Source: an uncultured Bacteroidales bacterium (GTDB taxonomy: Bacteria; Bacteroidota; Bacteroidia; Bacteroidales; UBA4417). From it: DNA of 33,943 nucleotides. Below are positions 1 through 33,943 of this stretch, piece by piece; within the stretch, counting starts at the first letter, position 1, and each line of letters begins with the position of its first letter. The position numbers and the translations under genes were made by a program. A model generated the notes under the pieces. The model did no database searches. It saw only the letters and a program-made list of their open reading frames with translations, and was not told the origin of the DNA. The stretch covers positions 1-33,943 of the forward strand of contig CAIRHD010000521.1 in assembly GCA_903878265.1 (NCBI GenBank), given 5' to 3'.

Positions 1-782
1 ATTTTGACTGTTGTATCTCGCAGCATTTTTACCCCATGGTTTTCCAAATATTTTACTGCTGAATCAGCACCACCAATATATTCGTGGTTGCCGGTAATGG
101 CATAAATGCCTAATGGAGCCTTTAATTTTAGCAAGGATCGTCCCAGGTCGTAGCGGATAACAGGCGCAAGATCTTCATCAACAATATCGCCGGCAAGCAG
201 GATTATATCGGCTTTACATTCGTTGAGCATCCTTACCAATTTTGTAGTACGCTTTGGCCCGACCAAAGTGCCCATGTGAATATCCGAAGCAGCAGCAATA
301 TGCAGGGTTTTCATCTCACCGGCTTTTTTATCAATATGAATTTCAATCCGTTTCACGCGAGGGTTCAGTGCATTGATATACCCAAGCAATACAACAATTC
401 CGATTATTGCAGAAACTGACAAAAACAATGTTGTTTTTATCTGCTCGTAATTATCTGTAAATAAGGCTGGCTTGGGAAGGAAAAATAAAATGATCCGAAC
501 AATATCAATTACCAAAACGGCCATAAGCAAGTAAATCATAACAGCCAGCCAAAACGAACCCACAAAAGTAAAAATACTGCTTAGGGGTGAAATCCAAACA
601 CGTTCAAGGATGCGGCCAATAATGTAGGATGCACTTACAATCAGAAAAATCCAGGGATACCATCTTTTGAAAAGCCAGCCGAGAGGCAAAGCCTGCATTC
701 CCCGGATATAAATATAATAGTTTACCAGACTGTAAATCAGAAGTACAATGCTGAAAAAGATTAGAAATTGATAGGATTTCAT
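1..782 (-). CDS. Membrane-anchored metallophosphoesterase (C-terminus outside window)
   Basis: The minus strand is open from an ATG at 782 to the window edge, giving 260 residues of a partial protein. The first ~135 residues form about four hydrophobic segments (roughly 4-24, 43-58, 70-102 and 118-136). A soluble calcineurin-like phosphoesterase domain follows. Its metal-ligand motifs are visible in order: SDIHMG (~166-171), AGDIVDED (~197-204) and GNHE (~231-234). This layout of N-terminal membrane helices and a metallophosphoesterase domain is common in Bacteroidetes and resembles the YkuE/YaeI type. The substrate cannot be told from the sequence. The next metal-binding motifs (GHxH type) must lie beyond position 1. 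The gene diverges from the + strand gene at 1155. Confidence 0.85.
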   Translation of the reverse strand, partial: MKSYQFLIFFSIVLLIYSLVNYYIYIRGMQALPLGWLFKRWYPWIFLIVSASYIIGRILERVWISPLSSIFTFVGSFWLAVMIYLLMAVLVIDIVRIILFFLPKPALFTDNYEQIKTTLFLSVSAIIGIVVLLGYINALNPRVKRIEIHIDKKAGEMKTLHIAAASDIHMGTLVGPKRTTKLVRMLNECKADIILLAGDIVDEDLAPVIRYDLGRSLLKLKAPLGIYAITGNHEYIGGADSAVKYLENHGVKMLRDTTVK

Positions 783-1043
783 GGTTTAAGGTAGTTGCTT
801 GGTTTTATTAATTGTGGATAGGTTGTGTTGTTGTTTGATCTCTATGGCGTTGGGTTCCAAGTGCCGGGTTCCAGGTGCCGTTATGCTTTTGAACTTTGTA
901 CCTTTGAACGCCTCAACACCTCAACACCTCAACACCTCAACCTCTCAACCTTTCCCCTAACAAATTAACGTTAAATTTTACTAATATTGGATAACCACTT
1001 TCATCATTAATTGTTCAACCCTATTTAATTGGGTAGGAATTTG
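783..1043. repeat. Intergenic stretch with short tandem repeats
   Basis: This gap between divergent genes has no coding signal. It holds a 14-bp direct repeat (gggttccaagtgcc at 852-865, near-identical copy at 866-879). It also holds an 8-bp tandem repeat, CTCAACAC, with three full copies and a partial fourth, within about 911-950. Similar phrase-like intergenic repeats recur elsewhere in the window. Confidence 0.7.
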
Positions 1044-1051
1044 TAAATTTG
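1044..1051 (+). promoter_or_regulatory. Bacteroidetes -7 promoter box (TAAATTTG)
   Basis: TAAATTTG matches the Bacteroidetes -7 consensus TAnnTTTG exactly and is followed by GCACCC. It lies about 100 nt upstream of the preferred ATG of the T9SS protein gene at 1155. No clear TTTG -33 box is seen at the usual spacing, so the assignment is moderate. Confidence 0.5.
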
Positions 1052-1154
1052 CACCCTCTTAACAAAACTGCCTGATTTTGTGAGTTTGTATCAAACTGTT
1101 GTACAGCATTATGTATTAACAAATCAAAATCAAGGCGTTTTTCATTTTAATAGT

Positions 1155-2333
1155 ATGATGCGTAAAATTTCTATTGCAATCCTGTTTATTCTGATGGCCG
1201 CGATTGCCTCAAAAGCCCAACAGGTACTCTATTCTCAAACATTTGAGGACACATCTAACCTGTTTCAGGATTATGTGCTTTCCAATCTTGATAAAGGCGA
1301 TCCGGCTGGTACCGACTGGGATACTCTTAAAAGTGTTCCCTGGTTTGTGAGCACAGCAGGCATTTCAGGAAACCATGCTGCAATTGGCGCTTCCAACTAC
1401 GACCCTGCCAAAGCTGCCGACGATTGGTTTATTACCCCTGCAATCCGGCTCGGGGAAATGCCGTTCTTGAAATTCAAAAGTCTTTCGATCGTTGCTGGAA
1501 CAACCGACACATATCAAATATTTATTTCCTCCACCGAACAATCGGTAAGCGGCTGCTTGTTTAACCCTGTGTTTTCCAGTTTTACATCTTCACAATCCGA
1601 TGCTTTTCTGCAAAATTCGCTCGACCTGTCATCGCTTTATGCCAACAAAACGGTTTATATTGGTTTTCGGTTGAATACGGTTTCAGGCGGCGATAAACTT
1701 GCTATTGATGATATTGAAGTAACAGAAAATGTTACTCAATTTAAAAGCCTGACTTTTGAGGTGAATATGTCCAAATATATTGCCGATAGCCTTTTTAACC
1801 CTAGGGCCGACACAGTAGACGTAGCGGGTAATTTCAATCAATTTGATGGAACAAAACATATTTTGCATATTGTACCCGGAACCGATTCTTCGGTTTATTC
1901 TATCACGATTCCAGGGTTTTTGGATGATGACCAACTAGAATTCAAATTCCGTATTAACAGCACATGGAACGATTCGATTGTTGAATTTCCTTATGGACAA
2001 CCAAATAGGTTGTGGAAAGTAGAACCGGGAAAATATACTTATTCTTGCTTTTACAACAATGCCGAAAGTGGGGTTTCAACGGTTCCGGATAATTCGACAA
2101 TGAACCTTGTAAAAGTTTATCCCAATCCTGCCCAAAGCAGTGTAATGATTGAGGTTCCCGAAAACATACAGCGTATAATGCTTGTAAGCCTTAGCGGAAG
2201 CAAAATAAGTGAAAGTAAAACTGTTGGCAACAGGATTTTATTTGATGTAGGCAAGCTGTCGAAAGGGACTTATCTACTGCTTTTTTATAACAATCAAGGA
2301 TTTGCAGGTAGCAAGAAACTGATAAAGAACTAA
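1155..2333 (+). CDS. Secreted choice-of-anchor/cleaved-adhesin protein with T9SS sorting domain
   Basis: The frame can be extended upstream to a GTG at 1080. The ATG pair at 1155/1158 is preferred because it directly opens a signal peptide (MMRKISIAILFILMAA...SKAQQ). The mature part begins with a jelly-roll module of choice-of-anchor J / cleaved adhesin type (LYSQTFED..., DDWFITPAI..., LAIDDIEV). A second beta-sandwich of about 110 residues follows (SLTFEVNMSKY... VAGNFNQFDG), resembling carbohydrate-binding or E-set folds. The last ~75 residues (KVYPNPAQ... GTYLLLF... KKLIKN) are a type A type IX secretion signal. The protein should cross the outer membrane by T9SS and be attached to the surface or released. 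The ligand is unknown. It is not obviously in an operon. Confidence 0.85.
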   Translation: MMRKISIAILFILMAAIASKAQQVLYSQTFEDTSNLFQDYVLSNLDKGDPAGTDWDTLKSVPWFVSTAGISGNHAAIGASNYDPAKAADDWFITPAIRLGEMPFLKFKSLSIVAGTTDTYQIFISSTEQSVSGCLFNPVFSSFTSSQSDAFLQNSLDLSSLYANKTVYIGFRLNTVSGGDKLAIDDIEVTENVTQFKSLTFEVNMSKYIADSLFNPRADTVDVAGNFNQFDGTKHILHIVPGTDSSVYSITIPGFLDDDQLEFKFRINSTWNDSIVEFPYGQPNRLWKVEPGKYTYSCFYNNAESGVSTVPDNSTMNLVKVYPNPAQSSVMIEVPENIQRIMLVSLSGSKISESKTVGNRILFDVGKLSKGTYLLLFYNNQGFAGSKKLIKN

Positions 2334-2477
2334 TTTTCACTTTTCCCGCTTTTTCATGAAAGGGTAATCAAGCAGTTTACGGATTGCAATTTCTTTCATA
2401 ATGCTTTTGATTTTTTATTTTGTCCTCGTCAATTTATCCTTGACGCAACAAATCCTTTTAACGCCAATACCTATCCG

Positions 2478-4379
2478 ATGAGCGAACAAATAAAACATGA
2501 ATGTGGCATTGCTTTTATTCGGCTTCTAAAACCGCTCGAATACTATTATTCAAGGTATGGAACTACACTTTATGGCATCAATAAATTGCATTTGTTGATG
2601 GAAAAACAACATAACCGCGGTCAGGATGGCGCTGGTGTAGCAAGTATAAAACTTAATGTTTTGCCTGGTAACAGGTACATCGATAGGATCAGGTCGAATG
2701 CAGCAGCTCCAATCGACGATATTTTCAAGCAAATTTACAAACCGTTTCAGGATATTATCCAAACAGATAAGGATAAAATAAACGATTCGGTTTGGTTGAA
2801 GAAAAAGGCACCGTTTTTTGGCGAAGTTTTTATTGGGCATCTCCGTTATGGTACATTCGGCAAGAATAATATTGAAAATCTGCATCCGGTAGTCCGCTAC
2901 AACAATTGGATGACGCGTAACCTGGTTCTGGCTGGTAATTTTAATATGACCAATGTTGACGAGCTTTTCCAAAGGCTTGTAGAATTTGGCCAGTATCCTG
3001 TTGAAACTTCCGATACGGTTACTATTTTGGAAAAAATAGGACATTTTCTGGATGATTATAACGAGGAATTGTATCGTAAATTCAAGAAGGAAGGATATTC
3101 GAAACAGCAGAGCACCGAGCTTATTGCCAAAAATCTGAATATTAAAGATTTGCTGCGGCAATCGTCTGAACATTGGGATGGTGGATATGCCATTGCCGGT
3201 ATGTTTGGTCATGGCGATGCTTTTATACTGAGGGACCCAAACGGCATACGGCCAGCCTACTGGTACAAGGACGACGAAATTGTGGTTGCCGCTTCCGAAC
3301 GGCCAGTGATTCAGACTACTCTGGATGTGCATTATAACGATGTACATGAGGTTAAGCCAGGCCATGCATTGATAATCCGCCGCGATGGAAGTGTGGAAGA
3401 AGCCCAGATCAAGCCACCTGCGGCTAGGCGTTCCTGTTCTTTCGAGAGGATCTATTTTAGCCGTGGCACCGATAAGGAAATTTATAACGAGCGCAAGCAA
3501 TTAGGCATTGCGTTGACAAAAAATATACTTCAGGAAGTTGGCCACGATTTGCAAAACACCGTTTTTAGCTATATCCCAAATACAGCAGCTTCTGCATTTT
3601 ATGGCTTGGTTGAAGGCTTGAACAATATTTGCGACGAAATAAAATCAGACAAAATACTTGAAGCCGGTGGGACAATAACCCGCGAACAATTGCAGGAAAT
3701 CTTCAAACTTAAACCACGGATAGAAAAAGTTGCCGTTAAGGACATCAAGCTCCGCACTTTTATTACCCAGGATTCCAAACGCAACGATTTGGTAGCCCAT
3801 GTGTATGACGTAACTTATGGAACTGTGCGCCGGGGAATCGACAACCTGGTTGTTCTCGACGATTCCATTGTGCGAGGCACCACCTTGAAACAGAGCATTA
3901 TCCGTATGTTGGATAGGCTTGATCCCAAGAAAATAGTGGTTGCTTCATCGGCACCCCAAATCCGTTACCCCGATTGCTATGGGATAGATATGGCCAAGAT
4001 TACCGATTTTATCGCTTTCAATGCTACCATCGAATTACTAAAGGAAACCCATCAAAGCGATATCCTCAACGAAGTTTACCGCAAGTGCAAAGTCCAAGAA
4101 AAACTTCCTAAAGAACAGATGGTCAATTATGTAAAGGATATTTACGACTTGTTCACCCCGCAGCAAATTTCGGCTAAAATTGCCCAATTGGTAACGCCTC
4201 CTAAATGTAAGGCCGAAGTTGCCATAGTATTCCAAACTATCGAAGACTTGCACCAAGCAATCCCAAACCATACTGGCGACTGGTACTTTACCGGTAAATA
4301 CCCAACCCCTGGTGGAAACAAAGTTGTGAACAAATCTTTTATAAATTTTATAGAAGGAAAGAACGAAAGGGCTTATTAA
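2478..4379 (+). CDS. purF: Amidophosphoribosyltransferase, long Bacteroidetes form
   Basis: PurF transfers the glutamine amide nitrogen to PRPP to make 5-phosphoribosylamine, the first committed step of purine synthesis. The N-terminal Ntn-type glutaminase starts MSEQIKHECG. Cys9 is the expected nucleophile after removal of an eight-residue propeptide. QHNRGQDGAG (44-53) and HLRYGTFG (121-128) follow. The phosphoribosyltransferase domain shows the PRPP loop VVLDDSIVRGTT (458-469) and SAPQIRYPDCYGIDM (491-505). At 633 residues it is clearly longer than the 470-510-residue enzymes of E. coli or Bacillus. It matches the ~630-residue form I recognise from Bacteroides relatives, with insertions in both domains. 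The gene seems monocistronic, with 183 nt before pabB. Confidence 0.9.
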   Translation: MSEQIKHECGIAFIRLLKPLEYYYSRYGTTLYGINKLHLLMEKQHNRGQDGAGVASIKLNVLPGNRYIDRIRSNAAAPIDDIFKQIYKPFQDIIQTDKDKINDSVWLKKKAPFFGEVFIGHLRYGTFGKNNIENLHPVVRYNNWMTRNLVLAGNFNMTNVDELFQRLVEFGQYPVETSDTVTILEKIGHFLDDYNEELYRKFKKEGYSKQQSTELIAKNLNIKDLLRQSSEHWDGGYAIAGMFGHGDAFILRDPNGIRPAYWYKDDEIVVAASERPVIQTTLDVHYNDVHEVKPGHALIIRRDGSVEEAQIKPPAARRSCSFERIYFSRGTDKEIYNERKQLGIALTKNILQEVGHDLQNTVFSYIPNTAASAFYGLVEGLNNICDEIKSDKILEAGGTITREQLQEIFKLKPRIEKVAVKDIKLRTFITQDSKRNDLVAHVYDVTYGTVRRGIDNLVVLDDSIVRGTTLKQSIIRMLDRLDPKKIVVASSAPQIRYPDCYGIDMAKITDFIAFNATIELLKETHQSDILNEVYRKCKVQEKLPKEQMVNYVKDIYDLFTPQQISAKIAQLVTPPKCKAEVAIVFQTIEDLHQAIPNHTGDWYFTGKYPTPGGNKVVNKSFINFIEGKNERAY

Positions 4380-4562
4380 TTGGAGAAGTGGGATTGCTTT
4401 AGAAGATGTGCGAGGAAAGAGGAAAGAACAGAGCGGTTTTGAAAGTGAATAAATAAATGGGAATTTGAAACGGAAATTTGTTGGGAATTTATTAATTTTA
4501 AATGTATTATGCTGATTTAGAATAATATGAATTGATTTCAAACAGAAAAAAACACAAACTGA

Positions 4563-5579
4563 TTGAAGGAAAATAAAGGGCTTCACGAAACAAACATTCA
4601 TATTCTTCAAACTGCCGAAAAGGTTTTTGAACAGATGAATATTTATGGGGCCAAATCGAAACCTTTCCTTTTCGGTATTGATTTTGATGTGAAATATGGT
4701 TTTTTCGTTGAACCTGATAAAGCTTCGGAATCGGGTATTTATTTCAATATCAATGGATTTGGGAACGAATCAGCTCAGTTTGCAAAAAACGATCCTATCA
4801 AACTCATCAAATATCCTGTTTCACTAAAGCAATATGAAAAGTCCTTCAAGATTGTCCACAGTAACCTCGAAAAGGGGAATTCATACCTCACAAATCTTAC
4901 TTTTGAAACTCCGATAGAATCAAATTTAAGTTTGGCTGAAATTTTTGAAAGGAGCAATGCCCGTTACCGCTTGCTTTTTGGAGATTGGTTTGTTGTTTTT
5001 TCACCCGAAATATTTGTCCGTATTTCGGAAGGCGTAATCCGCTCATTTCCTATGAAAGGAACAATTGATGCTTCGTTGCCCAATGCTATAAACCTGCTAA
5101 TCAGCAATCCAAAAGAAACCGCAGAGCACAACACCATTGTTGACCTCATACGCAACGACCTCAGTATGGTAGCATCCGATGTGAAAATAGAGCGTTTCCG
5201 TTATATAGAGGAAATTATTACAAACGAAAAATCCCTTTTGCAGGCCAGTTCCGAAATTTCTGGCAAGTTGCCCGAAAATTATAATGACGATTTAGGAAAT
5301 ATTTTCAGAAAACTCTTACCAGCAGGATCCATATCGGGCGCACCCAAGAAAAGCACCATCGAAATAATACAGGAAGCAGAGACCTACAAACGAGGTTTTT
5401 ATACTGGTGTGTTCGGATATTTTGATGGTTCAAAACTTGATTCCGGTGTTATGATCCGGTTTATAAAAAACGAAAATGGGAAATTGTCCTTTTGCAGTGG
5501 AGGAGGAATTACAGCCAACAGCGTACCGATAAATGAGTATAACGAATTGATTGATAAGGTTTATGTCCCTTTTATTTGA
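4563..5579 (+). CDS. pabB: Aminodeoxychorismate synthase component I (PabB)
   Basis: PabB aminates chorismate to 4-amino-4-deoxychorismate for folate synthesis. The 338-residue product is one chorismate-binding domain. It shows FPMKGTID (162-169), whose lysine is typical of PabB, then EHNTIVDLIRNDL (188-200), GSISGAPKK (255-263) and a terminal GGGITANS. The start is a TTG at 4563. An in-frame ATG at 4635 would lose 24 residues that look like the usual N-terminal helix before FLFGIDFD, so the TTG is favoured. The stop overlaps pabC, implying translational coupling. No glutaminase partner (pabA) is in the window. Confidence 0.85.
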   Translation: MKENKGLHETNIHILQTAEKVFEQMNIYGAKSKPFLFGIDFDVKYGFFVEPDKASESGIYFNINGFGNESAQFAKNDPIKLIKYPVSLKQYEKSFKIVHSNLEKGNSYLTNLTFETPIESNLSLAEIFERSNARYRLLFGDWFVVFSPEIFVRISEGVIRSFPMKGTIDASLPNAINLLISNPKETAEHNTIVDLIRNDLSMVASDVKIERFRYIEEIITNEKSLLQASSEISGKLPENYNDDLGNIFRKLLPAGSISGAPKKSTIEIIQEAETYKRGFYTGVFGYFDGSKLDSGVMIRFIKNENGKLSFCSGGGITANSVPINEYNELIDKVYVPFI

Positions 5580-6162
5580 AACAATCCGCATTAAAGAAGG
5601 AGTGCTTTATAACCTGGATTACCACAACCACAGGATGAACCAAAGCCGGAAACAGCTTTTTGGATCTTGTGATTCTATTGATTTATTGAATTGTATAAAC
5701 ATACCAACAGTTTACAATCTAGGAATAAATAAATGCAAAGTTGTTTACGGAAAGGAAATTGAACAGGTGAGTTTTGAGCCTTACATTCCAAGGAAAATCC
5801 AATCGCTGAAACTTGTTGACGACAACTCCGTTTGCTACGACCACAAATATTGCAACCGCGAGCAACTTATTGAACTCAGTGGTAAACGTGTCAGTTGTGA
5901 TGATGTTTTGATCGTGAAAAATGGGTACATTACGGACACGAGTTTCAGTAATATTGTTTTTTTTGATGGTACGCGATGGTTAACACCTTTAAAACCTTTA
6001 CTTTATGGTACAATGCGAAGCTATTTGTTAATGAAAGGATTCATTTTGGAGAAAGCGATAACTGTAATAGATTTGCGACACTTCCAAAAAGCAAGACTGA
6101 TAAATGCAATGTTGCCATTTCATTCAGACGAGGAAATTGAAATAGGCTGCATTGGATATTGA
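5563..6162 (+). CDS. pabC: Aminodeoxychorismate lyase-like class IV PLP enzyme (PabC)
   Basis: This fold-type IV PLP enzyme probably releases pyruvate from aminodeoxychorismate to give p-aminobenzoate. The frame opens at 5551, but the ATG at 5563 is preferred. It gives the typical start MSLLFETIRIKEG and a 17-bp overlap with the end of pabB. About 199 residues are short for the family (~250-280) but usual for Bacteroidetes PabB partners. Visible features are LDYHNHRM near the N-terminus, the probable PLP lysine in DHKYCNRE, and ITDTSFSNI, which corresponds to the cofactor-binding E/D-x-x-x-SN segment. Function is inferred mainly from the coupling with pabB. Confidence 0.8.
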   Translation: MSLLFETIRIKEGVLYNLDYHNHRMNQSRKQLFGSCDSIDLLNCINIPTVYNLGINKCKVVYGKEIEQVSFEPYIPRKIQSLKLVDDNSVCYDHKYCNREQLIELSGKRVSCDDVLIVKNGYITDTSFSNIVFFDGTRWLTPLKPLLYGTMRSYLLMKGFILEKAITVIDLRHFQKARLINAMLPFHSDEEIEIGCIGY

Positions 6163-6253
6163 TAAAAAATGGATCATGTTATCTGGATTAGGAAATAATT
6201 CAGAAACACTTATATATTGTCAAATTATTTTGCTGTTTCTAAAAGTCGCGAAT

Positions 6254-6291
6254 CAAAAAAAAGACCCACCAATTTTACTGGCAGGTCTCTT
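6254..6291 (-). terminator. Rho-independent terminator of the hdr-flx operon, probably bidirectional
   Basis: On the minus strand AGACC...GGTCT arms (6262-6266 with 6284-6288) plus an inner CCA/TGG helix form a hairpin followed by eight or more U residues (the A tract 6254-6262 on the + strand). It sits 40 bp past the end of the minus-strand operon. It also lies 90 bp after pabC on the + strand, where a short T-rich tail follows, so it may serve both convergent units. Confidence 0.8.
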
Positions 6292-6328
6292 TGTATATGC
6301 ATTTTCAGATACTTTGTATTTCGAACTA

Positions 6329-7168
6329 TCAATACTCGTCAGGCAATTGCTTTAGCTGTGTTCTTGTAAAAACTGGGCCATCCTTGCAAACAAATACCTT
6401 GCCTACATTGCAGCGGCCACATTTGCCAAGGCCACATTTCATACGGTTTTCGAGGGTGGTATATACCTGATCATCGGCAAAACCATATTTTTCAAGTACC
6501 GGAAAAGTAAATTTTATCATTACCGGTGGACCGCAAACTATGGCGATTGTATTCTCGCTTACTGGTTTTATCCTGTCCAGAATCGTTGGAACGAAACCAA
6601 TTTCTCCTTTCCAGTCCGGGGTTTCCCCACCAGGATCCACGGTTGTAACCAGTTTTACATCAGGGCGTTCTTTCCATTCGGCAAGTTCGTTTTTATACAC
6701 AAGATCAGCAACCGAACGAGCACCATAAAGGATGGTTATATCTTTAAACTGATCCCTTTTATCGAGGCACGACCAAATAACGCTGCGCATGGGCGGTAAT
6801 GCAATACCACCGGCAATAAAAATCAGGTTTTTGCCCTTCCATTCGTCAATTGGGAAGATATTGCCATATGGCCCACGAAAACCGATGGTATCACCTTCGT
6901 TCAGGCTGGCTAGTTCGGTTGTTACCCTTCCTGCTTCCCTGAAAGTACATTCTATATATCCTTTCCGGGTATGAGGCGATGCAACGCAAAAGGTAACTTC
7001 GCCTTCGCCAAAAACCGAATATTCGCCAAACTGTCCGGTGTGGAAAGCAAAATTATTCCCTTCTTCTTCGTTGGCAAATTTCAACCTGAATGTTTTGACC
7101 ATGGGAGCCTCCTCGGTAATCTTTTCGATTTGCATGAGGTAAGGCTGGTAAATATTCTGTTGATACAT
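6329..7168 (-). CDS. flxA: FAD/NAD(P)-binding oxidoreductase with 2Fe-2S cluster (FlxA-like)
   Basis: The 279-residue protein belongs to the ferredoxin-reductase/PyrK/AsrB superfamily. An N-terminal FAD-binding barrel is followed by a nucleotide-binding domain with IAGGIALPPMRS (118-129) and the conserved CGPPVMIKF (212-220). The C-terminus holds a cysteine cluster (C245, C250, C253, C261) fitting a PyrK-type [2Fe-2S] site. It is the expected NAD(H) entry point of the complex, passing electrons to the Fe-S proteins and HdrA. It is last in the minus-strand operon. It is separated from flxB by a 364-nt gap filled with repeats, unlike the other junctions, which are nearly gapless. Expression may therefore be partly uncoupled. 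The name is assigned from gene order plus family. Confidence 0.82.
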   Translation of the reverse strand: MYQQNIYQPYLMQIEKITEEAPMVKTFRLKFANEEEGNNFAFHTGQFGEYSVFGEGEVTFCVASPHTRKGYIECTFREAGRVTTELASLNEGDTIGFRGPYGNIFPIDEWKGKNLIFIAGGIALPPMRSVIWSCLDKRDQFKDITILYGARSVADLVYKNELAEWKERPDVKLVTTVDPGGETPDWKGEIGFVPTILDRIKPVSENTIAIVCGPPVMIKFTFPVLEKYGFADDQVYTTLENRMKCGLGKCGRCNVGKVFVCKDGPVFTRTQLKQLPDEY

Positions 7169-7200
7169 GTTTTTATATGCTGATTATTATGTGTTTAGAT

Positions 7201-7530
7201 GTTCAATTGCTTCGCGTTCAAGGGTTCAATTGCTTCGCGTTCAAGGATTCAAAAAGCTGGCCACTGAGCCTGTCGAAGTGCGTGTTCAAGGTTCAAAAAG
7301 CTGGCCACTGAGCCTGTCGAAGTGCGCGTTGAAGGTTTATGTTCAATTGTTGATTTGTTCAATTGTTCCTGAGCCTTTTTCCAAACCACATTTACTTTTT
7401 CTCATTTCCTAATCCCCACATCTTCAAATCCCCACATCTTCAAATCCTCAAATCCCCACATCTTCAAATCCTCAAATCCCCAAATCCTCAAATCCTCAAA
7501 TCCCCACATTTTCAAATTATCGCATTATCG
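7201..7530. repeat. Repeat-filled gap inside the hdr-flx operon
   Basis: Between flxB and flxA there are three repeat blocks and no coding signal. A 23-bp exact tandem pair (gttcaattgcttcgcgttca + agg) occupies 7201-7223 and 7224-7246. A 35-bp exact direct pair, 7248-7282 and 7292-7326, contains CTGAGCCTGTCGAAGTG, a word I recall as a frequent intergenic repeat in Bacteroidetes. From about 7410 to 7515 there is a run of TCAAATCC/CCCACATCT words. No terminator hairpin with a U tract and no TAnnTTTG box was found on the minus strand here. Confidence 0.85.
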
Positions 7531-7532
7531 CA

Positions 7533-8558
7533 TTAAACAATTGCCCCTATCGAAGTTAAATGTTCTTTAATATTCATATCAACCGGACAAGCGCGTGAAC
7601 ATCGTCCACAACCTTCGCAGCCAACAACATGGAGTTGCTCCGGCATATAAGCGAATTTGTGCAGGATACGCTGCCTCCAACGCTGGCTTTGTACTTCGCG
7701 AGGGTTATGGCCAGAAGTATGAAGGGTAAACAACGAGAATCCGCAGGAATCCCAAAGACGGAGACGAACACCCTTCTTAGTATTCTGCTCATCCTGAAAA
7801 TCGAAACAGGCGCAAGTAGGGCAAACAAAAGCACAGGCACCACAACCGATACACCGCAAAGATTGGTCGAGCCAAAGCGCTGCATTGTTAAACGAAGCCG
7901 TTGTTTTTTTAACAACACCGTCCACATCAAATACAACCTTAACATCTGCCAAGAACTTGGATTTGTCAATGCCACTACCAGCAACGCTAAGTAAATCGGC
8001 AAATAATGCAGATAGTTTTGTGCCTTTTTCAGTCAGGATTTCGACAAGGATTTCATCTTTGCTTATGCCAGTAAACTGTAAATCACTGCCTGTTGTATTG
8101 CCTGGCCCACCTCCAACAGAAGTACAGAAGCAATATTCATCAGCAACTGGGCACGAAAAAGAAATTATTGTTGATTTTGCCTTTTTCTGCAGATAAAACT
8201 GGTCCTTGGGTTCTTCACCAAAAATAGCATCAAGCGATTTAAACCCTGAAGCATCGCAGGGCCTGACCCCAAAAAGGATAGTTTCCTGGAAAGAGTCAAG
8301 ATCAACCGGCTGTTGTGTTACTCCGGATTTGGCCAAGGTATAATCAAGCACTTTTTCCACTTTGGGGAAAGCTGCTTTTTTTGCCGATTGCGTTGAAAGC
8401 AATACATCCAATGCGATTTCGTCAATCGTTTGAACCTGCTCTATCTCCACAACCTTTCCTTTGCGAACGGGCGCCAACACAGGAAAACCCTGCGACCGGA
8501 ACCGTTCAATTAATTTTGGAAGGTCGCTGTATTTAAGTATTTTTAGTTCTTTCTCCAT
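7533..8558 (-). CDS. flxB: Fe-S electron-transfer subunit, AsrA/HydB-like (FlxB-like)
   Basis: The 341-residue protein resembles the 4Fe-4S subunit family of anaerobic sulfite reductase A and sulfhydrogenase beta. It has an N-terminal domain with GVRPCDASGF (97-106) and CPVADEYCFC (136-145). Two [4Fe-4S] motifs lie in the C-terminal part: C236/C239/C242/C246 and C314/C317/C320/C324, both ending in CP. Such proteins pair with FAD/NAD proteins of the FlxA/AsrB type, matching its neighbour. The start is 5 nt after the flxC stop. It probably relays electrons between FlxA and the Hdr module. The B/C naming follows the mirrored gene order and is less certain than the family call. Confidence 0.8.
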   Translation of the reverse strand: MEKELKILKYSDLPKLIERFRSQGFPVLAPVRKGKVVEIEQVQTIDEIALDVLLSTQSAKKAAFPKVEKVLDYTLAKSGVTQQPVDLDSFQETILFGVRPCDASGFKSLDAIFGEEPKDQFYLQKKAKSTIISFSCPVADEYCFCTSVGGGPGNTTGSDLQFTGISKDEILVEILTEKGTKLSALFADLLSVAGSGIDKSKFLADVKVVFDVDGVVKKTTASFNNAALWLDQSLRCIGCGACAFVCPTCACFDFQDEQNTKKGVRLRLWDSCGFSLFTLHTSGHNPREVQSQRWRQRILHKFAYMPEQLHVVGCEGCGRCSRACPVDMNIKEHLTSIGAIV

Positions 8559-8563
8559 GGCTA

Positions 8564-9367
8564 TCAGATAATGAAGTTCTCTTTATCATCAGGTTTGTAA
8601 GTGGAAAGCGCATACGTAGCATCGGCTTTCATACCGGCTGTGGCGCCAAATGTTTCCTTTATAGGGCTTATCAGTTGGTATGTTAGCAGGTTTAGCGGAA
8701 TATCCATCGGGCAGGCGGTGGCACATTCGCCACAGTTAACACATCGTCCGGCAAGGTGCATTGCACGCATCAGGTGGTAATCGAGGTTTCCCCGCTCGTG
8801 GCTTGCAACCGGAATCCATTGAGGTTGGTTAACATCGGTTGTACAACGATGGCAGTAGCACATTGGGCAGGCTGCACGACAAGCGTAACATTTAATGCAC
8901 TTTTCAAATTCCTTGTTCCAGAAAAGCCACCTTTCGTTGTTCGACATAGCTTCTAAACTGGCAATACGTTCCTGCTCTTCTGCTTTAATTCCGGTATCGG
9001 TGGTTTGTAGATAAGCTTCAATCGAATGAAAATCGTTGAATTCTACAAATGTGCCATCCGGATTGGCAAACAAAACATAAACTTCCCCATCCTTGATCTG
9101 GAATTCAGAAGCAAGTTGCATTATGCTCCGCAAGGCTGCCACATTGGCCAGAATCCCGAGCTTGCCGAAATGTTTAACTTCATGTTTCAGCAAATAACCT
9201 GCAAGGTTTTGTGTACATGAAGCGTCGAAAAACACTTTATTCGCTTGCGCTTCATTCCGGGCAAAACATGCCCTGATGCGGTCGGCCGAACCTTTTTCGT
9301 AACCGACAAATACATTGATGGTTTTATCGTTCAGTAAGGCTTTTACTTTTTTTATCAGTTCACTCAT
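8564..9367 (-). CDS. flxC: 4Fe-4S dicluster electron-transfer subunit (FlxC-like)
   Basis: The ATG at 9367 (MSELIKKVKA...) gives 267 residues. It overlaps the flxD stop by 8 nt, the usual coupled arrangement. A longer frame to 9406 lies inside flxD and is less likely. The N-terminal ~145 residues carry no motif I recognise. The C-terminal part has two [4Fe-4S] sites: C157/C160/C163/C167 and C209/C212/C215/C219. Extra cysteines C170, C172 and C175 directly follow the first site. The protein is soluble and probably links FlxB and FlxD/HdrA in the electron path. Confidence 0.8.
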   Translation of the reverse strand: MSELIKKVKALLNDKTINVFVGYEKGSADRIRACFARNEAQANKVFFDASCTQNLAGYLLKHEVKHFGKLGILANVAALRSIMQLASEFQIKDGEVYVLFANPDGTFVEFNDFHSIEAYLQTTDTGIKAEEQERIASLEAMSNNERWLFWNKEFEKCIKCYACRAACPMCYCHRCTTDVNQPQWIPVASHERGNLDYHLMRAMHLAGRCVNCGECATACPMDIPLNLLTYQLISPIKETFGATAGMKADATYALSTYKPDDKENFII

Positions 9368-9818
9368 TGCTTGCACCCTCCTCGTTAAATAAAGTGGAAA
9401 CGGCAATCTTTTTATAATTCTCGTAAGGACCTATTTCCTTGATTTTTTTTACGGTATTATTCACAACATCTGCCCATTTGAATCCTTCGGCTGCCGATAC
9501 CCAACTAAATTGGATGCGCTCTGTATCAATTCCAGTAAAATTCAGGAGGTTACGAAATACAATCCACCTACGACGAGCATGAAAATTACCTGTGCTGTAG
9601 TGGCAATCGTTTGGATGGCAACCGGAAACAATGATTCCATCGGCTCCATTTTCAAATGCTTTCATCAGGATCATAAAATCAATGCGCCCGGTACACGGGA
9701 AGCGGATGATTTTTACATTGGCCGAATACTTTATACGGCTTGTACCTGTGAGGTCGGCACCGGCATAGGTACACCAGTTGCATACAAACGCCACAATTTT
9801 TGGTTCAAATTCCTGCAT
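9360..9818 (-). CDS. flxD: MvhD/FlxD-type 2Fe-2S protein (hydrogenase iron-sulfur subunit family)
   Basis: The 152-residue protein is an MvhD family member. In methanogens MvhD wires the Mvh hydrogenase to HdrA. In Desulfovibrio the homologue FlxD wires FlxABC to HdrA. The conserved cysteines are C13 and C16 (FVCNWC), C42 (FPCTGR), and C67 and C72 (GCHPNDC). The motif CHYSTGN and the following RR are also typical. The gene lies 12 nt after hdrA and overlaps flxC by 8 nt. Its place between hdrA and the flx genes is what the electron-bridging role predicts. Confidence 0.88.
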   Translation of the reverse strand: MQEFEPKIVAFVCNWCTYAGADLTGTSRIKYSANVKIIRFPCTGRIDFMILMKAFENGADGIIVSGCHPNDCHYSTGNFHARRRWIVFRNLLNFTGIDTERIQFSWVSAAEGFKWADVVNNTVKKIKEIGPYENYKKIAVSTLFNEEGASNE

Positions 9819-9830
9819 TCCTCTATGCTA

Positions 9831-11831
9831 TTAATCGTTTAACAAAGCCATTATTTCTGTATAAACCTGTTGGTTAGAGTATCCATGTATGTCGATTGCT
9901 TTTGTACGGCAAAGGGCAACACAAGTTCCGCAACCTTGACAAAGACCTTCATTTACCCTGGCGAGGGTTTTGATAACTTCACCATTCCTATTTTTGATTT
10001 CTTCGCGTTCGATGGCCTGATATGGGCAAACACTCTGGCAAAGGAAACAACCAACGCATGTTGAGAAAACCGGTGCTGGCTGACGGTTGACAAGTGCAAC
10101 CAATGGATCGCGGGTGAGTTCGTCGTTGCTGAACAAAGCTGCAACTTTTACGGCTGCACCCGATGCAGCGGCAACTGATTCTGGAATATCCTTTGGTGCC
10201 TGGCATGCTCCTGCAAGGAAAATACCGGCAGTGTTGGTTTCAACTGGTTTAAGTTTAGGATGCGCCTCGGCAAAGAACTTATATGAATCGTAGGATACAT
10301 GCACCGTTTGGGCCAGTTCCTCAGCACCCTTATTAGCGACTCCGGCTGTGGCAAGTACAACCATATCTGCTTCTATTTCAATAGGAATTCCTCCCATAAG
10401 CGTGTCGGCACCTCTAACGATCAACTTGCCATTTTTTTCATAAATGGTCGAAACACGGCCTCTTACGTAGTGGGTTCCATCTTCAACAATGGTGCGGCGC
10501 ACAAATTCTTCATACATCTTTCCACCGGCACGTATGTCCATATAGAAAACGTAAGGAGTTCCATCATGAACCTTATGTTTATATAACATTGCATGTTTTG
10601 CCGTGTACATGCAGCATATTTTTGAGCAATATTCTATTCCCTTTGCGGGATCGCGGGAACCGGCACATGCTACGAAAACGATTTTTTTAGGCTCTTTCCC
10701 ATCCGAAGGCCTACGGATTTGACCCTGGGTTGGGCCAGATGCAGAAGCCAGACGTTCGAACTGAAGTCCATCAATCACATCTTTGTATTTTCCATAGCCA
10801 TATTCAGGGAAAAAATCTGGTTGCAAAACATCGAAACCTGTTGCAAGAACGATGGCTCCAACGGCTACCTCAACTATTTCATCTTCCTGATCAAAACGTA
10901 TTGCCTTGGTTGGACAAACAATTTCGCAAACCTTACATTTACCCTTAATATAATAGGTGCAATTTTCGCGGTCAATTACTGGTTTATTAGGAACTGCCTG
11001 TGGAAAAGGCACATAAATGGCCGGACGGAAACCCAAACCACGTTCAAATTCATTAGGGATTTTCTTTTGAGGACATTTTGTAGTACAAAGTCCACAACCT
11101 GTGCAAAGATGTTCGTCGAGACTTTTGGATTTCTTACGGATTTTAACTTTGAAATTTCCAATAAAACCATCCACAACCTCAACTTCGGAGTATGTGTGAA
11201 GAGTAATATTAGGATGCTGTGCAACTTCCACCATCCGTGGTGTTAATATACATTGCGAGCAATCGAGGGTTGGGAATGTTTCGGATAATTGCGACATGTG
11301 GCCACCAATCGATGGTTGTTTTTCGACCATTATCACCTTGTGCCCACAATTTGCAATATCGAGTGCAGCCTGAATCCCTGCAATACCGCCACCAATGACA
11401 AGCGCAGTTTTTGTAACCGGAACTTTAATGGAATTGAGTGCTTTGTTCTTTTTTACTTTCTCAACCATTACCCGCACTAAATCCTGGGCTTTTTCGGTCG
11501 TCAAATCATCTTTGGGGTGAACCCACGAACAATGCTCGCGGATGTTCGACATTTCGCAAAGAAAAGGGTTCAGCCCGGCTTCTGCACAGGCTTTCCTGAA
11601 CGTTGGCTCGTGCATACGTGGCGAGCAGGCAGCAACAACAACCCCATCGAGCTTGTGTTCCTTAATGGCTTCTTTCAACAAAGTCTGGCCTGGGTCGGAA
11701 CACATATATTTATAATCGGTGCTAAATTCGACACCTTTGAGTTCACCTGTTATTTTGGCTACTTTTTCGCAATTTACCGTGGCTGAAATATTTTCACCGC
11801 AGTGACAAACAAAAACTCCTATCCGCGACAT
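9831..11831 (-). CDS. hdrA: HdrA-like FAD/Fe-S subunit (electron-bifurcating flavoprotein)
   Basis: HdrA carries the FAD thought to split electron pairs between ferredoxin and the HdrB site. The 666-residue product is full length. The N-terminal Cys-containing domain includes FVCHCGEN (7-14) and VAACSPRMHEPTFR. The FAD-binding Rossmann motif is GGGIAG (147-152), followed by GGHMSQLSETFPTLDCSQC (176-194). An inserted ferredoxin pair has cysteines C243-C253 and C291-C306. A C-terminal diferredoxin has C592/C595/C598/C602 and C631/C634/C637/C641; its last motif ends CR rather than CP. The gene starts 2 nt after the hdrB stop. The physiological disulfide or thiol partner is not coded in this window. 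Confidence 0.92.
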   Translation of the reverse strand: MSRIGVFVCHCGENISATVNCEKVAKITGELKGVEFSTDYKYMCSDPGQTLLKEAIKEHKLDGVVVAACSPRMHEPTFRKACAEAGLNPFLCEMSNIREHCSWVHPKDDLTTEKAQDLVRVMVEKVKKNKALNSIKVPVTKTALVIGGGIAGIQAALDIANCGHKVIMVEKQPSIGGHMSQLSETFPTLDCSQCILTPRMVEVAQHPNITLHTYSEVEVVDGFIGNFKVKIRKKSKSLDEHLCTGCGLCTTKCPQKKIPNEFERGLGFRPAIYVPFPQAVPNKPVIDRENCTYYIKGKCKVCEIVCPTKAIRFDQEDEIVEVAVGAIVLATGFDVLQPDFFPEYGYGKYKDVIDGLQFERLASASGPTQGQIRRPSDGKEPKKIVFVACAGSRDPAKGIEYCSKICCMYTAKHAMLYKHKVHDGTPYVFYMDIRAGGKMYEEFVRRTIVEDGTHYVRGRVSTIYEKNGKLIVRGADTLMGGIPIEIEADMVVLATAGVANKGAEELAQTVHVSYDSYKFFAEAHPKLKPVETNTAGIFLAGACQAPKDIPESVAAASGAAVKVAALFSNDELTRDPLVALVNRQPAPVFSTCVGCFLCQSVCPYQAIEREEIKNRNGEVIKTLARVNEGLCQGCGTCVALCRTKAIDIHGYSNQQVYTEIMALLND

Positions 11832-11833
11832 AG

Positions 11834-12751
11834 TTAAGCCTCCAATTTTTGAGTGTTAACAACTTTTTTAGGTTCCTTGGCTACCGGAATTTCCCTGACA
11901 GGTTTTACAGGAAGGTTCACTTCTGTCATGTGGCGGTTCAACCCAAGTGTTTTGGCATCAAGACCAACTGCAAGGCCAAGCACCTGCGAAATATACAATA
12001 TGGGAATGTCAATCTTTTCGTTCAGGAATTTATTGATTTCCGGGCGGCGCATATCGAGGTTCGAGTGGCACATGGGGCAAGCAACCACAACCACCTCGGC
12101 GGCGCGGTCAACAGCATCTTTCATAATATTGCCCGATAACCTGGCAACTGTATCGGTGCGCGAAACCGACATCCCAGCCCCACAACATTCCGTTTTATAT
12201 GCCCAATCTATTGCATCACCGCCTGCTTTTTTCACCAGTACATCCATGCTTTGCGGATCCTCTACCCTATCGAATTTCAGGATTGAATGAGGCCGAACCA
12301 ACAGGCAGCCATAATAACAGGCAGCTTTATAATCGAAAGGTTTAACAACTTTCTCTTCCAGCCTGTCGGTAATATATTTGTCGATAAACTGTATAATGTT
12401 AAGGATTTGCGTTGTGCCTTCGTATTTTAGATCGATGATGGAAGCTACCCTTGTGCTCAGTGATTTATCAGCTTCAAGTTCATGCTTTACAATTGAAAGC
12501 CTGTTGTAGCAAGCAGCACACGGAACCACAATATCGCTAATCCCTTCCCTTTCGGCAAGGGCCATGATACGGGCGGGCAAACTCAACGACAATTCTTTAT
12601 TGAGGTTATGTGCAGCAGTAGCCCCACAACAATTCCAATCCGGAATTTCGACAAGCTCAATATCAAATACTTTAGCCAAAGCTGACACAGATTCCTGGTA
12701 TTCGCGGGCTCCGCCTTTCATGGAGCAGCCCGGATAAAAACCTACTTTCAT
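11834..12751 (-). CDS. hdrB: HdrB-like subunit with two CCG domains
   Basis: HdrB holds the active site that reduces a heterodisulfide in methanogens, using non-cubane [4Fe-4S] clusters bound by CCG motifs. Both CCG motifs are intact in this 305-residue protein: C9, C41-C42, C78, C81 and C145/C149, C189-C190, C225, C228. This argues for a catalytically competent protein. Bacteroidota have no CoM-S-S-CoB, so the natural substrate must be another disulfide or thiol carrier. In Desulfovibrio the proposed partner is DsrC; none is seen here. The ATG overlaps the hdrC stop by 4 nt (ATGA). Confidence 0.92.
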   Translation of the reverse strand: MKVGFYPGCSMKGGAREYQESVSALAKVFDIELVEIPDWNCCGATAAHNLNKELSLSLPARIMALAEREGISDIVVPCAACYNRLSIVKHELEADKSLSTRVASIIDLKYEGTTQILNIIQFIDKYITDRLEEKVVKPFDYKAACYYGCLLVRPHSILKFDRVEDPQSMDVLVKKAGGDAIDWAYKTECCGAGMSVSRTDTVARLSGNIMKDAVDRAAEVVVVACPMCHSNLDMRRPEINKFLNEKIDIPILYISQVLGLAVGLDAKTLGLNRHMTEVNLPVKPVREIPVAKEPKKVVNTQKLEA

Positions 12752-13326
12752 AGTTTTCCCTCCTTTTTATCCTGTATTTTGTTAAAAATAGCAGCTATCT
12801 TTTTTCTTCCCTTTATAAATTCAGGAACAGGGTTTAATTTACCTTTTACAAACATTTTTGGCGCAATGGCAACATCCTGCATCATCGCCCCGGTCCTCAT
12901 TTTATAATCTACTATCAACCCCATTTCGTAAAGCCGACCGGTATAATTGATGGAATCGAGGAACGACTTATGGAAAGCAATAATCTTTTTCGCTTGTGGA
13001 TTAGTCTTTTTTGCCCTGTAGGATTTCTGCCTCATGTAATCCATCAACGATGGTATATCTATTTCCATCGGGCAACGTGTGAGGCACATTTCGCAACTAA
13101 CACAAAGCCAAATTGTCATTGATTTCAGCAGCTTTTCCACATGAAGTGGATCCTCGGTTTGCAACATGCGCATCACCAGGCTTGGAGGGTATTCCATTTC
13201 GGTGGCTACCGGACAACCGGCGGAACATTTGCCGCATTGGTAGCATTTGTTTATTATCACACCTGTGTCCCTGCGAATTTCATCGTTCAGGGTGAGTGGG
13301 TGAATATGTTCATGGGAAGCGGACAT
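12748..13326 (-). CDS. hdrC: HdrC-like 4Fe-4S subunit
   Basis: The 192-residue protein has two classical [4Fe-4S] motifs: C28/C31/C34/C38 and C75/C78/C81/C85. Helical segments around them are typical of HdrC (SLVMRMLQTEDP, WLCVSCEMC). HdrC passes electrons between HdrA and HdrB. No membrane segments (HdrE/DsrM type) are present, so the complex is soluble. It is the first gene of the seven-gene minus-strand operon. A TACTTTTG box on the minus strand (13522-13529), about 195 nt upstream, is a possible promoter. Confidence 0.9.
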   Translation of the reverse strand: MSASHEHIHPLTLNDEIRRDTGVIINKCYQCGKCSAGCPVATEMEYPPSLVMRMLQTEDPLHVEKLLKSMTIWLCVSCEMCLTRCPMEIDIPSLMDYMRQKSYRAKKTNPQAKKIIAFHKSFLDSINYTGRLYEMGLIVDYKMRTGAMMQDVAIAPKMFVKGKLNPVPEFIKGRKKIAAIFNKIQDKKEGKL

Positions 13327-13970
13327 AGGGCTATTTTACCTTTATTTTAAACATATTATTTATCTCGCTGATCCTAATTTCTCAATTACACAATGATGAT
13401 TGGTTTTTTGATTTAGGTATTTTAGCAAAGTCATTACTATCCTTTATCGCTAAAAAACCTCATTAAAAACATTAAATCATTGGCCGTGTTTTGAGGGTTT
13501 CATTGTTATTTAATTCACAGGCAAAAGTAACTTATTCAGTATTCCAAATATGAAATTTTGTAATTTATAATGTTTTTAAATAAGACAGGATAAATATCCT
13601 TGCTGAGGCTTGCGCCAAATGGTTTATATGTTGATGGAATGCCCAGCCTAAAAGGATTTTCGGCAGTGTACGTTAGAAAAGAATAAGTCAGGAAAAATAT
13701 TAAATGCAGCCTCCACTTTTTTTTGCAGACCCAAAAAATGTTGGATTTGCCCCAAAAGGAGAGTCGATTTTGATTAAAGACCACTGCTTCTTTTAACTTT
13801 TAGGGTGTAAAAAGTGCCAGCGAAGTTCAAGTCTTGAGCCTGATAATCCGAGCAAAAAGTTCTTCGCTCGCACAAGTCCTCCCTATTTTCATGCGTATGG
13901 AAATGCAAATTTGGATAAGCAATACAAAAACCTGGTTTGTTCAAATACCAATAACAGAATTTGTCCGCAA
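13327..13970. other. Upstream region of hdrC; no supported gene
   Basis: The stretch holds no convincing gene. A minus-strand frame at 13536-13784 (82 codons) has low-complexity, aromatic-rich content and no recognisable start context. Its last ~45 residues look protein-like, so a gene remnant is possible. On the minus strand TACTTTTG (13522-13529), with a TTTG at 13545-13548 only 15 nt farther upstream, is a weak candidate hdrC promoter. Positions ~13930-13970 match, with changes, the segment just before the third long hairpin (20719-20756). Confidence 0.5.
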
Positions 13971-14005
13971 TATTCAGGGTTTCACTTTGAGTGAAGCCCT
14001 GAATA
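13971..14005. repeat. 35-bp long hairpin, copy 1 (left of array 1)
   Basis: Arms TATTCAGGGTTTCACT and AGTGAAGCCCTGAATA pair over 16 bp with one G-T wobble and a 3-nt TTG loop. An identical copy ends the same array at 14387-14421, and a diverged copy follows array 2 at 20757-20791. No U tract follows, so it is not a simple terminator. Confidence 0.9.
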
Positions 14006-14010
14006 TATCC

Positions 14011-14379
14011 AAACTTGGTTTGCCTCTGCCCAGCTTGGGCAAGCCCCCCTGAAACTTGGTTTTCCTCTGCCCAGATTGGGCAAGCTCGCCTGAAACTTAG
14101 TTTTCCTCTGCCCAGATTGGGCAAGCTCGCCTGAAACTTGGTTTGCCTCTGCCCAGCTTGGGCAAGCTCGCCTGAAACTTGGTTTGCCTCTGCCCAGCTT
14201 GGGCAAGCCCGCCTGAAGCTTAATTTGCCTCTGCCCAGCTTGGGCAAGCCTGCCTGAAACTCAGTTTGCCTTTGCCCAGCTTGGGCAAGGCTGCCCGAAA
14301 CTTGGTTTGCCTCTGCCCAGCTTGGGCAAGCCCGCCTGAAACCTGGTTTGCCTCTGCCCAGCTTGGGCAAGCCTGCCTG
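14011..14379. repeat. Array 1: nine 41-bp double-hairpin tandem repeats
   Basis: Nine units repeat with an exact 41-bp period and no indels; hairpin cores run from 14028 to 14356 in steps of 41. Each unit has a core TGCCCA-nnn-TGGGCA hairpin and a second AAAC-nnn-GTTT hairpin. Differences between units fall mostly in the loops (GCT/GAT; TTG/TTA/TCA/CTG) or in the linker. Because 41 is not a multiple of 3 and the unit lacks stops, long frames run through it on the minus strand. They are judged artefacts. A long hairpin sits on each side. Confidence 0.95.
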
Positions 14380-14386
14380 TCAGCAA

Positions 14387-14421
14387 TATTCAGGGTTTCA
14401 CTTTGAGTGAAGCCCTGAATA
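14387..14421. repeat. 35-bp long hairpin, copy 2 (right of array 1)
   Basis: This is identical over 35 bp to the copy at 13971-14005, in the same orientation. It is followed by ATTCCAAACTTGGTTTG, which restarts the repeat-unit sequence (AAACTTGGTTTG) before the array breaks off. Confidence 0.9.
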
Positions 14422-14451
14422 TTCCAAACTTGGTTTGCCCGCAGACAGTTT

Positions 14452-14565
14452 AGTAGTCGGAGTGCGACTCGAAGTCGCGCCCCGACTACTTAAAAGGAAC
14501 ATTTGAGTAACGATTACTTAAAAAGCGAAAAGTCGCGCCCCGACTGCTTAAAAGGAACATTTGAG
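14452..14565. repeat. REP-like 39-bp hairpin and 58-bp tandem duplication
   Basis: Positions 14452-14490 form an 18-bp-arm hairpin (AGTAGTCGGAGTGCGACT paired with AGTCGCGCCCCGACTACT, loop CGA) with one mismatch and one wobble. The right arm AGTCGCGCCCCGACT and the following cttaaaaggaacatttgagt are repeated 58 bp later (14531 on). A third partial copy (AAAAGTCGCGCCCCG) lies at about 14904-14918. It looks like a REP-type palindromic element. Confidence 0.8.
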
Positions 14566-14698
14566 TAACTACTACTTAGGGTCTGCTGTTAAACAGCTAA
14601 ATATCTGTTTATCTATTAATAGCCTATAGCTAACTTAATAACCAATGCAGGGATAACCCTCCATTCTTTTCATAATCCCGTACGTTACCGAATTGATT

Positions 14699-14764
14699 TT
14701 CCCCGTCAGGGGATAAATATCAATAAAAAATTACAACCAGCAACCTGCTTCCCCGTCAGGGGAT
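14699..14764. repeat. Pair of TTCCCCGTCAGGGGAT hairpins spaced 50 bp (CRISPR-like remnant?)
   Basis: Two identical 16-bp words with a CCCC-GTCA-GGGG hairpin start at 14699 and 14749. Both are followed by a similar A-rich tail (AAATA/TAACC). A third, different hairpin AGGG-ATAA-CCCT is at 14649-14660. A 50-bp spacing with an unrelated 34-bp intervening sequence resembles one repeat-spacer-repeat unit. There are only two copies and no cas genes. Confidence 0.35.
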
Positions 14765-14945
14765 TAACCAAATACAATGAATGTTAATGTCCTACGGACA
14801 ATGCAATGATATACTATTATTTGGCTATTGGTATTGATTCCCTACAGGAAAACAAAGGACTATTCAGTTTTTGTTTTTCAGCAGACCCTACTCCAAAAAA
14901 GCAAAAAGTCGCGCCCCGGATACGTGCAAAATATATTTTCGCAAC

Positions 14946-14978
14946 TTTGTTTATCTGTTGGAAATGTCCTTACCTTTG
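14946..14978 (+). promoter_or_regulatory. Bacteroidetes-type promoter for the DUF6261-like gene
   Basis: A TTTG (-33 box, 14946-14949) and TACCTTTG (-7 box, 14971-14978, matching TAnnTTTG) are separated by 21 nt. They lie 41 nt before the ATG at 15020. This is the best two-box promoter I see in the window. Confidence 0.65.
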
Positions 14979-15019
14979 TTCAAACATAATTCAATTATTT
15001 ACCCTAATACTATAACGCC

Positions 15020-15775
15020 ATGCCAGTAGAAATCTCCCGCTTACCAGTAAAAGCACTCTGGAACAACGAATACACCTTGTTCGTTAATCAAATTGTGGTA
15101 ATCGCCGATAAGTACGATCCCACAAGCCTGCACCTGCAAAAACCCTTTGGCAAGGTTACCGCCCAATTGCCCGACCTTGCCAAAATAAAGGCGCAGGAAA
15201 AAAGCAATGCCCTCAGCAACCAATTGCAGGATTTGGATGCCGAACGCGACACCCTTATTGTAGCTATTATCGCCCAGGTTAAAGCCATGGGAAAACTTAG
15301 CTTGCCAAGCATTGCACCTCATGTGGTGGTAATGGACAGGTTTTTCGACCAGCATGGCCGCGACATTGCCACCGCCAATTACAATGCCGAAACCGAACGC
15401 ATTAACGACCTATTGGCCGATTACAATGCCAAGGCCGATGTAAAAGCAGCCGCCCAAGCCTTAAGCCTCACCATTCTGTTCGATCAATTGCATACCGTAA
15501 ACACACAGTTTGCAGCCCTATTCCTGCAACGCACCGAAGGCGATGCAGCCACCGAAAAGGTTGATACCCGTGCCATACGCACCGAAACCGACAAAGCCTT
15601 GAACGCATTTTTCGTTGCTTTTGAATATTGCAGTTCCGAGTACGATGGCCTCGATTACATTACCCCAGCCAGTGAACTTAACGAGTTGATAGCCTATTAC
15701 AAAACCCAGCTTAAAGCCCGCGCCACCCGACGAAATTCGGGTAAGGATGTAAGCGTGGAAGAACCGATTGGGTAA
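15020..15775 (+). CDS. DUF6261-like protein
   Basis: The 251-residue soluble protein is predicted to be mostly helical. The start LPVKALWNNEYTLFVNQI, then VVIADKYDP and an acidic/basic helix ending AERDTLIVAI, resembles DUF6261 proteins. These are Bacteroidetes-specific, often found near repeats and mobile regions, and of unknown function. There is no signal peptide, TM segment or cysteine cluster. It has its own promoter (14946-14978) and a strong terminator (15787-15829), so it is monocistronic. Its codons are visibly more G+C-rich than those of the genes that follow from 16100, so the two were probably acquired separately. Family assignment is from memory of sequence patterns. Confidence 0.6.
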   Translation: MPVEISRLPVKALWNNEYTLFVNQIVVIADKYDPTSLHLQKPFGKVTAQLPDLAKIKAQEKSNALSNQLQDLDAERDTLIVAIIAQVKAMGKLSLPSIAPHVVVMDRFFDQHGRDIATANYNAETERINDLLADYNAKADVKAAAQALSLTILFDQLHTVNTQFAALFLQRTEGDAATEKVDTRAIRTETDKALNAFFVAFEYCSSEYDGLDYITPASELNELIAYYKTQLKARATRRNSGKDVSVEEPIG

Positions 15776-15786
15776 GATATGAAAGG

Positions 15787-15829
15787 CAGGGCGAATCTTT
15801 GGGGGTTCGCCCTGTGTTTTTTTTATTTT
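15787..15829 (+). terminator. Strong rho-independent terminator
   Basis: CAGGGCGAA (15787-15795) and TTCGCCCTG (15806-15814) form a perfect 9-bp stem with a 10-nt loop. It is followed by TGTTTTTTTTATTTT on the + strand, 12 nt after the stop of the DUF6261-like gene. Confidence 0.95.
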
Positions 15830-15870
15830 AAGAACCCTATTTGTGTACCTTTGACGTACTTTTCAAAAAA

Positions 15871-16026
15871 TGCTAATAGAGCAACGTGATCTTTTGTTTG
15901 TAACCGAATAAAAATATTTGTTGTTGTTTAATTTAGAATTTGAAAGTATTAAATCGCAATTTAGTAAATACCTTGCAAACACTTATAAAATGGATGCCCC
16001 GGTTACAACTCATTCTGATATGACAT
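15871..16026 (+). pseudogene. Possible decayed small ORF with in-frame stop
   Basis: An ATG at 15871 reads MLIEQRDLLFVTE and then meets TAA. The same frame continues with protein-like residues (LEFESIKSQFSKYLANTY, then KMDAPVTTHSDMT) to a second TAA near 16026. A TACCTTTG box at 15846-15853 precedes it. I do not recognise the protein. It could equally be non-coding sequence upstream of the HNH gene. Confidence 0.25.
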
Positions 16027-16099
16027 AAAGCTTTGGCTTACAAAGAAGATAGTGGCAATTTATAAAAACGACCAAGCATATTCTAAAAATGAAAGTTCT

Positions 16100-16786
16100 A
16101 TGACTGATAAGAAAAATAGAACAAGTATACCGAAAGCGAATAAAATAAGAGCAGAACTACAAAAGGAAATATCATCTATTTGTCCTTTTTGTGACAATTC
16201 AGATGTCGGGCATTTCGAGATACACCATATTGATGAAAATCCAGCAAATAATGAAATTGATAATTTGATTCTTCTATGCCCAATTTGTCATTCAAAAATC
16301 ACAAAAGCAGATATTGTACAAATTGAGGTATTTAAAAAGAAAATCTCTCTTTTGCAACATAAAGATAATAAAATAAATAGCATTAAAAATGCTGTTAATT
16401 TTAACAGCAAAGTTGATAACGCTATTGTAGGTGATAATATTAATATTGCAATAAGTCATACAAAAAAAATAGTCAAACAGAAATATCCAGAAGGTTGCAT
16501 TGGTTTTGATACGGTTAAAGCTAATTATATAGGATATTTGATTAAGCGTTACAATGAATACAAGGAATATGAAGTAGGTAAAGGACAAGTTAACTATGCA
16601 GCATTTTCAGCGCATTTAAAGAAATTGTATAAAATTGGCCCAACAAGAACTTTGTATAATTTGCAAATTGAAAAATTTGACGAACTTGTAAATTATATTC
16701 ATTTAAGAATTGATAAAACAAAACTTGCAAAAATTAAGGGACAGGGACATAAGAATTACTCTTGTTTTCTTGATTATGCCACATAG
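16100..16786 (+). CDS. HNH-type zinc/nuclease-fold protein
   Basis: The frame extends to a GTG at 16052. The ATG at 16100 (MTDKKNRTSIPKANKIR...) is preferred because it is an ATG and the extra 16 residues show no conserved feature. Residues 28-64 carry a zinc-type HNH motif: CPFC (28-31), HHID (42-45), NLILLCPICH (55-64). The C28/C31/C60/C63 tetrad would bind zinc, and H43, N55 and H64 would be the catalytic core. The C-terminal ~100 residues (YPEGCIGFDTVKANYIGYLIKRY...) form a separate helical domain I do not recognise. HNH proteins of this build occur in mobile and defence contexts. Here the neighbours give no further hint. The gene is A+T-rich. Confidence 0.7.
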   Translation: MTDKKNRTSIPKANKIRAELQKEISSICPFCDNSDVGHFEIHHIDENPANNEIDNLILLCPICHSKITKADIVQIEVFKKKISLLQHKDNKINSIKNAVNFNSKVDNAIVGDNINIAISHTKKIVKQKYPEGCIGFDTVKANYIGYLIKRYNEYKEYEVGKGQVNYAAFSAHLKKLYKIGPTRTLYNLQIEKFDELVNYIHLRIDKTKLAKIKGQGHKNYSCFLDYAT

Positions 16787-16826
16787 CAGAAACAATTACT
16801 AAAATAAATTATAAACAATAACATCT

Positions 16827-17750
16827 ATGAAAACCAAAATTTTAAATTTAATTGCAATAGGATTAATATTTGCATCTTGTGGTACAAATAACAATCAAAC
16901 AACAGATGAGAATACTCAAAAAATTTTAACTGACACTGCGTTCGTAACTCTTGACAGTTACGAATACATTGACAACACAAATGGAGATTTTTCGGGAGGT
17001 AGTAAAGACGGTAGGACAATAATAATACACGGAAGCACAAATTTTCCTGACGGTACTGTTATTGATATACAAACTAATGCCTTTGTTGCATCATCGAAAG
17101 AAGATGGTATGACTGACACATATGCAGAAGTAAAAGTAGAAGAGGGGCAGTTTTATGCAACTTTGAACCCTTGGAACATTACAGAACAAATTGAATTTCG
17201 GATATTTGCTGATAAACAAAGCCAAACTATTCAAGAAATCATTGGAAAAACTGGAGAAAAGATTAAAATAGACCAATCTAATAAAGATGAATTTCCGGAA
17301 ATTGTCATTTTTCAATCCAAAGACTACAAAGTTAATGATGATATTATTTCGAAAATCAAAGGTGTTATACCTTCAGTTTATACGTTTCAGAAATCTTCTG
17401 AATTCAGCAAACCGTATGAAAAAACACTTGCTGAATTTATAAAAGACTGGAAAGACAAAGATTGGAATTCAATGGTAAAACACTGTCAGTCATCAGAGAA
17501 CAAAACTGCGGAGGATTTGAAATCGTATTTCGGAATGATAGATGTTTTAGGGTTTCAAGTAACATCCTCTATAGAGGGGGTAAAGCTACCAAGTGGCAGT
17601 ATTCTTATGGAAGTTGATTTTATACTTGAAATAAAGAATAGTATTGGAACAAAAGGAATTCAGAAGAAAAATCTGAAAGCAAATGTCATTCAAGAAAATA
17701 ATAAATGGGGTGTAAATTCGACATCCGTTACTGGTGGACTTTATAAATGA
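16827..17750 (+). CDS. Putative lipoprotein of unknown function
   Basis: The N-terminus is a lipoprotein signal with lipobox FASC, so Cys18 would be acylated and the protein tethered to the envelope. The mature 290 residues include a beta-rich first half (TIIIHGSTNFPDGTVIDIQT..., resembling an Ig-like or FN3-like domain). The second half has a helical stretch (EFIKDWKDKDWNSMVKHC) and a beta-rich C-terminus. I do not recognise a family. The gene lies 40 nt after the HNH gene and shares its low G+C, suggesting both came together. Confidence 0.7.
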   Translation: MKTKILNLIAIGLIFASCGTNNNQTTDENTQKILTDTAFVTLDSYEYIDNTNGDFSGGSKDGRTIIIHGSTNFPDGTVIDIQTNAFVASSKEDGMTDTYAEVKVEEGQFYATLNPWNITEQIEFRIFADKQSQTIQEIIGKTGEKIKIDQSNKDEFPEIVIFQSKDYKVNDDIISKIKGVIPSVYTFQKSSEFSKPYEKTLAEFIKDWKDKDWNSMVKHCQSSENKTAEDLKSYFGMIDVLGFQVTSSIEGVKLPSGSILMEVDFILEIKNSIGTKGIQKKNLKANVIQENNKWGVNSTSVTGGLYK

Positions 17751-17837
17751 CATAAGAATGCATACCATGTCGTACTTATTACCCACCTGCGGCGGATTTC
17801 CTATGCACTTTTGGTTGAAATATGCGGGAAGCCATAG

Positions 17838-17916
17838 AATGAATGTGGATCATCAAAGCCTATAACAAAAGCGAGGTTGGAAACATAATTGAAGCTTCGT
17901 CGCCCGCACATTCATT
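17838..17916. other. Inverted repeat AATGAATGTG / CACATTCATT in a 260-bp gap
   Basis: A perfect 10-bp inverted repeat (17838-17847 with 17907-17916) encloses 59 bp. The local sequence is more G+C-rich than the flanking genes. The layout vaguely recalls a cassette-end recombination site, but no RYYYAAC/GTTRRRY core pair is clear. The remaining gap (17751-18010) shows no gene. Confidence 0.3.
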
Positions 17917-18010
17917 GGCATTGGTTAATATCTAATTGATCACTGCGCAATCCGCGCTTATCATTGCTTAATCCAGTAACACACATTATAAATCAGATAA
18001 TTGAATAAAT

Positions 18011-18838
18011 ATGAAAACAATTTTAGTGTTTCTAATTTTTGGCCTCTTCAGCGCATTGGTTGTAGGTCTTATTAAACCATCAATGGTTTTGCGGTGGAGC
18101 AAAAAGCCTACAAGATTAAAAATAATTGGATGGTGGTTTCTATGTACGATCATAGTCTTCTTTTCAATTGGGCTTTTTGTAAGTGATGAAGTATCAGAAA
18201 AATCGCAAACAGGCATTACATTACCAGTAAAAGCACAAACAGGGGAAAAGACAAATTCAAAGGATAATCTTTCGTATGAAATAATTACAGAGAAAGATAA
18301 TGTTAACCCTGAAATTGACCTAAATAAGTGTAATATCGAAGTAAGGTTAAATAAGAAATTGACCAAGGAAGAATTAAAAATAATTGCAAATAATTTAAGG
18401 GGGACCAGAAAATCCTATGATAAATTATGGATATTCTATTATTTGCCTGAAATGAAAGTTGGTTCAGGTGCTTGGGCAACTACTCATTTTACTCCTGATT
18501 TGGAAGTTGAAATTTTAGGCTCTACTATTGCAGAAGAAAAATCAGCAATAGAAAAAATCAATGTAATTGGTAATGTAATTGGAACCTGGTCAGAGGAGCA
18601 ATATACTTCAACCAAGGTAGTGATCTATAAAGAAAAAGAGAAAATATATATCAAGACTATTTACAAAAATGGGCAAGAGTCTGTTGAGGAATTAATTGCC
18701 AAAAAAATAAAATCAGGCATGAAATATGAAGAAGCAGAAGGCAATCCCAATGGGGAGTATTATGTGTTAGAAAATGATGGCAACTTAGGCTATTACAACA
18801 AACAAAATAATAGGTTTACAATTGCAAAAAAAAATTGA
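18011..18838 (+). CDS. Membrane-anchored protein of unknown function
   Basis: Two hydrophobic segments near the N-terminus (about residues 3-22 and 38-58) anchor a ~215-residue soluble domain. The soluble part includes VRLNKKLTKEELKIIA and YDKLWIFYYLPEMKVGSGAWATT, then a C-terminal beta-rich stretch (YTSTKVVIYKEKEKIYIKT). The pattern K-L-x-K-x-E-L...WIFYYLP is one I associate with hypothetical proteins in mobile regions, without a function. The ATG at 18011 begins the first TM helix directly. The next gene starts 3 nt after the stop, so the two are probably co-transcribed. Confidence 0.65.
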   Translation: MKTILVFLIFGLFSALVVGLIKPSMVLRWSKKPTRLKIIGWWFLCTIIVFFSIGLFVSDEVSEKSQTGITLPVKAQTGEKTNSKDNLSYEIITEKDNVNPEIDLNKCNIEVRLNKKLTKEELKIIANNLRGTRKSYDKLWIFYYLPEMKVGSGAWATTHFTPDLEVEILGSTIAEEKSAIEKINVIGNVIGTWSEEQYTSTKVVIYKEKEKIYIKTIYKNGQESVEELIAKKIKSGMKYEEAEGNPNGEYYVLENDGNLGYYNKQNNRFTIAKKN

Positions 18839-18841
18839 CTA

Positions 18842-19375
18842 ATGACTTATTGTGCAATCTGTTCTACGAAAATTACTTTCTTTAATAAACCTATGTTTAG
18901 CATCAGACTCAAAGGAGGTGAAATTATTTGTATTGGGTGTTTGAAAAAACTTAATAGAGCGTATCCTGATCTTGGTTTTCAGTTAAGAAAATACACTTTA
19001 GCTGATGCTCAAATAGCTTTAGAAGATTTATCTCATGGAAAGATTCAAAAAAAAGATATTAAAGTCGTCGAGATTGAAAAAGTCAAAACTGATACCGTTT
19101 CCGAATTCAAGCGAACATGTAATGAATGTGGTAAGGTTTGGCATGTTCTTGAATCAAGAGAAAAAAAGCTTCAACAAGATATAAAAAGAAATAATTGCAA
19201 TGAATTAACTGCATATTGTGGTATGTGTGGTGGTCATTACGATGCTTTAAGTGCTGAAGCGCAGACCATGAGGAATGACCAATCATTAACAGAAGAAATT
19301 GGTAGATTAAAGCAGTGCCCTAATTGTAAATCAGGAAATTATAATGAAACATCAATTGTTTACAATAAAAGGTAG
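18842..19375 (+). CDS. Multi-zinc-ribbon protein
   Basis: The 177-residue soluble protein has four CxxC knuckle groups. C4/C7 with C30/C33 give an N-terminal zinc ribbon (CAIC...CIGC) resembling DUF4428-type domains. C93/C96 (CNEC), C126/C129 (CGMC) and C159/C162 (CPNC) could form one or two more sites. Between them lies a short helical segment with [11 protein letters not shown]. Such proteins may be nucleic-acid- or protein-binding adaptors; no function can be named. It follows the membrane protein by 3 nt and overlaps yidD by 32 nt, so the three form one likely unit. Confidence 0.65.
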
Positions 19376-19604
19376 TTTGCTTGCATCATTTTCCATTTTT
19401 TTAATCAATAAAATATGGAAAAGTTGGATAGGTAGATTTTATAAATCTAGGAATAATATAATTTGTCGCTTTTATCCATCCTGCTCTAATTATGCGATTA
19501 TTGCTTTGACGAAATATGGATTTTATAAAGGGGTAAGACTTTCAATTAATCGTATTAAGAGGTGTAATACGCATAATACTGATACCTGTGTCGACTTTCC
19601 ATAG
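19344..19604 (+). CDS. yidD: YidD-family protein, isolated from rnpA/yidC
   Basis: The 86-residue product carries the YidD signature [11 protein letters not shown] (41-51), with the following LTKYGFYKG and RIKRC (70-74). YidD is a small membrane-associated factor that helps YidC insert membrane proteins and is normally coded between rnpA and yidC. Here it sits in an accessory, A+T-rich cluster, overlapping the zinc-ribbon gene by 32 nt. Its C-terminus (TDTCVDFP) departs from the usual G-x-DPVP ending. An N-terminal hydrophobic segment (about 9-29) is present. The match to the motif is strong. Whether this copy is functional or a second paralogue is unknown. Confidence 0.8.
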
Positions 19605-19761
19605 TTTATGAATCAAAGAAAATCGTAACATGCCCTGCAATCTTATGAATCCTTAGCTCAGGTGCATCTTACATTCAGTTGTGCCTGGCAGATAATACAA
19701 ATAAGGCAAAGACTTAATAATAATAAATCTAACCAAATACCTGTAGACATCTACTCGCCTA

Positions 19762-20721
19762 AAACTTAGTTTGCCCCTGCCCAGCTTGGGCAAGCCCGCC
19801 TGAAACCCAGTTTGCCTCTGCTCAGCTTGGGCAAACCCACCTGAAACTTAATTTGCCTCTGCCCAGCTTGGGCAAGCCCGCCTGAAACTTGGTTTGCCCC
19901 TGCCCAGCTTGGGCAAGGCTGCCTGAAACTCAGTTTGCCTCTGCCCAGCTTGGGCAAACCCGCCTGAAACTTAATTTGCCTCTGCCCAGCTTGGGCAAGC
20001 CTGCCTGAAACTTGGTTTGCCTCTGCCCAGCTTGGGCAAGCCCGCCTGAAACTCAGTTTGCCTCTGCCCAGCTTGGGCAAGCCTGCCTGAAACTTAGTTT
20101 GCCTCTGCCCAGCTTGGGCAAGCCTGCCTGAAACTTGGTTTACCCAATTCCTAATTGGGATTTGCTGTTTTTTTTTTAGTTTGCCCAATACCCAGTTGGG
20201 AATTGCCCGCCTGAAACTTGGTTTGCCCAATACCCAGTTGGGATTTGCTGTTTTTTTTCCGGTTTGCCCAATTCCCAGTTGGGATTTGCTTGCCTGAAAC
20301 TTGGTTTGACCAAAACCCAGTTGGGATTTGCTGTTTTTTTTCCGGTTTACCCAATTCCCAGTTGGGATTTGCTTGCCAGAAACTTGGTTTGCCCAATTCC
20401 CAGTTGGGATTTGCCGTTTATTTTTCAGTTTGCCTAAATACCAGTTGGGATTTGCTTGCCAGAAACTTGGTTTGCCCAATTCCCAGTTGGGATTTGCCGT
20501 TTTTTTTCTGGTTTGCCCAAAACCCAGTTGGGATTTGCTTGCCTGAAACTTGGTTTGCCCAATTCCCAGTTGGGATTTGCTGTTTTTTTTCCGGTTTGCC
20601 CAATTCCCAGTTGGGATTTGCTTGCCTGAAACTTAGTTTGCCTCTGCCCAGCTTGGGCAAGCTCACCTGAAACCTGGTTTGCCTCTGCCCAACTTGGGCA
20701 AGCTTGCCTGAAATTTAGTTT
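19762..20721. repeat. Array 2: mixed array of 41-bp (A) and 83-bp composite (B) hairpin repeats
   Basis: The array starts with nine A units of exactly 41 bp, like array 1 (19762-20130). Six B composites of exactly 83 bp follow (20142-20639, each 41 + 42 bp). Two more A units (20640-20721) end it. B halves have the core CCCAATT-CCC-AGTTGGG. Alternating halves end in TGCTGTTTTTTTTCCGGTTT or in TTGCTTGCCTGAAACTTGGT + TT. The period is kept without indels throughout. Open frames through it on both strands are repeat artefacts. Confidence 0.95.
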
Positions 20722-20756
20722 GTACAAATACGAACAAAAGAATTGCTTATCCGCAA

Positions 20757-20791
20757 CATTCAGGGTTTCACTTTGAGAGAAGTCCTGAATA
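20757..20791. repeat. Diverged third copy of the 35-bp long hairpin
   Basis: CATTCAGGGTTTCACTTTG followed by AGAGAAGTCCTGAATA differs from the other copies by three bases, which weaken the hairpin. The ~38 bp before it (from 20719) also match the ~38 bp before copy 1 with several changes, so the duplicated module is about 73 bp. After it, up to 20958, I see no gene. Confidence 0.8.
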
Positions 20792-20958
20792 AATCCAAAT
20801 TCCCTGCCTTGTTTCCACTTAAATCATAGTAAATCAGCAAGCCACAACCCAGCGCCTGAAACTATGCATTAGCCGTGTACGCTTATTGGGGTTTCAAATT
20901 GTTGTCCAACATTTCCGCGTCAACGCAAATACCCACAATCGCCTAAGGGAATTTTGAT

Positions 20959-21246
20959 TTATCCTTTGTTCAAACGCTGCTGTTCTTTGGCGGCAAAGGA
21001 TGTAAAAGCTGCCAACATTTGCAGGATTAAAAGGACTGCCATTATATAATCCCACCAGGCCCATGAGGTGGCAAAGCTTCCGGTTTCGGCTTTGGTTTGC
21101 ACCGCTTGATACACTTTTAAGCCTCCCCATATCAGGAAAAATACCAAAAAAGTGGGTTTTACTGCCGACATGTAGAATTTACCCAGTTTCCAGCTGATGG
21201 TGCCTGAGTATAATTTAACCAGTAAATTGATCATTGCTTTGTACAT
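20959..21246 (-). CDS. Small membrane protein of unknown function
   Basis: The 95-residue product has two clear hydrophobic segments (about 32-49 and 65-85) joined by a Trp-rich loop (ATSWAWWDYI). A basic, possibly amphipathic N-terminus precedes them. No family is recognised. The ATG at 21246 follows an A-rich stretch. It stands alone: the nearest upstream gene on the same strand starts 21654, so a separate promoter is needed. The in-frame composition looks genuinely coding, and the overlapping frame at 20894 is a shadow. Confidence 0.6.
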   Translation of the reverse strand: MYKAMINLLVKLYSGTISWKLGKFYMSAVKPTFLVFFLIWGGLKVYQAVQTKAETGSFATSWAWWDYIMAVLLILQMLAAFTSFAAKEQQRLNKG

Positions 21247-21653
21247 TTTTTATGCTTTTTAAGGTTTGTAAACGGATGGATTATACTTCAACTTGATTCA
21301 AATCGTACTGTAAAAATACATTTTCCATTGATGTGTTTGTCGTATGTGGAAATTATCGCTCACTTATTGGCAATCACTCAAACGGTTCTAACAACTAAAA
21401 CGGCTACTTTTATTTAGGCTTCTCTTCAGTTGAACCTATCCTTCACGCTCAATGTTGTACAGTTTAGTAATTATTCAATGCATTTCGTTAATAGCTATCC
21501 TGCGCTTGCTAAAGTGCCTGCCGAAACAATCTCGGTTAAAAAAAGCAAGTGTGAGTATTCTTTGTAGTTAAAATCGTGAAACTTGAGCAATGGTAACTAG
21601 TAGTGGGTTTTCTCACAAAAATAGACAACTCCGGTGTTGACTTTGTGAAAGGC
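21247..21653. other. Intergenic, nothing recognised
   Basis: About 400 bp with stops in all frames. No tandem repeat, U-tract hairpin or TAnnTTTG box stands out. It contains the 3' end of the propeller gene transcript and the upstream region of the small membrane protein. Confidence 0.5.
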
Positions 21654-23363
21654 TCAGGGCCGGATTGATCCGATGAAATTACTAGCATTGTTGTCGATCA
21701 GTATTATGTCGCCAGCATCTGTGATTCCATCCCCATTTGTATCGCCGGTACTGTACCCTTCTACAAATGCGGCGGCGTCATTTTCCGCAATTAACATATC
21801 TGCAGCATCAACTATTCCATCTTGATTTATATCACCACCATATATGGTGTAAACGCCACCTTTGGAGTTCAGATTGTTGCCAAACGCTTTTGATGCGGCA
21901 TCAGTAAAATCATAAAAAGTAGTATATCCCAACATCTGAACAGGATTTGCCGACCAGGTCTCGACACTATTACGGTGTTTTATTACAACATAGTACGACC
22001 CATTCAGGGTTAACGGGATTGATATGCCAATAGTGCCGTTGGTATTAAGTTCGGCAGCAGTGACACTGTAAATTACGCTCCAAGGCGATGCAGGATCAAC
22101 CAAGAGAACACTCAACGTATCCACTATGGAGCCGGAAAAATTATTGTACAATTGTCCGTCAATATCCAAATATTGTGCTTGGTTCATCATGCCCGTTGCT
22201 GTGTCGTAAAAACTTTCAAGAAAGACGGATAGGTTAAGTGGTTGAGTGGTAGGAATCGGCTCGTTGTAAACAGCAATATGAGAAGCACCAACAGATCCGG
22301 CAGATGTAAATAGCCCCCCGACAACCAAATCGTCTCCATAAATGCAAAACGTGTGGGCACCATACACATTGGCGGGGTAAAAAAAGCCTCCGTTCAGTTC
22401 GTTCCAGACCGCACCGTCCCATTTTGCGATGCCATTTGTTGATACTCCTCCTGAGCTTGTAAAATATCCACCCGCGTACAAGTTTCCATTGTAAACGGCT
22501 AAGGCAAAAACATATTGATAAAATATACCAGCCATCCCAGTCCCGAATGTTGACCAATAGGTTCCATTCCAGGAGGCAATATGGTTAGCCTGTATGGTGC
22601 CGGCACTTAAAAACAACCCACCGGCAATTAAATTACCGTTATATTCGGACAATGTATAGACGATGCCGCCAATTCCATTGCCAAGTGCCGACCAGGAGCT
22701 GCCATTCCATTTTGCAATATGATTGGTGATTATTCCACCCGAAGTGGTAAAAAAGCCACCAGCATATAATTCGCCGTTGAAAACAGTCAAAGCCATAACC
22801 TGTCCCTCTTCTCCGTTCATTCCGGTTCCCAATGCCGACCATCCGTTATTGTTCCGTTTGGCGATATACTTGGCAGGCGTTCCATCTGCATCGGTAAAGT
22901 AACCACCAACATATAAATTTGTTCCAATAACAGCAAGTGACGTTACAATGCTCCCCACCCCACCTAATTCATCGTTCCACGAAGTGCCATCCCACATTGC
23001 AATATAATTTACTTCTATCCCACCAGCAATGGAAAACTCGCCAGCAGCTACAAGGTTGCCGTTGTAAACAGCAAGTGCGTTCACTTTACCATTTACTCCT
23101 AATCCTAGCGGTTCCCAACTTGTACCATTCCATTTTGCAATGTGGTTTGCGCTTACGCCTCCTGCAGAAGTAAATTTGCCACCAACAATCAATTCCCCAT
23201 TGTAGAGTATGGAGGAATATACCCAGTCGTTCATCCCGTTACCTATAGGTGACCAGGTTTGTGAATAACTATGGAAAGAAAATAGGCTGATTAGGCTAAA
23301 AACAGAACAAATAATTTTTTTTTTGAAGCGCTTGCGGAAGTTGTTGTTGCTGTAATTTTTCAT
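21654..23363 (-). CDS. Secreted beta-propeller-like repeat protein with dockerin-like C-terminus
   Basis: The frame opens at 23468, but the ATG at 23363 (MKNYSNNNFRKRFKKK...) places a basic n-region and hydrophobic core ending FHSYSQ as a signal peptide. The 569-residue protein then has about seven repeats of ~44 residues with the pattern VYNGNLYAGGxFTxAGG...IAKWxGxxWxxLG, which should form a beta-propeller. A beta-sandwich of ~110 residues follows (LNLSVFLESFYD...). The end, from ~509, carries two Ca-binding dockerin-like loops, DINQDGIVDAAD and DTNGDGITDAGD, finishing SIRP. This tail type is common in large Bacteroidetes surface proteins. A role in adhesion or substrate capture is inference. 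Confidence 0.8.
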   Translation of the reverse strand: MKNYSNNNFRKRFKKKIICSVFSLISLFSFHSYSQTWSPIGNGMNDWVYSSILYNGELIVGGKFTSAGGVSANHIAKWNGTSWEPLGLGVNGKVNALAVYNGNLVAAGEFSIAGGIEVNYIAMWDGTSWNDELGGVGSIVTSLAVIGTNLYVGGYFTDADGTPAKYIAKRNNNGWSALGTGMNGEEGQVMALTVFNGELYAGGFFTTSGGIITNHIAKWNGSSWSALGNGIGGIVYTLSEYNGNLIAGGLFLSAGTIQANHIASWNGTYWSTFGTGMAGIFYQYVFALAVYNGNLYAGGYFTSSGGVSTNGIAKWDGAVWNELNGGFFYPANVYGAHTFCIYGDDLVVGGLFTSAGSVGASHIAVYNEPIPTTQPLNLSVFLESFYDTATGMMNQAQYLDIDGQLYNNFSGSIVDTLSVLLVDPASPWSVIYSVTAAELNTNGTIGISIPLTLNGSYYVVIKHRNSVETWSANPVQMLGYTTFYDFTDAASKAFGNNLNSKGGVYTIYGGDINQDGIVDAADMLIAENDAAAFVEGYSTGDTNGDGITDAGDIILIDNNASNFIGSIRP

Positions 23364-23779
23364 TTTTGTTGCCTTTCGTTTGAATCGTTTTGAATCAATT
23401 TTTGTTGATTGATTTCCAGTTTCAAAAATAAAGAAAAATTGAAAACATTTGCTTGATTGAGAAAGCATTTAGCAAAGGGTAGTGTGGTTTTAGGAAAAGC
23501 AAATAATTGCTCAACATTATTTGCTGTTGCAAATAGTACAGAAGAACGAACAAGGGACGTTGATTTTTAAACTATTTTAACTAATTATCCCTTTAAACAA
23601 GTTGTTACGAATTTTAAAAATGCTTGGAATAAAAATGATTTAGTAACAAGGGTCAAATCTCATATGTTTAAGATGTGGCCTATATTTTAATAGGTTAGTA
23701 AAAACTAAAGAATTTTTTGTTAACATTCTTGGCTCTTCAATCCTAACAAATTTAATTTGCAGACCATAAATTCATGTTT
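23364..23779. other. Intergenic, no gene
   Basis: The 5' region of the propeller gene and 3' region of the CDF gene. AATCAAT (23393-23399) and ATTGATT (23408-23414) form a 7-bp inverted repeat 30-50 nt upstream of the propeller ATG. Nothing else stands out. Confidence 0.4.
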
Positions 23780-24697
23780 TTACAAAGCACTCTCTATCCT
23801 GTCCAACCCAATGTCGTGCATCGAAATGGGATCTTCTATCGGTTCCAGATGGGTAAAAACAGTTACCGGCGAACTGAAAAGGTTACGGATTGCTTTTTCG
23901 ATGTTTTCGACCATATCATGGCCTTCCTGGATGCTGAGCTGCCCAGGCAACAATACATGCAGCGAGACAAATTTGCGTTGGCCCGCTTGCCTGGTCATTA
24001 ATGAGTGATATTCAAGATTCTGATCTTTAAATTTGGTTAGAGTATCGATTATTTCTTTGCGTTCAGTTTCTGGAATGGCCGAATCGAGCAATCCCTGGGC
24101 TGAACGGTGCATGAGTTGGTAGCCGGTCCATAAAATATTTATCGCTACCCCAACCGCAACAATTCCATCGAGTACAAGAAAACCAGTAAATTTCACCAAA
24201 CCGATTCCTATCAATACCCCGATAGAAGTGTAAACATCCGTCATCAAATGTTTGCCATCGGCTTCGAGCGTGATCGAATGGTTTTTTCGACCGTTTTTAA
24301 TCAATATCATGCCAACAGCAAGGTTAATACCCGAAGCCGCAACGGCTACAAGCAGTCCAACCCCAACATTTTCGAGTGGCTGGGGGTGAATTATTCTTGG
24401 GATTGCAGACCAAATAATACTGAATGCAGCTAACACGATAAGCCCGCCTTCGATGGCACTCGAAAAATATTCAGCTTTGTGATGGCCAAAGGCATGTTCT
24501 TCATCCGCAGGTTTTTCGGCCAACGTAATCATAAAGAGTGCAACAACGGCAGCAATAAGGTTAACGCACGACTCAAGTGCATCGGAGAACAATCCAACCG
24601 AACCTGTGAGGAAATAAGCAAAAAGCTTGAGCGAGATAGTTGCTATAGCCGCAGCAATTGCCAGGTAAATGAATTTTTTCAATGATTTGTTCTGCAT
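23780..24697 (-). CDS. Cation diffusion facilitator (CDF) metal exporter
   Basis: The ATG at 24697 gives 305 residues; the frame reaches 24727 but the extra ten residues are not conserved-looking. Six TM helices are predicted. TM2 carries SDALES (38-43) and TM5 carries H150-x3-D154 (HLMTD), the classical CDF metal site. [13 protein letters not shown] (68-80) is the conserved TM2-TM3 loop. The cytoplasmic C-terminal domain ([10 protein letters not shown]..., ends FTHLEP...) matches the FieF/YiiP type. It should exchange Zn(II) or another divalent metal, perhaps Fe(II) or Mn(II), for protons. Metal specificity cannot be read. The His-rich membrane protein coded at 26108 could be functionally related. 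Confidence 0.9.
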
Positions 24698-24842
24698 GGT
24701 ATGGGTACAAGTTAGATTTTTTCGCACTTAAATTTTTTCAAATTATCCCCTTACCTTTCTATTGGCCGAAGGCAATTGCGTAAAAGGGAATATTGATGCA
24801 AAGATAAGGATTACTACAATCAGACTGCTTTTAATAAACATC

Positions 24843-25457
24843 TCACAAAAGATATTTAATCGCGACAAACCCACCTACCAAAACTATTGTAAAACCCATT
24901 GCCAACATGTTGAAATACTTGTCGATGAACCGTTTAATATCCGGACCAAATTTCCATATCAGGAAAGCAACAAGAAAGAACCTTGCCCCACGACTGATTA
25001 CCGACGCAATAAAAAACATGACCAGGTTTATATCAAATACACCTGAAGTTATGGTAAAAACCTTGTAAGGGATGGGTGTAAACCCTGCTGTAAAAATTAC
25101 CCAAAAATCCCATTCGACAAAAAGCGCCTTGATGCCGTTGAACAGGCTAACCGAGAAACCAGGGATATTATTGAAGAAAAAATGGGCAAAGCCGGTAAAT
25201 TCGCCACTTGAGGTAATCCATGCAAAGTGGCCTGCCGCATACCCTATCATTGCGCCAGAAACCGAACCAATCGTACAGTTTAAAGCAAACCGGAACGATT
25301 TGGCTGTACATCCCAATGCCAGGGCAATAAGTAATACGTCGGGCGGGATAGGGAAAAATATCGATTCGGCAAAAGCCAGAATAAAGAGGGCTATAGGCCC
25401 GTAAGGCGTTTCAGCCCATTTTAACACCCAATTGTATGTTTTTTTTAACCAATTCAT
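24843..25457 (-). CDS. YqaA-family (SNARE-associated/DedA-like) membrane protein, copy B
   Basis: The 204-residue integral membrane protein belongs to the VTT/DedA superfamily in the shorter YqaA form. The first conserved element is AESIFFPIPPDVLLIAL (30-46), the second GFTPIPYKVFTITSGVF. These are the paired re-entrant helices, with the usual FxPxP motifs. Related DedA proteins act in lipid scrambling, such as undecaprenyl phosphate or phospholipid flipping. For YqaA itself the substrate is unknown. It starts 1 nt after the stop of a paralogue, which implies tandem duplication and co-translation. Confidence 0.85.
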   Translation of the reverse strand: MNWLKKTYNWVLKWAETPYGPIALFILAFAESIFFPIPPDVLLIALALGCTAKSFRFALNCTIGSVSGAMIGYAAGHFAWITSSGEFTGFAHFFFNNIPGFSVSLFNGIKALFVEWDFWVIFTAGFTPIPYKVFTITSGVFDINLVMFFIASVISRGARFFLVAFLIWKFGPDIKRFIDKYFNMLAMGFTIVLVGGFVAIKYLL

Positions 25458-25458
25458 T

Positions 25459-26079
25459 TTAGTTGTTCAAAGATTTAAGAAAAAAAAATATTACTGCGAT
25501 AGAGGCTGTGGCAACCACAGCAAAAGGTTTCCAATTTATTTCAAGTAATTTTTTGACTTTTGGCCCCAATTCTATTATCAGCAAAGCTATTACATAATAC
25601 CTTATTCCCTGACCCAATAGAATGGAAACACAAAACTCGATTAAATTAATGCCAAAAACCCCCGATAAGATTGAAAACACATTGTAAGGTACCGGCATAA
25701 AGGATGCCACAAATAAAATCCAGAAATTCCATTTTTCGAATTGGGCAAAAATCCTGTAATACAGTTCTTCCGAAAACCCAGGAACGGAATTAAACATGAA
25801 TCGTGCAAGCCCTGAAAAATCACCATCAGCATTGAGCCAGACAAAAGAGCCAGTCGCATAACCCGCCAAAGAACCAAAAAAAACGCCCAAAGTTCCAAAC
25901 AGTGCATACCGGTAAGCTTTCGATGGAGTAAGCAATGTTATTGTTACGAAGAACAAAGGGGTGGGCATAGGAAAAAAGGACGCATCGGCGAAAGCACAGA
26001 AAAACAATGCCCATGCACCCCATTTTGTGTTCGCCCACTGCAAGCACCATGTTTGAATTGTCCTGAACCAATTATTCAT
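25459..26079 (-). CDS. YqaA-family (SNARE-associated/DedA-like) membrane protein, copy A
   Basis: The 206-residue paralogue of the gene directly downstream. It matches along its full length, with motifs ADASFFPMPTPLFFVTI (30-46) and SFMPVPYNVFSILSGVFG. The tryptophan-rich N-terminus (MNNWFRTIQTWCLQWANTKWG) and the GYATGSFVWLNADGDFSG loop mirror copy B (GYAAGHFAWITSSGEFTG). The two copies differ at many positions, so the duplication is old. One might form a heterodimer with the other; that is inference. It lies 28 nt after the His-rich protein gene. Confidence 0.85.
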   Translation of the reverse strand: MNNWFRTIQTWCLQWANTKWGAWALFFCAFADASFFPMPTPLFFVTITLLTPSKAYRYALFGTLGVFFGSLAGYATGSFVWLNADGDFSGLARFMFNSVPGFSEELYYRIFAQFEKWNFWILFVASFMPVPYNVFSILSGVFGINLIEFCVSILLGQGIRYYVIALLIIELGPKVKKLLEINWKPFAVVATASIAVIFFFLKSLNN

Positions 26080-26107
26080 TTTGCTTTGCTATGATGCTTT
26101 ACGTGTC

Positions 26108-26458
26108 TCACCCCTTCAAAAATTTGTCAATTATGCTAGTAATATAATCCAACAGGCCTTTTGTGTCGAGTTGTGTAATGAAAGAAAAAGTCTTGCCAAG
26201 CAATGGTAAAAATATTATTATCAGCAAGATGGCAATTGCAAGAATGAGTATTGCTGCCAGCAACAAAAGGATTTTCAGCTTTTTGCTATCCTTTATTTTA
26301 TACAGAATTTTCATCCAGTCGAAATGGCTTTCGTGGCCATGGTGGGATGGGTACGAGTGGTGCGAATCGCCGTGATGGTTTTCATGGCTGTGGTAACTTT
26401 GACCTCTGTAGCTACCACGATGGTGGCGGTTATTTTCGAAAAAATCTTCAAATCCCAT
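26108..26458 (-). CDS. Small His-rich membrane protein
   Basis: The 116-residue protein has an N-terminal stretch (about 12-46) with many His residues in HH, HxH and SHH patterns. A basic linker (KIKDSKKLK) and one strong TM helix (about 63-87) follow, with a short C-terminal tail. The His-rich segment is a plausible Zn/Ni/Cu/Fe-binding region. The gene leads a co-directional group with two YqaA genes and, further on, a CDF exporter, so a metal-handling role is reasonable but unproven. No family is recognised. Confidence 0.6.
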   Translation of the reverse strand: MGFEDFFENNRHHRGSYRGQSYHSHENHHGDSHHSYPSHHGHESHFDWMKILYKIKDSKKLKILLLLAAILILAIAILLIIIFLPLLGKTFSFITQLDTKGLLDYITSIIDKFLKG

Positions 26459-26590
26459 TTTGTGTTGTATTTAGTTGGTTGATAAAAATTTAGAAGGCAA
26501 TATTTGTTTTTGCTCAAACCCAATAGTCATTGCTGCGAGTGATAAAAATTTTGTGATTATTCACCCTATTAAAGTCTTACTGTTTTGAGA

Positions 26591-26797
26591 GTACTTAAAG
26601 TGCCTAAAGTACTTAAAGTGCCTAAAGTTAATGTCACTAATGCCTCTTATCGATAAAATTCAGCAAATCATCGCTGATATTAATTCCGAAAACTGAAAAA
26701 ATCTTCAAAACTATTTTTGACTAAGTTCTTGTAAAATCCAGCAAATCAAATTGACAAGGGACTTTAGGCATTTTAGGCACGTTAAACTTTAGGCACT
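26591..26797. repeat. AGTGCCTAAAGT words in inverted arrangement
   Basis: Within the 416-bp gap 26459-26874 an 18-bp unit gtacttaaagtgcctaaa occurs twice in tandem (26591-26608, 26609-26626). Its inverted core ACTTTAGGCACT occurs at 26786-26797, and the truncated forms ACTTTAGGCA and TTTTAGGCAC lie just before. The same word recurs at 31441 and 31468 in another gap. No gene is seen in the gap. Confidence 0.75.
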
Positions 26798-26874
26798 GGA
26801 TAGTTACAGTAAAACATTGATGTTGGGTTTCGGACTTGCTTACTCATCATAAAATTAGTTGACCACAATGGATA

Positions 26875-28299
26875 CTACAGCAAATGCGACTTATCATTGT
26901 AGGTTGTATGAAGGTATTTTTTTGATTTGGCACTGCCAACCTGACCCAGGAAATATGTGTAAGCGGCTTTAATCTCTGGGTTTTCGTGGCAGTAGCGTGA
27001 GGATGCTTTTATATCAGCACTGTTCAGCGAACTGATGCGTTTTTCTATTTTGCTACTGCCAGCAGGTTGTCCTGCACCTCCAACACAGCCTCCTTTGCAG
27101 GCCATCACTTCAACAAAATCGTATTTGCATGTTCCGTTTATCACTTGGTTGAGCAGCACCTTAGCATTTCGCATCTCGTAACACACTGCCACATTGAGAG
27201 TGGTTAATCCTATGGCCACTTTGGCTTCCTTTAAACCTGTTAAACCTTGCACCTGCTTTAATTCCATAAGGTTTCCAGCCGCATTGGCACCGGTAATATT
27301 GAAATAGGCAGTACGAAGGGCTGCCCGCATTACACCACCTGTGTTGCCGAAAATAATCCCCGCTCCGGATGCTGCACTCATAAGCGAGTCGAAATTCCCG
27401 GTTTGAGCCGTTAAACTGACTTTGCGGTTCTTCATCATTTTGGCCAGCTCGCGGGTTGTAATCACGATGTCAGTTCCTCTCAAGCCATCGGTAACAAGTT
27501 CATCCCTGGTTATTTCATATTTTTTAGCTGAACATGGTGTAATGGCAACATGAACTATATTGCGGGGGTTGATGCCCATCTTTTCGGCAAAATAACTTTT
27601 GACAAGGGAACCTTGCATGGCAATGGGGCTTCTGACTGAAGATAAATTACCAAGCAGCGATGGATAATAAATCTCTACATACTTAACCCAAGCAGGACAA
27701 CAACTTGTAAATTGAGGCATATCGGTTTTTTGCTCTATCCGTTTCTGTAGTTCGCCAGCCTCTTCCATAATCGTAAGATCGGCACTGAAATTAGTGTCCA
27801 ATACATAGTCGAAGCCAACAGCACGGCAGGCACCAACCATGTTTCCCACAAGGTAACTGCCGGCAGCCATATCAAAGTAATCGCCAATTGCAACCCGCAC
27901 CGATGGCGATACAGAGGCAATAACGATTTTCGAAGGGTCATCTATGGCCGCTAAAACATCCTGCCAATGGTACTTTTCGGTTAATGCTTTTTCCTCACAT
28001 TCAATTATACAGGATCCGCAATGTATGCAAACATGTTTTGAAGAACTGGCCAGATACGTTCCAAAAACGGTTTGTTTTGTTGCACAAGCCTCAATGCAAT
28101 CACCGCACTCTTCGCACTTTTTCTTCCAAAATGCTATAGCCGGATTATCATCCTGAATAGGCAAATATTCCAACTCCTGATTGCAATGTCCATCAAAAGT
28201 ATCTTTGGCGCATGCCATTAACATACTGGCTCCAACAATCACAGTTGCATTGTAGGCAACAAGATTCCCAATAAACTTTCGTCGGTTTACCTTACCCAT
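26875..28299 (-). CDS. [FeFe]-hydrogenase-like protein with twin-arginine/lipoprotein N-terminus
   Basis: The 474-residue protein has all three H-cluster signatures. FTSCCPAW (197-204) supplies the relay Cys200 and ligand Cys201, ITPCSAKKYE (253-262) supplies C256, and EVMACKGGCVGGAGQP (397-412) supplies C401 and C405. The second motif reads TPC where most catalytic enzymes read MPC. Two ferredoxin motifs, C62-C72 and C91-C101, are followed by A or E instead of the usual P. The N-terminus NRRKFIG plus a hydrophobic stretch ending SMLMAC (Cys30) looks like a Tat signal with a lipobox, so the folded enzyme may be exported and lipid-anchored. No HydE/F/G maturases are in the window. It could evolve or oxidise H2, or be a sensory homologue. 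Confidence 0.85.
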   Translation of the reverse strand: MGKVNRRKFIGNLVAYNATVIVGASMLMACAKDTFDGHCNQELEYLPIQDDNPAIAFWKKKCEECGDCIEACATKQTVFGTYLASSSKHVCIHCGSCIIECEEKALTEKYHWQDVLAAIDDPSKIVIASVSPSVRVAIGDYFDMAAGSYLVGNMVGACRAVGFDYVLDTNFSADLTIMEEAGELQKRIEQKTDMPQFTSCCPAWVKYVEIYYPSLLGNLSSVRSPIAMQGSLVKSYFAEKMGINPRNIVHVAITPCSAKKYEITRDELVTDGLRGTDIVITTRELAKMMKNRKVSLTAQTGNFDSLMSAASGAGIIFGNTGGVMRAALRTAYFNITGANAAGNLMELKQVQGLTGLKEAKVAIGLTTLNVAVCYEMRNAKVLLNQVINGTCKYDFVEVMACKGGCVGGAGQPAGSSKIEKRISSLNSADIKASSRYCHENPEIKAAYTYFLGQVGSAKSKKYLHTTYNDKSHLL

Positions 28300-28340
28300 A
28301 CTTATTTGAAATTTGATTTTAGCAAATGCTTTATTATTGG

Positions 28341-28667
28341 TTAGAAATCAAACAGGTTGGATAAAAACCCCTTGTTGTGCTTTGAATGTTGCCCATAACC
28401 ACGGTGGCTGTCGTAATCGGAACCATGATGGGAATCGTGGTGCTTGTCGGAATGGTCGTCATGTCGGTAAGCCTCATGGCCGTAACGCTCATTTTCAACT
28501 CCATGAGACGAACCATGGCTATTGACGTTATACATATTGGAACGTTCGATTATTTTTTCGAGTTCGCCCCTGTCTAACCATACGCCCTTGCAATTGGGAC
28601 AATGGTCAATTTCTACACCTTGTGTGTTGGAAATCATTAAGTTGTTGTTGCATTTTGGACAGATCAT
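28341..28667 (-). CDS. zf-TFIIB domain protein with His-rich tail
   Basis: Residues 1-45 match the zf-TFIIB zinc-ribbon pattern: C3/C6 (CPKC) and C23/C26 (CPNC), followed by KGVWLDRGELEKI. The tail (about 48-100) is rich in His, Asp and Ser (HDDHSDKHHDSHHGSDYDSH) and ends FLSNLFDF. Proteins of this layout are widespread in bacteria and of unknown function; a metallochaperone or structural zinc role is plausible. It lies 41 nt upstream of the hydrogenase-like gene on the same strand and may be co-transcribed. Its His-rich composition resembles the small membrane protein at 26108. Confidence 0.75.
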   Translation of the reverse strand: MICPKCNNNLMISNTQGVEIDHCPNCKGVWLDRGELEKIIERSNMYNVNSHGSSHGVENERYGHEAYRHDDHSDKHHDSHHGSDYDSHRGYGQHSKHNKGFLSNLFDF

Positions 28668-28757
28668 CGTTTTGTTGTTTTTAGGTTGATTGTTTTGCCT
28701 TATGGCGATTGATGGAATTCGATTCGGTTTTTTATGTTGAAAGCAGTGTGGTTCTAT

Positions 28758-28991
28758 TTATGTCAATAATAGTATTGCACCAATAATTATTGGGACAATC
28801 GCTATAATAGCTGCAACACCCAACACGGTTTTTATTATTACAAATGTTCGCAGCTTTTGACAAAGAAGTTTTTCTGCCATGTATTGCTGTTTGCGGTAAA
28901 ATGGTCCCTGGTTATCATAATGCCTGAATATTTGGCTATTCCCCAGAATTTTGCTATTTAAATCGTGTTTGTTAGAATCGTCAAGTCCCAT
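28758..28991 (-). CDS. Small single-TM protein of unknown function
   Basis: The 77-residue protein has a polar N-terminal half (MGLDDSNKHDLNSKIL...) and one C-terminal hydrophobic helix (about 50-76), so it is likely tail-anchored. No conserved motif is recognised. It is followed by the zf-TFIIB gene 90 nt downstream on the same strand, so it may be first of a unit that ends with the hydrogenase-like gene. Codon pattern and a clean ATG support it being real. Confidence 0.5.
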   Translation of the reverse strand: MGLDDSNKHDLNSKILGNSQIFRHYDNQGPFYRKQQYMAEKLLCQKLRTFVIIKTVLGVAAIIAIVPIIIGAILLLT

Positions 28992-29051
28992 TTGTTTTAT
29001 GTTTTAGTGTTTAGTACGACAACTTTATTTTTGGGGTTGTAAAATGAAAAG

Positions 29052-29654
29052 TTAAAATATCCCGATTTTCAATCCAAGAGAATAGGTTAGCCCTTTGAAA
29101 TCATTTTCTGTCAACTCATTGAATTTTACACTGCTTACAAACCGATAACCTGCCCCTAAATCGAATTTAATGTATTTCCAGAGATTGATTTCAAGGGCTG
29201 CGCCGGGTTCCAAATAAGCGTAGGAGGCATCGTTCAACGGGATATTACCTGTCTCGTAAGAATCTTTCAGATCAAGTTCGGTATGGCCGATTCCTCCCTC
29301 AAGTTGAAAATTAAAATGTGCCAATTTTTCTGGAAACAAGGAATATTCACATCTAACCCCACCATATAGCTGGTCAAGATAAAGGCTTTCGTCGGTTTCC
29401 CCAACTGGTGTATTTTCGGTGACAATGAACTTGTAGTTTATGCCCAATGATATTTTATTGTTCAACACAATACCGGCACCAATTCCCGGCAACACGGCGG
29501 TTGATCCGGCAATTTCACCAAACTGGCACGAAGGGGACACAAAATACCCTAAATGTGGTTTGCCATTTCCAAAAAGTGTTTTTGGTTCATCTGTCTGTTG
29601 AGCGGCAACTTTTATTGCCAGAAAGCAAAAAAGGATTATTGATAACGTTCTCAT
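29052..29654 (-). CDS. Outer-membrane beta-barrel protein
   Basis: A signal peptide (MRTLSIILFCFLAIKVAAQ) is followed by ~180 residues of alternating polar and hydrophobic strands. Typical pieces are GIGAGIVLNNKISLGINYKF, GGVRCEYSLFP, FQLEGGIGH, FDLGAGYRFV and a terminal strand SLGLKIGIF ending in an aromatic residue. This fits a small 8-stranded porin-like barrel of the OmpA/OprW-like class. The specific function is unknown. It starts 10 nt after the lipoprotein gene, so the two are probably one operon. Confidence 0.75.
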   Translation of the reverse strand: MRTLSIILFCFLAIKVAAQQTDEPKTLFGNGKPHLGYFVSPSCQFGEIAGSTAVLPGIGAGIVLNNKISLGINYKFIVTENTPVGETDESLYLDQLYGGVRCEYSLFPEKLAHFNFQLEGGIGHTELDLKDSYETGNIPLNDASYAYLEPGAALEINLWKYIKFDLGAGYRFVSSVKFNELTENDFKGLTYSLGLKIGIF

Positions 29655-29664
29655 ATTGATCGGT

Positions 29665-30111
29665 TTAATTTGGTTGATTTTTTTCGAGGATTAAAAAGTC
29701 TTTATCATCCTTGCCTCCACACTCATCTTCTAACCTGATTTTTGTAGGTGTATTCTCAACAATATGCCAACAGTCGTCGTCAATTTCATCAAATGGAATT
29801 GCTGTGCCGAAGTGAAGGTTAAATTCATCCTGATTAATACCGCTTGCTATGTTCCAACTTCCGGTTATGGTGGTTGAATTATTTAACGCAGTTACCACTC
29901 CAAGCGCATCAAATGTAAGGGTGTAGCCGGAAAAATGATATGTTTCGTCTTCGCCGCAGTCGATGTATTGGCTAACCCTCCAGGTGCCTGTCTGTACCAT
30001 TTTTGATGTTTCGGAATTAGAAGGAACAGGTGGAATGCTATCTTTCTGACAGGAAGAAAAAACGAAGAGCATTAGAGTACTTATGATGAATGATGTTATT
30101 GCTTTATTCAT
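29665..30111 (-). CDS. Lipocalin-like lipoprotein
   Basis: The N-terminus ends in lipobox FSSC (Cys21), so the protein should be lipid-anchored. The mature ~128 residues begin GTWRVSQYIDCGEDETYHFSGYTLTFDALGVVTA, the pattern of Bacteroidetes lipocalin-like domains (GTW/GxW start, FxxxG strands). They end with DDKDFLILEK. A C-rich element (DCGEDE, DDDCWH, DECGGKDD) has acidic residues next to Cys and His, which might bind metal. It is immediately upstream of the barrel-protein gene on the same strand. Ligand unknown. Confidence 0.7.
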   Translation of the reverse strand: MNKAITSFIISTLMLFVFSSCQKDSIPPVPSNSETSKMVQTGTWRVSQYIDCGEDETYHFSGYTLTFDALGVVTALNNSTTITGSWNIASGINQDEFNLHFGTAIPFDEIDDDCWHIVENTPTKIRLEDECGGKDDKDFLILEKNQPN

Positions 30112-30315
30112 TATTTGTTGGTTTTTGATGTTGATAATACTTATAATTACAACTTTGAAAACGGTTCAGCATGGCATGTTGCCTATGTTATCCGGAAACT
30201 ATTGCTTTCCTCATGAATAAAACCTTAAAAAGGTCAATGCTAAATGAGAAAAAAAGTAATGGTTGAACTTTGCAAGCATCCTGTGGGAAACATCTGCTGA
30301 ACCGTTTTGCTGACT

Positions 30316-30429
30316 TTAATTTGCACAAATGCACTCGCACTGGTGACATACCGAGCATTCGTCTTTGTCGCAGCCCGACATGGTTAATGCAAACAGCACA
30401 ACCGCAATGAAAATATATGCCTTTTTCAT
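30316..30429 (-). CDS. 37-residue cysteine-rich lipoprotein
   Basis: The minus strand codes MKKAYIFIAVVLFALTMSGC, then DKDECSVCHQCECICAN and TAA. The N-terminus is a full lipoprotein signal with lipobox MSGC (Cys20). The mature peptide is only 18 residues and has six cysteines (the lipidated Cys20 plus five) and one His, arranged CxxCxxCxCxC. Such a peptide could bind a metal or Fe-S cluster, or be disulfide-rich. An overlapping longer frame in another register (30188-30445) is a shadow. No family is recognised. Confidence 0.75.
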   Translation of the reverse strand: MKKAYIFIAVVLFALTMSGCDKDECSVCHQCECICAN

Positions 30430-30514
30430 AAGACCTGTTTTTCAATTATTTAAGGAAAGAAAGGAAATTGTTCAAAGGATGTATATACTAATACATCCAC
30501 TTTTGTGAAATAGA

Positions 30515-30787
30515 TTATTTAGGGGGTTGCCACAGGAATGGCGGAATTCCCATAATCGTGTTAAGGTTTAAATCGATAGAAAAGCAATTTTTGAATGGAA
30601 TAAATATTGAAATAGTTTTGGTTTTGGTAAAATGGTCTTCTTCGCAATTATCTGCGAAATGAATGGAAGAATCACTGGCTTGTTCTGTATTGGCCAATAA
30701 ATGAAGTGTGGGAATAGCCGTTTGTGCTTGGCCTAATAAAAGGACAGACAACAAAACAATGTTCATTAGTATGGCTATTTTTTTCAT
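30515..30787 (-). CDS. Small secreted protein of unknown function
   Basis: The frame runs to 30844, but the ATG at 30787 gives the signal peptide MKKIAILMNIVLLSVLLLGQAQT. The mature ~67 residues have no recognised motif and two cysteines (NCEED and KNCFS), and they end in FLWQPPK. A TACTTTTG box ends 5 nt before this ATG, which would give a very short or leaderless mRNA. Confidence 0.55.
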   Translation of the reverse strand: MKKIAILMNIVLLSVLLLGQAQTAIPTLHLLANTEQASDSSIHFADNCEEDHFTKTKTISIFIPFKNCFSIDLNLNTIMGIPPFLWQPPK

Positions 30788-30792
30788 TGTTG

Positions 30793-30800
30793 CAAAAGTA
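30793..30800 (-). promoter_or_regulatory. Bacteroidetes -7 box (TACTTTTG) directly before the start codon
   Basis: TACTTTTG on the minus strand fits TAnnTTTG and ends 5 nt upstream of the ATG at 30787. No TTTG -33 box is seen at 17-21 nt. If used, the transcript would be nearly leaderless. Confidence 0.35.
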
Positions 30801-30983
30801 ATACCTTTATCGATTAAGTAAATAACATTGAGAAATTTTAACATTTATTTAATATAATCCCAAAATTTAACAAGCCTGTTTTTGCTTTTTTTTTTCTGAA
30901 AATCAGATATTTATAATGTTTTTAACGGTGCGTTGAGGATTGGATATATGATTTCACGCACACAGATTTAAATATGGATAAGC

Positions 30984-31397
30984 TTATTCCGCAATCAAAT
31001 CCCTCAACGTTGTCTGAGCCAGTTTATCGTAAGTATAATCGCGGATATCCTTAAACACTTTGCGTAAATTGCATTTTGCTTCGTCCTTGCAAAATTCACA
31101 GGGCTGGTAAGCTTTTTCCGAAACACAAGGTACAAGTGCAATCGGCCCTTCGAAATGGCGGACAACTTCTGAAAGGTTGATGTCTTCTGGTTTCCGGATC
31201 AGGTAATATCCACCTGATTTGCCAAGCTTGCTGCCAAGCATCCCTAATTTCTTTAAATCTAGCAAAATAGCTTCCAAATACCGTTGCGGGATATTCTCGC
31301 TGCGGGCAATATCGCCGATCAGTATTGCTCCATTTCCAACTTCCCTGGCCAATCGTGTGAGAGCCAGCATTGCATATCGTGTTTTTTGTGAAAGCAT
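30984..31397 (-). CDS. Rrf2-family transcriptional regulator with C-terminal cysteine cluster
   Basis: The ATG at 31397 (MLSQKTRYAMLALTRLA) is the standard Rrf2 start; a longer frame adds 18 unlike residues. The product is 137 residues. The winged helix-turn-helix lies at about 22-62 (LIGDIARSENIPQRYLEAIL, KSGGYYL). Cysteines C91, C100, C103 and C109 form a cluster like the Fe-S-binding loops of IscR, NsrR and RsrR. A [2Fe-2S] or [4Fe-4S] cluster sensing Fe-S status, NO or redox state is expected, but the exact type cannot be read. An inverted repeat just upstream (31403-31413) could be an autoregulatory operator. The FNR-like gene is 91 nt upstream on the same strand. Confidence 0.85.
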   Translation of the reverse strand: MLSQKTRYAMLALTRLAREVGNGAILIGDIARSENIPQRYLEAILLDLKKLGMLGSKLGKSGGYYLIRKPEDINLSEVVRHFEGPIALVPCVSEKAYQPCEFCKDEAKCNLRKVFKDIRDYTYDKLAQTTLRDLIAE

Positions 31398-31402
31398 AAT
31401 GT

Positions 31403-31413
31403 AAACAATGTTT
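31403..31413. promoter_or_regulatory. Possible operator upstream of the Rrf2 gene
   Basis: AAACAATGTTT is a perfect 11-bp palindrome (AAACA/TGTTT around one base), 6 nt upstream of the Rrf2 ATG. A self-regulatory site is a guess from position only. Confidence 0.25.
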
Positions 31414-31440
31414 GTAAAAAAAAATCTTTTTCTTGAAAAC

Positions 31441-31479
31441 ACTTTAGGCACTCAAGGCACTTCAAGTACTTTAGGCACT
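31441..31479. repeat. ACTTTAGGCACT repeat words
   Basis: ACTTTAGGCACT occurs at 31441-31452 and 31468-31479, separated by the related caaggcacttcaagt. The same word is found at 26786-26797 and, inverted, at 26599-26628. Confidence 0.75.
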
Positions 31480-31488
31480 TTCCTCCAC

Positions 31489-32187
31489 CTAACCGTGTTT
31501 GCTGATTTCGACAAGCTTATTATAATTCTTGATTTCGAGCACTTTGCCCTCAAAAGATATAATCCCTTCTTTGTTCATTTTCGATAGCGTTGTTATCACG
31601 TTTTCGTGGGAACAAGCTGCAAATTCCGAAATTTCTTTTTTCGTAAACGAAATGGTAAACTTGTGGCTTTTATAAACTTGATCAGCCAAATACAATATAA
31701 TGTCGGCAATGCGGCCATGCACCTGTTTATGTGCTAGGCTGATAAAGTTAAATATTGCCGATTTGAACATTTCTGTCGATTCCTCAAACATCGTTATCGC
31801 ATACTTTCCGTTATTCATCAACAGTTTTTTCATCGCTTTGCTGTCGATAAGGCAGGCTTCACATTCCTCCAAAGCAATAAGCGAAAAAAGGTTTATTTCC
31901 TTGAAAAATAGGTTTGCACCGCCCAACAATATCGGTCCTGTTACTATGGTAAGGATAACACTTTTCCCTGCTTCGCTCTCAAAATTGAATTTTACGATTC
32001 CTTTGTGGAGATAAACAAGGTTTGATGCTTTTGCACCCTGCTTTAAGATGGTTTCCCCTTTTTTGAACGACAGTTGTTGCGATGTCCTCCTGATAAGTTC
32101 GAATTCTTCGGGTGCGATATTCCTGCAACTCAACGTCCTGAAAGTACATTGGTTGCAGTCGTAGCGGCTGTGGCGGCTGTCGGGCAT
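31489..32187 (-). CDS. Crp/Fnr-family regulator with FNR-like cysteines
   Basis: The 232-residue protein has a cyclic-nucleotide-binding-type beta-roll (about 35-115), a dimer helix and a C-terminal winged HTH (FTKKEISEFAACSHENVITTLSKM). The N-terminus has C11-x2-C14-x6-C21, followed by candidates for a fourth ligand, C109 or C112 (ALEECEAC). This is close to E. coli FNR (C20, C23, C29, C122), so an O2- or NO-sensitive [4Fe-4S] cluster is likely. Spacing differs by one residue, so this remains inference. It is upstream of the Rrf2 gene, and together they could control the anaerobic redox genes nearby. Confidence 0.85.
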   Translation of the reverse strand: MPDSRHSRYDCNQCTFRTLSCRNIAPEEFELIRRTSQQLSFKKGETILKQGAKASNLVYLHKGIVKFNFESEAGKSVILTIVTGPILLGGANLFFKEINLFSLIALEECEACLIDSKAMKKLLMNNGKYAITMFEESTEMFKSAIFNFISLAHKQVHGRIADIILYLADQVYKSHKFTISFTKKEISEFAACSHENVITTLSKMNKEGIISFEGKVLEIKNYNKLVEISKHG

Positions 32188-32602
32188 AGTTTGTTTTTAA
32201 TTTTGTTTTGTTTTACTTGGTGCAAGTGGGCAAGTTGTGGGATGACTTTGAGGCAAAAATATCAATTTGCTTTTGTGCCATGCTTTCAGCTTACCTTTCT
32301 TTATAATTCAACGCGAAATTATTCTATCTTGCTCATTTTCAATTAAAATAATCCAGGCCATGGTTTTGTACAATAAAGTTTTTAACATCAAAACCTATAT
32401 TTTTTCATATTTTTGACTCGAATTATTAAGCAAATGTACACAAAGCCGACGTATTTAAAGTATAATTTTGTAAAAATAATTTTTGTACTTTACAACTTTT
32501 TAAATTAGCAAGGAATAACGAATTGCTTTTTTAGAAATTGCAGGATTTGCAACGATAGAATCAGTAGAGCCTCATTAAATAATGTTAAAACACACAAACC
32601 TT
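32188..32602. promoter_or_regulatory. Divergent intergenic region between FNR-like and PstS-like genes
   Basis: This 415-bp A+T-rich gap has no gene. TAATTTTG (32463-32470) on the + strand fits the -7 box TAnnTTTG but has no -33 TTTG at the right spacing. It would leave a ~130-nt leader for the PstS-like gene. No FNR-type TTGATnnnnATCAA site was found. Confidence 0.35.
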
Positions 32603-33556
32603 ATGAAAAAGAAAATTTTAACTTTTAGCGTGATTTTTATCATCCTGATTTCACTAATCTACATCCCAACCGGTTGTAGCCAACAAGGCGGGAAAGATAC
32701 AATTTCCATTTCGGGTGCCTTCGCACTTTATCCTTTGGCCGTAAAATGGGCCGAAGAATACCAGAAATTGCATCCCGAAATTACGATTGACATTTCTGCC
32801 GGTGGAGCCGGAAAAGGCATGACCGACGTGCTTTCGGGCATGGTTGACCTTGCCATGTTTTCGCGTTCGGTGTCGCCAGAAGAAGTTACAAAAGGGGCTT
32901 GGTACATTGCCGTTTCGCGCGATGCCGTGCTGCCGATGATAAGCGATAAAAATCCGTATCTCGCCGATTTACAACTTCGTGGTGTTACCCAGGCTGAGTT
33001 TGCCGATATATTCGTGAATAAAAAAATAACGGAATGGAACCAGTTGACAGCAAAGCCGGGCCATGATAAACTGAATGTTTTTACTCGTTCCGATGCCTGT
33101 GGCGCTGCCGAAATGTGGGGGAAATATTTGGGCAAAAACCAGGAAAGCCTACAAGGCGTAGGCGTTTTTGGCGACCCGGGGATTTCGGACGCTGTTAAAA
33201 ACGATGCTCTCGGAATTGGTTACAACAACGTGATTTATGCTTATGACATTAAATCGCGGAAGCCTTATCCAGGCATGGCCGTGATTCCTATCGATATTAA
33301 TAAAAACGGGAAAATTGATGTTGCCGAAAATTTTTATTCGAGCCTCGACTCGGTGATGCTTGCCATCCGTGAAGGCATTTATCCTTCGCCGCCAGCGCGC
33401 GACCTTTATCTCATCTCAAAAGGCACACCGGTGAAAAAATCTGTAACAGCGTTCCTGGAATGGATACTTACAGATGGCCAGAAATTTGTTAATGAGGCCG
33501 GTTATGTGCAATTAAAACCAGATCAGATTGAGGTTGAAAAGGGGAAGTTGAAATAG
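32603..33556 (+). CDS. PstS-like substrate-binding lipoprotein
   Basis: The ATG at 32603 gives 317 residues; an in-frame ATG at 32582 adds seven. The signal ends in lipobox PTGC (Cys25). The body is a PBP-like (PstS superfamily) fold: ISGAFALYPLAVKWAEEY (35-52), SAGGAGKGM (65-73), VDLAMFSR (81-88), RSDACGAAEMW (162-172). The usual serine/threonine anion contacts of PstS are only partly kept (DACGAA in place of D-x-SGT). A DINKNGKIDVAE loop (231-242) fits an EF-hand-type Ca-binding consensus. It probably binds phosphate or another oxyanion for an ABC importer whose other genes must lie beyond the window. Confidence 0.8.
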   Translation: MKKKILTFSVIFIILISLIYIPTGCSQQGGKDTISISGAFALYPLAVKWAEEYQKLHPEITIDISAGGAGKGMTDVLSGMVDLAMFSRSVSPEEVTKGAWYIAVSRDAVLPMISDKNPYLADLQLRGVTQAEFADIFVNKKITEWNQLTAKPGHDKLNVFTRSDACGAAEMWGKYLGKNQESLQGVGVFGDPGISDAVKNDALGIGYNNVIYAYDIKSRKPYPGMAVIPIDINKNGKIDVAENFYSSLDSVMLAIREGIYPSPPARDLYLISKGTPVKKSVTAFLEWILTDGQKFVNEAGYVQLKPDQIEVEKGKLK

Positions 33557-33567
33557 GGAAGGGGTGA

Positions 33568-33943
33568 ATTGTCATTAGTGGTCATTCGGTGGTTGATTTG
33601 TGGTCATTCGATTGTCATTCGGTGGTTGATTTGTGGTCATTCGATTGTCATTCGGTGGTTGATTCAGTTGTCATTCAATGGTTTATTGGTGGTAATTCGA
33701 TTGTCATTCAATGGTCATTCGGTGGTAAATCGTCATTCTGAAATCGTAAATACAATGGTCATTCTGTTATTGATTCTATGGTCATTCTGTTGTAAATCGT
33801 AAATCGTCATTCTGAAATCGTAAATACAATGGTCATTCGATGGTAATTCGGTGGTTGATTTGGTGGTCATTAGGTGGTAAATCGTCATTCTGAAATCGTA
33901 AATACAATGGTCATTCGATGGTAATTCGGTGGTTGATTTGGTG
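33568..33943. repeat. Quasi-tandem GGTCATTCG/GGTTGATT repeat tract
   Basis: The tail of the window is built from a few short words (ggtcattcgattgtcattcg, gtggttgatttgtggt, aatcgtcattctgaaatcg + taaatacaatggtcattc). The last word starts at 33728, 33802 and 33880, spacing 74 and 78 bp. The tract runs off the window. An open frame through it (33569-33802) is a repeat artefact. Confidence 0.9.

Follow-up and report, generated by a model that had tools for sequence, protein, structure and literature searches.

Hdr-Flx systems are widespread in anaerobes, and DsrC is the only partner named for them in the literature searched. A FlxABCD-HdrABC complex was reportedly described in Desulfovibrio vulgaris by Ramos et al. 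in 2015. In the part of PMC10920352 that covers this species, the locus tags run FlxA 2399, FlxB 2400, FlxCD 2401, HdrA 2402, HdrB 2403, HdrC 2404 and Adh1 2405. Where the headless complex I of Bacteroidetes takes its electrons from is a second unsettled question; ferredoxin has already been proposed as donor of headless complexes in the available text of PMC13391211 and PMC6338057. Here we describe an Hdr-Flx operon in a window of 33,943 nucleotides (the whole stretch of DNA that was analysed), taken from a draft genome of 629 contigs that is 95% complete, and consider which partners its relatives suggest.

The Hdr-Flx operon and its relatives

Seven open reading frames on the minus strand, read from 13326 to 6329, encode hdrC-hdrB-hdrA-flxD-flxC-flxB-flxA, so that all subunits are present, as the first-pass annotation had proposed. 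HdrC (12748-13326, 192 residues; Pfam Fer4_8, 44 bits) contains two [4Fe-4S] motifs of the form CxxCxxCxxxC, with all eight cysteines kept in 81/81 or 82/82 aligned rows. HdrB (11834-12751, 305 residues), the catalytic non-cubane cluster subunit, has two CCG stretches in Pfam and matches 9sfi_C over residues 1-273 with 132 bits, and 5odc_B likewise with 130-132 bits. Its cysteines were counted in the rows that have the column, among 63 Flx-linked rows drawn from a 150-row alignment that includes other homologues; C9, C41, C42, C78, C81, C149, C189, C190 and C228 are kept in 60/60 or 63/63 of these rows, and C225 in 62/63. HdrA (9831-11831, 666 residues) has the FAD and ferredoxin domains in Pfam and aligns over residues 3-665, with 706 bits, to 5odc_A, which we take to be the HdrA protein of Methanothermococcus thermolithotrophicus from a methanogen MvhADG-HdrABC complex. 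E359 and K412 line up with E356 and K409 of that chain, a pair given as the bifurcating signature of the M. thermolithotrophicus protein in the available text of PMC9430772.

FlxD (9360-9818, 152 residues) belongs to the MvhD/FlpD family (PF02662, 169 bits), and FlxC (8564-9367, 267 residues; Pfam Fer4 families) is a dicluster iron-sulfur protein whose C-terminal part resembles formate dehydrogenase (F420) beta (82 bits). In the alignment its start, an ATG at 9367, is shared with relatives; the TTG originally listed, at 9406, lies 13 codons earlier. FlxB (7533-8558, 341 residues; Fer4_22) is a 4Fe-4S protein like sulfhydrogenase beta and matches 9nez_B with 125 bits. FlxA (6329-7168, 279 residues) matches 9nez_C with 206 bits; it has both NAD(P)H and FAD domains together with a PyrK-type iron-sulfur domain (NAD_binding_1, FAD_binding_6 and DHODB_Fe-S_bind), and would be the point of NADH entry. 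The cluster-ligand cysteines of the remaining subunits are also intact in the alignments of homologues. The predictions that both CCG motifs of HdrB and the FAD and ferredoxin motifs of HdrA are intact thus hold, with the bifurcating E/K pair present in addition, and the complex is complete and apparently functional.

The genes are mostly tightly packed: hdrC and hdrB overlap by 4 bp, hdrB and hdrA are separated by 2 bp and hdrA and flxD by 12 bp, flxD and flxC overlap by 8 bp according to their coordinates, and 5 bp lie between flxC and flxB. The flxB-flxA gap (7169-7532) is 364 bp long and consists largely of tandem repeats; in relatives from the same genus the spacing ranges from an overlap up to 254 bp. 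Neither Rfam nor a tRNA scan produced a match in the window.

The operon is a member of the known FlxABCD-HdrABC kind. Its order, which the first-pass annotation had taken for a mirror image of that in Desulfovibrio, is not a special trait: 73 of 80 named loci share it (38 in full, 19 as a contiguous part, and 16 with a fused HdrC-HdrB-sized reading frame, leaving seven arranged otherwise), and the D. vulgaris tags follow the same linear order. The assignment to Bacteroidota agrees with the closest named relatives (L038, L039, L040 and L049), which are Bacteroidetes or Bacteroidales MAGs with FlxC proteins 78-96% identical to that of the window. Within this phylum the cluster is not exceptional either, as 27 of the 295 genomes in our sample of the order encode an HdrA with 68% identity or more; the whole cluster also occurs in Bacteroides and Segatella genomes. 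A cluster that includes hydrogenase subunits (L032) is found in G027, a further genome of this taxonomic order, and in another genome, G134, flxA is represented by two overlapping reading frames and flxD was not called by the reading-frame filter.

Candidate partners: a flavoprotein and a headless complex I

A Pfam scan of the 29 reading frames in the window bore out the earlier statement that no dsrC or alcohol dehydrogenase lies at the locus, and found no MetV or MetF. The genome-wide search for a DsrC-like protein that had been proposed gave no match to DsrC (PF04358) anywhere in the window's own genome, while the E. coli positive control was matched; because no DsrC-family protein is found there, the Desulfovibrio partner is unavailable. 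Listing the conserved flanking genes, also proposed earlier, yielded no general partner but did provide a lead. Among 662 reading frames within 7 kb of the loci surveyed (L021 and the duplicate records L038-L040 were dropped), no flanking partner is common to all loci and the largest clusters are Chlorobi neighbours, but one cluster, found at six loci (L027, L028, L046, L047, L048 and L049), is a dihydroorotate-dehydrogenase-like flavoprotein (DHODL).

The window's own genome encodes a long form of DHODL on another contig (C116:5626-6660), which passes the cut-off of NCBIfam NF005741 (PRK07565) with 402 against 303 bits. In a tree the long forms make up one clade (support 0.94), with about 17-20 extra residues around positions 64-86; the alignment shows no extra cysteines in this insert. 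In dihydroorotate dehydrogenase a cysteine in the loop after ELN is catalytic, as in the ELNLSCPN found at this loop in 1jqx. A cysteine of this type occurs in 0 of 52 DHODL rows across the nine loop columns from ELN onward, and by this measure DHODL is probably not a true dihydroorotate dehydrogenase. A structure model (A3, four rows; pLDDT 72, pTM 0.75) is most similar, among PDB entries, to dihydropyrimidine and dihydroorotate dehydrogenases, and because these reach just TM ~0.6 the model would place DHODL by fold class only. Since FlxA is PyrK-like, DHODL may also be a partner of FlxA, a pairing for or against which the gene layouts of G159 and G260 do not speak.

Within the genus the long form is present in all 13 genomes that have Flx and in none of the three that do not; the long forms are 74-92% identical to the query, itself one of the 13, and the three remaining genomes have only short forms, at 45-52%. 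In the order sample, the matches listed include 14 long-form genomes, a count that a low-scoring fragment could have escaped, and all 14 have Hdr genes. In 13 of these, again among the matches listed, HdrA is at least 68% identical, and the fourteenth, G326, has DHODL-hdrC-hdrB at a contig end. The association of the long form with Flx-type genomes gives a Fisher P of 1.3e-16 for the matches listed, ignoring kinship. Four genomes with HdrA about 58% identical (G021, G165, G264 and G348) were not entered as Flx-type in this table; G021 carries the whole cluster (L031), and none of the four is among the 14 long-form genomes listed. Where the members of one family are split over Hdr-Flx, as in f13, f63, f64 and f120, they are split over the long form along the same line. 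The HdrA of G290 groups with one from an Ignavibacteria genome (support 1.0), yet G290 has long-form DHODL. The genes are in places adjacent, in the rows DHODL-hdrCBA-flxDCBA (L046, and L047, which is the same as L143) and hdrCBA-flxDCBA-DHODL-nuo (L142).

DHODL cannot be required by every Hdr-Flx complex: for 14 of the 27 Flx-type genomes in the order sample the matches listed include no long form, and it is likewise missing from 44 of 50 named Flx genomes, including Bacteroides, Segatella and Geobacter relatives. In a sample of 395 genomes from the phylum, searched for DHODL alone, the long form was found at E <= 1e-105 in the window's own genome only. As a control for adjacency, 19 short-form neighbourhoods contained no Hdr genes; the control is weak, only five of them (G102, G122, G231, G259 and G310) coming from Hdr-Flx genomes. 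Two FlxA-like reductases near short forms, with 70 bits (L176) and 58 bits (L158), fall below the 90-bit cut-off used there.

A second association concerns complex I. In six genomes of the order sample the genes of a headless 11-subunit complex I stand next to Hdr-Flx. They follow downstream of flxA in G134, G193, G290 and G310; in G159 they are placed between hdrA and flxD, and apparently also in G260, where the arrangement is pieced over two contigs. The G159 set, with gene identities confirmed by Pfam, comprises nuoA-D and nuoH-N without EFG. In three other genomes (G013, G002 and G006), DHODL lies on the same contig, within about 16 kb, as a nuo set that has NuoF. Proteins of the NADH-head type (PF10589) occur in 39 of the 42 genomes compared, and complex I could therefore draw electrons from these instead; in G159 such a gene occupies the opposite strand at a distance of about 6.5 kb from flxA. 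In the window's own genome an 11-subunit nuo set (C186), like DHODL, is on a different contig from the operon, and we infer a link there from the relatives. The literature searched, as far as its available text goes, does not link headless NDH-1 to Hdr-Flx.

Proposed electron flow through the complex

We suggest, with a probability of roughly 0.4, that FlxABCD-HdrABC carries out NADH-driven bifurcation, with DHODL serving the high-potential branch and ferredoxin feeding headless complex I. The complex would be cytoplasmic, with NADH entering at FlxA and electrons running along FlxB, FlxC and FlxD as far as the HdrA FAD, where they would be split, one branch leading to ferredoxin and the other, by way of HdrC, to the non-cubane clusters in HdrB. 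HdrB in this lineage would not have DsrC as its partner; for a sizeable part of the Bacteroidales, including the window's own genome, the high-potential branch would most likely rely on long-form DHODL, in a role like that of MetF serving HdrCBA-MvhD in acetogens, and reduced ferredoxin would most likely pass to complex I without its NADH head. Adjacency of genes differs from interaction of their products, and our trust in this reading of DHODL and complex I is lowered because only five of the 19 controls are informative and NADH-head proteins are common. The earlier idea of a new carrier or a different electron acceptor falls short of proof in this respect, but it now has named candidates in long-form DHODL and, as ferredoxin sink, headless complex I.

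A serious, if still tentative, alternative is that NADH reduces ferredoxin together with a disulfide, either of a low-molecular-weight thiol or of some protein that is not DsrC, and that the link to DHODL and complex I reflects no more than a common service in anaerobic redox metabolism and joint inheritance. This would fit the ten non-cubane ligands that HdrB shares with disulfide-reducing HdrB and the 14 of 27 Flx-type genomes (matches listed) without long-form DHODL, but by itself it leaves unexplained the counts of 14/14 (matches listed) and of 13/13 against 0/3, as well as the gene rows in which DHODL stands beside hdrC or flxA. We consider it somewhat unlikely that the complex runs as a confurcating enzyme, in which reduced ferredoxin, generated by oxidoreductases or by complex I running in reverse, and a reduced partner, which could be DHODL, would yield NADH. 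Confurcation is assumed for D. vulgaris during fermentation in the available part of PMC10920352, and linkage to nuo fits either direction, but direction is not given by sequence and confurcation has no support from it.

DsrC as the partner, as in D. vulgaris, is very improbable. Of the 50 named Flx genomes 11 do have it, including three of the 20 from Bacteroidota, and so does one of the 16 genus genomes (G001), but it was found neither in the window's own genome nor in the 14 other members of the genus, and for the own genome it is refuted unless it sits in the missing few percent of the assembly. The G001 match (L037) has PKPASCI as its C-terminal sequence, in which a single cysteine precedes the stop. 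An assembly artefact or a decayed operon, which the 629-contig draft and the repeats within the operon might suggest, can be dismissed because the operon is conserved across the genus, where HdrB is present in 13 of 16 genomes, subunits are about 78-99% identical and the order is the same as far as contigs extend.

Should DHODL prove to be the acceptor, Hdr modules joined to an NADH head would have a task other than disulfide reduction, and a bifurcation step would have to enter the redox balance of many environmental Bacteroidales. Most of the Flx genomes tested (39 of 50) are without DsrC, and the associations reported here join the questions of the Hdr-Flx partner and of the complex I electron source in one gene set within one bacterial order, with one uncharacterised flavoprotein as the candidate. 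A broader reading, which we regard as quite unlikely, is that in many anaerobic Bacteroidales Hdr-Flx, long-form DHODL and headless complex I constitute one DsrC-free respiratory system, in which NADH would be bifurcated, ferredoxin would drive an ion-pumping complex I, and DHODL, with some unsaturated substrate or carrier, would replace the disulfide as high-potential acceptor. Such a system, if real, would give Hdr-Flx a partner in organisms that have no DsrC, and would also account for the electrons that enter headless complex I in this phylum.

Comparison with known systems

The operon has the same functional units as FlxABCD-HdrABC of D. vulgaris, and the locus tags there point to an identical linear order, but FlxC and FlxD are separate here, in contrast to the single FlxCD protein given in the available part of PMC10920352. 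It differs further in that no DsrC was found in its own genome, alcohol dehydrogenase is absent from the 29 window reading frames scanned, and a long-form DHODL is encoded elsewhere. The G159 nuo set, nuoA-D and nuoH-N, matches the headless 11-subunit NDH-1 of Bacteroidetes as described in the available text of PMC6560451; in the window's own genome this complex and Hdr-Flx are unlinked. Its HdrA and HdrB are homologous to those of MvhADG-HdrABC of methanogens and keep the same ligands, and its FlxD is a member of the MvhD family, but Pfam detects no domain of the [NiFe] hydrogenase subunits MvhA or MvhG in the seven operon proteins.

MetF, which is also a TIM barrel, differs from DHODL, which belongs to the dihydroorotate dehydrogenase class. 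The HdrCBA-MvhD-MetVF complex of Moorella and Sporomusa shares HdrCBA and the MvhD/FlxD protein with the operon and has the flavoprotein MetF on its exergonic side; its association comes from pull-down, according to the available text of PMC9430772, whereas that of Hdr with DHODL comes from genomic linkage. The Flx NADH module is an addition of the operon described here, and HdrCBA-MvhD-MetVF is the closest working model for a putative pairing of Hdr with DHODL.

Integrity, gene order and distribution of the operon

The interval 6329-13326 is taken up by seven minus-strand ORFs, transcribed in the order hdrC, hdrB, hdrA, flxD, flxC, flxB and flxA. Spacing is tight among the first six, which either overlap or have no more than 12 bp between neighbours; a gap of 364 bp, mostly tandem repeats (7201-7517; units of 23, 44 and 24 bp), separates flxB from flxA. 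In comparison genomes G013 and G002, hdrA and flxD are also set apart, by about 195-222 bp.

All seven proteins carry the expected Pfam domains. HdrA matches the solved HdrA 5odc_A, which we take to be the Methanothermococcus thermolithotrophicus protein, over its full length (706 bits), and HdrB scores at most 132 bits against solved HdrB chains. FlxA resembles sulfhydrogenase gamma, FlxB the sulfhydrogenase beta subunit (9nez), and the C-terminal part of FlxC the beta subunit of F420 formate dehydrogenase. Flx-linked sequences conserve the ten non-cubane HdrB ligands (60/60 or 63/63, with one position at 62/63). The first-pass claim of an intact complex thus holds. A signature of bifurcation can be added, since E359 and K412 of HdrA align opposite E356 and K409 of 5odc_A, a pair described as conserved in bifurcating HdrA in the available text of PMC9430772.

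The same annotation had read the gene order as a mirror image of the Desulfovibrio cluster; the order is instead the ordinary one. A FlxC-alignment scan of 84,980 species, one genome each, confirmed at least 557 places, and subunit order was read with models of the seven subunits at the best 80. The window order occurs at 73 of these 80 (complete at 38, contiguous but partial at 19, and with an HdrC-HdrB-sized fusion ORF at 16) and another arrangement at seven; the loci span Planctomycetes, Ignavibacteria, Chlorobi, Geobacter relatives and Bacteroides, among others. The D. vulgaris locus tags, as far as given in the available text of PMC10920352, run from FlxA (2399) to HdrC (2404) and then Adh1 (2405), a linear order identical to that of the window. 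Judged by sequence, the cluster is an intact FlxABCD-HdrABC member in standard order. Two Anaerolineae loci (L063, L082) have doubled hdrC and hdrB plus an upstream HdrC-HdrB-sized ORF of 485-492 aa.

The window, the entire contig C521, belongs to a 5.78-Mb assembly (95.5% complete, 0.7% contaminated). HdrB occurs in 13 of 16 genus genomes and 16 of all 41 genomes searched (E <= 1e-20); the genus relatives keep the seven-gene order up to contig limits, and five genus genomes, this one included, hold all seven genes whole on a single contig. An HdrA match (E <= 1e-100) was obtained in 76 of 295 genomes sampled from the taxonomic order, and in 27 of them it is at least 68% identical over nearly full length. 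FlxC was present in 26 of 27 genomes searched (26 of the high-identity set plus G326) and missing only in G326. Among the named species carrying the cluster are Bacteroides cellulosilyticus, B. oleiciplenus and Segatella paludivivens; no flxA was found with the subunit models in the Azobacteroides locus. A different Hdr occurs at L032 (genome G027, of the same taxonomic order), where hdrCBA-mvhD is followed by VhuA-like [NiFe] hydrogenase small and large subunits, under the NCBIfam cut-off; this is a hydrogen-linked Hdr of methanogen layout. Further HdrA-like proteins, with open frames of about 1030 residues and 42-44% identical over the flavin part, lie on G112:C716, G216:C89 and G104:C179.

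Elsewhere in the window, a group A [FeFe] hydrogenase with fused small subunit is encoded at 26875-28299 on the minus strand (TIGR02512, 420 bits, above cut-off; PF02906, PF02256), with periplasmic [Fe] hydrogenase chains among its matches. By eye, the N-terminal sequence of the protein (NRRKFI...MLMAC) resembles a twin-arginine and lipoprotein signal, so that it is a putative exported enzyme. Adjacent Rrf2-family and Crp-family regulators (30984-31451, 31489-32187) lie 5' of this gene. Two arrays consist of 41-bp units that resemble one another and contain a palindrome (GCCCAGCTTGGGC), nine copies at 14011-14379 and more at 19756-20722, and the ORF at 13774-14370 is at least in part translated repeats. 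Tandem repeats with units of 11, 33 and 78 bp occupy the contig end (33569-33943) and may be why the assembly halts there.

A dihydroorotate-dehydrogenase-like candidate partner

The D. vulgaris complex reportedly interacts directly with DsrC, to go by the title of a 2023 paper by Ferreira et al. The first-pass annotation, which left the partner unassigned, had proposed a DsrC search of the genome: PF04358 has no match there, with a positive E. coli control. DsrC occurs in one of 16 genus genomes (G001) and in 11 of 50 named Flx genomes (taken from the 80 loci, 28 left out), three of them among the 20 Bacteroidota. Asking after the partner was a good instinct, and comparison supplies two testable candidates, a dihydroorotate-dehydrogenase-like flavoprotein (DHODL) and, as a sink for ferredoxin, complex I.

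The proposed census of flanking genes, run on 662 ORFs, gave no general partner of Hdr-Flx; it did give one cluster at six Bacteroidota loci, DHODL (NF005741, 402 bits against a cut-off of 303). In L046 and L047 the gene is co-directional with hdrC and lies immediately 5' of it; it is convergent with flxA in L028 and L048, and one or two ORFs off the cluster in L027 and L049. Each of the 13 Flx-positive genomes of the genus has a DHODL version 74-92% identical to the query (our own genome being the query, 100%), and the three Flx-negative genomes have only versions at 45-52%; G007 has both. A long and a short form differ by about 17-20 residues near positions 64-86 and fall in separate clades (long-clade support 0.94).

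Some DHODL is found in 236 of the 295 order-sample genomes (E <= 1e-50), and the long form (called above 375 bits) in 14 among the matches listed, with the insert visible in all 14. Thirteen of these have HdrA at least 68% identical; in the fourteenth, G326 (79% complete), DHODL, hdrC and hdrB are consecutive genes at the end of a contig. Fisher's exact test of long form against Hdr gives 1.3e-16 (28 Hdr-positive genomes, kinship not corrected for). In families f13, f63, f64 and f120, members differing in Hdr-Flx differ in long form in the same direction, and G290, whose HdrA pairs with one from an Ignavibacteria genome (support 1.0), has the long form too. Against this lead, the long form is absent from 14 of the 27 Flx-type order-sample genomes, among the matches listed, and from 44 of the 50 named Flx genomes, being present, with insert checked, in six. 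Hdr genes are absent from 19 short-form neighbourhoods, a weak control as only five are in Flx-positive genomes.

In our genome DHODL occupies C116:5626-6660 and is transcribed divergently from a tatA-like/OmpA/AIRS block. That block is divergent beside hdrC in G013, G002, G008 and G007 and beside DHODL in G001. The arrangement suggests that DHODL and hdr-flx were formerly adjacent and then split in this lineage. A DHODL structure model of middling quality resembles dihydropyrimidine and dihydroorotate dehydrogenases; from ELN on, the loop is free of cysteine in all 52 DHODL sequences, and 1jqx reads ELNLSCPN at the corresponding loop.

Association with a headless complex I

Genes for complex I (nuo) adjoin hdr or flx in six of 26 FlxC-positive genomes, across four families (f70, f95, f13, f43) and in three co-directional arrangements. 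In G134, G290 and G310 nuoA begins within about 210 bp past flxA on the same strand; G193 reads hdrCBA-flxDCBA-DHODL-nuoA; and in G159 nuoA, B, C, D, H, I, J, K, L, M and N sit between hdrA and flxD, a layout that G260 has spread over two contigs. For G159, Pfam confirmed NuoA, B, C, D, H, J, K, L and N; NuoI was assigned by similarity (its G260 copy was covered by the Pfam check) and NuoM by size and position. The nuo genes are divergent from hdrC in two fen MAGs (L044, L071) and from DHODL in G271 and G104. No nuoEFG was seen in these linked sets. Against this lead, the 11-subunit nuo set of our genome lies on another contig, C186; NADH-head-type proteins (PF10589) occur in 39 of 42 compared genomes, with one encoded on the opposite strand some 6.5 kb away from flxA in G159; and the DHODL contig of G013, G002 and G006 also holds a nuo set with NuoF.

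Proposed electron path and known systems

From the observed gene content, intact motifs, lack of a DsrC match and DHODL/nuo associations, we suggest that NADH would be oxidised at FlxA and electrons bifurcated at HdrA. Ferredoxin would be the low-potential product and would in turn donate electrons to headless complex I; DHODL might act on the high-potential side. In the literature surveyed, available in part and so possibly holding prior mention, we found neither a Hdr-Flx/DHODL nor a Hdr-Flx/complex I association, nor any pairing of a dihydroorotate dehydrogenase-like protein with heterodisulfide reductase.

The linked nuo sets are of the headless NDH-1 type of Bacteroidetes described in the available text of PMC6560451. 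As far as the available texts go, ferredoxin has been proposed earlier as donor of headless complexes (PMC6338057, PMC13391211), which may also couple with a complex encoded elsewhere (PMC5736913). For the DHODL step the precedent is HdrCBA-MvhD-MetVF, where, in the available text of PMC9430772, a flavoprotein stands in for the disulfide; the association there is physical, by pull-down, whereas here it is genomic only.
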